The notes below the pieces were generated by a model. The model was not told where the DNA came from and did no database searches. It was given only the letters and a program-made list of their open reading frames with translations. A stretch of 64,000 bases of DNA from Acetobacteraceae bacterium (GTDB lineage Bacteria > Pseudomonadota > Alphaproteobacteria > Acetobacterales > Acetobacteraceae). The translations under genes were made by a program, and so were the position numbers. The stretch spans positions 437,501-501,500 of the forward strand of contig CP039459.1 of NCBI GenBank assembly GCA_004843165.1. Reading direction: 5' to 3'. Positions 1-64,000 of this stretch are shown here, piece by piece (position 1 is the first letter of the stretch; each line of letters begins with the position of its first letter).

Positions 1-133
1 GGGTTTCTTTCAAATATTCTCAATTCGCATATAACGCCTCCCCTCCTCCGCTGAAGATAGAATTGCTATAACGTAACCCTATTCAGGAAATTAAAAATCT
101 CTTTTAAAACAAAGCTTTCTAAAAAGGTTCAAT

Positions 134-1249
134 ATGAATTTTCGCTTTTTAACCCCTATATTTTCTCTGTTGCTTTTCAGTTTTTCTCTTATACCCGTGA
201 TTTCCAAAGCTGAGCCCCCTCGCCTAATTATTGAAGATAATGACTTTTTGGGTCCAGGCGGTTCAGATCAGCAATCTGTCATTCCCCTCCTCTTTAACCC
301 TCAGGTTAAAGTCTTAGGCTTTACCGTTGTTACGGGAGACGGCTGGGAAAATGCAGAATCTGCACATCTCAGACGATTTCTTGAAATTATTGGAAAATCA
401 GAAATTCCTGTCGCCGATGGTGCGGTTTATCCGCTGATTAATAGTGTTTCTTTAATGCGTCTTCGTGAAAAACAATTTGGTACGACTCCCTGGAAGGGGG
501 CTTGGGGTGCGCTTGGATCAATCGAAAAAATCCCCTCTGAACAGCCTGCTCTGCCTGTTTTAAAAGAAGGTTCTCCGCATACGCCGGCAAGTTCTGAAAA
601 TGCCGCGGCCTTTTTGATTAAACAAGTTCATGCCCACCCGCATCAAGTGACGATTGTTGCGGCAGGCCCGATGACCAATCTTGCCTTAGCTATTCGGCTT
701 GACCCTACTTTTGCGGAAACAGCAAAAGAACTTATCTTTATGGGGGCGCTTTTAGATACCAGCATGCGTTCCGTCACAGGCAATGTGGATTTTGCTTCTG
801 ATTTTAATATGATTTTTGATCCAGAGGCGGCACATATTACCTTAACGGCCCCCTGGAAAAAAATCACGGCTGTTGGCAATGTCTCCAATGATTTAATGAT
901 GACACGGGCTTATCTGAAAAAGATTCAACGCAAACAGACTCCTATGACCCGCTATCTCGGTCAATATTATGACCCACTGCCAATGTGGGATGAAATGGCC
1001 ACCGCTATCGCGGCAGATCCAACCCTCATTAAAAATTCTTTAGATGCTTATATGGATGTCGATATTTCCAAAGGGATTCATTATGGCCATGCCATTATCT
1101 GGCCTGATTCCACAACACCAAAAGAAATTGGAGTTCATAAAGTGAAAATCGTAACCTCCATTGAGGCAGACCGCTTTTTAAAAACTTTCCTGCGAGAAGC
1201 GCAAAGCGATATTCACACAATAGGCGACGAAAAATCACTGCAAAAATAA
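134..1249 (+). CDS. secreted inosine/uridine-preferring nucleoside hydrolase family protein
   Basis: Family enzymes hydrolyse the N-glycosidic bond of ribonucleosides, giving base plus ribose. A hydrophobic signal peptide covers residues 1-26 (cleavage near SKA-EPP), so the enzyme should act in the periplasm or outside. The N-terminal Asp cluster that binds Ca2+ and ribose in this family is present in modified form (D35, D37, D45, in place of the usual DxDxxxDD). The later DFNMIFDPEAA segment and the WDEMATAIAADP segment match family blocks, but the usual HD pair reads WD. The 371-aa length fits secreted members. The ATG at 134 has AAGG six bases upstream. The gene is monocistronic and is followed by a strong terminator. 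Substrate cannot be told. Confidence 0.85.
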   Translation: MNFRFLTPIFSLLLFSFSLIPVISKAEPPRLIIEDNDFLGPGGSDQQSVIPLLFNPQVKVLGFTVVTGDGWENAESAHLRRFLEIIGKSEIPVADGAVYPLINSVSLMRLREKQFGTTPWKGAWGALGSIEKIPSEQPALPVLKEGSPHTPASSENAAAFLIKQVHAHPHQVTIVAAGPMTNLALAIRLDPTFAETAKELIFMGALLDTSMRSVTGNVDFASDFNMIFDPEAAHITLTAPWKKITAVGNVSNDLMMTRAYLKKIQRKQTPMTRYLGQYYDPLPMWDEMATAIAADPTLIKNSLDAYMDVDISKGIHYGHAIIWPDSTTPKEIGVHKVKIVTSIEADRFLKTFLREAQSDIHTIGDEKSLQK

Positions 1250-1291
1250 AAAGAGATTTTTGTCTTTTCCTAAAATAACGATAGTGGAAAG

Positions 1292-1342
1292 CCTCCCTTG
1301 CTTTGAAATTTCATTTTTAATCGCAAGGGAGGTTTTTCTTTT
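1292..1342 (+). terminator. intrinsic terminator after the nucleoside hydrolase
   Basis: A 10-bp stem CCTCCCTTGC/GCAAGGGAGG (1292-1301 with 1323-1332) is followed by TTTTTCTTTTT on the plus strand. It sits between two convergent genes and may also slow transcription from the msrB side. Confidence 0.8.
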
Positions 1343-1346
1343 TCAA

Positions 1347-1748
1347 TCATTTTACCGATGTCTTGCCCAAATCCATAGGTTTTTGAACAAAATCAAGACT
1401 AAGGCCATTGGTGCAATAGCGCAGGCCTGTCGGTTGCGGGCCATCTGGAAAAAGATGCCCTAAATGCCCATGACATTTCGCACAAGTAATTTCCGTACGA
1501 CGCATCCCAAGACTTGTATCCTCTTTCTTCTCGACCGCCCCTGCCACCTCTTCGTAAAAAGATGGCCAGCCGCATCCGCTTTCATATTTCTGAGTCGAAT
1601 AAAAAAGCACTGCGCCACATCCAGCGCAATGATACGCCCCCTCCCTTTTCTCATGGATCAAACAACTTGAATATGGCGGTTCTGTCCCTCTTTCTTTGAG
1701 AATATATGCTTGCGCCGGCGATAGTCTTTTGTCTAAGCTTTGGATCAT
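1347..1748 (-). CDS. msrB: peptide-methionine (R)-S-oxide reductase
   Basis: Reduces methionine-R-sulfoxide in proteins, using thioredoxin. Two structural zinc pairs are visible (C41-x2-C44 and C89-x2-C92), as is the GCGWPSF block near residue 60 and the catalytic Cys C112 in RYCTNGLSLDF. Most homologues read RYCINSASL here, so the surrounding residues are slightly divergent but the nucleophile is kept. The 133-aa length is normal for a cytoplasmic single-domain MsrB. The ATG overlaps the stop of the upstream GST gene (ATGA), so translation is probably coupled in an acs-GST-msrB operon. Confidence 0.93.
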   Translation of the reverse strand: MIQSLDKRLSPAQAYILKERGTEPPYSSCLIHEKREGAYHCAGCGAVLFYSTQKYESGCGWPSFYEEVAGAVEKKEDTSLGMRRTEITCAKCHGHLGHLFPDGPQPTGLRYCTNGLSLDFVQKPMDLGKTSVK

Positions 1749-2392
1749 CCCAAAGCTTCTTTTTCTGCCTTTAAAGCTATTTGAGCCGCTGGGAGTGCAA
1801 AGACTTTTTCTTTAAGCTCTTTGGCTTTTGGATACGGGGAAAGATCGATTTTAGCCTTTTCCGACCAGCTTAAAATGACCGCTGCATATGCATCTGCCTG
1901 TGTAAATTCCCGACCTAGCCAAAATCCTTTTTCCGGCAACCAATTTTCCAATTCCCGAAGACGTCTGTCCGCCTTTTGATAAAAACCGGTAAGCTGTGCG
2001 GCTTCCAAACCGACTTTTTCCGGATGAAGCAGAGGACTGTAAGCAGCATGTAAATCACTGCAAAAGCTCAAGGCCTCATCCAATCTTGCCCGTTTTAAAC
2101 TGCCTTTATCGGGGCTCAAAGCTGAGAGGCCGGAAAGATCGCCGATATAAAGTAAAATCGCATGATTTTGCGTTAAAATACTCTTTCGACTCTCTTCTTC
2201 CACTTCCAATGCCGGCACGGCTCCCCGTGGATTGATTTTGTAATAATCTGCACCATTCTCTGTCTGATGGGTGTTAAGATCCACTTGAATAGCCGCATAA
2301 ACCAAGCCTGTTTTTTCTTTAACATACGCTAAAAGAATATGATCAGCCAAAGAGCAGGCGCCAGATTTATAATAAAGGGTTAAACAACTCAT
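1745..2392 (-). CDS. glutathione S-transferase, beta-class-like
   Basis: Cytosolic GST of 215 aa. The N-terminal thioredoxin-fold half has LYYKSGACSLADHILL, the beta-class signature with a Cys (C13) near the glutathione site, and NPRGAVPALEVE containing the cis-Pro VPAL motif. The C-terminal half is helical (FTQADAYAAVILSW). Likely role is glutathione conjugation or peroxide detoxification; the substrate is not predictable. It starts a few bases after the acs stop and overlaps msrB by 4 bases, so the three genes are probably one transcript that pairs acetate activation with redox repair. Confidence 0.88.
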   Translation of the reverse strand: MSCLTLYYKSGACSLADHILLAYVKEKTGLVYAAIQVDLNTHQTENGADYYKINPRGAVPALEVEEESRKSILTQNHAILLYIGDLSGLSALSPDKGSLKRARLDEALSFCSDLHAAYSPLLHPEKVGLEAAQLTGFYQKADRRLRELENWLPEKGFWLGREFTQADAYAAVILSWSEKAKIDLSPYPKAKELKEKVFALPAAQIALKAEKEALG

Positions 2393-2396
2393 AATT

Positions 2397-4346
2397 TTAT
2401 TCTTCCTTACGGTTTTTTCGATTTTGAATTAAATGTTCCACCACCGAAGGATCTGACAAAGTTGAAAGATCTCCAAGCGTTTCAAAGTCATCACCTGCAA
2501 TTTTCCTTAAAATACGGCGCATGATTTTTCCCGATCGGGTCTTAGGTAACGAAAAGGCAAAATGTATTTGATCCGGTGCTGCAATCGGGCTGATTTCCCG
2601 GCGCACATGTTTCACAAGCTCTTGATGGAGAGCCTCTCCTTGCTTGCTCTCATCGCTAAGAATGACATAACAATAAATTCCCTGCCCTTTTATAGAATGC
2701 GGATAACCAACCACAGCAGCCTCTGAAACAAGCGGGTGCGAAACAAGCGCCGATTCAATTTCGGCCGTACCAAGACGGTGACCTGAAATATTTAGAACAT
2801 CATCTACCCTGCCAGTAATCCAATAATCGCCGTCCTCATCCCGTCGACAGCCATCCCCTGTAAAATATTTACCTTTGTAAAGAGAAAAATAATTTTCAAT
2901 AAATAATTTATGATTGCCGTAAAGGGTGCGCATTTGTCCGGGCCAGCTTTCCGCAATACATAAATTGCCTTCTCCTGCCCCTTCAATAATGTTTCCTTCT
3001 GTATCCACAAGCTCTGGCTTAACCCCGAAAAAGGGACGTGTTGCTGAACCGGGCTTTAGATCTGTAACGCCCGGCAAAGGTGTAATAAGAATGCCACCAG
3101 TTTCGGTCTGCCACCATGTATCTACAATCGGGCATTTTTCTTGCCCAACCTCTCTATAAAACCACTCCCATGTTTGCGGATCTGTCGGCTCTCCAACAAG
3201 TCCCAAAAGACGGAGTGAAGGACATTGAATGGCCTGATGGGAGATACCGGCCATCAATGAACGAATGGCTGTGGGAGAGGTATAAAAAATATTTACATGA
3301 TGTTTATTGATAATTTCCCAAAAACGCTCTTTGTTAGGAAAAGTTGGAATCCCTTCAAAAAGAAGGCTTGTTGCCCTATTCGCAAGCGGGCCATAAACAA
3401 TATAAGAATGGCCTGTTATCCAGCCAATATCCGCTGTACACCAATAAATCTCACCCTCATGATAATCAAAAACATATTTATGCGTCACTGCAGCATAAAC
3501 TAAATACCCACCTGTTGTGTGTAAAACCCCTTTAGGCTTTCCCGTTGATCCAGAAGTATAGAGAATAAAAAGAGGATCTTCCGCTTTCATCTTTTCCGGT
3601 GGGCATTCTGCCGCAACGGTTTGAACCTCTTCATGGTACCAAAAATCACGTTCCGGCACCCAACCGATTTTTCCACCTGTCCGTCTAACGACCAGCACTT
3701 TTTCCACGGCAACATTTTGGCTGGCGGCAAGATCAATCGCCATATCCAAATGATCTTTCATCGGAATGATTTTACCGCCCCGCATCCCCTCATCACAAGT
3801 AATGACATAAGTGGATTGACAGTCAACAATACGCCCTGCCAAAGCCTCTGCTGAAAATCCGCCAAAAACAACCGAATGCACAGCGCCAATCCGTGCGCAT
3901 GCCAGCATGGCATAAGTCGCCTCTAAAATCATTGGCATATAAATTGTAACGCGGTCGCCTTTTTTTACCCCGTGTTTTTTCAAAACATTCGAGAGGCGAC
4001 AAACATGCGTATAGAGATTCTGATAGGTAATTTTTTTATTCGAAGAAGGATTATCCTCCTCCCAAATAAGGGCGACTTGATCGCCAAATTTTTCTAAATG
4101 CCTGTCAATACAGTTCCAGGCCACATTTGTTACGCCATCTTCGAACCATTTAATCGACACATCACCTTGAAAAGAAGCATTTTTAACTTTCGTATAAGGC
4201 TTAAACCAATCAATAATTAAACCTTGTTGTCCCCAAAAAATTTCTGGATTTTTAAGACTTTCCAGATACCATTTTTCGTAGGTCTCTCGATCTATCAAGG
4301 ATTTGTTTTTCGCTGATTTTAAAACGGGAAAAATTTTTTCAGACAT
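2397..4346 (-). CDS. acs: acetyl-CoA synthetase
   Basis: Converts acetate, ATP and CoA to acetyl-CoA via acetyl-AMP. Visible are the ANL-superfamily P-loop [30 protein letters not shown], the hinge region [16 protein letters not shown], and the C-terminal [12 protein letters not shown] whose Lys is the usual acetylation-regulated catalytic residue. I place the start at the ATG at 4346 (MSEKIFPV, the family N-terminus) because AAAGGA lies 9 bases upstream; the frame stays open 32 codons further up to 4442, but that extension has no family similarity. This gives 649 aa, the standard length. First gene of the probable acs-GST-msrB operon. Acetate use fits an acetic-acid bacterium. Confidence 0.95.
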
Positions 4347-4672
4347 TAAATCATATCCTTTCTGCCAAGAGTGTCGGAATGACTCTTGCAGATCCTTTTT
4401 GACCTCAGAAATTAGGAGGGTCATCCCTATCCAACATCTCAATGAAGAGGTGGAAATATTCTCTTTTTTAACATATTTTTGCCACTTTCAAAATGAATTT
4501 CCTTCAACATAAAGAAGCGCTTAACTTTTCCTAAAAGTACGAAATGAAGAGATTCATTTTACCTTCAGTGACAAAGTCCAGCAAAGCTTGATGAGAGATA
4601 AATTTCAAAAAAAGCCTCGCAAAAAATAATGCGAGGCTTCCCTTCTTTTAAAAATAAAATTGACCTAGAAAA
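4347..4672. other. intergenic region between acs and the SDR gene
   Basis: About 325 bases with no convincing gene. It should hold the acs promoter (minus strand, right end of acs) and, at its other end, the terminator of the SDR gene. No repeat or RNA gene was recognised in the middle. Confidence 0.5.
4609..4640 (-). terminator. intrinsic terminator of the SDR gene
   Basis: Perfect 9-bp stem AAGCCTCGC/GCGAGGCTT (4612-4620 with 4631-4639). On the minus strand it is followed by a run of T. It lies just downstream of the SDR stop codon. Confidence 0.85.
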
Positions 4673-5683
4673 TCACGCCATGCCACCTGTAGATTCCCAA
4701 ATTTGCGCTGTTGCATAGCTGCTTTCGGCGCTAGCCAATGTCACATAAAGCGGTACAATTTCTACCGGCTGTCCAGGGCGTTTATACGGAATATCTGAAC
4801 CAAATGTACTGACGACATCCGCAGGCTGTGCGCCTGTTGTTTCCAGCGGTGTCCAAAATGGGCCCGGTGCAACAGCATTGACTCGAATACCACGAGGAAC
4901 AAGCTGTTTTCCTAAAGAACGTGTCATCGCAGAAATAGCGGCTTTGGTTGCCGCATAATCCACAAGGCCAGCACTTGGTCTATAGGCCTGAACAGAGGTT
5001 GTATTTACAATAGAACTGCCCGGTTTCATCAAAGCAACCGCCGCTTTGGTAAGCCATAACAAAGCATAGACATTTGTTTTGAATGTCTGATCAATTTGAT
5101 CTGTCGTAAGATTTAATAAATCATCTTCAAAATGCTGATAGCCTGCATTATTGACTAAACAATCCAATCCGCCGAGCTGTGTCTGTGCATCTGCGGCCAA
5201 TCTCTGACAAAATTTTTCATCCCGCAAATCCCCCGGCAACGCAATCGCCTTACGTCCCTCTTTTTTAATCAACGCAATCACTTCTTTTGCATCAGATTCC
5301 TCTTGAGGAAGATAATTGATAGCGACATCCGCCCCCTCCCTAGCAAATGCAATCGCCACAGCACGACCAATCCCTGAATCGCCACCTGTGATTAACGCAT
5401 GACGGCCTTTCAAACGGCCGGAACCAATATAAGATTTTTCGCCACAATCCGGTGTCGGGTGCATTTTAGACTGCAGACCGGGCCAGCTCTGCAAAGATTG
5501 ATGGAAAGGTGCAGAAGGATACGCCTTTACGGGATCCGCAAGAGATACTGACTGACGCTCCTTAGCCGTAGCAAAAGAACGGCGTGGCACAGCCTCCGCC
5601 GCCAAGGCCGCAGCGCCCAGCGTTGCGCCCGTTAAAAGAGTTCGGCGTGTCGGGAAATCATTTTGTTTCGTAGATTCTGACAT
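4673..5683 (-). CDS. Tat-exported short-chain dehydrogenase/reductase
   Basis: Classical SDR fold behind an export signal. Residues 1-40 hold a twin-arginine-like motif (TRRTLLTG) and an Ala-rich hydrophobic stretch. The Rossmann motif TGGDSGIG is near residue 98, NNAG near 178, and the catalytic Ser and YxxxK (YAATKAA) follow. It resembles the YhdF/YghA-type SDRs of about 290 aa plus a leader. The C-terminus ends with a shortened STGGMA. SD AGGAGG lies 5 bases before the ATG at 5683. NAD(P)-dependent SDRs are usually cytoplasmic; Tat export of folded protein with bound cofactor would explain periplasmic action. Substrate unknown. Confidence 0.85.
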   Translation of the reverse strand: MSESTKQNDFPTRRTLLTGATLGAAALAAEAVPRRSFATAKERQSVSLADPVKAYPSAPFHQSLQSWPGLQSKMHPTPDCGEKSYIGSGRLKGRHALITGGDSGIGRAVAIAFAREGADVAINYLPQEESDAKEVIALIKKEGRKAIALPGDLRDEKFCQRLAADAQTQLGGLDCLVNNAGYQHFEDDLLNLTTDQIDQTFKTNVYALLWLTKAAVALMKPGSSIVNTTSVQAYRPSAGLVDYAATKAAISAMTRSLGKQLVPRGIRVNAVAPGPFWTPLETTGAQPADVVSTFGSDIPYKRPGQPVEIVPLYVTLASAESSYATAQIWESTGGMA

Positions 5684-5765
5684 TTTTCCTCCTAAATCTC
5701 AAAGTAGATGCTTTAAGAATTTTTAGCGTAACACGACAACTCTCAAGACCCCCAAGCTTTTCCCT

Positions 5766-5800
5766 AAAAAAAGCCCCTTTCTCTATAAAGGGGCCTTTTA
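5766..5800 (-). terminator. intrinsic terminator of the DUF885 gene
   Basis: Stem AAAGCCCCTTT/AAAGGGGCCTTT around 5770-5800, followed by T on the minus strand, immediately after the DUF885 stop. Confidence 0.8.
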
Positions 5801-5809
5801 TTCAAAATC

Positions 5810-7573
5810 TTATTTTTCCTGCGCAATCAAACTTATAGGAATCAATCCGCTGGCCAAAATATGATCGTGAAATTTTTGCAAAGAAAATTTATCACCAAGG
5901 CGTTTTTTCTCCGCATCCCGATAATCTTGAATCTGAAGCTTTCCTAAGAGATAGGAGTAATATCCCGGATCAACCGTTCCTCTTCTGGCTTCTTTATACG
6001 CCATGCTTGGAGATTGATAGCAGGCATTTTGCATCAAATCGGTTGCCTGTTTCAGCGTGATTTTACCCGTATGCATTTCCAAAGAGGCTAAGAAGCGACA
6101 ATCCCGTAACAAAGCATCTGTTGCCACCATCAAGCGATATTCCGGCTTTGCGGCATGGAAGCCCTCATCAAGCATCATTTGCTCGGTATAATGTGCCCAT
6201 CCTTCAGTGGTTGCATAAGAATGTCCTGCTTTGCGAGTCAAAGACCATTCGGGATGACTATGCAAATAAAGCCCTTGGACAAAATGCCCCGGCATGGCCT
6301 CATGCACTGTAATATTAAGCATCGTTGGCGTATTGAGATCTTCAATATCCTGTTTTTGTTTTTCCTCTGGATCTTTCGGGTTCGGTGCCGTCACATAATA
6401 ATAGGAAGCCGTTGCTTTTGTTTCAAAGGCTCCCGGCCATCCCATTGCCGCCGTAATTAACGAGCGCTCAAAGGGCAAGGTTGGCGTGACTGTAGGAACA
6501 GTTTCTGCCGGCAATGTCGCAATTTTATGGGATAAGACATAAGATTGCGCTTCTTTAATCTGTGTCGCAGCAAGATCAAGAAGCTTATCCCCTGCCACAT
6601 GATCTTTCCGAACGATGGAAAGCGCTTTGGCAGGATCTTTTGGCGAAATCTGTTTCTCCGCTGCATGAAGGCTGGCTTGGTCTTTTTTAAGCTGTGCTTC
6701 GCCCTTTTTAATCAGATCCTCAATAGAAGTCGTTGTCAGATCACTTGCCAGCAAAGCCTCAAGGTTTTTACGCCCTAAAATATAAGAGCCGGAAGGCTTT
6801 ATCTTTTCAATCTGTTGACGATATTTTGCGAGCGCTTTTAAAGCTGTTTCCGTTGATTTCTTGAACTGTTTTTGCAAAACAGGGTCTTTGACAGAAGCAA
6901 AAGCCAAGGGCACATCGTTTTTGACAAAGCTTTCTGCCCCATCTAGATCCTCTTTGGAGATTTCCAGATAAATGGCAGGGACTTTTGCGAGTTTTTTTTC
7001 AGCGCTTTGGAAGAATTTCTTGAACGCATATTCCCGTGCAATAACGTCCTTCATGCGCTCTTCTATCGGGGCGAAATCACGGCTAATCAAGCTATCTAAA
7101 GAAGCAGTTGCAATTTGCGTATAACTATCGGGATTGTGGATTTGAGGCTGGATTTTCTCCAATAAAAGCAGTTGGCCCTCCAAATCGTGCAACAGAATCT
7201 GGCGATCATCTTCTCTTAATTTTTGATCTGCTGGTATTTTCAGACGTGCCAAAGCCCTGCAGGTTGCTTTAAGCTGTCGAATGGCTTTTTTATCGGCTTT
7301 TGCAGAAGAATCATCGAGCAAAGCGTCTAAATTGCGTCCCTCAAGCGTATGCACCCCATCAGATGTGGCAGAGACGGGACTATTGAGCCAGTGCCACTGG
7401 AAATAATCTTTTTCAATTTGGGCAAAAGCATCGAGTTGCTTTTGCGCCTTACGAGACTCAGCCTGCGCCATATTTGAAAAAATGACACCCCCTACCAGCA
7501 TTAGCGCCATAGAAGTCGAAGCCATTAAAGAGAAAAGATTTGAAGGCATTTTTAACATAAAAAAATCTTTCAT
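5810..7573 (-). CDS. secreted DUF885 family protein (putative metallopeptidase)
   Basis: 587-aa protein with an N-terminal signal peptide ending near MAQA (about residue 38). It carries the DUF885 signature HEAMPGHF near residue 423, a zinc-peptidase-like HExxxGH arrangement, and a conserved C-terminal half (TEGWAHYTEQMMLDEG, RRGTVDPGYYSYLLGKLQI). The family is annotated as metal-dependent peptidase-like but few members have been tested. The first ATG (7573) has no good Shine-Dalgarno; the in-frame ATG at 7558, preceded by AAAGA, is an alternative that keeps the signal peptide. Likely acts in the periplasm on peptides or cell-wall fragments; this is inference. Confidence 0.85.
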   Translation of the reverse strand: MKDFFMLKMPSNLFSLMASTSMALMLVGGVIFSNMAQAESRKAQKQLDAFAQIEKDYFQWHWLNSPVSATSDGVHTLEGRNLDALLDDSSAKADKKAIRQLKATCRALARLKIPADQKLREDDRQILLHDLEGQLLLLEKIQPQIHNPDSYTQIATASLDSLISRDFAPIEERMKDVIAREYAFKKFFQSAEKKLAKVPAIYLEISKEDLDGAESFVKNDVPLAFASVKDPVLQKQFKKSTETALKALAKYRQQIEKIKPSGSYILGRKNLEALLASDLTTTSIEDLIKKGEAQLKKDQASLHAAEKQISPKDPAKALSIVRKDHVAGDKLLDLAATQIKEAQSYVLSHKIATLPAETVPTVTPTLPFERSLITAAMGWPGAFETKATASYYYVTAPNPKDPEEKQKQDIEDLNTPTMLNITVHEAMPGHFVQGLYLHSHPEWSLTRKAGHSYATTEGWAHYTEQMMLDEGFHAAKPEYRLMVATDALLRDCRFLASLEMHTGKITLKQATDLMQNACYQSPSMAYKEARRGTVDPGYYSYLLGKLQIQDYRDAEKKRLGDKFSLQKFHDHILASGLIPISLIAQEK

Positions 7574-7605
7574 TTTAATTTTACATGAATTTTGCCGTAT
7601 GATTT

Positions 7606-8361
7606 TTATTTGTTATTTTCTAAAGAAATAGGCTCATCTCCATGAAATACCCAATCCTCTAAACGCACCCTTAAATACTCCAACCATTCTAAGGCGCTTA
7701 TCTGACTTCCTTGGTAAGCAAACTCATTGCCTAAAGCGGTTAAAAAAGACTCCGCCTCTTTGCTTGTTGGATTTGTTTTGAGATAATGTGTGATGTCATT
7801 TAAAAGACTTTGAACGGTTTCTGCCTTTTCTTCAAAGCAGAATTCCGCCATTACACTCAGAGGATTAGAAGAATCCTCTGAATCATCGTTAAAAAAATCC
7901 TCATCATAATAAGCCGACATTAAACGAGATAAAGTCGGATATTTTTGACGTAACGGGGCATCTTGTTCTAAAACTTTATCCGATACAGGGTGCGCATTAT
8001 AAAAAGCAATCCCTAAAGGCGTTTTATCGCTGGGGCTAACAAGAACCTTTACGGTTTTAACCTCTTCTATTTCAGGTTTCTGATGACTCCAAGCAATCTT
8101 ACCGATCGTTTTAGGGAATTTTCCGAATAAGCTGGCTTTGGGATAATTTTGTTTTTTAACCTCTTTAATCGCCTCTGCCTGCTGCTCTAAAACCGCCAGG
8201 ACACTCTGTTGATAATCCTCTTCGGTTTCAAAGGCACTGGCACTTTGACGTTGGCAAACTAAAAGAGGCCATTCACGATCATAAGCATTTAAGACAGGCA
8301 TCCAGATAAGTTGCTTTCGTGTAAGCTGAAAAACAGGTTTTTTCTTGCTAAAAAATTTCAT
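7606..8361 (-). CDS. uncharacterised protein with CdiI-immunity-like C-terminal segment
   Basis: 251 aa, no signal peptide, no membrane segment. Residues about 1-150 match nothing I recognise (Lys-rich start, central acidic stretch DEDFFNDDSEDSS). The last 60 residues follow a helical pattern, with LLNDITHYLK and later SALEWLEYLRVRLEDW, that resembles the C-terminal part of contact-dependent-inhibition immunity proteins (CdiI_2-type). That resemblance is from memory of the pattern, not a search. SD GGGGGA lies upstream of the ATG. The gene follows a short orphan reading frame (8464-8622). Function unknown; an orphan immunity gene is one possibility. Confidence 0.55.
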   Translation of the reverse strand: MKFFSKKKPVFQLTRKQLIWMPVLNAYDREWPLLVCQRQSASAFETEEDYQQSVLAVLEQQAEAIKEVKKQNYPKASLFGKFPKTIGKIAWSHQKPEIEEVKTVKVLVSPSDKTPLGIAFYNAHPVSDKVLEQDAPLRQKYPTLSRLMSAYYDEDFFNDDSEDSSNPLSVMAEFCFEEKAETVQSLLNDITHYLKTNPTSKEAESFLTALGNEFAYQGSQISALEWLEYLRVRLEDWVFHGDEPISLENNK

Positions 8362-8463
8362 TTTTATCCCCCAGTTCTTTTACATTTTATGTTCTATCTT
8401 CTTTGAAGAAGACTCTGTTTTTGAGGAAAAAGCAAGGAAATTAGAGACGTATAAAATAAGAAA

Positions 8464-8622
8464 TTATTGCTTCCCCGTTATTTGAAGTGCAAAATATTCA
8501 ACCCAAGAAAAAACTGTTTGAAAACGACGCCCTTGCGTGCTTTCTGCCTCAACACCACAATACTTAAAACGCCCAAAAAGTTCTGAGAATTCACACGCGC
8601 CATCATATAAAATATAATGCAA
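8464..8622 (-). pseudogene. short orphan reading frame, possible gene remnant
   Basis: In the 311-base gap between the 7606-8361 gene and the SPFH gene, the minus strand has an open frame of about 52 codons with protein-like composition (DGACEFSELFGRFKYCG, then RRFQTVFSWVEYF) ending in TAA. There is no ATG, only a possible TTG near 8622, and the terminator of the preceding gene abuts it. It may be the 3' end of a lost gene. No family recognised. The rest of the gap (8362-8463) shows nothing clear apart from a probable promoter region. Confidence 0.3.
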
Positions 8623-8631
8623 GACATAATG

Positions 8632-8663
8632 AAAAAGCCCTTAGAAAACTCTGAGGGCTTTTC
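8632..8663 (-). terminator. intrinsic terminator of the SPFH gene
   Basis: Near-perfect 13-bp stem (AAAAGCCCTTAGA with TCTGAGGGCTTTT, one G-T pair) and a 4-base loop AAAC, just after the SPFH stop. T-rich on either side, so it can act on both strands. Confidence 0.85.
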
Positions 8664-8672
8664 TTTTTCAAC

Positions 8673-9551
8673 TTAATGATTTTTCGCTAAAATCGGTAAG
8701 GCTGAAAGTGCCGCCGGATTATCTGAATAAGCATAAGGAACGACCATTAAATTTGTTTTTGATGTATGCGATGCGGTGACGACCATATCTGTATCCATCG
8801 CCTTGAGCATCAAAGATAAAATCTGTTCCTCTGAGGCGTTTGGCATCCCTTTTTGCATCAAGGTGTAACTTTCCTCTAATCCTTGTGCGATTGCCTTACG
8901 CTGCTCCGAAAGTCCCTCCCCTTGAAGTTTTTTACTTTCCTTTTCAGCCTGCGCAATGCCAACAAGCTCGATCCGCTTCGCTTCTGCTTTGGCTGTTGCG
9001 GCCTTTTTTAAAGCCTCAGCGGCAACCTCCTGATTCATCGCCTCAGCAACCTCTTTGGGCGGCTCTGGCTGTTCAATCAAAACATTGCTTAAAACCATGC
9101 CCATTGCGGCAGCTTTGAGTTCGATATCTTTTAGAATGAGTTGGCCGACATGATCTTTTCTTGAGTAAAGCTGCTCTAAGGTCATTTCAGAAACGATTTG
9201 ACGCAAATCATTCTCTGTCTGCCACAAAAGCTGCTGTAACGGATTTTCGTTTGCATAAACGAATTTCATCGCTTCGGAAACTTTCCAAATGGCAACCCAT
9301 CCGATTTTAACGAAAACATTATCTTTTGTTTTAACTTCAGAAGTTTCAGCATTTTGCTGTTCTCTTAAATCCACTTTTTTGCGAATAACAGAAAAAGGAA
9401 TGAGAAGATGCAAACCCGAATACCAAGGCTGTCTCAGCGGACGACCTAAAAACTCAATCACCCATGCCTCCATTCCCGGCACAATTCTCAAGAACGGCAA
9501 AGCGCAGAAGACAATGAGAATAAGAACAGCACAGAGAATACCGAAAAACAT
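8673..9551 (-). CDS. SPFH/Band 7 domain membrane protein
   Basis: 292 aa. Residues 1-20 form one hydrophobic anchor (MFFGILCAVLILIVFCALPF). The Band 7 domain follows (about 25-185: PGMEAWVIEFLGRPLRQPWYSG, then EMTLEQLYSRKDHV and MGMVLSNVLIEQPEPP), then an Ala/Glu/Lys-rich coiled coil (about 190-240). This is the stomatin/prohibitin/HflK-like layout of oligomeric membrane scaffolds that organise membrane domains or control proteases. The usual partner, an NfeD-type or HflC gene, is not adjacent. AAGGA lies about 10 bases upstream of the ATG. Single-gene unit with its own terminator. Confidence 0.85.
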   Translation of the reverse strand: MFFGILCAVLILIVFCALPFLRIVPGMEAWVIEFLGRPLRQPWYSGLHLLIPFSVIRKKVDLREQQNAETSEVKTKDNVFVKIGWVAIWKVSEAMKFVYANENPLQQLLWQTENDLRQIVSEMTLEQLYSRKDHVGQLILKDIELKAAAMGMVLSNVLIEQPEPPKEVAEAMNQEVAAEALKKAATAKAEAKRIELVGIAQAEKESKKLQGEGLSEQRKAIAQGLEESYTLMQKGMPNASEEQILSLMLKAMDTDMVVTASHTSKTNLMVVPYAYSDNPAALSALPILAKNH

Positions 9552-9926
9552 TTTTACTCTTTCCTTAAATTTCTATCACAACCTTCTTTTCAAACGACAA
9601 AAAAAGATGTCGTCACAAAAAGAATTATACTCTGTTTAAAATAATATTTACGACATCAAAACAATGCATTTCATACACGCCAAAAGGATATGGCGCTCCT
9701 TTTTCAGGACAACCAATACTACTTTCACTCACCCAATCGCTAAAACACATAAAGCGATCTGTTTTTCTGATCCTTTTAAAAAGATCTTTATAGATGCTCA
9801 CACGATAGCATTCAGGAAACTTGCAAACCTACCCCGCAGAAAATTGGTAAATTATTTGGAATCCATTCTGTTATGAATGGATATTTTCCTGCCAAAAAAT
9901 CAATATAATATGCCTTATTCCAAAGA
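9552..9926. other. intergenic region, no gene seen
   Basis: 375 bases without a convincing coding region; reading frames here lack start signals and family similarity. It holds an 8-bp inverted repeat GATGTCGT/ACGACATC (9606-9613 with 9651-9658) just upstream of the SPFH gene, and a hairpin ATCCATTC/GAATGGAT (9861-9868 with 9875-9882) that may end the methyltransferase transcript. The first repeat could be an operator for the SPFH gene. Confidence 0.4.
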
Positions 9927-10955
9927 TTATTTTTTCTGTAATAAAAGCACCTGAACATGCTGAGAGACAGGCTGCGGATCGTTTTCAAGCTGTTCATATA
10001 GCTTTTGCTCAAAAACATGTTTAAATTTTTGGAGATTTTCGACTGTCTGTTCTTTTTGAAAAAACGCAAAACACATTTCCAAATTTCCTACAAACGTCAT
10101 CATGAAAAAATCTGTGTGTCTTCTAGCCGCAGAAAATTTTCGAGATTCTTCTGAAAGGCAATTCTCTTCTAGCAAAGAGGAACTCTGAAAATATCTCACT
10201 TTAAAAAGATCCAAAAGTGCTTTTTCCTTAAACGGTGCTAAAATCTCTTCATCGCTTCGAGGGTATACCGCCACACGGGGAAAATCAGGCGAATTTAAAT
10301 CAATCTTCCAGTCTGTCGCCATCTCTTTCAAGACCTGCCATGCTTTTTCCAAAATATGATTAAATCCTGTTTCCCAACCGTTTTGACGTCCTGGAGTTAC
10401 GCAAAGGAAATATCCTTTTGGCTTTAATTCTTTCGCCCGCAAAAGTAAAAAATTTTTCCAATCTTTTTGCGCCTGTACCGTAGAATTTTTCTGAAAATCA
10501 GATCCTGGAACGCAATACGCTGCGAGCCCCTCTCCAAAACCTGAAGGACGAGCAGAAAGGAAAATACTCGCATAAGAAGACCACGCCAAATGCACGGAAT
10601 TTTCAGGCATGACCTGAAAGTAAAACGATTTTCCTGAAGAAAAAACCAAAGGCTTGCTCTGATCCTCATACGCCTTAAAAATCGTTGAAAAATTATTATC
10701 TGTTTGGTCATTATAAATCACAGAAAGTATTTTTTGGGAAAAACGCTCTGTAAAAATACATAAGGCTTCCGTCACAAAAAATTTAGAATTCACGCCATCT
10801 GCGCTTCCATAATTCACGAGTAGAATAGTGTTATCTGCATTTTCAATCTCTACGTCTGATGCAGCCTGCTTGAAAATTGGCAACGCTACACGCGCACCAG
10901 AAACCTGCAAATAGGAAATTTTATAATAATCAGATCCTGTTAAACCTTGGCACAT
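9927..10955 (-). CDS. SABATH-type SAM-dependent carboxyl methyltransferase
   Basis: 342 aa. The layout follows the plant SABATH family (salicylate/jasmonate/IAA carboxyl methyltransferases, Methyltransf_7). The N-terminal GSDYYKISYLQ segment corresponds to the family YN-HS-Q block. LLVNYGSADGVNS (about 45-57) is the SAM-binding motif, equivalent to ADLGCSSGPNT. AWSSYASIFLSARP matches the HSSYSLHWLS substrate segment, and the AQKDWKNFLLLRAKELKPKG plus FLCVTPGR stretch matches the F..FL..R..EL.PGG block. It probably methylates a small carboxylic acid or a related acceptor. SD AGAGG lies before the ATG. It is divergent from the thiamine operon. Few bacterial members are characterised; the substrate is unknown. 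Confidence 0.7.
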   Translation of the reverse strand: MCQGLTGSDYYKISYLQVSGARVALPIFKQAASDVEIENADNTILLVNYGSADGVNSKFFVTEALCIFTERFSQKILSVIYNDQTDNNFSTIFKAYEDQSKPLVFSSGKSFYFQVMPENSVHLAWSSYASIFLSARPSGFGEGLAAYCVPGSDFQKNSTVQAQKDWKNFLLLRAKELKPKGYFLCVTPGRQNGWETGFNHILEKAWQVLKEMATDWKIDLNSPDFPRVAVYPRSDEEILAPFKEKALLDLFKVRYFQSSSLLEENCLSEESRKFSAARRHTDFFMMTFVGNLEMCFAFFQKEQTVENLQKFKHVFEQKLYEQLENDPQPVSQHVQVLLLQKK

Positions 10956-11025
10956 AGTAACCTCTCTAAGCTCTAAAAATAAAAAACTTTCTTCTCAAAC
11001 CTACTGGAAGCCCATTTCTATACGC

Positions 11026-11055
11026 TAGACAAGCGAATTTTTCTTTGTCTATAAT
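11026..11055 (+). promoter_or_regulatory. sigma70-type promoter of the thiamine salvage operon
   Basis: TAGACA (11026-11031), 18-base spacer, TATAAT (11050-11055), placed just upstream of the TPP riboswitch aptamer. The spacing and -10 are near consensus. Confidence 0.6.
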
Positions 11056-11071
11056 AAAGAAATTTTTATAT

Positions 11072-11155
11072 CCAAGGGGAGTCCCGTACGGGGCTGAGAT
11101 GGCATGGCGCCAGACCCTTTGAACCTGATCTGGATCATACCAGCGCAAGGGATAG
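11072..11155 (+). ncRNA. TPP riboswitch (THI element)
   Basis: The sequence carries the conserved aptamer core in order: GGGGCTGAGAT (11090-11100), then ACCCTTTGAACCTGATCT and GGATCATACCAGCGCAAGGGA on the other arm. The spacing matches the two-armed TPP aptamer of thiC/thiM leaders. The 3' end of the aptamer runs directly into GATAGGATCTTAC and then the ATG at 11164, so the Shine-Dalgarno (AGGA) lies at the edge of the P1 stem. This suggests control of translation start rather than a separate terminator. When TPP is abundant, the downstream receptor and TenA genes should be off. Confidence 0.95.
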
Positions 11156-11163
11156 GATCTTAC

Positions 11164-13587
11164 ATGTTTCTCCAATGGCCTAGGCGACGGTGGGCCTTTA
11201 CGGTGCTGTTGCTGCTTTTTCACCAGATGCCCGATCTCGCTTGTGCAGATGGGCTGAAATCCACCAATGCACTCACGCATAAAGCCCCTAAAAAACGTTC
11301 CGTAAGAATAACAACCAAAGCGCCACCTCCTAAGCCTGAGCATTTTCGGATTGCCTCGCCCCATCATGTCTCAAATGCCGGCGGCGGTTTGATTAGCACC
11401 GATAACGGCATGATGGAAAAAAGCACTTCTTCAGAAGCCTATATTAAAATTCAAAGCCCCACGGAAAATGCTTTTCAGCTTATTGAACTTCAGCCCGGCG
11501 CAAATGTCTCAAGTTCTGATCCTTCCGGTCTTTCTTGGCAGACAGATATTTCTGTTCGAGGCATTCAAGGTTCCGATCTTGGTTATCTTTTAGAAGGTAT
11601 GCCTGTCGGAGATGCCGCCTATGGCGGTGGAACGCCTTCGCAATGGGCAGATTCTGAAAATTATAAATCCGTCACCCTTAACCAAGAGGGCGGAGAAATT
11701 GACGATCCCCTTCTCCAAGCGGCTGGCGGCGTTTTAAGTATGAATTACATCAACCCGGCAAGAAAGGCCGGGGTTAAAGTCGGTTTTACCTATGGCACTT
11801 TTAATACGGACAAAGAATTTGTGCGCCTCGATACTGGCGTTTTAGGTGCAACAAAGATCCGTGCTTTTGCCTCTTATTCCTATACGCAATCCAATCAATG
11901 GCGGGGGCCTGGACAAAATATACGCAACCATGTTGATTTTAAGGCCATTCGCCCTTTTGGAGATAATGATAAAAACGCAGCATCCGTTGTGATGTCGTTT
12001 AACCGTGCCGATATTGCCTATTATCCAAAAGTAAATCTCTCTCAATGGGAAAGTGAAGGAAAAGAAGCTGGCCTGCTTGCCCCTCATTTTGATCCTCAAA
12101 ATGCGGTTGGCGGATCAAATTATTACCCGCTTTACCGCTCCCCCTTTCAAACGATTTATGCCGGCGCACCCATCAATTACCAGTTTACCCCCCATTTAAG
12201 CTTTAAGGCTGAGCCTTATGGCCAGTATATTTTCGGGAATGGCCCGACAGGGGATCAATTTCTGACCAGCGGAAATTACTCAGGTTATGAACAGCCCATT
12301 CCCGGCAGTTTTAACCCGCCTGTGGATAATGACGGCTGGGGAACCTATCGTGATAATTACAGTCAAAAAACCACACGGGACGGCGTTACGCTAACGCTTA
12401 AACATGATTTAAAATGGAATCATTTCACTCTGGGCTACTGGTATGACCATGTAACAGACAGTGAAAAAATGAATTATGTGCCGGTTCAGCAAAATGGCTA
12501 TGCGCCAAATATTTGGGGAGATAATCCTGCAACCATGCTGCATCTTCCAAATGGGCAAGTTTGGAATACCATTAATATGTATTCCGTGACACACAGCAAT
12601 TCTGCCTATGTAGAGGATCGTATTGAATTGCCAAGGGGATTTACACTCATGGGCGGTTTTAAAGAAGTGATTGAATCCATTGACCCGCATAATCTTGTGC
12701 CCGGCCCGCAAAAATCAGGCCGAAATACCTATGCTATTCCATTGCCACGTGCCGGTTTTCTCTGGAAACTTGGGGCGCACGACCAGATTTTCGGTAATGG
12801 CGTTACCAATTTCAGAACGCCTTCCGTCACGGCTTATTATGACACTTATAATTTAACCAATTACGGTGATCCCAACGGGCTTGGCGGTATTTCAGGCTAT
12901 GGGGCGCAAAATCTGAAGAATGAATACGCTATTAATGAAGAGTTTGGGTGGCGGCATACAGGACGCTATGTGATTACTTCGCTGACCTTTTTTAATTATA
13001 ATTTTACAAACCGCCTGATTTCGAGTGTCAATGACCGCAACATTCAAACCACCATCAATGCCGGCGGACAGACCTCAAGAGGGGTCGATGGTGCCATTGG
13101 CTTTAAACCGGTTCGTGGCTTCTCTCCCTATTTAAGCTTTGAATATTTGGACGCTGTGAATAATAATGATCTCCCGGTCGATGGAACGTATCTCCCAACC
13201 AAAGGCAAAAAAGCGATCGAAGCCCCTGAATTTTCCGGAAGCATCGGCCTCAGATATGACTGGCATGGCTTTTTCAGCATGATTACAGCCCATTATAAAG
13301 GGCCTCAATATTCAACCTTTATGAATGATGAATCTATTCCGGGCTATGCCACGGCAGAACTTGCCTTTGGCTATCATGGGAAAGATTTTGGCCCTGTCAA
13401 AGCCCCAAGCTGGCGTTTGAATTTCAACAACCTCTCCAACCAAACTTATCTCTCCGGTGTCGGTACCCCAACCTTTAACGCCAAAGATACAAGGGCTGTA
13501 AACGGCACCATTATCCAAGGACAAAGCCCTAAATATTATATTGACGGCGGTTTCGGCGTAACCGGAAGTTTAAGCGCCGGTTTTTAA
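11164..13587 (+). CDS. TonB-dependent outer-membrane receptor under TPP riboswitch (probable thiamine or thiamine-precursor receptor)
   Basis: About 807 aa. Signal peptide from MFLQWPRRRW to roughly LACA. The plug domain includes SWQTDISVRGIQGSDLGYLLEGMPVGDAAYG, and a long beta-barrel ends in a C-terminal Phe (LSAGF), as in outer-membrane proteins. I start at 11164 because earlier in-frame starts lie inside the riboswitch; AGGA sits about 7 bases upstream. The riboswitch and the two TenA genes downstream point to uptake of thiamine, HMP or degraded thiamine across the outer membrane (OMR1-like role). Ligand specificity is inferred from context only. First gene of a three-gene operon. Confidence 0.88.
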   Translation: MFLQWPRRRWAFTVLLLLFHQMPDLACADGLKSTNALTHKAPKKRSVRITTKAPPPKPEHFRIASPHHVSNAGGGLISTDNGMMEKSTSSEAYIKIQSPTENAFQLIELQPGANVSSSDPSGLSWQTDISVRGIQGSDLGYLLEGMPVGDAAYGGGTPSQWADSENYKSVTLNQEGGEIDDPLLQAAGGVLSMNYINPARKAGVKVGFTYGTFNTDKEFVRLDTGVLGATKIRAFASYSYTQSNQWRGPGQNIRNHVDFKAIRPFGDNDKNAASVVMSFNRADIAYYPKVNLSQWESEGKEAGLLAPHFDPQNAVGGSNYYPLYRSPFQTIYAGAPINYQFTPHLSFKAEPYGQYIFGNGPTGDQFLTSGNYSGYEQPIPGSFNPPVDNDGWGTYRDNYSQKTTRDGVTLTLKHDLKWNHFTLGYWYDHVTDSEKMNYVPVQQNGYAPNIWGDNPATMLHLPNGQVWNTINMYSVTHSNSAYVEDRIELPRGFTLMGGFKEVIESIDPHNLVPGPQKSGRNTYAIPLPRAGFLWKLGAHDQIFGNGVTNFRTPSVTAYYDTYNLTNYGDPNGLGGISGYGAQNLKNEYAINEEFGWRHTGRYVITSLTFFNYNFTNRLISSVNDRNIQTTINAGGQTSRGVDGAIGFKPVRGFSPYLSFEYLDAVNNNDLPVDGTYLPTKGKKAIEAPEFSGSIGLRYDWHGFFSMITAHYKGPQYSTFMNDESIPGYATAELAFGYHGKDFGPVKAPSWRLNFNNLSNQTYLSGVGTPTFNAKDTRAVNGTIIQGQSPKYYIDGGFGVTGSLSAGF

Positions 13588-13607
13588 TTTTCCAAAGGAA
13601 ACCCCAA

Positions 13608-14345
13608 ATGCAAAAAATCCATTTTTTAACATCATTCTGCCTCGTGGCGCTCTGCCTTCCCAGCCTCTCTTTTGCCGCTAAGGCACACCAGAAATTCTCG
13701 GATGAAGCTTGGCAAAAAATTGCGCCCATTTACGAGAAAATTCGTCAACATCCTTTTAATCAGGAATTAGAAAAAGGCACACTCGATAAAAAGAAATTCG
13801 ATTTTTATGCCTCTCAAGATACGCAATTTGTTGAAGATTACACCAAAGCCTTAGCCACTCTGGCCACAAAATTGGATAATCCAAAATCTATGGATAAAAT
13901 TTTAGAATTTACCAGAACGGCACTTTCTGAAGCGACATTTGAGGTCAAGGGCGACTGGCTGCCTCAAAAAACACGCAATCCTGCGCCGGCAACCTTGCTA
14001 TATACCAACTTCACGCTGGCAACGGCAGCCTATAAAAGCCGTGAGGAGTTAGCCGCAGCCCTGCTCCCCTGTTTTTGGATTTATGCACATCTTGGCAATG
14101 AGATTGCGCAAAAGGCAATTCTTCCCAATCCTTATGAAAAATGGATCCATTTTTACAGCAATACCAATAAGGAACGTCCACTGACGGAAGAGAATATTGC
14201 CAATGGCCTCATTGACATCACCGATCAGCTCGCTGAAAAAGCAACGCCTGAAACACGCCAGAAAATGCTAGATGCCTTTGTCTTAGCCTCCAGAATGGAG
14301 CTTAATTTCTGGGATGCCGCTTACAAACTCGAAAATTGGCAATAA
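13608..14345 (+). CDS. secreted TenA-family protein (thiaminase II / aminopyrimidine aminohydrolase), copy 1
   Basis: TenA hydrolyses thiamine or its breakdown product aminopyrimidine to HMP for salvage. This copy has a clear Sec signal peptide (about residues 1-24, SLSFA-AKA), unlike ordinary cytoplasmic TenA. Against B. subtilis TenA the catalytic positions are kept: Asp44 (SQDTQF), Tyr112 (LLYTNF), Cys135 (LLPCFWIY), Tyr163 (HFYSN) and Glu205 (RMELNFW). The Tyr47 position is Phe. It belongs to the Cys-type TenA class. AAAGGA lies 8 bases before the ATG, and the gene starts 20 bases after the receptor stop, so it shares the TPP-controlled mRNA. Expected location is the periplasm. Confidence 0.88.
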   Translation: MQKIHFLTSFCLVALCLPSLSFAAKAHQKFSDEAWQKIAPIYEKIRQHPFNQELEKGTLDKKKFDFYASQDTQFVEDYTKALATLATKLDNPKSMDKILEFTRTALSEATFEVKGDWLPQKTRNPAPATLLYTNFTLATAAYKSREELAAALLPCFWIYAHLGNEIAQKAILPNPYEKWIHFYSNTNKERPLTEENIANGLIDITDQLAEKATPETRQKMLDAFVLASRMELNFWDAAYKLENWQ

Positions 14346-14585
14346 CGCCCCTTCTTTCACCCCTCTTTTAAGGAAACTTTTACAATGAAATCCAAATCTT
14401 TTTCGCTCTTTTTCTCTCTTACCTTGCTCTTACCTAGCCTTTCTTTTGCGGCCGTCCCACAGAAAAAATTCTCAGATGAAGCTTGGCAAAAAATTGCCCC
14501 CATTTACGAAAAAATTCGTCAACATCCTTTTAATCAGGAATTAGAAAAAGGCACGCTTGATAAAAAGAAATTCGATTTCTATGCG
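13692..14585. repeat. direct repeat of the first 40 mature codons of the two TenA genes
   Basis: Bases 13692-13811 and 14466-14585 differ at about 7 of 120 positions by hand comparison, all silent third-position changes, whereas the rest of the two genes is clearly diverged. Either recent gene conversion or strong selection on this segment. Confidence 0.8.
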
Positions 14586-15089
14586 GCCCAAGATGCCTAT
14601 TATCTCAAAGATTATGCGAAAAGCTTTGAAATACTTGCGGCAAAGCTTGAAAATCCGACAGATGCCGCAATTGCTTTAAAATTTGCAAATGACTCCCTCA
14701 AAGAACAACAAGATGATTGGCATCTCAAAGCCCCAATCAGTCCGGCACCGGCAACCCTGCTTTATACAAGCTTTGAACTGAGTACGGCCGCCCTAAAAAC
14801 GCCGGAGGAGTTGGCGGCGACCTTACTCCCCTGCTTTTGGATTTATTCCGCTCTCGGTCAAGAATTAACCCAAAAGGCAGTTTCTCCTAATCCGTATGAA
14901 AATTGGCTCAAAGATTACCGTAATCCCGACTTTCAAAAAGCAACCGATCAAATGATTGATCTCACCAACCGCCTTGCCGCCCAAGCCAGCCCAGCCCAGC
15001 GCCAAAAAATGCTCGATGATTTCGTAACAGCCTCACGCATGGAGCTGAATTTTTGGGATGCCGCCTATAAATTAGAAAACTGGCAGTAA
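14385..15089 (+). CDS. secreted TenA-family protein, copy 2
   Basis: 234-aa paralogue of the preceding gene, again with a signal peptide (LLLPSLSFA-AVP). All six reference active-site positions are present, including the Tyr47 equivalent (AQDAYYL), with Cys in LLPCFWIY and Glu in RMELNFW. It is therefore the copy with the complete canonical site, while copy 1 carries Phe at that position. The two may have split substrates, for example thiamine against formyl- or amino-pyrimidine; this is inference. AAGGA precedes the ATG by about 10 bases. Last gene of the operon; a 12-bp inverted repeat follows. Confidence 0.88.
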   Translation: MKSKSFSLFFSLTLLLPSLSFAAVPQKKFSDEAWQKIAPIYEKIRQHPFNQELEKGTLDKKKFDFYAAQDAYYLKDYAKSFEILAAKLENPTDAAIALKFANDSLKEQQDDWHLKAPISPAPATLLYTSFELSTAALKTPEELAATLLPCFWIYSALGQELTQKAVSPNPYENWLKDYRNPDFQKATDQMIDLTNRLAAQASPAQRQKMLDDFVTASRMELNFWDAAYKLENWQ

Positions 15090-15102
15090 GTTTATTTTGA
15101 GC

Positions 15103-15155
15103 CTAGATAACTTTTAGCATCTTTCTAAATTCTAAAGTTATCTAGAACATTATTT
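15103..15155. terminator. inverted repeat between convergent operons, probable bidirectional terminator
   Basis: Perfect 12-bp repeat CTAGATAACTTT/AAAGTTATCTAG (15103-15114 with 15134-15145), loop 19, followed by ATTATTTTTT. It lies between the tenA operon and the oppositely oriented accessory module. Confidence 0.55.
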
Positions 15156-15656
15156 TTTATTTTCTGGCTTGATGTATTTTTCAACAAGTGCCTTCATTTC
15201 TTCTTGAAAATTTTTAAATTCTTTTGGAGAAAGTCCAGGGACGAAAGGAACATTTTGTTGCTGTGAATGTTTCAGAACCTCAAAAGAATAAATAATTTTT
15301 TTTGAGCCGTTTTCTCCTTCAATTTCAAATTCATAAATACCCTCTTCTTCTAAAAAAAATACCCCTGGGTAATTTACAATAAAAATTGTACCCTGTTTCC
15401 CCGTAGGATTAAATCTAAAAGGCACACCAAGAGAAGGTTGCTGCTTTTTAGGTGTCCTTATAAAAAGTTTACCTTGAATAATTTTGTTTGAAATATTCCA
15501 AACATGTCCAATAATTGCTAAAGAAGGCAACATAAAAGGAGTTTGATTTATAACAATGCTTGGCGGCATAATACCAAGCGCACTCATCCCACCATTTTGA
15601 TCGAATCTAGCTCCTGAGCACAGATGGATTGCCTTTAATTTTAATTTTTCAATCAT
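15150..15656 (-). CDS. uncharacterised protein, DUF6941-like, third gene of accessory module
   Basis: 168 aa, no signal peptide. Predominantly beta pattern: an N-terminal block (KAIHLCSGARFDQNGGMSAL), then ILG-like GIMPPSIVI, a strand-rich centre, FFLEEEGIYEFEIEGENG and SFEVLKHS, and a Lys/Glu-rich helical tail. The order (D-x-x-x-NG-x-LSALG, P, then G-x-Y-x-F at the end) resembles the DUF6941 family, whose function is unknown; this is recognition by pattern only. It starts two bases after the stop of the HTH gene, so it is almost certainly co-transcribed. AT-rich composition, like its two partners, suggests acquisition by transfer. Confidence 0.6.
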   Translation of the reverse strand: MIEKLKLKAIHLCSGARFDQNGGMSALGIMPPSIVINQTPFMLPSLAIIGHVWNISNKIIQGKLFIRTPKKQQPSLGVPFRFNPTGKQGTIFIVNYPGVFFLEEEGIYEFEIEGENGSKKIIYSFEVLKHSQQQNVPFVPGLSPKEFKNFQEEMKALVEKYIKPENKK

Positions 15657-15657
15657 T

Positions 15658-16158
15658 TTACAACTTCACTACGTCACTTACTGGTTGATTACCAGAGAGA
15701 GAAAAAACACCCTCCACGATATTATCTCCTTGGTTAGGCACTATCCCCCTTACAAAGGAAGATATGTGGTCAAAAATATTCCCACTATGCGGGTTTTCTT
15801 GATGTGAAAGCGCTGCCTCAAGTATTTGAACGACATCAGCAACTATTCTTTCATGTCCTGGCTTGACAAAAGAAATCACTATTCTTTTGTCATAGTTTCC
15901 AGCAAAAACCGCTAATGCTTTTTGACTACATGCACCTGCATCTCCTAATTTTCTAGAGACCCAAGTTGAACTTTTTCCTATTTTTTTAGCGACTTTACGT
16001 TGTGTCTTCTGAGGATCTCTTCCATAGCCCTCACGATCCATCAGATCCTTAATGGCACGATAAGATGCATCATGAAACTGCGCCAATGCATAATATGTGT
16101 TAAATTCACACTCTTTTTTTATATTTCTTCCTGATGATTCAGATAGGATAATTGTCAT
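15658..16158 (-). CDS. helix-turn-helix protein, probable antitoxin/repressor
   Basis: 166 aa. A central XRE-like helix-turn-helix (QRKVAKKIGKSSTWVSRKL, about residues 53-71) is preceded by a helical segment (FHDASYRAIKDLMDREGYG). The C-terminal 90 residues have no family I recognise. The start lies 20 bases inside the upstream toxin-like gene, a common toxin-antitoxin arrangement (toxin first, as in higBA). Likely neutralises the partner and represses the operon; inferred from order and fold, not shown. Confidence 0.6.
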   Translation of the reverse strand: MTIILSESSGRNIKKECEFNTYYALAQFHDASYRAIKDLMDREGYGRDPQKTQRKVAKKIGKSSTWVSRKLGDAGACSQKALAVFAGNYDKRIVISFVKPGHERIVADVVQILEAALSHQENPHSGNIFDHISSFVRGIVPNQGDNIVEGVFSLSGNQPVSDVVKL

Positions 16159-16741
16159 GTTCCGTCTCTCTCAAATATGCATACAAATCATTGCTATGAA
16201 AACAAGCACGAATATTCAATGCATTCCATGAAGCCTTTGTGAGTGTTTTTGCCAGTTCCCACTTTTTATCTACAACGTCTCGCTTTACAACCAGACACAC
16301 AATGAATTTATTTGGAAAAATAAAGCGACCTAATAATCTCGTTTGATTTCTTGGAGGATTAGTTACCCGTATTTCCCAAATTTCGTCTATTTCTGGTTTC
16401 AATCTTTTTAAAAAACGTCCTTCTTCTTTCTCTTTTTTAAGCGAGGAATCACATTTTCCTCCTTCAACCCAATAATCCGCAGCATTAGCTATTTGCGCCT
16501 GAATTTGAATCTTTTCTTCCAAAAACTCGCTCCATGCCGAAGATGTAAAATATAAACTCCTTGGTGAAAAATTTATCTTAGATTTCCAAGCAATAACTTC
16601 GGTTTTTGGGCATAAAATTTCCTTTATAATGCGTGAAGTTGCGAAAATACGCAACTCCTCTCCTGAGCTGGTTTTAATAGCTTTAAGATTTTCCGAAGCA
16701 CTTGTATCGTCTATATCACATACAACATTCACCTCACTCAT
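16139..16741 (-). CDS. RelE/HigB (Gp49-like) family toxin candidate
   Basis: 200 aa. The segment IWEIRVTNPPRNQTRLLGRFIFPNKFIVCLV followed by a Lys/Asp-rich stretch (KRDVVDKKW) has the beta-hairpin-then-helix pattern of Gp49-like/HigB toxins (W-E-x-R, R-x-L, F, K-F near the end), which cleave mRNA at the ribosome. The N-terminal 100 residues are extra compared with a typical ~110-aa toxin. It overlaps the HTH gene by 20 bases. AGGAA lies about 10 bases before the ATG. Could also be a different regulator; catalytic residues cannot be assigned with confidence. Confidence 0.5.
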   Translation of the reverse strand: MSEVNVVCDIDDTSASENLKAIKTSSGEELRIFATSRIIKEILCPKTEVIAWKSKINFSPRSLYFTSSAWSEFLEEKIQIQAQIANAADYWVEGGKCDSSLKKEKEEGRFLKRLKPEIDEIWEIRVTNPPRNQTRLLGRFIFPNKFIVCLVVKRDVVDKKWELAKTLTKASWNALNIRACFHSNDLYAYLRETEHDNYPI

Positions 16742-16796
16742 TTTAGAAAATTCCTAGTCTTTTAAGATATAATTTCTATAAGTTAGCTAAAGAAAA

Positions 16797-17618
16797 TCAT
16801 GCTCCTAACCCATCCGCCTGCATCAAATGCTTGCCTTGGCGGAAAGGTTTTACAGCTACGGCAAGACCTGTCTTGTCATCGGTTTCAAACATCACACCAC
16901 AAACGCAGGCTTCTTGAGAAGCAGGGGCTAATTTTCCGCCAGCGAAAGGATGGCGTGTTCTAAGGATTGCACCTTCTTTTTCCATTCCGATAATACTGTC
17001 ATAATCACCACACATGCCGGCATCTGTTTGATAGGCTGTGCCCTTTGGTAAAATCCGTGTATCGGCTGTCGGAATATGGGTATGGGTGCCGACAACAAAA
17101 GAGACTTGTCCATCAAAAGCATTTGCCAAAGAAAGTTTCTCGCTTGTCGCTTCGCCGTGAACATCTAAAATAATTGCATCAACAGCCCTGCGAAGTGGAA
17201 AGCGGTTTAAAATATCTTCAACCGCTTTAAAGGGGTCATCCGCAATCGGATTCATAAAAATTCGGCAGGCAAGATTCACGACCAAAACTTTTTTACCATT
17301 TGGTAGCGGCTTAACGCAGAAACCATTACCCGGTGTGCTTTTCGGATAATTTACAGGCCGCACAAGAAAAGGGAAATCATTGATGGCAGGAATAAGTTCT
17401 TTACGGTCAAAAGCATGATTGCCCAAAGTAAGGCTATCAATCCCGGCTTCAAAAAGCTCTTTGGCAATCATAGGGCCAAGACCAAAGCCATGGCTGGCAT
17501 TTTCGGCATTTGCAACAATCATATCTAAACGATATGCTTTACGCCATTTTGCAACATTATGGATGATAGCTTCTCGCCCTGACCTACCGACAATATCACC
17601 TAAAAAAAGAATTCTCAC
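16797..17618 (-). CDS. TIGR00282/YmdB family metallophosphoesterase
   Basis: 273 aa if the GTG at 17618 is used (VRILFLGDIVG is the family N-terminus; AAGGGA lies about 10 bases upstream). The frame continues to an ATG at 17699, but those 27 residues are not family-like. Metal ligands are visible: GDIVGRSGR (about 7-15), NAENASHG (about 38-45), LGNHAFD (about 66-72), DVHGEATSEK and GTHTHIPTADTRIL. The YmdB family has 2',3'-cyclic phosphodiesterase activity. Starts 26 bases after the fthC stop, so likely the same transcript as fthC. Confidence 0.9.
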   Translation of the reverse strand: MRILFLGDIVGRSGREAIIHNVAKWRKAYRLDMIVANAENASHGFGLGPMIAKELFEAGIDSLTLGNHAFDRKELIPAINDFPFLVRPVNYPKSTPGNGFCVKPLPNGKKVLVVNLACRIFMNPIADDPFKAVEDILNRFPLRRAVDAIILDVHGEATSEKLSLANAFDGQVSFVVGTHTHIPTADTRILPKGTAYQTDAGMCGDYDSIIGMEKEGAILRTRHPFAGGKLAPASQEACVCGVMFETDDKTGLAVAVKPFRQGKHLMQADGLGA

Positions 17619-17643
17619 TATCCTGCTTTCCCTTAATTTTCTC

Positions 17644-18198
17644 TCACAAAGGATCTCGAAACGGAAATGTGACAATCCCCTTTTCTGTACAAAGCACATC
17701 CAGCCTTTGATCGTGTTTTTTAATCTCTAAAGTTTCCTTATACTGCACCGAAAGCGCATAACCTAGCCGAAAAATTTTTGGATATTTCGCTAAAAAACGG
17801 TCATAAAAACCACCGCCATACCCTATCCGATACCCTTTGGAATCATAACCCAAAAGTGGCACGACAACACCCTCTAAAGACAAGGAGGAATCAACCGTTT
17901 CATCGGGATAAAACGTTCCAAAATCCCCTTTTTTCATCAATATTTCGGGAGTCCATTTTCGGAAAAGAATTTTTTTCTCTGCCTTAAAGGTTTCCGGTAA
18001 AAAGATTTTAAACTGTTTCTGGTAAAGAAAATGACATAAAGGGCGTAAATCTATTTCATGCGCTAGTGGCCAGACCAATCCCCACGATTTCAAATGTGAT
18101 TTGAGGACAAAATTTGCCAGATTCACGCTTATTTTTGATTCATTTTCGGGAGAAAGGGCTATTTTTCGCTTTGCTTTGAGAGCCTGACGCACTGGCAT
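17644..18198 (-). CDS. fthC: 5-formyltetrahydrofolate cyclo-ligase
   Basis: 184 aa. Converts 5-formyl-THF to 5,10-methenyl-THF with ATP. The signature DSKGYRIGYGGGFYDRFL is present near residue 120-138 and VVVPLLGYD precedes it. N-terminal VRQALKAKRK is usual. SD GGGAGG lies upstream of the ATG. It follows the 6S RNA gene closely, the same zapA-ssrS-fthC order as in E. coli (ygfE-ssrS-ygfA), so it may be co-transcribed with the RNA. Confidence 0.93.
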   Translation of the reverse strand: MPVRQALKAKRKIALSPENESKISVNLANFVLKSHLKSWGLVWPLAHEIDLRPLCHFLYQKQFKIFLPETFKAEKKILFRKWTPEILMKKGDFGTFYPDETVDSSLSLEGVVVPLLGYDSKGYRIGYGGGFYDRFLAKYPKIFRLGYALSVQYKETLEIKKHDQRLDVLCTEKGIVTFPFRDPL

Positions 18199-18221
18199 CC
18201 TATTTACGGCCTCCCTGCCAT

Positions 18222-18383
18222 AAGCGGAGCCGCCATGGCCGTCTTCAAATCAGCTCTCCCGGACCTGCTTTAACAGGTGGGTGACCGGATAATGCGACCA
18301 CGATCGCAACAGTGCTGGCCCCCTTCGGAGTGCTTATCGGCCCAGAGGTTGATGTGCGAATAACGTACCGGGCAGCTCCTGTG
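18222..18383 (-). ncRNA. ssrS: 6S RNA
   Basis: About 160 nt between zapA and fthC, the conserved 6S position. The minus strand closes with GGAGCTGCC (18379-18371) against GGCGGCTCC (18234-18226), one wobble pair. It contains CTGGGCCGATA, close to E. coli 6S CUGAGCCGAUA, and GGGCCGATAA can pair with TTATCCGGTC around a large bubble, the open-promoter mimic. Inner hairpins TGCGA/TCGCA and ACCTG/CAGGT are visible. 6S binds sigma70 RNA polymerase in stationary phase. Ends are estimated. Confidence 0.85.
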
Positions 18384-18386
18384 AGA

Positions 18387-18415
18387 ATAATAAGCCTTTT
18401 CATGTCACAGCTCAA
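18387..18415 (-). promoter_or_regulatory. sigma70-type promoter of 6S RNA
   Basis: On the minus strand: TTGAGC (18415-18410), 17-base spacer, TATTAT (18392-18387), with the predicted RNA 5' end about 6-8 bases downstream. It lies just after the zapA stop region. Confidence 0.65.
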
Positions 18416-18432
18416 GCAATTTAAAAACGAAA

Positions 18433-18831
18433 TTAAGCTGCTTTCTGAAGATTCTCTTTGACTTCCGCCAAGGTTTTTTCAGCTCGATCTGCTAAAAATC
18501 TAATTTGATTTTCAGCTCGTGCAAGCGCCTCTTTCAGAGAGGCGATTTCTTTTTTATCATTTTCTGCCTGCTTACCTCTCTCCAGAACTTCCTGAGCGAC
18601 TTTGTCAGCCTCGTCTTTTTCTTTAAGCGCCTTGGTTTCAATTTCACTTAAAAGAAGAAGAGAGGTCAAGAATAATGCATGCGCCTCGCTATCGGGGCGC
18701 AATGTTCTGGCAACTTTAGAAGTCCGCTCTTCCAATGTCGTTCCCAAACGGCAAATCTTTGTTTCGTCCTCTTCTTTGCACCAAACGGAATAAGGAGATC
18801 CGTTAATCAGCAACTCGACCTTTTTTGCCAT
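18433..18831 (-). CDS. zapA: cell division protein ZapA
   Basis: 132 aa. Binds FtsZ and stabilises Z-ring filaments. N-terminal ZapA head (KVELLINGSPYSVWCKEEDE, then RLGTTLEERTSKVAR) and a C-terminal coiled coil (KALKEKDEADKVAQEV to the end), which is typical of dimer/tetramer formation. The ATG shares a base with the upstream stop (TAATG), so it is translationally coupled to the preceding coiled-coil protein. 6S RNA follows. Confidence 0.88.
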   Translation of the reverse strand: MAKKVELLINGSPYSVWCKEEDETKICRLGTTLEERTSKVARTLRPDSEAHALFLTSLLLLSEIETKALKEKDEADKVAQEVLERGKQAENDKKEIASLKEALARAENQIRFLADRAEKTLAEVKENLQKAA

Positions 18832-19391
18832 TAATGTACATCCCTTACTTTATCCAGATGTACATTGTCATTTCCAACAGGCAATTTGACAATTTCAGCC
18901 TCTTGAACGACCGTGTCCTTTACGGGATTCACTTCTTCTAAAAGTGCTTCGGCAACACTGAGAACGGCATCATAATCTTTCTTAATAAGATCTATACCTG
19001 TCTGATGCTCTGATTTTAGATGCGCGATCGTTTGCTCTTTTTCCGCAATATTTTGAGCATATTCTGTCTTAAGGGCAGACATTTCATCAGAATGTGCTTG
19101 ACGCAATTCAGAAAAAGCAGCCTGATGCTTTGCCTGAAGTTCCTCTTGCTCCATCTGAGCCATTAAAAGAATCTCTTCATTCTCCTCAAGCTTTTTTTCG
19201 TAACCTTTTTTGAGGGTTTCTGTCTCTGATGCATGTGCCTCACGCAGCGTGTTTAATTCTGCTTTATGGCTTTCCTGCTGATTTTTTTGCTGGAGGCGTA
19301 AATTTTTAATCTGCTCACAAAGTGCAGATAATCCTTCTAAAACCTTTTCTAAACGTTTTGAATCCGCCTGAAATACTTGCTTCTCTAACAC
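18831..19391 (-). CDS. coiled-coil protein upstream of zapA
   Basis: 186 aa, start GTG at 19391 with GGAAGGGA 7 bases upstream. Almost entirely coiled coil from residue 5 to about 150, with repeated units (QxSHKAEL, EAHASE, QAHSDEM, SEHQTGI). It then has IKKDYDAVLSVAEALLEEV and a Val/Asp-rich tail. The first 15 residues and the IKKDYDAVL block are shared with the 19468-19764 gene, so the two are paralogues; this one contains the expanded repeat. Alphaproteobacteria often have a DUF4164-type coiled-coil gene before zapA. A role with ZapA/FtsZ is inferred from coupling. Confidence 0.7.
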   Translation of the reverse strand: MLEKQVFQADSKRLEKVLEGLSALCEQIKNLRLQQKNQQESHKAELNTLREAHASETETLKKGYEKKLEENEEILLMAQMEQEELQAKHQAAFSELRQAHSDEMSALKTEYAQNIAEKEQTIAHLKSEHQTGIDLIKKDYDAVLSVAEALLEEVNPVKDTVVQEAEIVKLPVGNDNVHLDKVRDVH

Positions 19392-19467
19392 AGTCTAATC
19401 CCTTCCAAAACCAAATTTCTATACATTTTTGAACTGTTTAATCCGCCTTTTTTATAAGGCGTCAAAG

Positions 19468-19764
19468 TCACAATTCAATCAATATCTTCTCTTCATCGTC
19501 ATCATCAACATTGTCATTTTTAGCCTCGACAATAACCTCTTTTTCCACCGGTTCGCTTTCATCAACGGATTTCAAAAGCTCCTCCGCCATTACAAGAACC
19601 GCATCATAATCTTTTTTAATCACATCCAGAGAAGCAGCATGCGTCTGACGCTGTTTTTCATTTTCTTTTTTTAGCTCTTCTGCCGTGCGACTCAGGTTCA
19701 ATAAAGAATCCAAAGCCTTTTCAAGCCGCTGTATTTCTGTTTGAAGCGTTTGCTCTTCTCTCAC
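19468..19764 (-). CDS. small coiled-coil protein, paralogue of the next gene
   Basis: 98 aa, GTG start with AAGGGGA 7 bases upstream, the same initiation arrangement as its neighbour. N-terminal coiled coil (RLEKALDSLLNLSRTAEELK), IKKDYDAVLVMAEELLKSVDE in common with the neighbour, then an acidic tail (DNVDDDDEE). Likely the first gene of the coiled-coil/coiled-coil/zapA operon. Function unknown. Confidence 0.65.
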   Translation of the reverse strand: MREEQTLQTEIQRLEKALDSLLNLSRTAEELKKENEKQRQTHAASLDVIKKDYDAVLVMAEELLKSVDESEPVEKEVIVEAKNDNVDDDDEEKILIEL

Positions 19765-19944
19765 GCCTAAATCCCCTTCGCACCCAAGATTTTTCCTGCT
19801 CGCCGTATTTTAACGCAATTTTTCCTTAAAGCCTAATCCTGCCCTATCATAAAAATCAGACAAAGCAAGATTTATCCAACGACAAGATCTTTTATTTTTA
19901 AAGGCACAGCAATTCCTTGCCTAAACAGCGTACAATGCCTCTAA

Positions 19945-20979
19945 CTAAGGCCCTTCTCCTTTCAGAATTTTTTCCAAAATTTCATCTGAAAGATTAAGCC
20001 CGTAAAATGTCTGATAAAAAAAGTGCATCTTCTTTTTTATTCCCTGACTTTCAAGCCCCCTCCCACTTATAATCGCACTTGCCCATAGCGCCTGCAAAGG
20101 CAGCTCCGGGCCGGAGCGATCCCATAGGAATAATCCGGCAGGATTGCGGTAAAGATGATTTTCCTTAAAGGCCTTTAACAGAAAAGCGCCCGTCGGAACC
20201 TTTCCCTTTTCCCATTTACCTGCATTGGCTTGCAAAATGATAATGTCAGGATTCCAAGCATAAATCTGTTCCCACGTAATTTCTTTCTTATTACCGCTAA
20301 AAGTAAAAATATTTTGCCCGCCTGCCATCCGTATCCATTCATCAATAATCGTATTCTTGCCATCAGCTTTTAAAGGTTCCAATGATGAAAGATGCAACAC
20401 TTTGGGCGCATCAGGTTTTACTTTTATAAGATTTGGAAGTGAGCCGTTCGGCTGACAGATAGCGCCTTCTAAATTCGTTGGGATTTCTCTTAAATTCTCG
20501 ATTAAAAAATCTTTATAAATTCTAGCTTTTTCAAGTGCCAAAGCTGTATTTTCCAACTGAGCGCTCTTCTGGATACAGGCCAATAATCCAGCATAATCTG
20601 TAAAGTCCAAAACTTCGACATGAAGACCAGCATTTTTTAGAATCCCTGCCTTATCTTTTCTTTCCGCCGGAAGAATAACCAAACGAGGATGAAGGGAAAT
20701 GATGCGTTCTGGAGCCATCCCCCCGACCGGCACAATTTTAATTGCATAAAGAAAAGGAAAAAGCGGATACAGCCAAGGCGTTCTTGTTGAATCAACCGCC
20801 GCAGCCGTCACGTGCGTTCCCATCATGACATTTATAGGTAAATGGGAAAACCATTCATCAATCAACCCGTCGCCTTGCGGCAAAACAAGAGAATCTTTTT
20901 CTTGGGCAAAGGCCGAGACTGTAAAAAACGCCAACATCCATAAAAAGAAAAGAAAAGATAAAAAACGTGTGAAATTCAT
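19945..20979 (-). CDS. periplasmic iron/haem/cobalamin-type ABC transporter substrate-binding protein (orphan)
   Basis: 344 aa. Signal peptide residues 1-25 (FTVSAFA-QEK). The two-lobed FecB/BtuF-type fold shows in GGMAPERIISLHPRLVILPAERKDKAGILKNAGLHVEVLD (lobe 1) and DEWIRMAGGQNIF, then ITWEQIYAWNPDIIILQ (lobe 2). The family delivers siderophores, haem or cobalamin to a BtuC/FecD-type permease; none is encoded nearby. No Shine-Dalgarno is visible, and a strong palindrome ends 5 bases before the ATG. Ligand not predictable. Confidence 0.85.
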   Translation of the reverse strand: MNFTRFLSFLFFLWMLAFFTVSAFAQEKDSLVLPQGDGLIDEWFSHLPINVMMGTHVTAAAVDSTRTPWLYPLFPFLYAIKIVPVGGMAPERIISLHPRLVILPAERKDKAGILKNAGLHVEVLDFTDYAGLLACIQKSAQLENTALALEKARIYKDFLIENLREIPTNLEGAICQPNGSLPNLIKVKPDAPKVLHLSSLEPLKADGKNTIIDEWIRMAGGQNIFTFSGNKKEITWEQIYAWNPDIIILQANAGKWEKGKVPTGAFLLKAFKENHLYRNPAGLFLWDRSGPELPLQALWASAIISGRGLESQGIKKKMHFFYQTFYGLNLSDEILEKILKGEGP

Positions 20980-20984
20980 AAAAA

Positions 20985-21020
20985 ATAAGTATGCTAATTT
21001 TTAAAATTAAGCATACTTAT
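20985..21020 (-). terminator. perfect 11-bp inverted repeat directly before the binding-protein start
   Basis: ATAAGTATGCT/AGCATACTTAT (20985-20995 with 21010-21020), AT-rich loop. On the minus strand it ends in TTTTT followed at once by the ATG at 20979. It has the form of an intrinsic terminator for epmA, or of an operator/attenuator for the binding protein. Confidence 0.6.
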
Positions 21021-21063
21021 CTATGACTTCTAAAGAACTGTAAAGCGCTGAATCTTTAACGGA

Positions 21064-22020
21064 TTATTCCCAAATCACGTCTTTTATTTTAGGCGCGCCT
21101 GTTGCGAGCATCACGAGACGGTCAAAACCAAGGGCAATTCCGGAACAATCAGGCAAATCTTTTAACCCCTCTAAAAAATCCTCATCCATTTCCCATTTTT
21201 GATCGGGATAAAGTTTTTCACGCCTTTCACGATCGGTTTCAAAACGCTTGCGCTGTTCTACAATATCGGAAAGTTCCTCAAATGCATTCGCAAGCTCCAA
21301 GCCGCCGGCATAAAGCTCAAAGCGAAGCGCTTCTCTCGGATCTTCTGGATTTAATTTTGCCAAGGCCGCCTGTGGCGCTGGCCAATGCGTCAGAAAAGTC
21401 GGCTTCTTCCGGCCAAGATGCGGTTCAATCTTTTCAAGTAAAATTCGAAAAAAAAGGTCTTCCCATTCCTCCTCTTCCCGCAAAACATAGCCGGCCTGCT
21501 GGGCTAAAGCCTTTGCATCACCGATCGTGCCCAACACATCTGCGCCGGCATATTTTTCAAAAGCCTCGGACATTTTTAAAATTTCAAAATCGCCGTAAAT
21601 GTCAATTTTTTCACCTTGGCGTAAAACTTCTGGCGGTAAAAGCGATTGTATAAATTCCTGGGTTTCCCGCATTAAATCCTGCAAAGAGGCATCCGGGCGG
21701 TACCATTCCAGCATTGTAAATTCAGGATGATGATGATCGCTCCCCTCCCCATTGCGCCAAACACGTGCAAATTGATAAACAGGATTTTTCGTTGCGGCGA
21801 CAAAACGTTTCATGGCAAATTCAGGGCTGGTATGTAAAAAACGCTTAACCTGACCGCCTTGAGGATGTTCCAGCATTGTCGAAAAGACGCGCAAATGGAC
21901 CTCTTCTCCTGGGCTTTTAACAAGATACGGTGTTTCAAGCTCGATATAGCCCCGTGCTTCAAAAAAGGCTCTTCCCCCTTGTAACATCAAAGATCTGCGT
22001 TTTAATAAAGCCTGTTTCAT
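21064..22020 (-). CDS. epmA: EF-P (R)-beta-lysine ligase
   Basis: 318 aa. A lysyl-tRNA-synthetase-like class II enzyme without the anticodon-binding domain; it attaches beta-lysine to a Lys of elongation factor P. Motif 2 is FARVWRNGEG with HHHPEFTMLEWY (about residues 85-108) and motif 3 is GIALGFDRLVMLATG (near the end). N-terminal MKQALLKRRSLMLQ fits the family. Its substrate EF-P (23203-23766) and the mutase EpmB (22051-23067) are adjacent. The start lies only 30 bases from the epmB start on the other strand. Confidence 0.93.
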   Translation of the reverse strand: MKQALLKRRSLMLQGGRAFFEARGYIELETPYLVKSPGEEVHLRVFSTMLEHPQGGQVKRFLHTSPEFAMKRFVAATKNPVYQFARVWRNGEGSDHHHPEFTMLEWYRPDASLQDLMRETQEFIQSLLPPEVLRQGEKIDIYGDFEILKMSEAFEKYAGADVLGTIGDAKALAQQAGYVLREEEEWEDLFFRILLEKIEPHLGRKKPTFLTHWPAPQAALAKLNPEDPREALRFELYAGGLELANAFEELSDIVEQRKRFETDRERREKLYPDQKWEMDEDFLEGLKDLPDCSGIALGFDRLVMLATGAPKIKDVIWE

Positions 22021-22050
22021 TTTGCCATTCCCATTTAAGCTTTTACTCTC

Positions 22051-23067
22051 TTGACCGACTCTTCTTCTAAAACAACTTTACGCCATTTTTCCCAACTTAT
22101 TGCGGAAAAGCTCCTTCCCGATGTGCAGCCAGCGCCCCAATGGCATGAAACCCTTTCTAAGAAATATGCCATCGCTGTTCCCAAAACTTTTGCCGAAATC
22201 ATTGAGCATTCAGATGATCCCATCGCTAGACAGGTTTTACCAGATGAAAGGGAATTGCACACCCAATCTTATGAGGTTGAAGATCCGACCGCAGATGAGG
22301 CTTTCTCCCCCATTGCCGGTATTATCCACCGCTATCCACACCGAATCCTTTTAAAACCGCTCTTAATTTGTCCACTTTATTGCCGTTTTTGTTTCCGGCG
22401 GGAATTTGTCGGACAAACCGGCAAAGCCCATCAAAGCGGCCTTTTATCACAGGAACATTTAGAAGCCGCTTTAGACTGGATTGAAAACCATTCTGAAATC
22501 AATGAGGTGATTTTAAGCGGGGGCGATCCGCTTTTACTTTCCCCCCGGCGTTTGCGTTTCATTTTACAGCGCTTGGAAAAAATTCCGCATGTAAAGACCC
22601 TGCGTATCCATAGCCGGGTACCCGTTGCCGCCCCCGAATTAATTACGGCTGAACTTTTAAAGGCTTTGGAAACAGAAAAGCCGCTTTGGATCGCTATTCA
22701 CGCCAATCATGCCAAGGAGTTTTCCCCCAAGGCCCGAAAAGCCATTAGGGATTTACGCAAACAAGGCGTTCTCCTGCTTTCGCAATCTGTCCTTTTAAAA
22801 GACGTGAATGATAATGTTGAGGCACTCGCCGATCTTTTTGAGGGTTTTTTAGAAATGGGCGTCAAACCTTATTACCTGCATCACCTTGATCCAGCACCTG
22901 GCACAGCACATTTCCGGGTTGAAATTTCGGATGGTTTAGCGCTTTTACGGCAGTTGCGGGGACGTTTAAGTGGACTGGCGTTCCCAGCTTATACGGCGGA
23001 AAGACCACAGGGCGGCGGAAAAATTCCGCTTGGCCCTGCTTATGAACTGAAAGAGCTTAAAAAATAA
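22051..23067 (+). CDS. epmB: EF-P beta-lysylation protein, lysine 2,3-aminomutase
   Basis: 338 aa. Radical SAM enzyme that isomerises L-lysine to (R)-beta-lysine for EpmA. The cluster motif CPLYCRFCFRREFVG is at about 108-122, and GGDPLLLS and the PLP-lysine region GGGKIPLGP (near the C-terminus) are present. The start is TTG at 22051; no in-frame ATG lies upstream of the conserved domain and no Shine-Dalgarno is evident, so the exact start is uncertain. EpmC (hydroxylase) is not nearby. Confidence 0.92.
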   Translation: MTDSSSKTTLRHFSQLIAEKLLPDVQPAPQWHETLSKKYAIAVPKTFAEIIEHSDDPIARQVLPDERELHTQSYEVEDPTADEAFSPIAGIIHRYPHRILLKPLLICPLYCRFCFRREFVGQTGKAHQSGLLSQEHLEAALDWIENHSEINEVILSGGDPLLLSPRRLRFILQRLEKIPHVKTLRIHSRVPVAAPELITAELLKALETEKPLWIAIHANHAKEFSPKARKAIRDLRKQGVLLLSQSVLLKDVNDNVEALADLFEGFLEMGVKPYYLHHLDPAPGTAHFRVEISDGLALLRQLRGRLSGLAFPAYTAERPQGGGKIPLGPAYELKELKK

Positions 23068-23202
23068 AAGAAAATACGCTACATATCTTGCATGAATTCT
23101 CGAACAAGACTTGCATCTCCTATAGGTGCAAGATTAAGAGATAAAATGTATAACTATAATTTCTGTCACTTTAAATTTTTCTGAAAAGACGATTACATTC
23201 CA

Positions 23203-23766
23203 ATGAAACAACAGGCTAACCTCATTCGTGCCGGCCAAGTCCTTGAACATAACGGACGCCGCTGGACTGTTCTAAAGCAGCAAATCCTAACCCCAGGTAA
23301 AGGTGGTGCCTTTATTCAGGTCGAAATGAGAGATCTAGAATCAGGCAACAAAACCAATGAGCGCTGGCGGACGGCGGATACGGTTGAACGCCTTCCAACC
23401 GAAGATCGTGATTATGTCTATTCTTACATGGACGGCGACAATATCGTTCTGATGGATCCGGAAACTTTTGAACAGACAATGCTCCATAAAGACATTTTAG
23501 GCGAACAGATTGCCTTCCTTCAGGATAATATGGAACTTGGCGTTCGTTTCGTGGATGGTGATGCCGTTGCCGTTACCCTTCCGCCGCATGTCACCGTTGA
23601 AATCGCCGAGGCAGATCCTGTCGTCAATGGCCAGACCGCAAGCTCCTCTTATAAGCCTGCCCTTCTTGCTAACGGAGTCAAAACCTTGGTGCCGCCTTTT
23701 ATTAAATCAGGTGAAAGCATCGTTGTCCGCACCGAAGACGGCTCCTATGTCGAGCGTGCAAAATAA
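23203..23766 (+). CDS. efp: elongation factor P
   Basis: 187 aa. Relieves ribosome stalling at polyproline. The KOW-like domain has the modified lysine K33 in LTPGKGGAFIQV (E. coli K34), consistent with EpmA/EpmB beside it. Two OB domains follow; the C-terminus GESIVVRTEDGSYVERAK is standard. It has its own upstream region of 135 bases, so it may be transcribed separately from epmB. A strong hairpin follows at 23799-23825. Confidence 0.96.
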   Translation: MKQQANLIRAGQVLEHNGRRWTVLKQQILTPGKGGAFIQVEMRDLESGNKTNERWRTADTVERLPTEDRDYVYSYMDGDNIVLMDPETFEQTMLHKDILGEQIAFLQDNMELGVRFVDGDAVAVTLPPHVTVEIAEADPVVNGQTASSSYKPALLANGVKTLVPPFIKSGESIVVRTEDGSYVERAK

Positions 23767-23798
23767 TTTAATTTTTTAACTTCTTCTTTTCTTTGCGT

Positions 23799-23825
23799 GT
23801 ATTCCTCCCCTTTACGGAGGAATAC
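23799..23825 (+). terminator. 10-bp hairpin after efp, covering a Shine-Dalgarno
   Basis: GTATTCCTCC/GGAGGAATAC (23799-23808 with 23816-23825), 7-base loop, then ATGTTTTT. It can end efp transcription; its 3' arm holds a GGAGG that would serve the ATG at 23826. Confidence 0.6.
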
Positions 23826-23855
23826 ATGTTTTTAAATCTAAATAAGGTTATCAAT

Positions 23856-24701
23856 ATGCGTTTATCCCCTCATATGGCTGTCATGCACAATGCTGCGACA
23901 AAAGCAGGTCGCTCGCTATTGCGGGATTTTTCAGATATTGAGCATCTTCAGGTTAATGCCAAGGCTCCTGGTGACTTTGTTTCACAAGCCGATTTAAAAG
24001 CAGAAAAAATCCTTAAAGAAGAGCTAGAAAAAGCCCGTCCAGGCTATGCTTTTCTTATGGAAGAAAGCGGAGAAAGCGGTTCTGAAAATTGGACATGGCG
24101 CTGGATTGTTGATCCTTTGGATGGCACCTCAAACTTTTTGCACGGTATTCCTCAATGGGCTGTCTCCATTGGTCTCCAACGCCGTCATGAAGATGGCAGC
24201 GTCGAGATAATAGCTGGGGTTGTTTACAATCCCGTTGCCCAAGAAATGTACTGGGCGGAAAAAGGCTTAGGCGCTTTCTTAAATGATCGCCGTATCCGTG
24301 TTTCTGGCAGAGCTCGCCTTTCAGATGCCTTAATTGCTACAGGGATTCCCTTTGCAGCCTCTTCCAAAACGGTTCAGCGTCCTTTCCTCAATGTTTTAGC
24401 AACTTTAATGCCACGGGTTGCCGGCATTCGCCGTTTTGGTGCGGCTGCCCTTGATCTGGCGGGGGTTGCTTGTGGACGTTTTGACGGATTCTGGGAATAT
24501 GGTTTAAAACCGTGGGACTGTGCGGCAGGAATTATCATTATCCGAGAGGCTGGTGGACACATCACTGACCCACAGGGTAAACAACTAGACGGTAACCTTA
24601 AAGGAAGCCTAAATGTTGTCTCCGGTAACCAACATCTTTTTGCACGTTTACAAAAACTTGTTGATCGTGCGATTACAATTTCTGAGCCACAATCAAAATA
24701 A
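23856..24701 (+). CDS. suhB: inositol-1-monophosphatase family protein
   Basis: 281 aa from the ATG at 23856 (MRLSPHMAVMHNAA, the usual Acetobacteraceae-type N-terminus, AAGG 8 bases upstream). An in-frame ATG at 23826 adds 10 residues, and its GGAGG lies inside the preceding hairpin. Metal-site motifs are EESGE (about 66), WIVDPLDGTSNFLHGIPQWAVSIGL (about 85-109) and KPWDCAAGIIIIREAGG (about 213-229). Li+-sensitive inositol phosphatase family; SuhB also acts in rRNA antitermination in E. coli. A terminator follows. Confidence 0.9.
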   Translation: MRLSPHMAVMHNAATKAGRSLLRDFSDIEHLQVNAKAPGDFVSQADLKAEKILKEELEKARPGYAFLMEESGESGSENWTWRWIVDPLDGTSNFLHGIPQWAVSIGLQRRHEDGSVEIIAGVVYNPVAQEMYWAEKGLGAFLNDRRIRVSGRARLSDALIATGIPFAASSKTVQRPFLNVLATLMPRVAGIRRFGAAALDLAGVACGRFDGFWEYGLKPWDCAAGIIIIREAGGHITDPQGKQLDGNLKGSLNVVSGNQHLFARLQKLVDRAITISEPQSK

Positions 24702-24710
24702 TTGATTGAA

Positions 24711-24735
24711 AGGCGGTTTTATAACCGCCTTAATT
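24711..24735 (+). terminator. intrinsic terminator of suhB
   Basis: Stem AGGCGGTT/AACCGCCT (24711-24718 with 24723-24730), loop TTAT, then TTAATT. Short T-run, so moderate. Confidence 0.6.
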
Positions 24736-24826
24736 GAAGTGAAACATGCGCCCTAATGAGGATTCTTACCTTTTGACTTGTCAGGAAAATAGCAAATTAA
24801 AAAAAGAATTTCCTTTGCTTTCCCGC

Positions 24827-25783
24827 ATGTTTCACCCAAAAACACTGCCCTTTTTACTGATGCCGATATTCTGTTTTCCCTCGGCCTCATGGGCGCAAAT
24901 GACAACCAATTTAGACGCTCTTCCCGGCGGTGCGGCAGAGGCATCGCCAAGCCCTCGCCAAGCCCCACCTTCGGAAGCCGCTCCTGGTGGTTTTTCTAAC
25001 AACTACAATGCCAATAGCGGTGGTGAAAGCAGTGGAATCGTTTCTTCACAACAGGCACAACAAGCAGCAGATAATTTAGGTATTTCCTCAAATTACGCAG
25101 GAGCAGCCTTTCCAAAGAGGCAAGAGAACCCGCCCTCCGGTGAAAATTCTCCTCCCCTTGCACCTGCCCGGACGACACCGCCGGCCACTGCGGCACACCC
25201 TCCTTATGAAAAGGGAATTGTGTCTGTCAACAGAGCTGGCACAACAATTGTCCCCCGTATCCCTGCCAGCCCGCCACCTTTAATTTTAGCGCCGCCATTT
25301 CCAATTGTGCATCTGCATCCGCCTGTAGACCCCGATCCTGTTATTGCTGTCAAAGGCGCTATTTCAGACACGAGACCCTTAGCCAATTCTCTGGAGGGAA
25401 TCCGTATCGAATTTGCGCCTCTCAAAGAGGAAATGGATCAAGAAACCATTGATGCAATCTCACGCTTCGGATCGCATATGGCGCATAATCCAAATATCCG
25501 CTTAACCTTAGAAGGGTTTGCGGGCTCACAAGATGATGACCCTTCCCTTCCACGGCGGTTGGCTTTACAGCGGCTCTTAGAAATTCGCTCGCTTTTAATG
25601 CGTGCGGGGGTTGCTTCAACCCGGATTTATCCAAAAACGATCGGGACGCCCCGACCGAATACGCATGAAACCAATGGTCCTGCGGATCGTGTTGACATTT
25701 ATCCAGAGGAAAATCCTAACGAGCTTATTCCTGAAGATGATACACTCTCACGTGCCCAGAAAAACTATTCTTCGAAATCATAA
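24827..25783 (+). CDS. OmpA-family C-terminal domain protein with Pro-rich linker, exported
   Basis: About 318 aa from the ATG at 24827, which opens a clear signal peptide (MFHPKTLPFLLMPIF to SASWA-Q). The frame is open to 24746, but the extra 27 residues would spoil the signal. A low-complexity Pro/Ala/Ser region (about 30-150) leads into an OmpA-like peptidoglycan-binding domain: IRIEFAPLKEEMDQETID, LTLEGFAGSQDDD, LALQRLLEIRSLLMRAGV and ADRVDIYPEE. The TDxxG/RR ligand region is modified to DDPSLPRRLALQ. Likely periplasmic, cell-wall associated. No strong Shine-Dalgarno; TTGACT at about 24774 could be a promoter element. Confidence 0.75.
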   Translation: MFHPKTLPFLLMPIFCFPSASWAQMTTNLDALPGGAAEASPSPRQAPPSEAAPGGFSNNYNANSGGESSGIVSSQQAQQAADNLGISSNYAGAAFPKRQENPPSGENSPPLAPARTTPPATAAHPPYEKGIVSVNRAGTTIVPRIPASPPPLILAPPFPIVHLHPPVDPDPVIAVKGAISDTRPLANSLEGIRIEFAPLKEEMDQETIDAISRFGSHMAHNPNIRLTLEGFAGSQDDDPSLPRRLALQRLLEIRSLLMRAGVASTRIYPKTIGTPRPNTHETNGPADRVDIYPEENPNELIPEDDTLSRAQKNYSSKS

Positions 25784-25832
25784 ATCAGCCTTTTAAGCTG
25801 ACAAAACCAACAGATTGTCCTAATTAAAATCT

Positions 25833-27635
25833 ATGACCAATACGCCCCTTTCTCTTATTCGTAACTTTTCCATTATTGCCCATATCGACCACGGGAAATC
25901 GACCCTCGCCGATCGCTTGATTGAGGCCTGCGGTGCTTTGACCGCTAGAGAGATGAAAGGGCAAGTGCTCGACTCGATGGATCTTGAACAAGAGCGCGGC
26001 ATTACGATCAAAGCGCAAACCGTTCGCCTGACCTATCCCGCCAAAGATGGCAAAACCTATATTCTTAATCTCATGGACACCCCAGGCCATGTTGATTTTG
26101 CCTATGAGGTCAGCCGTTCTTTAGCCGCTTGCGAAGGGTCCCTCTTAGTCGTTGATGCCTCTCAAGGGGTCGAAGCGCAAACAATGGCCAATGTCTATCA
26201 GGCGATTGATGCGGATCACGAGATCATTCCCGTTCTAAACAAAGTTGACTTACCCGCAGCAGATGTTCCTAAAACAAAAGAACAAATTGAAGACATGGTT
26301 GGTATTGATGCCGATAACGCTGTTGAAGTAAGCGCTAAAACCGGTCTGAATATTGGGGCTGTTCTCGAAGCTTTGGTTCACCGTTTACCGCCGCCAACAG
26401 GAGATGAGAATGCACCCCTGAAAGCCTTGCTGGTAGATAGCTGGTATGATTCCTATCTTGGCGTGATTACGCTTATCCGTATTAAAGAAGGCACAATCCA
26501 TAAAGGCGATACAATCCGTATGATGGAAACAGGAGCCACCTATCGTGTGGATCAATTAGGGGTTTTCCAACCGAAAATCACCCCTGTTGATACGCTAGGC
26601 CCTGGGGAAATTGGCTTTATTAATGCGGCGATCAAAACAGTGGCTGATTGTAATGTCGGGGATACAATTACACTGGATAAAAATCCTGCCAAAGAAATGC
26701 TACCGGGATTTAAACCTTCTGTGCCCGTTGTCTGGTGTGGTCTTTTCCCAGTGGATGCGGATGATTTTGAACATTTGCGTGATTCTCTTGGGAAGCTCCG
26801 TCTGAATGATGCCTCTTTCCATTTTGAAGCGGAAACTTCCGCCGCTCTAGGTTTGGGTTTTCGCTGTGGCTTCTTAGGATTGTTGCATCTTGAAATTATT
26901 CAAGAACGCCTCTCCCGTGAGTTTGATCTAAATCTTATCGCTACGGCCCCTTCAGTCATCTATCATGTCTATAAAACAGATGGAGAGGTTGAACATGTCC
27001 ATAATCCTGCGGACATGCCAGATCCTGTCCGGATTGAAATGATTGAAGAACCTTGGATTAAAGCCAATATTCTTGTTCCAGATGAGTATCTTGGTGCCGT
27101 CTTAAAACTTTGCAGTGAGCGTCGTGGCATTCAGATGGATCTCACCTATGTGGGAACACGGGCTTTGGCTGTTTACCGCCTGCCATTGAACGAAGTGGTG
27201 TTTGATTTTTACGATAAGTTAAAATCACTCACACGTGGTTATGCTTCTTTTGACTATCAAATGGATGGGTATGAAGAGGGAGATTTGGTCAAAATTTCCA
27301 TCCTTGTAAATCAAGAACCTGTTGATGCCCTTTCCTTTATCGCCCATCGGAGCGCCTCGGATATGCGTGGTCGTGCCATTTGCGCCAAATTAAAAGAGCT
27401 TATTCCACGTCAGCTCTTTAAAATCGCTATTCAAGCGGCTATCGGCTCACGTATCATTGCCCGTGAAACGGTCGGGGCCCTTTCAAAAGATGTTACCGCA
27501 AAATGTTATGGCGGTGACGTTTCGAGAAAGCGTAAATTGCTCGAAAAACAAAAAGAGGGTAAAAAACGCATGCGCCAATTTGGTAAAGTCGAAATTCCTC
27601 AGACGGCCTTTTTAGCGGCGCTTAAAATCGACTAA
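25833..27635 (+). CDS. lepA: elongation factor 4 (LepA)
   Basis: 600 aa, full length. Ribosome-associated GTPase. G1 is [17 protein letters not shown]3 is DTPGHVDF, and G4 is NKVDLP. The EF-G-like domains II, III and V follow, and the LepA-specific C-terminal domain ends with [19 protein letters not shown]. The ATG is at 25833 with no obvious Shine-Dalgarno. It is followed 8 bases later by a glycosyltransferase-like gene. Confidence 0.97.
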
Positions 27636-27643
27636 GGATATTT

Positions 27644-28975
27644 ATGTCAGCGCAGTCTTCTGAAAATTTATCTTCTTCAAAGGCTGTGCTGCTTTGTCTT
27701 GGGAAATATCATCGGCTTGAAGCCCTCGAATATTGGCTGGCGCATCATTTAGCCTTTGGCATGACAATCTTCATTTCTTTTTTAGAAGAGCTAGAGGATA
27801 TGAAGACATGCCAAGATCTTTTAAAAATTCTTTCCAAAAGATTTCCAATTGAGATTTTAGATGTAGAATTAGATGCGGAAAAAACGGAAGAACTTTTTTA
27901 TCAAATAGCAAAAGAAAAAGATTTTTCCTTTGCCCTACGCCTCGCATTGGATGAGTTTTTTCTTCCTGACTTGCTTGAAACTAAGGCGCAGATTTCAGAG
28001 CATTATGGCCTGCCAGCGCTTAAAATCCCTTACCGGCATTGTGGGCTTTCTGGTCATAATCCGCATGACATTTTAAAACTTGGCCTTAATCCCCGTCTTT
28101 ATTACACAAAAATGACAGACGGCACGTTTATTCCTGATACGGAAGGACGTTTTCTCTGTGCGCTCGAGAAAAATCTCGAAACTTTTCCGGTAAATTTACA
28201 GCATGCCGGTATCTTACATGATGCCGCAGGCAGTTCTTTGTCCGAGGCAGCAAGAAAATTTTTCGATCAGGGAACGCTTAAAATCCCATCCCACCCCACC
28301 CCCTTTAAAGTCGAAGAAATTATCGCCACCATGTGGCAGGATATTCTTTCGCATTATCTCATCACAGAGAAAAAATTTCCGCTCTGGCTTTGCTTTCCCC
28401 CTGCGACACTTTCATGGCATTTCCTCGAAATTTCCCAAGACAAATTTTTAGGCATTCATCATCAGACACAGGAACTCTGTGCCATACCCAATATCGAAGG
28501 CACCCATTATTCCCGCCTCCTCCTCGCAAAAAAAGAAGTTAATTCCCAAAAAACCGAAGGCTGGCTCTGTCTTTTTGATCCTGCTCCCTTTTCTTTTCTT
28601 CCTTTCAAAGAAATCAATAGCAGAACACCTGCCTTGCCTGTTGAAATCGAAACCGATCAACAAACATGTCACCTTAAAAACGCTTTTACCCAGACAAAAA
28701 TTACCTTTCAGAATCAAACGGATTTCGTCCTGAAAAAAATAGCAAAACGTGACCTGCCTTATCCGCTGGCGGCTTTAGATCAGTTAATTTTTAGAGGAAA
28801 AGAACTCCCTGTTCAAAAGCACCTGCTTGACGGTTTTCCAGCCCCGCCCGTAACAGCTTTATGGGCGCTAATGACACGCCCGGAGTTTTTTGACTCAAAT
28901 GAGTCTCTTTCTTTATTTTCTCTGTTAAAAGCTTTGCTAAGCAATGAAAAATCTTTTCCCCTGCCCGCCAAATAA
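27644..28975 (+). CDS. glycosyltransferase-like protein (GT2_4/GT92-type)
   Basis: 443 aa, cytoplasmic by sequence. The N-terminus KAVLLCLGKYHRLEALEYWLAHHLAFGMTIFIS matches the start of Glyco_tranf_2_4-type proteins (KNE..L.EWL.YH...GF). A DEFFLPD motif (about 105-111) stands where these enzymes have the DxDEF metal site, but the first Asp is missing (ALRLALDEFF). The C-terminal half is unassigned. AAGGA lies upstream of the ATG and lepA ends 8 bases earlier. A degenerate or diverged transferase; acceptor unknown. Confidence 0.55.
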   Translation: MSAQSSENLSSSKAVLLCLGKYHRLEALEYWLAHHLAFGMTIFISFLEELEDMKTCQDLLKILSKRFPIEILDVELDAEKTEELFYQIAKEKDFSFALRLALDEFFLPDLLETKAQISEHYGLPALKIPYRHCGLSGHNPHDILKLGLNPRLYYTKMTDGTFIPDTEGRFLCALEKNLETFPVNLQHAGILHDAAGSSLSEAARKFFDQGTLKIPSHPTPFKVEEIIATMWQDILSHYLITEKKFPLWLCFPPATLSWHFLEISQDKFLGIHHQTQELCAIPNIEGTHYSRLLLAKKEVNSQKTEGWLCLFDPAPFSFLPFKEINSRTPALPVEIETDQQTCHLKNAFTQTKITFQNQTDFVLKKIAKRDLPYPLAALDQLIFRGKELPVQKHLLDGFPAPPVTALWALMTRPEFFDSNESLSLFSLLKALLSNEKSFPLPAK

Positions 28976-28993
28976 GAGAGCTGATATTTTAAA

Positions 28994-30331
28994 ATGAATT
29001 GGTTTACCCAAACGCTTAATAACTATTTCGAAATTAACGAACGGGGCTCGACCATTTCTCGGGAAATCATGGCAGGTATTATGATTTTCGCAGCAATGGC
29101 CTATATTATGGCGGTCAATCCAACAATCATGGCAAGTGCAGGATTGCCAAAAGAAGCCATGATTATTACAACCATTGCCGGCACCGTTGTTGGCACTTTA
29201 CTCATGGCGCTTTGGGCACGTCTTCCGATTGTGCTTGCGCCGGCAATGAGCAGCAATGTTGTCTTTGCCAATGTCATCGTGCAAGGCAGCCATGTCACGC
29301 CCTATGTTGCCTTTTCCGTTGTCATTATCAGTGGACTACTCTTTACTTTAGCTTCGCTAACCTCTTTAAGACGTAAAATTGTTGAGAATTTTCCTGCGCC
29401 GATTATTCTTGGCATCCAATTAGCCATCGGTGCCTTTATTGCGCGCCTTGGCCTTATTATTGCAGGGATCGTTACCTCCAGCGACCATGGGATGAGTTTT
29501 GGAAAACTCTCTCAACCGACCGTCATTCTGGAGCTCATCGCCATGGGCATTGCGATTATTTGCATGTTGAAAAAACGAGCTTCCGGCCTGTTGCTCCTTA
29601 TTGCTGCCATCACGATTTCCGGCCTTTTTATCCCGGGTATAGATGGCCAGCCTTTTACCCATTTTTCAGGAAAAATTTGGGCACTTCCTCACTATCCAAC
29701 CGAATTTATTGCCCCCTTTGATTTTAAAGGTTATTTCGATGCGCTTGGGCTCATGATTCCTGTCACGCTTTACTTGCTTCTCAATGATTTTTTTGATGCT
29801 TCGGGGACATTGATCAGCGTGGCGAGCCGAGCAGGACTTTGCGGCACTAAAAAACATCCAACGCTGGATTCCAAGGCCTATATTTGCGATGGTGCTGCCA
29901 GCGTCGTCGGCGCAGTCCTTGGCACCTCTACTGTTTCTGCCTATGTCGAAAGCGCTACCGGTGTCGAGGCCGGCGGACGAACAGGCTTAACGGCGGCAAC
30001 GACAGCCTTCTTGTTCCTAATTTCTGTGCTTTTTTGGCCTTTACTTATTTGCATTCCAGCCCTCGCAACGGCCCCTTTGCTGGTAATGGTTGGCATTGCC
30101 ATGATGGGGTCTGCCCAAAATTTGCCAAAAGATATAGCAGATGCTTCTGTGCCGCTTTTAATGATTTTATTGGCCGCTGTGACAGGGGATTTTATGATGA
30201 CCCTCACATGCGGTATGATTCTCTATACAACGATACAGCTCTTTTTTAAGCGTTATCATAAAATTACCCCAACCTTGTTGGGACTTGATCTGGTCTTTAT
30301 TCTTTATCTCGTTCTGCATAATTTTCTTTAA
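28994..30331 (+). CDS. NCS2-family nucleobase permease (AzgA/YicO-like)
   Basis: 445 aa, about 12-14 membrane segments. Hallmarks are EIMAGIMIFAAMAYIMAVNP, LAPAMSSNVVFANV and SVASRAGLCG, then the STVSAYVESATGVEAGGRTG substrate motif. Predicted purine (guanine/hypoxanthine/adenine) proton symporter. It could work with the secreted nucleoside hydrolase at the start of the window, which releases bases, though they are far apart. Followed closely by the TusA-like gene. Confidence 0.9.
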   Translation: MNWFTQTLNNYFEINERGSTISREIMAGIMIFAAMAYIMAVNPTIMASAGLPKEAMIITTIAGTVVGTLLMALWARLPIVLAPAMSSNVVFANVIVQGSHVTPYVAFSVVIISGLLFTLASLTSLRRKIVENFPAPIILGIQLAIGAFIARLGLIIAGIVTSSDHGMSFGKLSQPTVILELIAMGIAIICMLKKRASGLLLLIAAITISGLFIPGIDGQPFTHFSGKIWALPHYPTEFIAPFDFKGYFDALGLMIPVTLYLLLNDFFDASGTLISVASRAGLCGTKKHPTLDSKAYICDGAASVVGAVLGTSTVSAYVESATGVEAGGRTGLTAATTAFLFLISVLFWPLLICIPALATAPLLVMVGIAMMGSAQNLPKDIADASVPLLMILLAAVTGDFMMTLTCGMILYTTIQLFFKRYHKITPTLLGLDLVFILYLVLHNFL

Positions 30332-30346
30332 AAGGCTGAAATTGCT

Positions 30347-30577
30347 TTGACAGAAAAATCTCCCCTCGACCTGCGCCATTTATCCTGCCCGCTTCCCTTT
30401 GTGCATCTTCATCGTGCGATGCGTAAATTATCGCCCCAAGAAAATTTAGAGACGATTGTTGCCACAGGCACAACCTCTGATGATATGATAGGATGGGCTG
30501 AAAAAATGGGGTATTGTGCCGTACTTTTAGAAAAAAACACGCAAGAATCTCATTTTATTTTAAAGCAAAAATCTTAA
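30347..30577 (+). CDS. TusA/SirA-family sulfur carrier protein
   Basis: 76 aa, TTG start at 30347 (AAAGG about 11 bases upstream). The LDLRHLSCPLPFVHLHRAM segment contains the CPxP-type active cysteine (C14), and the TTSDDMIGWAEKMGY segment matches the family SDL..W....G block. Such proteins pass persulfide sulfur to tRNA or cofactor synthesis. Lies 15 bases after the NCS2 permease and may share its transcript. Confidence 0.8.
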   Translation: MTEKSPLDLRHLSCPLPFVHLHRAMRKLSPQENLETIVATGTTSDDMIGWAEKMGYCAVLLEKNTQESHFILKQKS

Positions 30578-30703
30578 AACATGGCTTTAGAACGTAAAAT
30601 TACCCTATAAAGACTATGTCTTAAAACCAGTTTTTACTTTATATCTTTTTAGGGCATTGCCCCTTCTTGTGATTTTTTTCTCTTTGAAAAGAGTAATCCT
30701 TCT

Positions 30704-30973
30704 ATGACGGAGAACGTTTCTGTAATGACCGATGTCGCTTCCTTCTCTTTTGAAGAGGCTCTCAAAGAACTCGAAATTATCGTAGCAAAATTAGAAAACG
30801 GGCAGATGAAACTCCAAGATGCCGTTGATGCTTATGAACGTGGTTCCGCCCTGAGAAAACATTGTGAAAAACAACTTGAAGCTGCGGAGAGCCGACTAAC
30901 CGTCATGACGGAAAATGACCGTAAAATGGAAAAAAATACAAAAGCCGACCCAGATACGGCTCTGGAAATATAG
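30704..30973 (+). CDS. xseB: exodeoxyribonuclease VII small subunit
   Basis: 89 aa. FSFEEALKELEIIVAKLENGQMKLQDAVDAYERGSALRKHCEKQLEAAE is the family signature. It forms ExoVII with XseA, which is not in this window. The ATG at 30704 is used; the ATG at 30725, with GGAG upstream, is an alternative that removes MTENVSV. First gene of a probable xseB-ispA-dxs-tlyA operon. Confidence 0.92.
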   Translation: MTENVSVMTDVASFSFEEALKELEIIVAKLENGQMKLQDAVDAYERGSALRKHCEKQLEAAESRLTVMTENDRKMEKNTKADPDTALEI

Positions 30974-30987
30974 GGGGATATTTTTAA

Positions 30988-31896
30988 ATGACATCTGCGA
31001 CAGATCTTCTCAAAACAGCCATTGAAACAGAGGCAAATGCGGTTGAAGAAACCCTTCAACACCTCATTCCTCTTTTAAAGAATAGTGGCAAGCTCACAGA
31101 GGCAATGCGCTATGCCGTTTTAGGCGCAGGCAAACGCCTACGTGCCTTTTTAGCTGTCACAGGAAGCCGTCTCTTAGGCCAATCTGTTGAAACAGCTTTA
31201 AGAGTGGGTGCCGCCATTGAATGTGTTCATGCTTATTCTCTCATTCATGATGATCTCCCTTGCATGGATGATGATGATTTACGCCGTGGCAAACCCTCCA
31301 CCCATATTCAATATGGCGATGCGCTTGCGCTTCTGGCCGGAGATTCTCTTCAAACCAGTGCTTTTGAAATTCTGCTCGAAAAGGCAACCTCTCCCTCTGC
31401 CGAAATTCGCAGTGAACTTGCACTAGGTCTCAGCCGTGCCTCCGGTGTCAATGGGATGGCCGGCGGACAGGTTTTAGATATTGAAGGTGAAAAAAAATCT
31501 CTCAATATTGACCAAATCCGTCAAATCCATGCAATGAAAACAGGTGCATTGATCCGTTTCTCTGCTGAGGCAGGTGCCATCATCGCCGGACTTTCCCAAG
31601 ACAATCCCAAGCGCCAAGCACTATTTGCATATGGCAAACATCTTGGGACGGCCTTTCAGATTGCGGATGATATTCTCGATGCCACGGGAACGGCCGAAGA
31701 AATTGGCAAGACAGCCGGCAAAGATGCCGCTTCTGGAAAATCCACCTATATTTCTTGCCTAGGACTTGACGGCGCACGGGAAGAAGCGCGCCGTGTTATG
31801 CATGAAGCCATTAAGGCCCTTGAGGTTTTTGAAGATTCGAAAGAAGTTCACCTCCTTTCAGCCTTTGCGCATTATGTTATTGAGCGTCAAAACTAA
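30988..31896 (+). CDS. ispA: farnesyl diphosphate synthase (polyprenyl synthetase)
   Basis: 302 aa. Condenses IPP with DMAPP/GPP to farnesyl-PP. The first aspartate-rich motif is [15 protein letters not shown] (about 87-101), the second is QIADDILD (about 222-229), and KTGALIRFS is present. The ATG has GGGGGAT upstream. The xseB-ispA-dxs order is conserved in proteobacteria and couples prenyl synthesis with the MEP pathway. Confidence 0.95.
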
Positions 31897-31915
31897 TCGG
31901 ATACTGTATAAAGAC

Positions 31916-33886
31916 ATGAATAAATCTTCTTCCATTCCCACTTGGGGACGTTTCCCTCAGCTTGATAAGATAACAGATCCGAGTCTTCTTCGAGCACTTT
32001 CTCCGGCAGAACTTCAAGAAGTTGCCGATGAATTACGGGCGGAAACAATTGATGCGGTTTCCTCCACGGGGGGGCATCTCGGTGCCTCTCTAGGAGTTGT
32101 CGAGCTGACCGTTGCCCTTCATGCTGTTTTTAATACACCTGAAGATCGTGTCGTCTGGGATGTTGGTCATCAAACCTATCCGCATAAAATCCTCACAGGC
32201 AGAAGAGAGCGTATCCGTACGCTTCGCCAGCCGGGTGGCCTTTCCGGCTTTACCCGCCGTTCCGAAAGCGAATATGATCCTTTTGGCGCTGCGCACTCCT
32301 CTACCTCAATTTCTGCAGCGCTTGGCATGGCTGTCGCCCATAGAATTATTGCCAAAAATGATCCCAAAGCCCAACCAGATTATAGCAAACGCCATACGGT
32401 TGCCGTTATCGGTGATGGCTCTATCTCTGCCGGTATGGCGTATGAGGCGCTCAATAATGCCGGTGCTCTCGAAGATGATGCCAGCCAGCTCATTGTTATT
32501 TTAAATGACAATGAAATGTCGATTGCGCCCCCTGTTGGTGCCATGTCGAACTATTTAACGCAGCTAATTTCCTCCCGCCCTTATTTTAGCCTCAGAGACC
32601 TTGGAAGTCGTATCGCCAAACGTCTCCCCGGCCCATTGGAACGTACAGCCAAAAAAGCCGAAGAATATGCCAGGGGCTTTATTTCTGGCGGCACTTTGTT
32701 CGAAGAGCTCGGTTTTTATTATGTCGGCCCTGTCAATGGACATGATATGGGATCTCTTGTCGGGATCTTAAAAAATCTCCGGGACAGCAAAAAACGTGGG
32801 CCTATCCTTTTGCATATCGTGACGGAAAAAGGCCGCGGCTACAAACCTGCTGAAGAGGCAGGCGATAAATATCATGCTGTTGGCAAATTTGATGTCAAAA
32901 CAGGTATTATTCAAAAAACAAAACAGACCGTTCCGACCTACACCAATATTTTTACCCAAGAGCTTCTCAATCTTGGACAAGAAGATAAAAAAGTTGTTGC
33001 CATTACGGCCGCAATGCCTTCTGGAACCGGTCTGACTGAATTTGCCAAAAAATTCCCGGAACGTTTTTTTGATGTCGGCATTGCCGAACAGCATGCTGTA
33101 ACCTTTTCAGCAGGTCTAGCTACCGAGGGCTTAAAACCTTTCTGCTGCATTTATTCCACTTTCCTCCAGCGGGCCTTTGATCAGGTTATGCATGATGTGG
33201 CCTTACAGTCCCTTCCTGTGCGCTTTATGGTAGACCGTGCCGGCCTTGTCGGAGCCGATGGCGCAACCCATGCGGGTTCTTTTGATCTTAATTATCTTTG
33301 CTGCCTGCCAAATATGATTGTGATGGCACCTTCTGATGATGCCGAGCTGTTCAACATGACAAAAACAGCTTGGAGCATCAATGACAAGCCAAGTGCCGTA
33401 CGCTATCCTCGTGGCAATGCCCGTGGGGTTGCCCTACCAGACTCATCCGAAATTCTTGAAATCGGTAAAGGCCGCATTGTTTCCGGTGAAGATGAACAAG
33501 GCGGCGTTGCTATTTTAAGTCTCGGTTCAAGACTTTACGAAGCGGAAGCCGCTGCAGACTTACTACGCCAAGAAAATATTGCCGTCACGCTTGCAGATGC
33601 ACGCTTTGCTAAACCTGTCGATAAAGAGCTGATTGAAACTTTAGCCAAAAATCATAAAGTTTTCATTACGCTTGAAGAAGGCGCCGCAGGCGGTTTTGCC
33701 ATGCAGGTTGTCGTCCATCTCAGTGAAACATCTCTTTTAGACAAGATTGCCTTTAGACCGATCCACTTTCCCGATCGTTTCATCGATCACAATAACCCTG
33801 AAACGCAATATCAGGAGGCAGGTCTCTCTGCGGCGAATATCGTAAAAACGGCCAAGCAAGCCCTAAATGCAAAGAGCACAGGCTGA
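31916..33886 (+). CDS. dxs: 1-deoxy-D-xylulose-5-phosphate synthase
   Basis: 656 aa from the ATG at 31916, which starts the family-like [19 protein letters not shown]; the frame is open 50 codons further up, inside ispA, but that part is not conserved. Makes DXP from pyruvate and glyceraldehyde-3-P with TPP. TPP motif: [18 protein letters not shown]; transketolase centre: [18 protein letters not shown]; also [14 protein letters not shown]. It is TPP-dependent and so depends on the thiamine salvage operon in this window. Confidence 0.96.
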
Positions 33887-33888
33887 CA

Positions 33889-34638
33889 ATGGCCAAAAAA
33901 AGAGTAGACCAGCTTCTAGCGGAACGTGGATTAGTGGAAAGCCGCACCCGTGCCCAAGCCCTTATTATGGCGGGGCTCGTCTATGAAGGGGAAAATAAAG
34001 AACATCCTGTTACCAAAGCAGGGCAAATGTTTCCCGAAACGGTGGTCTTGTCGGTCAAAGGCAAAGACCATCCTTGGGTCTCCCGTGGTGGGATGAAGCT
34101 GGCTCATGCGCTTGAAGCATTTAAGATTGATCCGAAAGACTGGATTGGTCTTGATGTCGGCTCCTCCACAGGCGGCTTTACAGATGTTCTCCTTCATCAT
34201 GGGGCAAAATATGTTTATGCCGTTGATGTCGGCACGGCGCAGCTTGCATGGAAATTACGGGATGATGACCGTGTGATCGTGCATGAACAAACCAATGCCC
34301 GCCATCTGACCAAGGAAATCATTCCAGACAGTCCCGATATTATTGTTTGCGATGCTAGTTTTATCAGTCTAAAAACCGTTCTTGCCGCTTCGCTGGATTT
34401 AGCGCATATCGGCACAATGCTGGTCGCATTGATTAAGCCGCAATTTGAGGCCAAACGTGAGGAAGTCGGTAAAAAAGGTGTCGTTCGGGATGAAAATGTC
34501 CATCAGCGTGTTTGTGAAGAAGTCAAAAATTGGCTTATCTCCGAGGGGAAATGGGACATTCAGGGCTTAACGGCCTCCCCTATTTTGGGACCTGAAGGCA
34601 ATAAAGAATTCCTGCTGGTCGCTCAAAAAATAGCTTAA
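33889..34638 (+). CDS. tlyA: TlyA-family rRNA 2'-O-methyltransferase
   Basis: 249 aa. N-terminal S4 RNA-binding domain (KKRVDQLLAERGLVESRTRAQALIMAG) and FtsJ-like Rossmann domain (LDVGSSTGGFTDVLL; DASFISLKTV). TlyA methylates 16S/23S rRNA in some bacteria; other members are called hemolysin-like. It starts 2 bases after the dxs stop, so it is the end of the isoprenoid operon. A terminator follows. Confidence 0.9.
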   Translation: MAKKRVDQLLAERGLVESRTRAQALIMAGLVYEGENKEHPVTKAGQMFPETVVLSVKGKDHPWVSRGGMKLAHALEAFKIDPKDWIGLDVGSSTGGFTDVLLHHGAKYVYAVDVGTAQLAWKLRDDDRVIVHEQTNARHLTKEIIPDSPDIIVCDASFISLKTVLAASLDLAHIGTMLVALIKPQFEAKREEVGKKGVVRDENVHQRVCEEVKNWLISEGKWDIQGLTASPILGPEGNKEFLLVAQKIA

Positions 34639-34670
34639 ATTTTAAATAGATTTCCGAATTTCTTAAAAAC

Positions 34671-34700
34671 AAAAAGGCAGCAATAAGCTGTCTTTTTTAA
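34671..34700 (+). terminator. intrinsic terminator after tlyA
   Basis: Stem AAAAGGCAGC/GCTGTCTTTT (one wobble) with loop AATAA and a following T-run at 34691-34698. Confidence 0.8.
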
Positions 34701-34849
34701 GCTTCTTTATTTTAAAATATTTTTTAAGCAATTTTGCTTTTTCATTAAAAATAAGCATAATCGCAAATAAAAATTGAATTTGGTGTTTTTAGCGCCATCG
34801 TCTATTTTAAACTTCTTTTCATTATATTTTTTAAGTTTATATCTTCCTT

Positions 34850-36082
34850 ATGCCGCCAGTAACGCCTCATTCTGCCAAAATAGATTCTGTACCGCTTCAT
34901 CCTGATGAAGAGCGCCTCCTCATTAAAACTGCCCTCATGTCTCCACAGCAGGAAGTGGATGAACAAGGACGTGAAAATCTTGTTGGCCTTTCCCGTGAGG
35001 AACTCCTTGAAAAAATGACTGCGCTCAAGGAAAAACCCTTTCGAGTCAAGCAGATTTGGCATTGGATGTACCATCAAGGCGTGCGTGATTTTTCGGAGAT
35101 GGCCAATATTTCCCGCCCCTTGCAGGAAAAGCTATCCGCCTCATTCTTTATCGGCCGCCCAGAACAAAAACTTGCACAGCTTTCCAAAGACGGTACGGAA
35201 AAAATCCTTTTTGGTTTTGATGATAAACGGACAGCAGAGGCGGTCTATATTCCTGATCAAAAAGAAGATCGTGGTGCGGTTTGCGTTTCCTCTCAAATCG
35301 GATGCACGCTTGCATGCAGTTTTTGCCATACAGGCACACAAAAGCTTTTAAGAAATTTAAGTTCTTCCGAGATTGTCGGGCAATTTATGGCGATGCGCGA
35401 TCATTATAACGAATGGCCTACCCCAAAAGATGGAACACCGCGTAAACTTTCCAATATTGTGATGATGGGCATGGGAGAGCCTCTTTATAATTATCAAAAT
35501 GTTGCCAAAGCCCTCAGTATTATTATGGACGGCGAAGGGATTGCCCTTTCTCGCCGGCGCATCACACTTTCCACCTCCGGCATTGTGCCGATGATCCGCC
35601 GTTGCGGAAAGGAAATCGGGGTTAATTTAGCCATTTCACTCCATGCCGTAACAGATGAGTTGCGAAATAAGCTTGTGCCGATCAACCGTAAATATCCTTT
35701 AAAAGAACTCCTTAAGGCCTGTGAGGAATATCCAAGCGCTTCCAACTCTCGCCGTCTGACCTTTGAGTATATTATGCTCAAAGGCATCAATGACAGCCCG
35801 GCGGAAGCCAGAGAACTTGCACGTTTACTCAAAAACATGCCAGCAAAAGTCAATCTCATTCCTTTTAATCCTTGGCCGGGGTCTGATTACGAACCCTCAA
35901 CACCCAAAGATATTAAAAATTTTGCCGATATTCTCTCCCGTGCCAATATCGCAGCCCCAGTAAGAACCCCTCGTGGCCGTGATATTTTAGCGGCTTGTGG
36001 GCAGCTGAAAACCCTACATGAAGGAAAAGAAAATCAGCGTCCGCTTTTCAACCGCAAAAGCGAAAGACAATCAAATGATTGA
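34850..36082 (+). CDS. rlmN: 23S rRNA/tRNA adenine-C2 methyltransferase
   Basis: 410 aa. Radical SAM enzyme methylating A2503 of 23S rRNA and A37 of tRNA. The cluster motif CTLACSFC is at about 151-158 and GEPLYNYQ and LAISLHAVTDELR are present. The methylated cysteine is in the C-terminal DILAACGQL. The N-terminal 45 residues are a longer extension than most; no clear Shine-Dalgarno before 34850, and the ATG at 34937 is another possible start. Confidence 0.94.
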   Translation: MPPVTPHSAKIDSVPLHPDEERLLIKTALMSPQQEVDEQGRENLVGLSREELLEKMTALKEKPFRVKQIWHWMYHQGVRDFSEMANISRPLQEKLSASFFIGRPEQKLAQLSKDGTEKILFGFDDKRTAEAVYIPDQKEDRGAVCVSSQIGCTLACSFCHTGTQKLLRNLSSSEIVGQFMAMRDHYNEWPTPKDGTPRKLSNIVMMGMGEPLYNYQNVAKALSIIMDGEGIALSRRRITLSTSGIVPMIRRCGKEIGVNLAISLHAVTDELRNKLVPINRKYPLKELLKACEEYPSASNSRRLTFEYIMLKGINDSPAEARELARLLKNMPAKVNLIPFNPWPGSDYEPSTPKDIKNFADILSRANIAAPVRTPRGRDILAACGQLKTLHEGKENQRPLFNRKSERQSND

Positions 36083-36116
36083 ATTTTTCTTTAAATAGCA
36101 CCCTAAAAAACGCTAT

Positions 36117-36154
36117 ATAGAAAGGGTTATTGATTCTTAATCACCCCTTTCTAT
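36117..36154 (+). terminator. 10-bp hairpin between rlmN and the FKBP lipoprotein
   Basis: ATAGAAAGGG/CCCTTTCTAT (36117-36126 with 36145-36154). The T-run is weak, so it may be a terminator or an mRNA structure. Confidence 0.5.
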
Positions 36155-36189
36155 CTTATAAAATGTAATTTTTATTCTGGAGAATAAAG

Positions 36190-37137
36190 GTGAAGGCTTC
36201 TGTCTTTTTTTCTAAAAAAACACTTATCTTCCTTGGGGCGTTTACCTTTATCTCAGGCTGCGCTCAAATTGAAAATATTTTACACCCTGTTCAAGATGAG
36301 GAAGAAATCTCTTCGGATGATTTCATGGCGGAAGTTTATAAAAAACCTGATATTATCCGCCGTCCAAGCGGTCTAGCCTACCATATCGAAGAATCAGGCC
36401 CTAAAGACGGCCCCCATCCCCGTAAAGGGAAAAGCATGATGCTAACCTATGAGGGACGATTGCCTGATGGGGCTATTTTTGACAGTTCGGAACAGCATAC
36501 AGGTGCAGCCTATCAGGAAATGCCTCTGGATGGGCAAATTGACGGCTGGATGGAGGCACTGCCTTTAATGCATGTGGGGGATGTCTGGACACTCTATATT
36601 CCCGAAAATCTCGCCTATAAAGAGCGTACAATGGGCATTATCCCAAGCCATAGCCCTTTAGTCTTTAAAATCCACCTCATGGGTGTGGATGAAAATGATG
36701 CTGGTGAAACAGAGAGTGAGAGTGATGAGGGGCCGACAAAGCACGAAATGACCTCTCAAGAATTTATGGAAGAAAAATATAAAGAGCCGGGTGTCATTCG
36801 CCGTCAAAGTGGCCTTGCCTATAAAATTATTCAATCAGCACCGGGGAATCCGCCACAACCACCTTTTGGCGGAACGGTCAGAATTGCGTATAAAGGTAGC
36901 CTGCCCAATGGCGTGGTTTTTGATGCCTCCAATAAGCATTCCCCCAACGGCCTAATGACGATGCCACTCACCAATGTTATTCGTGGATGGCAAGAGGCTG
37001 TACCGTTAATGCATGTGGGGGATCACTGGGAGATCTACATCCCTTCAGAACTTGGCTATGGTGAACGTGAGACAGAAGGCATTCCTGCCAACAGTGCCCT
37101 CGTTTTTGATATCACGCTAGATGATATTATTAGCTAA
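36190..37137 (+). CDS. lipoprotein with two FKBP-type peptidyl-prolyl isomerase domains
   Basis: 315 aa, GTG start with GGAG upstream. Lipobox FISGCAQ gives a lipidated Cys at about residue 24, so it is membrane-anchored in the periplasm. Each half begins with a DFMAE/EFMEE motif and continues into an FKBP domain. Domain 1 (about 50-165) has GRLPDGAIFDSSEQH and domain 2 (about 190-315) has GSLPNGVVFDASNKH with VIRGWQEA and LVFDI. The FKBP pocket residues are better preserved in domain 2. Likely a periplasmic foldase. The next gene is a single-domain version. Confidence 0.85.
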   Translation: MKASVFFSKKTLIFLGAFTFISGCAQIENILHPVQDEEEISSDDFMAEVYKKPDIIRRPSGLAYHIEESGPKDGPHPRKGKSMMLTYEGRLPDGAIFDSSEQHTGAAYQEMPLDGQIDGWMEALPLMHVGDVWTLYIPENLAYKERTMGIIPSHSPLVFKIHLMGVDENDAGETESESDEGPTKHEMTSQEFMEEKYKEPGVIRRQSGLAYKIIQSAPGNPPQPPFGGTVRIAYKGSLPNGVVFDASNKHSPNGLMTMPLTNVIRGWQEAVPLMHVGDHWEIYIPSELGYGERETEGIPANSALVFDITLDDIIS

Positions 37138-37180
37138 TCTGTATTCGTAACATTATTATTTTAAGGAAATAAATCTTACC

Positions 37181-37666
37181 ATGAAATTTAAGCATCTCTT
37201 TAAAGCCTGCTTGGCTGTCTCTGCTTTGACATCTTTTTCTGCCGGCACATCTGCTTTTGCCTTCCCTGTTCAGGACCCCAATATCTCTTCTGATGATTTT
37301 ATGGCCGCAATGGCAAAACAGCCCGGCGTCACCCAGCTTCCAGATGGTCTTTCCTATAAAATTATTCAATCCGGCCCAGAAAGTGCGCCACAACCAGAAA
37401 AAGGCGCAACCGTCAGTATTTCTTATAAAGGCCAACTTCCAGATGGTACGGTCTTTGATGCCTCAAACAAACATTCCACCAACGGCTACATGACAATGTC
37501 GCTTGCCAATGTTATTCCCGGCTGGCAAGAAATTGTTCCAATGATGCATGTCGGCGATAGCTGGGAAGTTTATATTCCAGCAGAATTGGCTTATGGTTCG
37601 CATGCCGTTTCCATCATTCCAGCCAATAGTCCTCTTGTTTTTAATATCACACTCGGCGGGGTTTAA
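37181..37666 (+). CDS. secreted FKBP-type peptidyl-prolyl isomerase
   Basis: 161 aa, signal peptide residues 1-27 (TSAFA-FPV). A linker with the same ISSDDFMAAMAKQPGV motif as the preceding lipoprotein leads into one FKBP domain (GQLPDGTVFDASNKH; VIPGWQEIVPMMHVGD; LAYGSH; LVFNITLGGV). AAGGAA lies upstream of the ATG. Together with the lipoprotein it gives three related FKBP units in tandem, pointing to local duplication. Confidence 0.9.
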   Translation: MKFKHLFKACLAVSALTSFSAGTSAFAFPVQDPNISSDDFMAAMAKQPGVTQLPDGLSYKIIQSGPESAPQPEKGATVSISYKGQLPDGTVFDASNKHSTNGYMTMSLANVIPGWQEIVPMMHVGDSWEVYIPAELAYGSHAVSIIPANSPLVFNITLGGV

Positions 37667-37672
37667 TTCCTT

Positions 37673-38692
37673 ATGAAAGAGCGGGTTTTTTCGGGTATCC
37701 AGCCAACAGGTACGCCCCATCTCGGTAACTATCTGGGGGCCATTGCGCAATGGGAAAAGCTTCAGAAAACGCATGACTGCCATTTCTGCCTTGTTGATCT
37801 CCATGCCATTACAATGCCTTGGGAAGCTGAAACTTTGCGGGAAAATATCCTGCAAAGCGCCGCCTGCCTTTTAGCCTGCGGTATTGAGCCGGGAAAACTC
37901 TATGTTCAGTCAAGCCTGCATGCCCATGCACGGCTTGGCTGGCTCTTTAATTGCGTTGTACGTCTCGGTTGGCTGAACCGGATGACACAATTTAAAGATA
38001 AAGCCGGAAAAAATCGTGAAAAACATTCTGCGGGACTTTATACCTACCCCTCCCTCATGGCTGCCGATATTTTGACCTTTAAGGCAACCCGTATCCCTGT
38101 TGGTGATGACCAGCGTCAACATATTGAACTTGCCAATGATATTGCGCAAAAATTCAATCATGATTTGGGTAAAGAATATAAAGAAAAAACAGGCAGGGAT
38201 TTCTTTCCTACAATCGAAGCCCTCATTCCGGCACAAGCAGCCAGAGTAATGAGCCTACGTGATGGTACAAAGAAAATGTCTAAATCTGATCCCTCAGATC
38301 AAAGCCGTATTCTTCTCACAGATTCTGCAGATCTGATTGCGACAAAAATTAAAAAAGCCAAAACGGATCCCCATCCTATTCCGGAAACTGTTGCAGAACT
38401 GACAGAACGCCCTGAAGCCAAAAATCTCTTATCGCTTTATACTGTCCTTGATAAAGATGGGAGTTTAGAAAAAACCCTTAATGCGTTTTCTGGCAAAGGA
38501 TTTGGCGATTTTAAATCCGCATTAGCAGATTTAATGGTTGAAAAACTCGCCCCTATTTCCAATAAAACCAACGAATTACTTTCAGATAAAGAAGAACTCC
38601 GCAAGACCCTTAAATTGGGAGCAGAAGAGGCACGGAAAGTTGCAGAGCCTATCGTGAGCGAAGCAGAAGCTCTGGCAGGACTTGGGTTTTAA
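37673..38692 (+). CDS. trpS: tryptophanyl-tRNA synthetase
   Basis: 339 aa, class I aminoacyl-tRNA synthetase. HIGH-type motif PTGTPHLGNYLGAI (about 10-23), KMSKS motif KKMSKSDPSDQSR (about 200-212). Starts 6 bases after the FKBP stop, so translation is probably continuous. Length standard. A DNA methyltransferase follows. Confidence 0.96.
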   Translation: MKERVFSGIQPTGTPHLGNYLGAIAQWEKLQKTHDCHFCLVDLHAITMPWEAETLRENILQSAACLLACGIEPGKLYVQSSLHAHARLGWLFNCVVRLGWLNRMTQFKDKAGKNREKHSAGLYTYPSLMAADILTFKATRIPVGDDQRQHIELANDIAQKFNHDLGKEYKEKTGRDFFPTIEALIPAQAARVMSLRDGTKKMSKSDPSDQSRILLTDSADLIATKIKKAKTDPHPIPETVAELTERPEAKNLLSLYTVLDKDGSLEKTLNAFSGKGFGDFKSALADLMVEKLAPISNKTNELLSDKEELRKTLKLGAEEARKVAEPIVSEAEALAGLGF

Positions 38693-38710
38693 AAAACGCT
38701 CGGCCAGAAG

Positions 38711-39925
38711 ATGAGTCCTACAGATATTCTGGCCGATGATTTCCTTTTATTTCTAAAGAAATTTTCAGTCTTTGGCCGTGAAACGGAATGTTTTACCGAA
38801 GGCGATATCCCTTATTTTCAAAATGAATTTTGGACCTCTAAACAACGCCAAGATCATTCCCTGCACCGCATTTCCTATCGGGGCTGCTTCAAAGCCCAAC
38901 TCCCTGAATTTTTTATTACACATCTGACGGAACAAGGCGATTTTGTCTTTGACCCCTTTATGGGACGAGGTACAACACTCCTCCAAGCGCATTTAATGGG
39001 ACGCCGTGTCGGCGGAAATGATCTAAATCCGCTCTCTGCCCTCCTCTGCCGTCCAAGATTAAACCCGCCGACTTTAGAGGAAACTAGAGAAGCTCTAAAC
39101 AAAGTTCCTTGGGAAAAAGGACGCATCACGCAAAATGAATTACGGGTCTTTTATCATCCCAAAACCTTAAAACATCTCGAAGCCCTACGTGTTTGGACAA
39201 AAAAAAATGCGCCTCAAGATCCCGTAGCAGATTGGATCAGAATGGTTGCACTCAACCGCCTTACCGGACATTCAGAAGGTTTTTTCTCTGTACGATCCAT
39301 GCCACCTAGCCAAGCGATTTCGCTTAAATCGCAACGAAGGCTCAATCAGCAGGAAGGAATTGATCCACGAGACAAACAATATCTTAAAAATATCCCTGAA
39401 ATTATCCTGCGAAAATCGCACCTTCTTCTTAAAGATGGAAGACCGCCGAAAGCACCTCTTTCTGAGCCTCTTTTTCTCAATAAAAATTCTTGGAACCTGA
39501 GAGAAATCCCTTCGGAAACGGTTGACCTCATTGTAACCTCTCCGCCCTTTTTAGATACGCTTCATTATCGGGATGACAATTGGCTTCGCTGCTGGTTTGC
39601 AGGAAGAAAATCTGAAAAAATCAAAATCCCCATGCAGAAAACCCCTAAAAGCTGGCAGGAAATGATTCAAAAAACGCTTAAAGAACAAGAACGGATTTTA
39701 AAAAGAGGCGGATTTTTAGCCCTCGAAGTCGGCGAAATCCGTCATCAAAAAATCCAACTTGAAAAGCTCGTTTGGGAAGCCGCTGAAAACCTATCCTTCA
39801 AACGGCTTGGCGTAATGATTAACCAGCAGAATTTTAACAAAACCGCCACCTGCTGGGGGATCCAAAATAATGAAAAAGGCACCAACTCCAACCGTATTGT
39901 CCTTTTACAAAAACACCCTTCCTAG
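38711..39925 (+). CDS. orphan DNA methyltransferase
   Basis: 404 aa. The SAM motif I (DPFMGRGTTLLQAHLMGR, about 78-95) comes before motif IV (VTSPPFLDTLHYRDD, about 276-290) with a ~180-residue interval, so the order is motif I, long middle, motif IV (alpha-like). TSPPF is common in N4-cytosine or N6-adenine enzymes. The middle part may be the target recognition domain. No restriction gene is nearby, so it looks solitary; it could regulate or protect DNA. AGAAG lies before the ATG. Specificity unknown. Confidence 0.75.
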   Translation: MSPTDILADDFLLFLKKFSVFGRETECFTEGDIPYFQNEFWTSKQRQDHSLHRISYRGCFKAQLPEFFITHLTEQGDFVFDPFMGRGTTLLQAHLMGRRVGGNDLNPLSALLCRPRLNPPTLEETREALNKVPWEKGRITQNELRVFYHPKTLKHLEALRVWTKKNAPQDPVADWIRMVALNRLTGHSEGFFSVRSMPPSQAISLKSQRRLNQQEGIDPRDKQYLKNIPEIILRKSHLLLKDGRPPKAPLSEPLFLNKNSWNLREIPSETVDLIVTSPPFLDTLHYRDDNWLRCWFAGRKSEKIKIPMQKTPKSWQEMIQKTLKEQERILKRGGFLALEVGEIRHQKIQLEKLVWEAAENLSFKRLGVMINQQNFNKTATCWGIQNNEKGTNSNRIVLLQKHPS

Positions 39926-39984
39926 AGAGAGACCGGCTAAAGAGGCAAGCGTTATCGTTAGCACAGGCAAGGTAATTAACGCCC

Positions 39985-41274
39985 CTATAGCCGTTCGGCT
40001 TCGACTTGTTCAATAGGTGTGTGAAGCAGTTCTAAAATCTCATCCGCCGCTGCACCAGCCGGTGTTTTAGAAGGATCTTCCGGCTTTAATTCATTAAGAA
40101 TATCGGGGAAAAAGGCCAATTGCTTTTTCCTTTCTGCCGGGTTTCGTAAAAGCTCACTCAAAGTGTAAGCCAACAAATTTGGCTTACAGCGTCCCTGAAT
40201 AAATTCCGGAACAATTTCCGCATTGGCCAAGATATTGAGCATACAAATATAGGGTACTGTAATAAAATAACGTGCCAACATCCCAAAGATAGGCCCAACC
40301 TTATGTGCCACAACCATTGGAATATTATGGGCGGCAAGTTCAATTGTTGATGTGCCCGATTTTGTTAAGGCACAGGTGCAAGAGGCAAAAGCATCCTGTT
40401 TTCCCATTTTTCCAATGACAAGAACCGGCTTATTTTTCCAATGTTTGGATTTACGTTCGATCATCTTTTTCACATTCTGCCCCACCAAAATAGCAGGACG
40501 AAGATCAGGAAATTCCTTGGTCAAAAGATCAACCGTTTTTTCATAAATCGGCATAAGGGTTTTAATTTCCGTTTTGCGGCTCCCCGGCAAAAGAAGGAGA
40601 ATTTTAGCATTATCAGAAATATTATGCTGGTGACGGAACCGGCAGGCTTTGCCTGCCGGTCCAGAAGCAGACTGCAAGGCAGGATGCCCAACAAAAGACG
40701 TCTTAACACCCGCATTTAAAAACCAAGGCACTTCGCAAGGCAGCAGACATAAAAGCCGATCCCAGCGATGACGGTAATTCACAATCCGTTTTGGCCCCCA
40801 TGCCCAAACTTGCGGGGCAACATATTGTACCCTTCTGGTTTCCATATGACTCACACGGTGCATAAGTTTTCCAGAAAAAACAGGATGGTCAATCGTAATC
40901 ACAATTTCAGGATGGGAAAGGATAATATCCTGAACACATTCAAACAATCTTTGCCGTAAATGGAAATAATGGAAAACAACATCCCAAAACCCCATAACAG
41001 AAAGATCCGCCATTGGAAAAAGGCTTCGCAGTCCCAAAGCCGCCATTTGCGTTCCCCCGACCCCTGCAAAAATCAGGGTCGGATCACGCTCACTCAAAGC
41101 CTGAATGAGACGTGCCCCAATCGCATCCGCACTTGGCTCTCCTGCCAAGATCCAAATAACAGCGCCATCCTTATTATAAGTTGAAAAATCACTATCCAAC
41201 TCACCTGCCAAAGCGACCAAAGGATCGGGCAGCACACGATTAGCTGCCATTTGCGCTATTGTCTGATCCTGCAT
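39985..41274 (-). CDS. lpxB: lipid-A-disaccharide synthase
   Basis: 429 aa. Joins UDP-2,3-diacylglucosamine and lipid X to form the lipid A disaccharide. LAGEPSADAIGARLIQAL is the family start, after an N-terminal extension of ~45 residues (longer than E. coli). RVQYVAPQVWAWGPKRI and LLLPGSRKTEI are present, as is LTKSGTSTIELAAH. AGAGGA lies before the ATG. Last gene after pheT on this strand; 16 bases separate them. Confidence 0.94.
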   Translation of the reverse strand: MQDQTIAQMAANRVLPDPLVALAGELDSDFSTYNKDGAVIWILAGEPSADAIGARLIQALSERDPTLIFAGVGGTQMAALGLRSLFPMADLSVMGFWDVVFHYFHLRQRLFECVQDIILSHPEIVITIDHPVFSGKLMHRVSHMETRRVQYVAPQVWAWGPKRIVNYRHRWDRLLCLLPCEVPWFLNAGVKTSFVGHPALQSASGPAGKACRFRHQHNISDNAKILLLLPGSRKTEIKTLMPIYEKTVDLLTKEFPDLRPAILVGQNVKKMIERKSKHWKNKPVLVIGKMGKQDAFASCTCALTKSGTSTIELAAHNIPMVVAHKVGPIFGMLARYFITVPYICMLNILANAEIVPEFIQGRCKPNLLAYTLSELLRNPAERKKQLAFFPDILNELKPEDPSKTPAGAAADEILELLHTPIEQVEAERL

Positions 41275-41290
41275 GAAGAAAATCCTCTAT

Positions 41291-43801
41291 TTACGCAAAG
41301 CGCAGCTCGGCCCCTGCTTTTGCGACCTCTTGTTTAATTTTTTCCTGCAAATCGGAAAGAATATCCTCGGTTAAGGCCTCTCCCTCTGGATAGAAGGTCA
41401 CCTCTATCCCAATAGATGCATGACCTTCCCCAAGCTTATCCGCATCTTTGAAAATATCAAAAATACGCACATCAGCCGGTTTTGCAAAATTCTTACCCCC
41501 CCGAACCGCTTTTTTAACGGACTGAATAATCTCCTGCCCTGAAACAGTCACAGGTGCTAAAAAGGCAAAATCACGCCGAACAGGCTGAAGATTCAGCGCC
41601 GTAAAGGCAGATTTCCGTTTTTTAGGCAGCGCTACATTGCCTAGAGCAATTTCAAAACCGACAACCCGATCGTTAATGTCATAAAATTCCAGAATTTTAG
41701 GATGAATTTCCCCAAAATAACCAAGTAGAATTTTACGGCCGAGATAGACAGCACCTGAGCGGCCCGGATGATAATAATGTGGTGCCGCTGCTTGAACAGA
41801 AAGGGAGTCAGAATTCACACCGGCCTCTTCTAGCAACCCCATAAAATCTGCCTGTGCCGCACGCCACTCAAATTCAGCGCCTTTTTTATCAGCAACGATT
41901 TCACCGGCAACACGTGCCTGACGCCCCCCCCGAATACCGGAAATCATCATACGCTCGCCCTCTTCACCAAAGGCAGGGCCTAATTCAAAAAAGCCTGCAT
42001 CTCCATGTAAACCTAAACCTTTAGCAAGGTTGCGGGAAAGGGCTTTAAGCATATTGGGTAATAAGGAGGAACGGAGCTGGCCAAATTCTTGTGAAATTGG
42101 ATTAGGCAGCTTTTCTGTTTCTTTGCCACGACCAAAGAGCGCCTGCTCTTCTTCAGAAATAAAAGAGAAACCTGTTGTTTCTTGCAAACCATGCGCGGCA
42201 CAGAAACGACGAAGCTGACGATCTCGTGCATATTTTTGACGCTCATCTTTTCCCTGAGCAACCTCTTTTGGCAATTCATGTTCCTGCACTGCCTCATAGC
42301 CTCTCAGACGCACAATTTCATTGAGAAGCTGGGCTTGCCCTGAAAGTTTTCTGGCTTTTTCCTCTAAAATTTTTGCCTTTTCCTCCGTCAAAGAGGGAGC
42401 AGGAAAAGCCTGATAATTCAAAGGCAAAATATCATTACGCCATGAAGGGATTTCGAATTCCCCTTCTGCAACTTGCTTAAAACCTAACTTTTCAAGAGTT
42501 TGACGGGCTTCCGTTTTAGAAACATCCAAATTGCCGAATGTTTTAACTTTTTCAAAATCAATCGAAGCGGTGCGTTTAAAGTCAGGCAAAGAACCAGCCA
42601 CTTCAACTTTGCCAATCTCTCCGCCGCAAAGCGAAACAATCAAACGAGAGGCAATCTCTAAGCCTTCTTCAATGCCACCGAGATCAATACCACGCTCAAA
42701 ACGATAAGAGGAATCAGAACCTAACCCCAAACGACGTGCAGTTTTCGCAATTTGCGCCGGATTGAAATAAGCAGATTCAACAAAGACATTCTTTGTTTCA
42801 AAACTTACAGCGCTTTCTGCTCCGCCCATAATTCCAAGCAAAGACTGAATAGTGCCATCGCCATCACGAACAATCATATCGCTTTCATGCAATTTATAAG
42901 ATTGGCCATTGAGCGCTTTAAATTCTTCTCCTGCTTTTGCTGAATCAATAATGAGCTTATGACCCGCAATTTTATCCGCATCAAAAACATGCAAAGGGCG
43001 ATTGAGCGCATAAAGCAGATAGTTAGTCACATCAACCAAGGCAGACTGCGCCTTGACGCCCATCTGATCCAAACGATGTGCTAAAATTTTTGGTGACGCT
43101 GTATTGGCAACATTTTCAATCATTCTGCCTGTAAAATAAGGCTTAGAATCATGCATGCCGGAAAGTGTAATACTTTTTTTAGCGCTTTCATCCGGTAATT
43201 TCGGCAATCTCTCCAAATCTGAAGAAAGCAAATTTAAAATACCGATCTCTGCACCCGCAAGATCTCTGGCAACGCCACGGATACCAAGCGCATCGCCACG
43301 ATCGGGTGTAATACCGATTTCAATAATTGCATCATCCAGCCCTGCCCAATCGGCATATAATTTACCGATTTCTGCATCTTCGGGAAGTTCTGCAATACCG
43401 CTATCTTCATCCCCTTGGGCAAGCTCACGATAAGAGCACATCATGCCAGCGCTCTCTACCCCACGAATTTTACCCTTTTTAATCACCATACCATTTGCAG
43501 GAACAACGGCTCCAGGGAGTGCGCAGATGACTTTAATCCCTGCTCTGGCATTTGGGGCTCCGCAAACAATCTGAATATCATCATGGCCTGCGCCGACATC
43601 CACCTGACAGACACGCAAACGATCGGCATCCGGATGCTGTACCGCTTCTTTAATTTGAGCCACATAAAAATTTGCAAGCGCATCTGCCGGATTTTCAATC
43701 GCCTCAACCTCTAAGCCGATCTTATTCAGCGTTGCCGTAATATCTTCCAAAGAGGCTTCTGTCTTTAGAAATTCTTTCAGCCAAGAAAATGGAACTTTCA
43801 T
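41291..43801 (-). CDS. pheT: phenylalanyl-tRNA synthetase beta subunit
   Basis: 836 aa. Contains the tRNA-binding/OB domain (residues ~40-150, with GAGHDDIQIVCGAPNA), B3/B4 and B5 domains, core (RRFCAAHGLQETTGFSFIS) and the C-terminal ferredoxin-fold anticodon domain (FPEL-type start PVRRDFAFLAP). A Glu/Lys-rich coiled insert (about 455-475) in the B5 region is longer than usual. AGAGG lies upstream of the ATG. Starts 15 bases after pheS. Confidence 0.95.
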   Translation of the reverse strand: MKVPFSWLKEFLKTEASLEDITATLNKIGLEVEAIENPADALANFYVAQIKEAVQHPDADRLRVCQVDVGAGHDDIQIVCGAPNARAGIKVICALPGAVVPANGMVIKKGKIRGVESAGMMCSYRELAQGDEDSGIAELPEDAEIGKLYADWAGLDDAIIEIGITPDRGDALGIRGVARDLAGAEIGILNLLSSDLERLPKLPDESAKKSITLSGMHDSKPYFTGRMIENVANTASPKILAHRLDQMGVKAQSALVDVTNYLLYALNRPLHVFDADKIAGHKLIIDSAKAGEEFKALNGQSYKLHESDMIVRDGDGTIQSLLGIMGGAESAVSFETKNVFVESAYFNPAQIAKTARRLGLGSDSSYRFERGIDLGGIEEGLEIASRLIVSLCGGEIGKVEVAGSLPDFKRTASIDFEKVKTFGNLDVSKTEARQTLEKLGFKQVAEGEFEIPSWRNDILPLNYQAFPAPSLTEEKAKILEEKARKLSGQAQLLNEIVRLRGYEAVQEHELPKEVAQGKDERQKYARDRQLRRFCAAHGLQETTGFSFISEEEQALFGRGKETEKLPNPISQEFGQLRSSLLPNMLKALSRNLAKGLGLHGDAGFFELGPAFGEEGERMMISGIRGGRQARVAGEIVADKKGAEFEWRAAQADFMGLLEEAGVNSDSLSVQAAAPHYYHPGRSGAVYLGRKILLGYFGEIHPKILEFYDINDRVVGFEIALGNVALPKKRKSAFTALNLQPVRRDFAFLAPVTVSGQEIIQSVKKAVRGGKNFAKPADVRIFDIFKDADKLGEGHASIGIEVTFYPEGEALTEDILSDLQEKIKQEVAKAGAELRFA

Positions 43802-43815
43802 AAGAGACCTCTAAT

Positions 43816-44898
43816 TTATTTATTATTTTCAAAATGATGGAAAGATGGCGCTGTAAAAGCAGAAAAACCATGATGACGCAACCAACGTAAATCGCTGGCA
43901 TAAAAGGCCCTTAGATCATCAATACCGTATTTCAACATAGCCAAACGCTCGATCCCCATGCCAAAGGCAAAACCATTATAGATTTCAGGATCAACGCCGC
44001 AATTTGCCAAGACTTGTGGATGCACCATGCCGGCACCTAAAACCTCGAGCCATTTTTCAAAATTCCCCTTTTTATCCCGCATCCCAATATCAATTTCCAA
44101 GGAAGGCACGGTAAAAGGAAAATACGAAGTTCTAAAACGCAACGGTAAGGTTGGATCTTCAAAGAAATGCTTTAAAAAAGTTTCAATCGTATATTTTAAA
44201 TGACCAAGACCTAAATTTTTTCCAACAACAAGCCCTTCACACTGGTGGAACATCGGTGAATGGGTGGCATCATGATCGTTACGATAAGTGCGACCCGGCG
44301 CAATAATGCGGAATGGCGGTTGACGATCGAGCAAGGTTCTAATTTGAACGCCTGAAGTTTGCGTTCTTAAAACAGGACGTTTTGCCGGGTCTTTTTCTGC
44401 TGTTGGGAGGTAGAATGTATCCCCTTCGGCTCGTGCAGGATGTTCTTCAGGCGTATTAAGTGCTGAGAAATTATGCCATGACGTTTCAATATTCGGCCCC
44501 TCGGCACGCTCAAAACCAAGTCCTGCAAAAATCGTCTCGATTTCGTCCATAACTGACATCACAGGGTGTAATGTGCCTACAATATGGGATTTACCTGCGA
44601 TAGTAATGTCTTCTGCTTCGTTTTGCAGCTTCTCTTCCAAGGCTTTGGCCTCAAGCGCTGTTTTGCGCTCTGTAAAGGCCGCTTCTAATTCACCCCGTAA
44701 TTTATTAAGCTGCTGTCCACGAGCTTTTCTTTGATCCGGTGCAATAGAAGAGAGTGAACGAAGCTCTTTGGTCAGTTCCCCACTCTTGCCGAGAATTTCA
44801 ACACGGAAGGCATCCCACTCTTTTAAATGAGAAATTTCAGCCAATTTCGAGAGGCTCTTTTGGCGTAAGCTTTCGATAACATCCTGATTTTCGCCCAT
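43816..44898 (-). CDS. pheS: phenylalanyl-tRNA synthetase alpha subunit
   Basis: 360 aa. Class II catalytic subunit. N-terminal coiled-coil (tRNA arm) then motif 2 (FHQCEGLVVGK) and motif 3 (FAFGMGIERLAMLKYGIDDLR). GGAG lies 7 bases before the ATG. Forms a tetramer with PheT. Standard length. Confidence 0.96.
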   Translation of the reverse strand: MGENQDVIESLRQKSLSKLAEISHLKEWDAFRVEILGKSGELTKELRSLSSIAPDQRKARGQQLNKLRGELEAAFTERKTALEAKALEEKLQNEAEDITIAGKSHIVGTLHPVMSVMDEIETIFAGLGFERAEGPNIETSWHNFSALNTPEEHPARAEGDTFYLPTAEKDPAKRPVLRTQTSGVQIRTLLDRQPPFRIIAPGRTYRNDHDATHSPMFHQCEGLVVGKNLGLGHLKYTIETFLKHFFEDPTLPLRFRTSYFPFTVPSLEIDIGMRDKKGNFEKWLEVLGAGMVHPQVLANCGVDPEIYNGFAFGMGIERLAMLKYGIDDLRAFYASDLRWLRHHGFSAFTAPSFHHFENNK

Positions 44899-44961
44899 GC
44901 TGTAACTCCGCTGGCTTGATAATATATATTTAACTTAAAACGTACTATTCGCTTTTCAAAA

Positions 44962-44994
44962 GAAAAAAGGGAACGCCGTCATGCGGCCTTCCCT
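44962..44994 (-). terminator. intrinsic terminator of rpmI-rplT
   Basis: Stem GGGAA-C-GCCG/CGGC-C-TTCCC with one C-C mismatch, followed on the minus strand by TTTTTT. It separates the ribosomal genes from pheS. Confidence 0.75.
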
Positions 44995-45058
44995 TCTCTC
45001 TCAAAAATTCAATCTGAACCTTCTCACGAAAGAAAAGATCAGAAATAAACTCTAAATC

Positions 45059-45415
45059 TTAGGCAAGCGCTGCTTTGACCTTTTCAACGATCGCAGCAAA
45101 AGCTGTTGGATCTTCAAAAGCAATATTGGCAAGCACTTTACGGTCGATTTCAAGACCGGAAAGATTTAGACCGTTAATGAATTTGCTGTAGGTCAGGCCA
45201 TGCTCACGAACTGCAGCGTTAATACGCTGAATCCACAATGCACGGAAATCGCGCTTACGGTTACGTCTGTCACGGTAAGCATATTGTAATGCTTTCTCAA
45301 CCCGCTGAAGGGCTGCGCGATAGGTTGTGGACGAACGACCACGGTAACCTTTTGCAAGTTTTAGAATTTTTTTATGACGGGCGTGCGCTGTGACGCCTCT
45401 TTTTACACGTGCCAT
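45059..45415 (-). CDS. rplT: 50S ribosomal protein L20
   Basis: 118 aa. [48 protein letters not shown] and ALAYE-like C-terminus match L20. Binds 23S rRNA and represses its own operon in other bacteria. Follows rpmI by 20 bases. infC is absent upstream. Confidence 0.98.
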
Positions 45416-45435
45416 GATGGACTACTCCCAGATAA

Positions 45436-45639
45436 TTATTTTAAGCCGTAAGGTGCCCACTGTTTAATAGTGCGTGCATCCATATCCGTCATCACAGAAG
45501 TGCGGCGATTGGTACGCTTCATTTTCTGGGTACGTTTAATCAAACCATGGCGTTTGTTAGCAGCGCCTGCTTTAACTTTTCCAGTCGCAGTGAGGCGGAA
45601 CCTCTTTTTGACTGAAGATTTCGTCTTTAATTTTGGCAT
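45436..45639 (-). CDS. rpmI: 50S ribosomal protein L35
   Basis: 67 aa. [23 protein letters not shown] and [23 protein letters not shown] are L35. GGAG lies 5 bases before the ATG. Paired with rplT. Confidence 0.98.
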
Positions 45640-45819
45640 TTTTTCTCCAATTTTTCCCTGCTTCCTTCCGGCCGAAGCCCTCAGATAAACGGGAAAATCA
45701 ATTTAATACGATAATTAAAAGAAAATATGGCCGGGCAATGCCTTTAATAACCGCGCCGGACGCATACGATGAGGCACTATAAACGCAACGCCTATTACGT
45801 GCAAGCTGCCGCAGAGGGA

Positions 45820-46257
45820 TTATCCCTCCAGCGCTTGTTTGGCACGTGTCTGAATATAAGCAGCCATAGAGCTCACACCGTTTCCACGAGTCGCTGAGAG
45901 TGCGCCTATCAAGCCTAAATCTTTTAAAAAAACAGGCGAAGTCTCTAAAATTTCTTGCGGCGTGCGATGGGAATAAACACGAATAATCAATGAAACAAGG
46001 CCTTGGACGATGGCAGCATCAGAGGCACCCTGAAAAACAAGCTTACCGTCAAGCTCTTGTGAATCAATCCAAACCTGACTTTGACATCCCGGTACTTTAT
46101 GCGCATCGCACATCAGCGCCTCTGGCATTGCCGGCATAGCTCGGCCTGCTTCAATGAGATATTGATAGCGCTCTGTCCAATCCTCAAAAAGCTCCAGCTC
46201 TTCTTGAATGGCCAAAATTGCCTCTTGCGCAGAATCTTCTTTGTTTTTTATTTCCAT
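45820..46257 (-). CDS. sufE: SufE-family cysteine-desulfurase activator
   Basis: 145 aa. Accepts persulfide from SufS and hands it to SufB for Fe-S assembly. The reactive Cys is in KVPGCQSQVW (about 56-58). Standard SufE length. Separate from any suf operon here; the divergent gene at 46461 faces the other way. Confidence 0.93.
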   Translation of the reverse strand: MEIKNKEDSAQEAILAIQEELELFEDWTERYQYLIEAGRAMPAMPEALMCDAHKVPGCQSQVWIDSQELDGKLVFQGASDAAIVQGLVSLIIRVYSHRTPQEILETSPVFLKDLGLIGALSATRGNGVSSMAAYIQTRAKQALEG

Positions 46258-46460
46258 TTCTTCTATTCTTCTATCTTTTCATTCTTGAGATCATTGACAT
46301 AATTTTGGCGCAGAAAACACAATTGCTCTAAAAAGATGTATAAAAACCGAGGCAACTATAGGATAAAAACTGTTACTTTTGTAACCTCTCTTCTGATTTT
46401 ATCGCTAAAAATCTCACATAATTTTACTTTTGACTTGAAAACAAATTCAGGATCATTCTG

Positions 46461-47015
46461 ATGCAAGATCGCTACAACCCCTCCTCCCATATCGAGCCAC
46501 AAATGTCTTCTCGGGATTCTTTCAATGTACAGACAGGCTCAGAATATCCTGTAGAACAGCCAAATGCTTTTCCGGGATCGGAAGGTTCTCATCCTGTTCG
46601 TCCTGCATTACCTCCTTCCTCCGGTGAGTTTCCAGAAGCTTTTCATGCCCCTTTAAGCCCCAGTGCTCCTGCGACTAAAAAAAAGCGTTCCCCTTCTTTT
46701 CTTTGGATCTTTGCGCAATTTACAGCCTGCCTGATAACCCAAATTGCGGATATTATTGCACCACTTTTGCTTGTTCTCGGCTGTGCATGGGCTTTACTGC
46801 CTGTGTTTTCACGTCTCGCAACAGATGCTTTGGCAGAAGCAGACCCTCAAACAAAAGAACTTGCCGTCCAAGTGATTTCCCAGCTTCCTTCTCATGTTAA
46901 AATTGCAGGAATATCTTGGAGCGCCTTTGGGATTATTGCCTTAGCGCTTTTTCTGATGATTGGCTCTGCTTTTTCCGTGACATGGCAGGCATATCTTAAT
47001 AAACAAAATCCATAA
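46461..47015 (+). CDS. Pro/Ser-rich membrane protein upstream of the ftsE-like gene
   Basis: 184 aa. Residues 1-75 are low-complexity (Pro, Ser, Gln, Glu). Two membrane segments follow (about 78-120 and 150-172). Alphaproteobacteria often have an MJ0042 zinc-ribbon/Pro-rich/one-TM protein before ftsE; the position and Pro-rich part fit, but no CxxC zinc ribbon is present. AGGATC lies before the ATG. Function unknown, possibly tied to FtsEX. Confidence 0.55.
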   Translation: MQDRYNPSSHIEPQMSSRDSFNVQTGSEYPVEQPNAFPGSEGSHPVRPALPPSSGEFPEAFHAPLSPSAPATKKKRSPSFLWIFAQFTACLITQIADIIAPLLLVLGCAWALLPVFSRLATDALAEADPQTKELAVQVISQLPSHVKIAGISWSAFGIIALALFLMIGSAFSVTWQAYLNKQNP

Positions 47016-47051
47016 AATGCTACACGCACGCAGTCATTGAAAGGTCGTCAA

Positions 47052-47744
47052 GTGAGGGATTTTGAAGCACGTGTTGAACAGCCTATCCCTGACGGCCTTT
47101 CCCTTCATGGGTTTTCCCTTGGGAAAATTCCGCATCAAGCCGTTCATCTGGACATTCATCCGGGTGAAATTCTCTGGGTAGAGCTTCCGAATGATGCGAT
47201 CCGCTCTCAGTGGCTTGATATTTTTTCCTTTCAAAAAGGAACTTTTAACGGCGCTTTTTCTTTTTTAGAGCATCGTGTTACGCCCAACATGCCTTTACAA
47301 GATTTGTTGTTGTTAAAAGAGAAAATGCAAGCAGTTTTCTCCAATCCCCTTTTTGTGGAGGAATGGCCTGCGATTGCCAATCTGACGCTTCCGCTTCGGC
47401 TTCAATCCATTCCACAGCGCTATATTGAACAAAGATGCCATGAGGCGATCAAATGGGCAGAGGCTGAAAAATGGATGTACATACCGGTCTGTGAACTTTC
47501 CAATTTTCAAAGACTTGAGTTAAATTGGCTTAAAGCCCTCATTGCCTATCCACGATTTTTACTCATTCATGCCCAAACCTTACCTTATGATGATTTTTTC
47601 TCGGAAAAAATAAGCGCAACTTTGGAAAATATCTCTTCGCATGGCAATATTGTCATGATTATCGCAACAAAAATGGATCGCATGATTCATCAGTTTTGGC
47701 ACTCTCGCCTGCCCAAACTCGATTTGTTTAACCTTCCTGATTAA
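47052..47744 (+). CDS. degenerate FtsE-like ABC protein (pseudo-ATPase)
   Basis: 230 aa from the GTG at 47052 (AAAGG 7 bases upstream). The backbone aligns with FtsE: HPGEILWVELPNDAIRSQW (Walker A region, GPSGSGKST lost), QAVFSNPLF (Q-loop Gln to Ser), NLTLPLRL (as in FtsE NVALPLRI), CELSNFQRLELNWLKALIAYPRFLLIHAQTL (signature and Walker B region, with LSGGQ altered and the DE pair changed), and IIATKM (H-loop His to Lys). It is therefore unlikely to hydrolyse ATP. It sits directly before FtsX, as in alphaproteobacterial ftsE-ftsX-plsC. A structural or regulatory remnant of FtsE. Confidence 0.78.
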   Translation: MRDFEARVEQPIPDGLSLHGFSLGKIPHQAVHLDIHPGEILWVELPNDAIRSQWLDIFSFQKGTFNGAFSFLEHRVTPNMPLQDLLLLKEKMQAVFSNPLFVEEWPAIANLTLPLRLQSIPQRYIEQRCHEAIKWAEAEKWMYIPVCELSNFQRLELNWLKALIAYPRFLLIHAQTLPYDDFFSEKISATLENISSHGNIVMIIATKMDRMIHQFWHSRLPKLDLFNLPD

Positions 47745-47753
47745 GCTGGCCTA

Positions 47754-48683
47754 ATGCGCTCTGCCCTGTTTCCGAACTTTCTGCCCCAAAAACCGCACGC
47801 TTTCTGGATCTTCCTTGGGGTCAGTGTCAGTATTTTTCTGGCAAGTTTAGGCCTAAAAATACCTTATATTGCTCAAAATATTGCGGCTTATTGGCATCAG
47901 GAAAACCCTATTGCTCTCACTGATTTTTCAGCCTGCCCTGAACTTAACCTTAAAAATCTCCAGCATGATTTTTCTCAAAAATTTCCAAGCTGGCATTTAA
48001 CTTCCCTTAAGGGAAGTTCTTTCCAAGCGCCGCTCCCTCTCAATGCAAAAATAGATTTCTTTTTTTCACTCTCGCCTAAAAACGAAGGTAATGACACCCT
48101 TTCTTTGCGCCCTTCGATAGAAAAATTTCTATCTCAAAATTGCCCAAAAATAGCTTTAGCCACCCTTCCCGACATAGAAGAGCAAGAGATTGATTTAAAG
48201 AGCCTTTCTTTGGAAAGAAGCGCTGGTAAACTTTCTCACTTCTTCGAAATTTCTGCCCTTGCGCTCTTTGTCTTTTCTTTTCTCTTCCTGGGGAAAGCAC
48301 GTTTTCAGCCTTCCCAACCACAGCTTATTTTTCTAAGGGGAAGCGCCCTATCCACCCTTAAGATCTGTCGGCAAACGCTCTATTCACTCAATTATTCATT
48401 TTGCCTCGGTCTCTTTTCAGGCATTTTATTTTCCAATATATTTTACGCTTATTTTTTAGCTCATTTTTTTCAAAAATCTTTTTTCAGACTCTTTTTCCAC
48501 GGCATAAAAGAAGAAATCTCTGCGGCTGCCCATTTATCTGCAACACCTGACCTTATATTGATTCTTACGGCATTGAGCCTATATGTTGCTCTGTTGTTCT
48601 CTTTCGTCCGAAATTTGCGTAAAAAACTGCACAGACATCGTCAGACACGTATTTTCCTTTCCGATAATAATCCTTTTGGCTAA
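47754..48683 (+). CDS. FtsX-like membrane protein
   Basis: 309 aa with the FtsX layout: N-terminal TM (about 17-36), periplasmic loop (about 37-160), three C-terminal TMs (about 165-182, 210-235, 275-295). Sequence identity to FtsX looks low. In other bacteria FtsEX uses ATP to activate cell-wall amidases at division. It directly follows the FtsE pseudo-ATPase and precedes plsC with the same gene order as in alphaproteobacteria. With its partner inactive, its mode of action would differ. Confidence 0.7.
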   Translation: MRSALFPNFLPQKPHAFWIFLGVSVSIFLASLGLKIPYIAQNIAAYWHQENPIALTDFSACPELNLKNLQHDFSQKFPSWHLTSLKGSSFQAPLPLNAKIDFFFSLSPKNEGNDTLSLRPSIEKFLSQNCPKIALATLPDIEEQEIDLKSLSLERSAGKLSHFFEISALALFVFSFLFLGKARFQPSQPQLIFLRGSALSTLKICRQTLYSLNYSFCLGLFSGILFSNIFYAYFLAHFFQKSFFRLFFHGIKEEISAAAHLSATPDLILILTALSLYVALLFSFVRNLRKKLHRHRQTRIFLSDNNPFG

Positions 48684-48690
48684 TGATTTT

Positions 48691-49440
48691 ATGATTTCTC
48701 TTTTCCGTGGCCTTCTCTTTCAAACCTATTTCCTTATTCTCACCTTTATTATGGGAATTGGTGGTCTTTTCTTGAGATTATTTCGCTTAAAAAAAGCGGG
48801 GCTACGCTATGCGCAAGCATGGTCCTCGGCTGTTTTATGGGGATTTAAAATCTTTTGTGGCGTAAAATTGGAAATTTCCGGACTAGAAAATATCCCGAAA
48901 ACAGCCGCACTCATTGCCCCGCAGCACCAATCCTTTTTTGATGGTTTTATCTGGATGATCCTACTGAAAAATCCGGCTTATATTATTAAAAAAGAGCTTG
49001 TTTCCATTCCGCTTGTCGGGCCGATGCTCGTCTTAAGCGGCATGCTGCCGATTGATCGTTCCGCAGGTGCAAAATCCATCCGACTGCTTCAAAAAACCGT
49101 TCAGGATTCTTGGGAAAAAGAGCGTCAAGTCATTATCTTTCCGCAAGGAACACGAACAGATCCCGGCGAAAAAATACCACCACAAAAGGGTATTATTGCG
49201 CTTTCCCGTATTGCCGAAACACAACAAATTCCACTCATTCCTGTTGCCATTAATTCCGGTCTTTTTTGGCCAAAATCCGGCATTTCAAAACATAAGGGCG
49301 TTTTAAAAATTGTGATTGGTAAATCGCTTTCCTTTGAGGAAATGTCACAAAAAGCACTTCCCGACATTCTCGAAAAATCTTGGGAAAATCTTGAAGTGAA
49401 ATCCGGCATTACCAATACCTACTCGCCCCTCTGCCGCTAA
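48691..49440 (+). CDS. plsC: 1-acyl-sn-glycerol-3-phosphate acyltransferase
   Basis: 249 aa from the ATG at 48691 (the frame is open back to 48583, inside the FtsX gene). Acylates lysophosphatidic acid. HX4D motif HQSFFDG (about 76), IIKKELVSIPLVGPML, FPQGTRTDPGE (about 150). N-terminal membrane segment. Part of the conserved ftsE-ftsX-plsC neighbourhood; psd and pssA follow. Confidence 0.9.
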   Translation: MISLFRGLLFQTYFLILTFIMGIGGLFLRLFRLKKAGLRYAQAWSSAVLWGFKIFCGVKLEISGLENIPKTAALIAPQHQSFFDGFIWMILLKNPAYIIKKELVSIPLVGPMLVLSGMLPIDRSAGAKSIRLLQKTVQDSWEKERQVIIFPQGTRTDPGEKIPPQKGIIALSRIAETQQIPLIPVAINSGLFWPKSGISKHKGVLKIVIGKSLSFEEMSQKALPDILEKSWENLEVKSGITNTYSPLCR

Positions 49441-49535
49441 AAAGTTATTTTCTTTTTCATTTCAAACATTGTAATAAAAGACTAGAGTCTTATTGAATAT
49501 TTTCAAAGCCATCATAAGCTGCAAAGAAACGCATA

Positions 49536-50237
49536 ATGTCCTTTTTACGTCCTATTAAAGAAAGTCTTGCCGCACCGCACCGTGCTGGCCTTCCCTTCAT
49601 TGCAATCGGTTTTATAACGGCTATTGCAGGCCGCCGCTTCGATAATTTTTTTGGAAGATTGCTTTGTCGTTTAGGTTTGCTCTTTGCCGGATTTTGCCTC
49701 TATTTTTTCCGTCATCCAAAACGTGTTCTGCCACCACATCCGCTTGAAGAACAAGGAACAGACCGTTATGTGATCGCCGCAGCAGATGGACGTATTCAAT
49801 CTGTGGAGCTCGTTGTTCCGCCTAAAGAGTTAGACATGGGTGATCAGCCTGTTTGGCGTGTTGCAACTTTTCTCTCTGTTCTTAATGTGCATGTCAATCG
49901 TATTCCAGTGACAGGAACAATCACAAAAACAGATTATCGGGAAGGTAAATTCTTTAACGCCTCCTTGGATAAAGCCTCTGAGTTTAATGAACGCAATTCC
50001 ATTCGGATTACGACCGAATATGGCCAAAAAGATATTGGTGTTGTCCAAATTGCCGGCCTCATTGCACGTCGTATTATTTGTGAAGCCGAAATTGGTGACA
50101 AATATGAAGTTGGTGAAACTTATGGTCTCATTCGCTTCGGCTCCCGTACTGATATTTATCTTCCACCAGGCGTAAAACCTTTAGTGCATGTGGGGCAGTT
50201 AGCTCTTGGTGGTGAAACGCTGATTGCGCTTCTCTAA
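49536..50237 (+). CDS. psd: phosphatidylserine decarboxylase
   Basis: 233 aa. Makes phosphatidylethanolamine. The self-cleavage/pyruvoyl site is GS in RFGSRTDIYLPPG (about 201). VNRIPVTG and DKASEFNERNSI are family blocks of the short alphaproteobacterial type. One N-terminal membrane segment. The partner pssA follows 38 bases later. Confidence 0.94.
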   Translation: MSFLRPIKESLAAPHRAGLPFIAIGFITAIAGRRFDNFFGRLLCRLGLLFAGFCLYFFRHPKRVLPPHPLEEQGTDRYVIAAADGRIQSVELVVPPKELDMGDQPVWRVATFLSVLNVHVNRIPVTGTITKTDYREGKFFNASLDKASEFNERNSIRITTEYGQKDIGVVQIAGLIARRIICEAEIGDKYEVGETYGLIRFGSRTDIYLPPGVKPLVHVGQLALGGETLIALL

Positions 50238-50274
50238 CTTTTCTTTCTGTTTTTAAAATGATGGAAGACTCCCA

Positions 50275-51117
50275 ATGAAGACCCCGCAAAGTCCTAAATC
50301 TCGTACAAAATTAAGCCGACATGTTGAGGCCGTCTCTTTCAGTCAACTTGCCCCTAATCTTTTAACGACAATCGGACTTTGCGGTGGGCTTGTCGGCATT
50401 CATTATGCACTTTCGGGGCATTTTAGATCTGCTTGCCTTGCGCTTTTGGTGTCTTTCTTCTGTGATGGGCTTGATGGGAGAGTCGCACGTATTTTACGTG
50501 CCTCTTCCAAATTTGGTGCGGAATATGATTCCTTAACGGATTTTATGGCTTTTGGGGTCGCCCCTGCTCTCATTGTCTTTCTTTGGTCTGTTCATAACCA
50601 CGACAGCCTTAACTTTGCCTTTATCCCCTCTTTGCTTTACGCCGTCTGCATGGCACTACGTCTCGCAAGATTTAACGTTGCCGAAGAAGCGCCAAAAGGT
50701 GCCGAGGAATATACAAGACATTTCTTTTCAGGCGTTCCGGCTCCTGCTGGTGCTGGCTTAGCACTCTTTCCTATTTTTCTAGGGTTAGCCGCACAGCAAT
50801 CAGGGATAGACTGGCTTATTCCCTATACACATGGCGAACTTCTTTGTGCTTCCAGCCTTGTAATCACAGCATTTCTTTTAGTATGCACGTTACCGATCTG
50901 GTCAATTAAACATTTTCGTGTTCCAAAACATTTTTTCCTCCCTTTTCTCCTCATTGCCGCCATTTACATTGCCTTTTTCGTGGCAACACCTTGGGCAACC
51001 TTAGCTATGATGGGGATTGTTTATATTTTATTAATTCCGACATCCCACTATTTTTACTGGAAATGGCGTCGCCTTCAAGAAAAAGAAGAGGGAGAGGAAT
51101 TAGTCGCTAATCTCTAA
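50275..51117 (+). CDS. pssA: CDP-diacylglycerol-serine O-phosphatidyltransferase
   Basis: 280 aa, about 8 membrane segments. CDP-alcohol phosphotransferase motif CDGLDGRVARILRASSKFGAEYDSLTD (DGx2ARx8Gx3Dx3D) at about 63-88. GGAAG lies before the ATG. With psd and plsC it makes phosphatidylethanolamine. Confidence 0.93.
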   Translation: MKTPQSPKSRTKLSRHVEAVSFSQLAPNLLTTIGLCGGLVGIHYALSGHFRSACLALLVSFFCDGLDGRVARILRASSKFGAEYDSLTDFMAFGVAPALIVFLWSVHNHDSLNFAFIPSLLYAVCMALRLARFNVAEEAPKGAEEYTRHFFSGVPAPAGAGLALFPIFLGLAAQQSGIDWLIPYTHGELLCASSLVITAFLLVCTLPIWSIKHFRVPKHFFLPFLLIAAIYIAFFVATPWATLAMMGIVYILLIPTSHYFYWKWRRLQEKEEGEELVANL

Positions 51118-51118
51118 A

Positions 51119-51658
51119 TTAAACGCTCTCTTGAGGATGGTGAGTATGCTCTTTAGACCATTCTCCAGAGGCATTTTGGCGCCAATAGGTTAGAATAAAA
51201 CAATTTTGATCTCTCAGTGATTTCCAGCGCTTGCGCGCTGCATTTAAAAGCGTCTCATTATTGCCATCAAAGAGATTAAAAATACGCTGATATGGCTGTA
51301 AATTCTCCTCAAGGCAACCGCCATCTATTTGAAAAAGAAATTGCGCCTTATTTGGATTTTCTACTGGCATTTCTGGCCCTGAAATCCAAATAGGCTGATC
51401 CTCAGCCCTGCCATTCTTGCCTAAACTTTTAGAAGTCGCATGCGGCAACCAAGAAGTTGGCGTCTCATAGAGCCAAAGTTTTTGATCCAGCTCTGAGGCT
51501 AGAATATCAGAGGAGGCTCTGATCAGCGCCCGCTTCCCAAGATCCAATGTCTTAGAAAGCAAGCGTGGCAGAACCTCCTCTACCCGTAATCGCGTTAAAT
51601 GGTAAAAAGCAATTTCAGGTTTTTGAGACAAGTTTTTATCCTGCGTAGCTATCTGCAA
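51119..51658 (-). CDS. holC: DNA polymerase III chi subunit
   Basis: 179 aa. EIAFYHLTRLRVEEVLPRLLSKTLD is the HolC start, and LWLYETPTSWLPHA and GNNETLLNAARKRWKSLRDQ fit the family. Chi links the clamp loader to SSB. The gene overlaps the 3' end of pepA by about 23 bases; the pepA-holC pair is conserved in proteobacteria. Confidence 0.9.
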   Translation of the reverse strand: MQIATQDKNLSQKPEIAFYHLTRLRVEEVLPRLLSKTLDLGKRALIRASSDILASELDQKLWLYETPTSWLPHATSKSLGKNGRAEDQPIWISGPEMPVENPNKAQFLFQIDGGCLEENLQPYQRIFNLFDGNNETLLNAARKRWKSLRDQNCFILTYWRQNASGEWSKEHTHHPQESV

Positions 51659-53168
51659 AATGATTCAATAGACGCACAGCAAAGCCTGTTGCCCCTTTTG
51701 GCCCAAGAGCTGTTGCATAATCTTTCCATGCAACAGCAGCGATATCCAAATGCGCCCATGGCGTATCTTCAACAAAGGCCTTTAAAAATTCAGCCGCTGT
51801 TGTCGAACCAGCGCCCCGTTTTCCCGTAATATTCTGAAGATCTGCCACAGGAGATTTAAGATCTTTGGCATAATCAGCCCCCATTGGCATACGCCAGATT
51901 TTCTCACCACTTACTTCTGCCGCTTTGAGCAACTTCGAAGAAACCTCTTCCGATCCAGGGAAAAGACCTGCATAAACATCGCCTAGCGCAATCACAATAG
52001 CACCGGTAAGGGTTGCCACATCAACCATCGCTTTTGGCTTATATTGACGTGCGGTATAGGTCAAAACATCGGCAAGAACCAAACGACCTTCGGCATCGGT
52101 GTTAAGAACCTCAATGGTTTTACCTTGATGACTGGTAACAATATCCCCCGGACGCTGCGCATCACCAGAAGGCATATTTTCAACCAAGCCGACAACACCA
52201 ACAACATTAACTTTTGCCTTACGCAAGGCCAAAGCTTTCAATGCCCCGACAACAGCGCCTGAACCACCCATGTCAGATTTCATTTCATCCATACGTGCAG
52301 CAGGTTTAAGGGAAATTCCCCCTGTATCAAAGGTCACGCCTTTTCCAACAAAAGCAACCGGCGCGTCTCCTTGCTTACCACCATTATAGCGCATGATAAC
52401 CGTATAAGGCTTACGGGAACTGCCCTGCGCCACGCCAAGCAAAGCACCAAAACCGAGTTTTTTCATGGCGGCTTCATCCAGAAGCTCCACCTCAACACCA
52501 ACAGATTTCAGCTCTTCAATCTTTTTCGCATAGCTTTCCGGATAAAGGTCATTTGCCGGTGCATTGACCAAATCACGTGTAAAGATCGTACCATCCAAAA
52601 TAGCTTTTAAAGAAATCCAGCTTTCATTGGCCGCTTTAAGATCTTCTTCACTGCCAGCGGTAAGCGCTGTAATCGCTCTAATCGAAGCCGTTTTTTTCTT
52701 CTCTGCCGCTTTGCCTGTAATATAATTATCATAACGATATGCTGCCAAAGAAGCGGCAAAAGCAACATTTGCCACGAGATCTTTTGCGGTAAGAATGCTC
52801 ACGCTACCATCTTCTGTGCCACCAGAGGCAACAAGCGCCTGAATAGCTCTTCCTGTCGCCTGTTCTGCAGCAAGATGCGCAGGAAGGCTTTCTTCACCTT
52901 CCTTTGAAATTCCGACAACGATCAGATGTGAAAAAGCCTCTGTTGGCGCTGTTAAGAAAATATTCTGCCCAAGTTTTCCTTCAAATTTCTTAACTTTGGC
53001 CGCCCGCAAAAGCGTACCGTTTGTTTTTTCATCCAGAGCCTTAAAACGAGGACAATCCCGGAAGCCCTCGCCGCAAACAACCACAAGAGCCGTAGGTTTT
53101 TCTGCAGAAAACAAAGCCTCGTCATATAATTTAAAGGAGACGGGCACAGTCTCATTTGTTTTTACCAT
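51636..53168 (-). CDS. pepA: cytosol (leucyl) aminopeptidase
   Basis: 510 aa. M17 family, two-metal. The metal/active-site block is GKGVTFDTGGISLKPAARMDEMK (K and D ligands, about 275-297) and NTDAEGRLVLADVL (about 355). AAGGGA lies before the ATG. Leucyl aminopeptidase; in E. coli it also binds DNA in site-specific recombination. Followed by holC. Confidence 0.95.
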   Translation of the reverse strand: MVKTNETVPVSFKLYDEALFSAEKPTALVVVCGEGFRDCPRFKALDEKTNGTLLRAAKVKKFEGKLGQNIFLTAPTEAFSHLIVVGISKEGEESLPAHLAAEQATGRAIQALVASGGTEDGSVSILTAKDLVANVAFAASLAAYRYDNYITGKAAEKKKTASIRAITALTAGSEEDLKAANESWISLKAILDGTIFTRDLVNAPANDLYPESYAKKIEELKSVGVEVELLDEAAMKKLGFGALLGVAQGSSRKPYTVIMRYNGGKQGDAPVAFVGKGVTFDTGGISLKPAARMDEMKSDMGGSGAVVGALKALALRKAKVNVVGVVGLVENMPSGDAQRPGDIVTSHQGKTIEVLNTDAEGRLVLADVLTYTARQYKPKAMVDVATLTGAIVIALGDVYAGLFPGSEEVSSKLLKAAEVSGEKIWRMPMGADYAKDLKSPVADLQNITGKRGAGSTTAAEFLKAFVEDTPWAHLDIAAVAWKDYATALGPKGATGFAVRLLNHFADSYAG

Positions 53169-53379
53169 TTTTTTTCCCTTGCTTCTTTTGTTTCTCTTAA
53201 AGGATCAATGATTTCCTCTAAAAATTATCTCTATAACAAATATATAAGCGCCTCGTAACGCTCTTTCTAGGCATCTGCTTTTCATTTTCTCCAATGCTCT
53301 CTTTTTATTGAAAAAAAATCTCATTTTCCTAATAAAAACAGTCCCATTTCCGAACAGATTATTTTATAATTCTTTCATC

Positions 53380-54249
53380 ATGAATAATGCCTTTCCTCCG
53401 ACCCACCTTCTCCATAAAATCCGAACCCATACAGGCGAGTGGGGGGATACTTTTTGTACTTTACTCAAAACTGTTTTTGAGACGTCACAATCCATTTTAA
53501 AAGTGCGAAATCATGGGCTTCAAACCCTTCAAAAACCGGATGGCTCTCCTGTCACCAACGCTGATAAGATCGCACAGGAAATCATCTTAAAAGATATTCA
53601 TGCTTTACCAACACCCTTTTCAAAGATAACGATTGTCTCCGAAGAGCTTCCGCCCTTACCAAAAGCCTCACCCCAAGGCGATTTTTGGCTCATTGATCCG
53701 CTTGACGGCACAAAAGGATTTATCAAAGGACGGCCTGAATTTTGTATTAATATTGCGCTCCTCCGAAACGGAAAAACCATTTTTGGCCTTGTTGGTGTGC
53801 CTGACCGTCATCTCATTTATCTTGCGGCGGAAGGCACCGGTGCATGGAAAATCAACATTAAAACAGCTTCTTTTGAACAAATCCACTGCAGGAAGCTAAC
53901 AGCCGAAACATTAGCGCAAGAAGGATTACGAGTTGTTGCCTCAACACGCCCCAATAGCCGTAGTCTATTATATAAACATCTTGAAAAAAATTGTGGAAAT
54001 CCCAAAATTTCTACCATTCAGGAGATGGGATCTGCCGTTAAAATTCTTGAAATTGCAGAGGGGAATGCGGATTATTACTATCAGCCAGGTCCGACAATGG
54101 CTTGGGATATTTCTGCACCGCAAATTATTCTTGAAGAGGCCGGCGGCATCATCCGCAAGCTTGACGGGCACCGCTTATCTTATGGTAAAGATGATTGGAA
54201 AAATAGTATTTTTGAGGTTATTGGAACTTCAGAAACACTATTAGACTAA
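53380..54249 (+). CDS. cysQ: 3'(2'),5'-bisphosphate nucleotidase (CysQ family)
   Basis: 289 aa from the ATG at 53380 (the frame is open to 53308 without family similarity). Removes the 3' phosphate of PAP. Metal motifs: SEELP, DPLDGTKGFIKGRPEFCINIALL and AWDISAPQIILEEAGG. No clear Shine-Dalgarno. Same phosphatase superfamily as the suhB gene in this window. Confidence 0.9.
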   Translation: MNNAFPPTHLLHKIRTHTGEWGDTFCTLLKTVFETSQSILKVRNHGLQTLQKPDGSPVTNADKIAQEIILKDIHALPTPFSKITIVSEELPPLPKASPQGDFWLIDPLDGTKGFIKGRPEFCINIALLRNGKTIFGLVGVPDRHLIYLAAEGTGAWKINIKTASFEQIHCRKLTAETLAQEGLRVVASTRPNSRSLLYKHLEKNCGNPKISTIQEMGSAVKILEIAEGNADYYYQPGPTMAWDISAPQIILEEAGGIIRKLDGHRLSYGKDDWKNSIFEVIGTSETLLD

Positions 54250-54295
54250 AAATTTCCCGAAAAATACTTATCAAAGATAGACTTGGATTCCGACT

Positions 54296-55324
54296 ATGCC
54301 ACAAACCCATCTTTTTACCGCCCATATACGGGACCTTGAAAAAGCTGGGGCATGGTTAAGAGAAGGAAAACTCGTTTCTTTCCCGACAGAAACTGTTTAT
54401 GGGCTTGGTGGCTCCGGTCTTTTGCCCGAAGCAATCGAAAATATTTACAAAGCTAAAGGCAGACCACGCAACAACCCTCTTATTCTCCATTTTCCCAATT
54501 TAGAAGCGGCATTTAAAGAGGCCGATCCGAATGCTCCCCTCTTTCCTCTCGCTAAAAAAATTGCCAAAATTTTTTGGCCTGGCCCACTGACACTTATTTT
54601 AAGGCGGGCATCTCACTCAAAGCTTTGCAATGAATCCTGTGCTGGCTTGCCGACCTTTGCGGCAAGGGTGCCTGAACCGCTTTCAACTCGCCAGATTTTA
54701 GAATTTGCAGGTGTTCCGATTGCTGCGCCTTCAGCCAATAAATCAGGACGTATCAGCCCTTCCAGCTATCAAGATGTCTTAGCAGAATTAGATGGGCGTA
54801 TTGATGGGATCGTCGCCGGACAATCCTGTTCTGTTGGTATTGAAAGTACAATTCTTGATTTCAGCCAAGAAATTCCAAAAATCCTGCGGCCGGGGAAAAT
54901 CATGACCAATGATTTACGTCCCTTTATCCCTAATCTACCACATTATGCACTTAAAACGCACATGGCGCACCCGGACGAAACATCCCAACCACCTCCCATT
55001 GCCCCCGGACAATTCCTCTCTCACTATGCCCCAACATTGCCTGTAAAATTAGAGGTCTCCATACCGAACCCAGAGGAGGCTTGGCTCTCTTTCAAACCAG
55101 CGCCAGACTCTTTTAAAGGACTCTCTTTCGCTCTTTCCCCTTCGGGAGACTTAGCAGAAGCGGCGACACGCCTCTATAAAGGTTTACGTTTTTTAGATCT
55201 TGAGGGGCAGAAACAAGGCTTGAAATCCATTGCTGTGGCTCCCATTCCACAAGAAGGGATTGGTATTGCGATTTTAGAGCGTCTTTTCCGAGCTGCTGCC
55301 CCTCGCCCTTCTCAGCAATCATAG
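54296..55324 (+). CDS. L-threonylcarbamoyladenylate synthase (Sua5-type)
   Basis: 342 aa. YrdC/Sua5 domain: FPTETVYGLGGSGLLPEAIENIYKAKGRPRNNPLILHF, PGPLTLIL, and the C-terminal Sua5 extension (HYAPTLPVKLEV). First step of tRNA t6A synthesis. Longer than single-domain TsaC, so the Sua5 type. Confidence 0.92.
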   Translation: MPQTHLFTAHIRDLEKAGAWLREGKLVSFPTETVYGLGGSGLLPEAIENIYKAKGRPRNNPLILHFPNLEAAFKEADPNAPLFPLAKKIAKIFWPGPLTLILRRASHSKLCNESCAGLPTFAARVPEPLSTRQILEFAGVPIAAPSANKSGRISPSSYQDVLAELDGRIDGIVAGQSCSVGIESTILDFSQEIPKILRPGKIMTNDLRPFIPNLPHYALKTHMAHPDETSQPPPIAPGQFLSHYAPTLPVKLEVSIPNPEEAWLSFKPAPDSFKGLSFALSPSGDLAEAATRLYKGLRFLDLEGQKQGLKSIAVAPIPQEGIGIAILERLFRAAAPRPSQQS

Positions 55325-55334
55325 TCCCTGTTGC

Positions 55335-56474
55335 ATGCCCCGCACATTTTCTTTTTTTGCAATGATACGTTCCCGTTTCAGCTTCTATATTTTTTATTTG
55401 CTGCTCAAACGGTTAATTCTTTTGACATTCGCCGGTGTTCTTCTGATCTGGACGATCCAGTCCCTTCATTTTGTCGGCCTGATTGCGGCCCATGGGATGA
55501 GTCTGGCGATTTTCTTTAAACTCACTTCTCTCCTGCTCCCGACTTTTCTCAATATCATTCTGCCTTTAAGTACATTTGCTGTTATCTTATTTACCTACGA
55601 GCGTTTAACAACAGATCGGGAACTCACCATTTTACAAGGACTTGGGCTTTCCCCACTTCAGCTTTCCTGCCCTGCGATCGCCTGCGGTCTCTTTTCGCTT
55701 ATGATTGGCTATGGACTTTCTTTGTTCGCTGTTCCTGCCGCCTATCACTCTTTCCATAAGCAGGAATTTCAAATTAAAAATGAACTTTCAGGCCTTTTTC
55801 TTGAGGAAGGGGTTTTTAACCATCTTCCCAATGGGATGACAATCTATGTTCAGGAAAAAGAAGAAAATAATTTTACGGGTGCTCTGATTGAGCAAGAAGC
55901 GCAGACAGGCGAACGGACAATTTTAATGGCGGAAACAGCGAGCCTCCTCCATGACGAAGACGGACTTAAAATTCTGCTTCAAAACGGGTCTCGGCAAACG
56001 ATCAATAAAGAAGACAAAACACTTTCTTTTTTAGGGTTTGGTGAAAAGATTGTTCCTGTTTCGCCACCAACGACCGCTATACGTTCTTTTGATCCGCAAG
56101 AATTACCGCTTTCAAAACTTTTTCACTGTTCAAAAAATCTTCCGACTAGTCTCAAAGGGAAATTTCACGTTGAAGGATTTGAACGTATTGCAGCGCCGCT
56201 TTATAGCCTATCCTTTACGCTAATTGCACTTTTTTGGGTATTGTGCGGCCCGCCGAGAGGCGATCGAAAAGCGATGCTTCCCGTTGCCGGAGCCGTTCTA
56301 TCCATGGCATTTTTTCTAGGGGGAAACCTTCTTTTGAGAAGTTTTACAGCCTTGCATGCCGAATTTTCCTTTCTTTTGTTTTGCTTTCCATCCCTCCCTA
56401 TTTTAATTGCGCTTTTTATTCTTTTTAAGCATAGTGGACATCCTAAATTCCCTCCGACTGCTACGCTATTGTGA
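55335..56474 (+). CDS. lptF: LPS export permease LptF
   Basis: 379 aa. LptF/LptG family, six membrane segments around a periplasmic beta-jellyroll. ERLTTDRELTILQGLGLSPLQL is a signature near 90-115. Start uncertain (55335 or the ATG at 55362). It overlaps lptG by 4 bases and forms a pair with it. Moves LPS from the inner membrane to LptD. Confidence 0.9.
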   Translation: MPRTFSFFAMIRSRFSFYIFYLLLKRLILLTFAGVLLIWTIQSLHFVGLIAAHGMSLAIFFKLTSLLLPTFLNIILPLSTFAVILFTYERLTTDRELTILQGLGLSPLQLSCPAIACGLFSLMIGYGLSLFAVPAAYHSFHKQEFQIKNELSGLFLEEGVFNHLPNGMTIYVQEKEENNFTGALIEQEAQTGERTILMAETASLLHDEDGLKILLQNGSRQTINKEDKTLSFLGFGEKIVPVSPPTTAIRSFDPQELPLSKLFHCSKNLPTSLKGKFHVEGFERIAAPLYSLSFTLIALFWVLCGPPRGDRKAMLPVAGAVLSMAFFLGGNLLLRSFTALHAEFSFLLFCFPSLPILIALFILFKHSGHPKFPPTATLL

Positions 56475-57649
56475 ATATTATTTTAGAAAAAAAGATTAAA
56501 AAAAACGATCTAGCGGAACATTCAGCCCATTTACCGCAAACCCTTAGAACTTATGTCGCAAAAAAATTTTTTCTCTTAACAATTTGCGCAACAGCATCTC
56601 TATGCCTACTCATTAATCTTTTTGATCTTATTGATCTTCTTCGGAAGAGCGCTGGCCATCCACAAGCAGGTATTTGGATCGCTATCAAAATAGCCCTCTT
56701 GCACCTGCCATTTTATTTTCTTTCCATCGTACCTTTCGGCATTCTCTTAGGGGGCGTTAGCTGCTTCTTTTTTCTTGCCCGTGCCTCAGAGGTCACCGCA
56801 GCACGTGCTGCTGCCATTTCTGCATGGCAATTTCTCACCGGCCCACTTCTTGCATCACTTCTCATCGGCATTTTTGCTGTACTGGCGATTTCTCCCCTCT
56901 CTGCGACATGCTATCACAATGCTGCCGGCCTTGAAGAACATTACCTGACCAATCAAACCAAATCTTTAGATGAAGAATTATGGCTCAAAGAAAAAGATAA
57001 CGGTCTCAAAGAAGATGGACATTTTATTTTGCATCTTTATGGGATTTCAAAAATTTCCTCTAAAAATAAGTACTCTTTTTTAGAGGCAAAGCGATCTACC
57101 CTGCTCCGTCTAGATCGAAATAATCATTTTCTAAGACGGGTTGAAGCCCAAGAAACACGCCTTGAAAAAGGCCGTTGGGTTTTTAAAAATACAATCGAAA
57201 TTATTCCGGGAAGAGCCGCACGTTCCCTCCCTCATTTTTCCCTGCCAACCCATTTAACAGCCAAACGTGCGAAAAAAATTGGTGTTTCTGCCGATACGCT
57301 CTCTATTTGGAATCTTCCACGCAGTATTTACTGGCTTCAGGAGGCGGGATTACCGACCCGTAAGCAACAGCTTCACCTTTATACCCTCTTGGCCTTACCC
57401 TTTCTAAACGCTACAATGTTGCTAATCGCAGCAGGCTTTGCTTTGCGCCCTTTTCCGCAAAGGCAAAAAAAAGCGATTACCGTTATTGGGATGGGTATAG
57501 GAACCGGATTCTGCCTTTTTACACTTTCAAAAATTGCCGAGCAGCTTGGAAATTCTGGAAGTATACCGCCTTTTTTTGCGGCAACGCTTCCTGTTTTGGC
57601 AGGCCTATCTCTTGCGGGAAGCCTTCTTTTAAAAATGGAGGAGGGATAA
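56471..57649 (+). CDS. lptG: LPS export permease LptG
   Basis: 392 aa, GTG start overlapping the lptF stop. Six-TM LptG type: LLINLFDLIDLLRKSAG, VPFGILLGGVSCFFFLARASEVTAARAAAISAWQF. Partner of LptF in the LptB2FG complex. A strong AGGAGG at the end serves lptD. Confidence 0.9.
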   Translation: MNIILEKKIKKNDLAEHSAHLPQTLRTYVAKKFFLLTICATASLCLLINLFDLIDLLRKSAGHPQAGIWIAIKIALLHLPFYFLSIVPFGILLGGVSCFFFLARASEVTAARAAAISAWQFLTGPLLASLLIGIFAVLAISPLSATCYHNAAGLEEHYLTNQTKSLDEELWLKEKDNGLKEDGHFILHLYGISKISSKNKYSFLEAKRSTLLRLDRNNHFLRRVEAQETRLEKGRWVFKNTIEIIPGRAARSLPHFSLPTHLTAKRAKKIGVSADTLSIWNLPRSIYWLQEAGLPTRKQQLHLYTLLALPFLNATMLLIAAGFALRPFPQRQKKAITVIGMGIGTGFCLFTLSKIAEQLGNSGSIPPFFAATLPVLAGLSLAGSLLLKMEEG

Positions 57650-57652
57650 GTT

Positions 57653-59995
57653 TTGTCATCCTCCTTTAGAAAATTATCCCATCGCCTTTATTGGCCTTTC
57701 CTCTTTACCCTTTTAATTTTTTTAGCCTGTCCGCTGTCGACCTTTGCGCAAAATCTAGGACCAGAAGGTGTCTCAGGATTTCAGATCGATAACAGCACTA
57801 GCCGCATGATTAAGCCTGGGAAAGTCACACCGGAAGAACCCATTACCTATCTGGCCAACCATGAAAGCTATGACAAAACAGGGCAGCTTGTCTGGTCAGG
57901 AAATGTTCGCATTTGGCAAGGGGAACAAGCTCTGCGTGCAGACCGTGTGACCGTTGATCGTCCCTCTGGCCTCTTACGGGCAACGGGGCATGTGGCCCTT
58001 CTTCAGCCTGACGGCAGTACGCTCTATGCCAAAGAGCTTGAATTTCAGAGCGGTATGAAAGACGGGATCGGACGGGCAATCTATATCCGTATGCAAGAAA
58101 ATGCCAAAGTCGCCGCAAACGGATTGCGTGCCTCAGACGGCGTTGTCCAAGATTTGCGCCGTGTCTCTTATACCCCTTGTAATGTTTGCGCCAAAAATCC
58201 GCACAAAGCACCCTTTTGGCAAATTCAAGCGTCCGGTTTACGCCGAGATGATGACCATAAAAGGCTCGAATTTGAAAATGCTTGGATCAAAGTCTTTGGC
58301 CTTCCTGTCCTTTACATGCCCTATCTGAAATTAACAGATCCCTCTGTCAAACGGCAAAGCGGTTTTCTTCCCTTCCAAATCAATCCACACGACCGCTATT
58401 TAGGGACCTATTTTACCATTCCTTATTACTGGGTGATCGATAAAAGCTCCGACCTCACCTTAACGGGACTTTATTCGACAAAATCAGGCCCTAACTTTAC
58501 CGTCAATTACCGTAAATATTTAAATTTTGGACGTATAAACGTTCAAGGCGGGGTCGGGGTTGATTCAGATAAAGAACAGGGCGGCGGCCAAAATGGCGCA
58601 CAAGCCTATTTATTTGCCTCTGGTGATTTTATCTATAATAAATATTGGCATTATGGGGCGGATGTTAAAGTAACAACTTCTGCCAACTATTTACGAGATT
58701 ACCGTGTTCCTGGTTACGGCAATGACTTCTTGCCCTCAACGGGATATATTGAAGGTTTTGGCCAAGGATCTCAGCTTCGCTTGGATGTCCAATTCTATCA
58801 AGCCTTGAACCAAGGAACCATTAATAACAATCTTCTCCCTTACTCCTTGCCGAGCTTCCTCTATAATTACCAAGGCCAGCCTGATAAATTAGGCGGCACA
58901 TTTACAGTCCACTCAGAGGATTTTGATGTCTACCGAGCACAAGGACAGCGTGACCAGCGAGGAGAATGGCGTTTCCAGTACGACCGGCCCTTTGACGGCC
59001 CTTGGGGACAGAAATGGAAAGTTACCGGCCGTCTTGATTCAACCGTTTATCACTCGACCGAGCATAATTGCTACGAAACAAACAATAGTGACAGCTGCCC
59101 CTCAAGATATCTAACGCCAGGTGACCAAATTACGGGCCAAATTCTGCCAACCTTTGCCTTACAGGTGAACTGGCCCTTTATGCGGACATTTGCCCATGGA
59201 CGGGGATTTCATATTTTTGAACCTATTGCCCAGTTTATTGCCGCCCCCAATACGGGCGGACAGCTCAACACGGATATGCCCGATGAAGATAGTTTTTACC
59301 ATAATTTCAGTGATTCAACGCTCTTTTCTTTAAACCGTTTCGAAGGGACGGACCGTCTGGACGGTGGTGTCCGCGGCAATGTCGGGATTCATCAAAATTG
59401 GAGCTGGAAAGGCCATATGGTCGATATGCTCGTCGGTGAAAGTTTTCAAGACCATATTGCGAGAAACCAGATTCCCGGCGATGGCTTATCACGTCACCTT
59501 TCTGATCCTGTCGGACGCTTTCTATTTGCCCCCAATAACTGGCTCAATATTGTCGCCCGTGGAAAATACAATCCTTGGGAAGGACATTTCGACTATGGCG
59601 AAGGTCTCTTTAATGTCCGTGTACCGCATGTTAATTTAAATGCTGGCTATATTTATCAGGTTAATAATCCCTATTATTTCTATGACCCATATGGCGAAGT
59701 TGGCACCCAAGAGGTCAACCGCTTTGACTTCCAGCCGATGAACCAAATTACAGCTGCCGGGCAGTTTGATTATGCCGGCATGCATGTCGGCGCCTTTGCC
59801 CGATTTGATCCAACGACGATGCAAATGGTCACAAATGGCGGAAATATCGGCTATTCCAACGAATGTTTCGGCCTTGATCTCTATTATAGCAAACAATATA
59901 CACGCATTGGTGGGGAAAGCCGTGGTTCCAGTTTCCTGCTCAATATCTTCTTAAAATCTATCGGAACCTTTGGTGCTGGCGGATCTGCTGGATGA
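57653..59995 (+). CDS. lptD: LPS-assembly outer-membrane protein LptD
   Basis: 780 aa, TTG start with AGGAGG 8 bases upstream. Signal peptide to about AFAQ-like cleavage; N-terminal OstA jellyroll (about 60-190) and C-terminal barrel. Cys pairs in YTPCNVC (about 178-181) and in HNCYE/SDSCPSRY (about 475-488) could form the usual disulphides. Receives LPS from LptF/G. Overlaps surA (ATGA). Confidence 0.92.
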   Translation: MSSSFRKLSHRLYWPFLFTLLIFLACPLSTFAQNLGPEGVSGFQIDNSTSRMIKPGKVTPEEPITYLANHESYDKTGQLVWSGNVRIWQGEQALRADRVTVDRPSGLLRATGHVALLQPDGSTLYAKELEFQSGMKDGIGRAIYIRMQENAKVAANGLRASDGVVQDLRRVSYTPCNVCAKNPHKAPFWQIQASGLRRDDDHKRLEFENAWIKVFGLPVLYMPYLKLTDPSVKRQSGFLPFQINPHDRYLGTYFTIPYYWVIDKSSDLTLTGLYSTKSGPNFTVNYRKYLNFGRINVQGGVGVDSDKEQGGGQNGAQAYLFASGDFIYNKYWHYGADVKVTTSANYLRDYRVPGYGNDFLPSTGYIEGFGQGSQLRLDVQFYQALNQGTINNNLLPYSLPSFLYNYQGQPDKLGGTFTVHSEDFDVYRAQGQRDQRGEWRFQYDRPFDGPWGQKWKVTGRLDSTVYHSTEHNCYETNNSDSCPSRYLTPGDQITGQILPTFALQVNWPFMRTFAHGRGFHIFEPIAQFIAAPNTGGQLNTDMPDEDSFYHNFSDSTLFSLNRFEGTDRLDGGVRGNVGIHQNWSWKGHMVDMLVGESFQDHIARNQIPGDGLSRHLSDPVGRFLFAPNNWLNIVARGKYNPWEGHFDYGEGLFNVRVPHVNLNAGYIYQVNNPYYFYDPYGEVGTQEVNRFDFQPMNQITAAGQFDYAGMHVGAFARFDPTTMQMVTNGGNIGYSNECFGLDLYYSKQYTRIGGESRGSSFLLNIFLKSIGTFGAGGSAG

Positions 59996-61350
59996 CAAAA
60001 TATTTTATTTCTTTTCTCATCTCCCTTCTCTTTGCAAGCGCCTCTCTGCCGCTCAAAGCAGAGGAGGTCGCCGCAGAGGCTCAGGAAACCATTACGCCAA
60101 AAAGCATCACGGCGGATGATCCCAATCAAACAGATGCCCAAATCCTTGCTGTTGTGAATGGACAACTCCTAACCCGTGCGGATGTGGAGGATCGTGCAAG
60201 ACTTTTTGTCGTCTCTACGGGCTTGCCGATCGCCCCCCATGTGATGAAACGGATGCGCTCTCAAATTCTTGAACAGCTGATTCAGGAAAAACTTAAAACC
60301 CAAGAAGTTCTCCGGCGACATATTGATATTCCACCGGAACAAATTGCCGCCTCCATTGCCAATATCGAAGAACGTAACGATATGCCTCGGAATGCTTTAC
60401 GGGACAAATTAGCCAAGGATGATATTTCTCTCACAACTCTGATTGACCAAATCCGATCCCAAAGCGGCTGGATGGTTGTGCTGCGCCAAACATTAGGAGC
60501 GAGAGGACGTGTTCTTCCTGAACAGATAAAACAACGTCAATCGGCCCTTGAGCAAGAAGAAGGCCGCCCACAATATCTGATGAATGAAATTTTCATCCCT
60601 GTTCAAGATTCGGAACATCCGCAAAAAGAAATTGCCTTTGCAAATATGATTATTTCACAACTGCGTGGCGGTGCCCCTTTCCCGATTGTTGCCGCCCAGT
60701 TCTCTCAGGACCAATCAGCCCTCAACGGTGGCTCTCTTGGGTGGATGCAGGAGGATCACTTAGACCCTGCTGTTGTTGCAGTGCTTCAGAAAATGCCGGA
60801 TGAAGCCATTTCCAATCCTATTCTTGTTCCGGGTGGTTTGATTATCACCACAGTACATTCAAGGCGAAAACTTGGGAAAGAAATGGGGACTTTGATTACT
60901 TTACGCCAAGCCTTTTTTCCTTTCAGCACGCCTCTAAATCCCAATGATCCCACCGAAGAGCAAAAAGCGCTTTTACAACAGGCGAACGAAGCCTCTTCCA
61001 ATCTCCATTCCTGCAAGGAAATCGAAGCGCTTAATGACAAATTAGGCGCAAAAAAGGTGGGCAATCCCGGCACACAAGTGATGGAACGGCTTCCACCGCA
61101 AATGCATTCTATCTTAGAAAAACTGCCCAACAATACAGCCACAAAACCCCTTGTTGCCGGTGATGGCATTTCTTTGCTAATGATCTGTAGTCGACAAACA
61201 CGCAATCTTGCACAGCTTACGCCTGGACAGATTGCGGATCAGCTTATGAATGAACGTATTGAACAAACCGCACGGCAGCTCCAGCGTACTTTGCAGCGAA
61301 AAGCCGTTATTGAAATCCGTCCTGCTGGACGTGCGGAGCTAAACGCATGA
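59992..61350 (+). CDS. surA: periplasmic chaperone SurA (parvulin-type isomerase)
   Basis: 452 aa, signal peptide to SLPLKA-EE. SurA-type N-terminal chaperone part (AILAVVNGQLLTRADVEDRA), then a parvulin/PpiC domain (about 190-290: GRPQYLMNEIFIPVQ, LNGGSLGWMQ, LVPGGLIITTV) and a C-terminal region. Helps fold outer-membrane proteins such as LptD. Overlaps rsmA by 4 bases; the usual pdxA between them is missing. Confidence 0.9.
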   Translation: MTKYFISFLISLLFASASLPLKAEEVAAEAQETITPKSITADDPNQTDAQILAVVNGQLLTRADVEDRARLFVVSTGLPIAPHVMKRMRSQILEQLIQEKLKTQEVLRRHIDIPPEQIAASIANIEERNDMPRNALRDKLAKDDISLTTLIDQIRSQSGWMVVLRQTLGARGRVLPEQIKQRQSALEQEEGRPQYLMNEIFIPVQDSEHPQKEIAFANMIISQLRGGAPFPIVAAQFSQDQSALNGGSLGWMQEDHLDPAVVAVLQKMPDEAISNPILVPGGLIITTVHSRRKLGKEMGTLITLRQAFFPFSTPLNPNDPTEEQKALLQQANEASSNLHSCKEIEALNDKLGAKKVGNPGTQVMERLPPQMHSILEKLPNNTATKPLVAGDGISLLMICSRQTRNLAQLTPGQIADQLMNERIEQTARQLQRTLQRKAVIEIRPAGRAELNA

Positions 61351-62153
61351 ACACCTCCCCCCTTTCACCGCTTATCGCGAAAAAATCCTTGGGACAGCAT
61401 TTTCTGCTTGATCCCAGCATTTGTGACAAGATTGCCAAACTTGGCGGCGATCTAACACAGCAAAATATCCTTGAGGTTGGCCCCGGCCCCGCAGGCTTAA
61501 CCAAAGCCCTTTTAAGACAAGGGGCAAAAAATGTTTATGCAATTGAAATTGATGAACGGGCTTTTCCGCATTTAGAGGAAATTGAAAAAGATTCTGAAGG
61601 GCGTTTTACCCTGCTTAAAGGGGACGCTTTAAAAATTGACGGCGCACTTCATCTTGAAAGCCCTCGTCAAATCATTGCTAATCTGCCCTATAATGTTGGC
61701 AGTCCTTTGCTCGTCAAATTCTTGCGTCAAGCTTCCTTATGGGATCAAATGAATCTCATGTTTCAGCTCGAAGTGGCCGAACGCATTTGCGCAGAACCCA
61801 ATAGTTCTGCTTATGGGCGACTGGGGGTTCTTGCACAATGGTGTGCGCAATGTGATATTGTTATGCGCCTGCCGCCAGGAGCATTTTCACCGCCTCCAAA
61901 AGTCCATTCCGCCATTGTGAGAGTCCTTCCACACAAAACACAGCCTTCTGAAGCGCTCTTTCAGGAAATGGAAAAAATTACCCATGCGGCCTTTGGCCAA
62001 AGACGTAAAATGCTCCGTAGCGCCTTAAAGAAAATGGGGGGCGAAAAACTTTTAGAAGAAGCAGGAATTGCACCAACAAGACGGGGGGAAACGCTTTCTA
62101 TTGAAGAGTTTGACCGCTTGGCTAAAATATCGCTGCACCATAGAGAAAAATAA
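61347..62153 (+). CDS. rsmA: 16S rRNA dimethyladenosine transferase
   Basis: 268 aa. KsgA family: KKSLGQHFLLDPSICDKIA, VGPGPAGLTKALL (SAM motif), NLPYNVGSPLL (motif IV, about 112-122) and PPGAFSPPPKVHSAIV. Dimethylates A1518/A1519 of 16S rRNA. Last gene of lptF-lptG-lptD-surA-rsmA. Confidence 0.96.
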   Translation: MNTSPLSPLIAKKSLGQHFLLDPSICDKIAKLGGDLTQQNILEVGPGPAGLTKALLRQGAKNVYAIEIDERAFPHLEEIEKDSEGRFTLLKGDALKIDGALHLESPRQIIANLPYNVGSPLLVKFLRQASLWDQMNLMFQLEVAERICAEPNSSAYGRLGVLAQWCAQCDIVMRLPPGAFSPPPKVHSAIVRVLPHKTQPSEALFQEMEKITHAAFGQRRKMLRSALKKMGGEKLLEEAGIAPTRRGETLSIEEFDRLAKISLHHREK

Positions 62154-62211
62154 TTTCTCTCTTAAAAACAATATTTGACAAAAAAAATACTGTCAGGTTA
62201 CAGTCCCCCAT

Positions 62212-62244
62212 ACAAAAAAGACTGGAAGCAATTTGCCTCCAGCC
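62212..62244 (-). terminator. intrinsic terminator of the 62310-62624 gene
   Basis: CTGGA-GCA/TGC-TCCAG hairpin with one mismatch at 62222-62242. The minus strand then reads TCTTTTTTG. Confidence 0.65.
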
Positions 62245-62309
62245 TTTCTTGAATCAATCAATTTCCATCATCAAAGAGCTTTTTCCTGAGGGACAGGATA
62301 AAATTTCTA

Positions 62310-62624
62310 TTAACGATGATGGAAATTTTCATGGTGCTTATCACCTGCTTTATGAGGACGCTTACCAAGTTTAAGCTCTTCCTCATGGTCTTTTTCAACA
62401 AAAACCTTGAAATTTTCTGGCTTTACCGCATGTTTATGTGCTTTGCGGTCTTTGACAATATGCGCTTTAAAACCCTTTTCAATAGCGCCTTTCGCTGCTT
62501 CTTTTTCTGTTTCAGCCTTATGAATGACTTCGCCATGAATATTTTTGGCTTCAAAATGTTTAATGGTTTCATCTTCTTCACGAGGCGGATGTGCGACGAC
62601 AAAAGCATGTTTACGATCTGACAT
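62310..62624 (-). CDS. small His/Lys-rich protein, paralogue A
   Basis: 104 aa if the ATG at 62624 is used (AAGGA 8 bases upstream; the ATG at 62630 is too close to it). No signal peptide, highly basic and His-rich (KAHKHAVK, HHENFHHR at the end). It shares with the 63045-63350 protein the order AFV-HP-E-IKHFEAK, the TEKEAA-GAI-GF-AHI-KD block, PE-F-FV-HEE and KRPHK-GD. Family unknown; may be a DNA- or metal-binding or stress protein. Two-gene local duplication. Confidence 0.6.
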   Translation of the reverse strand: MSDRKHAFVVAHPPREEDETIKHFEAKNIHGEVIHKAETEKEAAKGAIEKGFKAHIVKDRKAHKHAVKPENFKVFVEKDHEEELKLGKRPHKAGDKHHENFHHR

Positions 62625-63044
62625 TTTCATAATCCTTAAAAAAACAAAAATAATGAGGGTCAGAGAATTAAGAGCAGTAACTCGAAAACCCTGCCCTCTC
62701 CTAAGAGTTTGGACTTTATTTTTTCAAAAACAATTCATTTTTTTTATTTTTTTAAATACTCGAGTCTCATCTTGTCGTCTGTTAAAAACTTACTCTAAAA
62801 TTCGCATGCAAGTTATCTTGTCCTTGAAAAGCTCTTTTTTTAATTTTTTTCTCAAATTAAAAATAAGATGTACAAATTTTCTCCATAAACATTTAAAAAA
62901 ACCGATTCGGGATAAAAAGTCCCCTCTTCCAGAATTTTCAGAAAATTGATGCGAAAGTGGAAGCCTCTAAAAAGGCGCTGATGCTTCCGCACCAGCGCCT
63001 TTTATAACTTCACACGAAAAAATAATCCTTTTTAGGGAAAGATT
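62625..63044. other. intergenic region between the two paralogous small genes
   Basis: About 420 bases, AT-rich with long T and A runs, no convincing gene. It holds the promoter of paralogue A and, near its right end, the terminator of paralogue B (62969-63003). Confidence 0.5.
62969..63003 (-). terminator. intrinsic terminator of the 63045-63350 gene
   Basis: AAAAGGCGCTG/CAGCGCCTTTT (62970-62980 with 62993-63003), loop ATGCTTCCGCAC, T-rich on both strands. The gene stop is just upstream on the minus strand. Confidence 0.8.
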
Positions 63045-63350
63045 TTATGTGTGACCGCCGCAAATATCGCCCACCTTATGCGGGCGTTTATTATTCTTAA
63101 TCTCTTTAGCATGTTCCTCTGGAACAAATTTTTTAAAATGTTCCGGCTTGGGCGTTCCTTTATGTTTGGGATCTTTGAGAATATGCGCCTCAAAGCCAAG
63201 TTTTATAGCCCCTTCTGCCGCTTCTTTCTCCGTAGGAGCCTTATAAACGGTTTTGCCCTCTTGCGTTGATTTCGCTTCAAAATGCTTAATCGCTTTACCT
63301 TCCTCACAAGGATGTGGAAGAACGAAGGCTTTTTTCTCTTTATTAGGCAT
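63045..63350 (-). CDS. small His/Lys-rich protein, paralogue B
   Basis: 101 aa, AAAGGG 8 bases before the ATG at 63350. Clear paralogue of the 62310-62624 protein (shared IKHFEAKS, TEKEAAEGAIKLGFEAHILKD, EHFKKFVPEEHAKE, NKRPHKVGD). Ends with ICGGHT instead of the His tail. Each copy has its own promoter region and terminator, so they can be regulated separately. Unknown function. Confidence 0.6.
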   Translation of the reverse strand: MPNKEKKAFVLPHPCEEGKAIKHFEAKSTQEGKTVYKAPTEKEAAEGAIKLGFEAHILKDPKHKGTPKPEHFKKFVPEEHAKEIKNNKRPHKVGDICGGHT

Positions 63351-63565
63351 AATAAATACCCTTTATCAAAACTAAGAAACAGGAGTGCCAACAGCAACAC
63401 TGGAACCATTTCTTATCCTTTGAGTTGGAACCCTTTTAAAGCAAAGCACAAGCCGTTTTATTTCTTTTTTAAAACACAGAGTCGCCCCCTATTAGGAGAT
63501 TTTTAAGGCTTCTATAATGCATTCTCATTAAAAATTTCTATTTTAAAATTTTATTCTTCTCCATA

Positions 63566-63599
63566 TAAAAAAGGCTCCGGGCAGAGCCTCGGAGCCTTT
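63566..63599 (-). terminator. intrinsic terminator of rplI
   Basis: AAAGGCTCCG/CGGAGCCTTT (63570-63579 with 63590-63599), then a T-run on the minus strand. About 27 bases after the L9 stop. Confidence 0.85.
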
Positions 63600-63626
63600 C
63601 CTATAAGAACAAACAAGAGGGGAAGA

Positions 63627-64000
63627 TTATTCCGCTGCTGCTTCTTCTTCTTTGTGTTCTTCTTGACCTTCAATGCCAAGATCAGCTGCTTCTGCGGCTT
63701 CATCTTCTGCACGGTTTTGAGTCTGAAGATCACCAAGGACGTTTTCGTCCTCTTCTTTTGCTTTCGCCTCTTCGCCACGTGCCTGACGCTCTGCTTCTTC
63801 AGCAGAACGGGCAACATTGAGCGTTACAGAGATGACAACTTCCGGATGCAAACGCACTTTAACTTTTGTTAAGCCAAGTGCTTTGATTGGCTGATCCAGA
63901 ATGATCTGCTGACGAGAAACAGTTGCACCACCATCTTTTGTGATTGCATCTGCAATATCTCTGGCACTCACAGAACCATAAAGAGATCCGCTTTCGCCGG
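63627..64000 (-). CDS. rplI: 50S ribosomal protein L9, C-terminal part
   Basis: Partial: the start lies beyond the window. The frame before the first ATG reads [19 protein letters not shown], the L9 C-domain start, so the gene continues past 64000. [24 protein letters not shown] is the L9 C-domain. The last 40 residues are an acidic tail (Glu/Ala/Gln-rich), as in some Acetobacteraceae/Rhodospirillales. Binds the base of the L1 stalk in 23S rRNA. Confidence 0.9.

Follow-up and report, generated by a model that had tools for sequence, protein, structure and literature searches.

An Acetobacteraceae bacterium carries, in a single operon, a TPP riboswitch, a gene for a TonB-dependent receptor (TBDR) and two genes for TenA proteins that begin with Sec signal peptides. 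TenA is regarded as a cytoplasmic salvage enzyme. Based on the content of this operon, on its occurrence in a second species and on the thiamine genes of both genomes, we propose that it is repressed by TPP and would allow the use of external thiamine by cutting the vitamin outside the inner membrane, a reading to which we assign a probability of about 0.6. The window, i.e., the whole stretch of DNA that was analysed, comprises 64,000 nt (GCA_004843165.1, CP039459.1, 437,501–501,500) of a genome of 1.92 Mb assembled as one contig. The first-pass annotation had described a TPP aptamer, a TonB receptor and two TenA proteins in one unit, and each part was recovered by family searches (RF00059, PF00593/PF07715 and TENA_THI-4; Table 1).

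Operon layout and TPP control

The order of the operon is riboswitch, receptor, TenA1 and TenA2, with gaps of 20 nt between the receptor and TenA1 genes and 39 nt between the two TenA genes. Position 11026, at which the first-pass annotation began its unit, is the -35 box of the candidate promoter. The aptamer sits 5' of the receptor gene, and the first ATG of the receptor reading frame (11104) lies inside it. We chose the start at 11164, which has an AGGA 6 nt upstream and agrees with the start in the sister species. This AGGA belongs to helix P1 of the aptamer in both species, and based on the covariance model it would be masked when TPP binds. In minimum-energy folding with RNAfold, the short leader by itself did not clearly form P1, and the covariance model was relied on.

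Table 1. Features of the TPP-riboswitch operon, in window coordinates
Feature	Position	Strand	Evidence or remark
Promoter-like site TAGACA-18-TATAAT	11026..11055	+	11/12 consensus matches; pattern match only, candidate
TPP riboswitch aptamer	11065..11170	+	RF00059, 75.8 bits against a cut-off of 54.3, E 3.8e-13, full-length match
Shine-Dalgarno AGGA of the receptor gene	11154..11157	+	Within the 3' strand of aptamer helix P1 (cmscan structure line)
TonB-dependent outer-membrane receptor, 807 aa	11164..13587	+	PF00593 barrel E 3e-25 and PF07715 plug E 4e-5, both above cut-off
TenA1, predicted exported, thiaminase II family, 245 aa	13608..14345	+	TENA_THI-4 E 1e-27
Sec signal peptide of TenA1, MQKIHFLTSFCLVALCLPSLSFA followed by A	13608..13676	+	Sequence; contrast with other TenA N-termini
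TenA2, predicted exported, thiaminase II family, 234 aa	14385..15089	+	TENA_THI-4 E 5e-33
Sec signal peptide of TenA2, MKSKSFSLFFSLTLLLPSLSFA followed by A	14385..14450	+	Sequence; signal peptide also conserved in the sister species
Perfect 12-nt inverted repeat CTAGATAACTTT / AAAGTTATCTAG, then T-run	15103..15145		Likely terminator, closes the operon

Our searches retrieved one further genome of the genus, that of the sister species (G001). Its operon consists of the same riboswitch (80.4 bits), a receptor that is 78% identical and one exported TenA that is 72% identical to TenA2; thus, the arrangement that the first-pass annotation had proposed to look for in other genomes does recur. Chance or artefact as the origin of the operon was rejected because this second species carries it as well. 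The two genomes also have genes further downstream in common, comprising reading frames and a 6S RNA near 16.8–18.8 kb of the window and on L036 of the sister species. The 6S RNA gene (RF00013, 55.1 bits) lies at 18223–18381 (-) of the window, and its counterpart in the sister species is at L036 12780–12941. Divergent from the operon, at 9927–10955 (-), is a gene for a SAM-dependent carboxyl methyltransferase (PF03492, the plant SABATH family), for which the closest PDB entry is the fatty acid O-methyltransferase 5f2o.

The receptor has a predicted signal peptide at about residues 1–28, read from its sequence. When compared with the sister-species orthologue, it gave a dN/dS of about 0.08 at a dS near saturation. 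A PDB sequence search with the receptor returned no match and hence no solved relative to indicate the ligand; the riboswitch and the neighbours of orthologous receptors are what point to thiamine.

Export signals and active sites of the TenA proteins

Both TenA N-termini have the textbook form of a Sec signal, with a basic n-region, a hydrophobic core and S-F-A/A at the cleavage site. The signal peptide of the sister-species TenA is MKSKLFATLFSITFLLPSFSFA, followed by T, and in the AlphaFold model of TenA2 residues 1–24 are unordered (pLDDT <50). As a control, we read the N-termini of 42 non-redundant TenA proteins, three of them from this genus, and of 40 more from the family. Within this sample, which covers one bacterial family and a few plasmids, a signal peptide was seen in the three TenAs of this genus and in none of the ~80 others. 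The hydrophobic N-terminus of the TenA at L073 was not counted, as it arises from an upstream TTG. The claim of a Sec signal on each TenA therefore held, and TenA1 and TenA2 are probably periplasmic and not cytoplasmic proteins. A search of the open literature, with subscription papers outside its reach, yielded no description of a TenA with a signal peptide, and exported TenA used as a query against genome-contig and viral-contig collections retrieved no named relatives.

All PDB matches of TenA1 and TenA2 are TenA proteins. The model of TenA2, built from a two-row alignment (pLDDT 76), has B. subtilis TenA as its best match (TM 0.77), with fold matches to 2qcx, 1yaf and 1yak. Of the active-site residues checked against B. 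subtilis TenA, TenA2 keeps all seven (D44, Y47, Y112, C135, Y139, Y163 and E205), and six of these, i.e., all except position 47, are kept in the three exported copies (TenA1, TenA2 and the sister-species TenA). Position 47 is Tyr in TenA2 and in the sister-species TenA and Phe in TenA1. Wild-type H. pylori TenA naturally has Phe47, and its F47Y variant is PDB 3ibx; based on this residue, TenA1 may be a weak enzyme. In addition, 9–13 residues before Tyr112 are missing from all exported copies. The scores of TenA1 and TenA2 against the NCBIfam salvage_TenA equivalog (TIGR04306), 109.2 and 117.9 bits, are below its cut-off of 130, and their best NCBIfam scores are to the TenA part of ThiD-TenA fusions. 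These scores place both proteins in the wider Pfam family and outside the NCBI equivalog, and we would describe them as probably working like TenA rather than by the equivalog name.

TenA2 compared with the sister-species TenA gave a dN/dS of about 0.10, again with dS near saturation, and ratios near 0.1–0.2 were obtained for the exported copies. As judged from these ratios, the receptor and exported TenA of the sister species are under purifying selection. Between the two TenA genes of the window, DNA identity is 90–97% over codons 31–70 and mostly 43–75% elsewhere. The near-identical tract spans about 13698–13817 in TenA1 and 14475–14594 in TenA2, at the start of the mature protein, which suggests gene conversion.

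Thiamine genes of the genus and orthologous receptors in the family

Three TPP riboswitches were identified in the window's genome: that of the window operon, one before thiOS-thiG-thiE-thiF and one before two genes for PnuC/PnuT-family inner-membrane carriers. The first-pass annotation had stated that no inner-membrane carrier is present in the window; this is correct for the window, but the two carrier genes lie elsewhere in the genome under their own riboswitch. ThiL, ThiD and a ThiM-ThiE-ThiD cluster are also present. A search for thiC, positive in 13 of 14 control genomes and in 18 of 29 chosen family genomes, found none in the window's genome, and complete thiamine synthesis is thus missing. 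Thiamine pyrophosphokinase (TPK, PF04263) was found in neither species of the genus, nor was an orthologue of the APH-family kinase, which was detected in seven of 60 relatives. The absence of a kinase concerns these two families; an unrelated thiamine kinase or an importer of TPP/TMP could exist. Based on its gene content, the organism is a predicted HMP auxotroph that makes its own thiazole and therefore needs only the pyrimidine half.

Likewise, no thiC was detected in the sister species. A combined query, with positives from the window's genome and from genomes G125 and G145, detected no ThiG, ThiO or ThiY-like protein and a single PnuT there; the ThiM-ThiE-ThiD cluster and ThiL are kept. 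In the window's genome ThiO and ThiS are fused as one protein (L034 8488–9705, -), under the riboswitch of the thiOS-thiG-thiE-thiF unit. Of two ThiD-like proteins encoded by this genome (L043 1468–2268, +, and L042 1447–2280, -), one belongs to the thiM-thiE-thiD cluster and the other stands by itself; in the sister species only one was seen. The PnuT carriers are ~33% identical to those of relatives, which are ~48% identical among themselves. Whether faster PnuT divergence signals a new substrate was considered, and the idea was dropped, since identity of the neighbouring outer-membrane factor and of the TBDR is reduced about as much.

Receptors of the same family occur in 43 of the 150 family genomes searched (31 of 102 genera), and a TPP riboswitch over the cut-off lies near the receptor in 12 of 28 loci examined outside the genus. 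Two types of partner were observed, namely an APH-fold kinase (putative thiamine kinase) with PnuT, or a ThiY/NMT1 binding protein. The latter combination, a second type of partner swap, was seen in seven other genomes (L114–L120), where the gene next after the TPP-controlled receptor encodes a ThiY/NMT1-like periplasmic binding protein. Five other genera share one block, in which an RND pump, an outer-membrane factor, a small protein, the PnuT-kinase-TBDR-TPP segment, Rpe and a heparinase-like gene follow one another. What remains of this block in the window's genus is the pump side, PnuT and the heparinase-like gene; neither the kinase nor the receptor is found there. The kinase-linked receptors compared are 42–45% identical to that of the window and orthologous to it; their operons have a TPP riboswitch in most cases and share the PnuT family and the chromosomal PnuT block with the window's genus. 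The difference is that they keep the kinase, for which no counterpart was detected in the window's genus, whose receptor has moved beside exported TenA.

A receptor tree of 15 rows placed the ThiY-linked receptors in one clade (100/100). When rooted on the ThiY side, a root that the data do not fix, the TenA-linked receptors fall among the kinase-linked ones. The simplest history would be an ancestor with receptor, kinase and PnuT, followed in this genus by loss of the kinase and by relocation of the receptor to a new partner, exported TenA. In one genome of another genus (G159, 2.0 Mb, lacking thiC) the TPP-controlled receptor orthologue is broken into two frames (L158 7282–9631, -), and the kinase and PnuT reading frames are intact.

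Proposed route, alternatives and known systems

We propose that at low TPP the ribosome-binding site of the receptor gene would be free and the operon would be made. The receptor would bring thiamine, perhaps together with degradation products, into the periplasm, where Sec-exported TenA would hydrolyse thiamine to HMP and hydroxyethylthiazole (HET). HMP and HET carry no permanent charge, unlike thiamine, and would cross the inner membrane by the PnuT-like carriers or by diffusion. Inside, ThiD and ThiM would phosphorylate and so trap HMP and HET, ThiE would join HMP-PP to the thiazole phosphate and ThiL would make TPP. Exported TenA would substitute for the putative thiamine kinase that is encoded next to the orthologous receptor in relatives. 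The strictest form of this scheme holds that thiamine is usable only after the periplasmic thiaminase II split, with import and recondensation of both halves, that TenA replaced the kinase and that in the sister species the split supplies pyrimidine and thiazole alike. We hold this strict form tentatively, at slightly less than even odds. The proposed route as a whole would explain the presence of the thiamine-controlled receptor and of ThiM in a cell with no recognised thiamine kinase. The transport of intact thiamine by Bacteroides PnuT proteins (PMC5613172) counts against an import of fragments.

The substrate is the point on which the most serious alternative differs. According to Jenkins (2007), as cited in PMC5627462, TenA of the B. 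subtilis type favours aminopyrimidine over thiamine, amino-HMP being the preferred substrate of characterised TenA, and by analogy the substrate here may be degraded thiamine. The receptor would then import aminopyrimidine or formylaminopyrimidine, exported TenA would convert aminopyrimidine to HMP, PnuT would import HMP, and thiazole would come from ThiOSGF in the window's genome or from outside. The TPP-regulated thiazole pathway of this genome and its lack of thiC, which leave the pyrimidine alone to be obtained, agree with such a salvage, and the ThiY-linked branch of the receptor family would fit a pyrimidine ligand. However, the sister species has the same operon and no detected ThiG or ThiO, and its need for thiazole would not be met by degraded pyrimidine; ThiM is kept in both species; and the receptor family is otherwise paired with a putative thiamine kinase, which points to thiamine as ligand. 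We consider this alternative unlikely. The periplasmic salvage proposed by the first-pass annotation is thus retained in outline, as the absence of thiC, TPK and kinase and the presence of ThiD, ThiE, ThiM and ThiL fit import, cleavage and uptake; what we would change is the substrate, intact thiamine and not only its breakdown products being the better candidate because the sister species needs both halves.

Two further explanations dispense with feeding or with catalysis. Exported TenA might serve competition or protection by destroying thiamine or its toxic analogues extracellularly, in line with proposals that secreted thiaminases starve competitors (discussed in PMC10147936 and PMC10499793) and with the enrichment of a B. 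thetaiotaomicron TenA in extracellular vesicles (PMC10277260). TPP control and an mRNA common with an uptake receptor speak against it, as does the predicted HMP auxotrophy of the organism itself, and the lost kinase together with the kept ThiD, ThiM and ThiE fits feeding; such a role appears very improbable. It seems even harder to credit that the exported TenAs serve in the periplasm to bind thiamine or HMP and to hand it to PnuT, with no important catalysis. Related receptors do pair with the periplasmic binding protein ThiY/NMT1 in other genera, TenA1 lacks Tyr47 and every exported copy is shortened before Tyr112, but Cys135, Glu205 and Asp44 are present in all copies and dN/dS is near 0.1–0.2.

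Known systems resemble the preferred route, cleavage of thiamine outside the inner membrane, in part. In Bacteroides (TPP - OMthi - PnuT - thiamine pyrophosphokinase; PMC5613172) a TPP-controlled TonB receptor is likewise combined with a PnuT-type carrier, but thiamine enters whole and is pyrophosphorylated by Tnr3; here TPK was not found and exported TenA is added. On a plasmid of Sphingobium sp. RAC03 (L165 2696–5660, +) a TPP riboswitch, a TonB receptor and TenA form one operon as in the window, although the receptor is only 18% identical and the TenA has no signal peptide, as expected of a cytosolic protein. Thiaminase I has been proposed to release the halves of thiamine for rejoining in Paenibacillus (PMC5627462) and is reported to do so in Burkholderia thailandensis (Sannino 2018, as cited in PMC10147936). 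As given in these sources, the scheme shares with ours an extracytoplasmic cut, import, phosphorylation by ThiD/ThiM and rejoining by ThiE; it differs in its enzyme, since thiaminase I has no relationship to TenA and relies on different nucleophiles, in the additional TPK of Paenibacillus and in the lack of a TonB receptor. The B. thetaiotaomicron TenA BT_3146 is packaged in vesicles and degrades thiamine (PMC10277260), which makes it a TenA_C-type enzyme outside the cytoplasm, as predicted here. The text of that paper mentions no signal peptide, riboswitch or TonB receptor, and the structure 2a2o is only 15% identical. The earlier view that no system of this type is well described accordingly stands, within the open literature searched, for TenA with a signal peptide and not for its precedents, the thiaminase I salvage and the Sphingobium operon.

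Cutting of thiamine outside the cytoplasm thus has precedents. As far as can be read from genomes, a cell that pairs an outer-membrane receptor with an exported TenA under TPP control would be using the vitamin in an unusual way. If the proposal is true, this bacterium dismantles thiamine on the outer side of the inner membrane instead of using a kinase as its relatives do; that would give a clear reason why a thiaminase can benefit a thiamine-requiring cell. Annotation pipelines may take such genomes for plain thiamine importers. The route may also be relevant to competition for vitamin B1 in communities that contain small members of this family.
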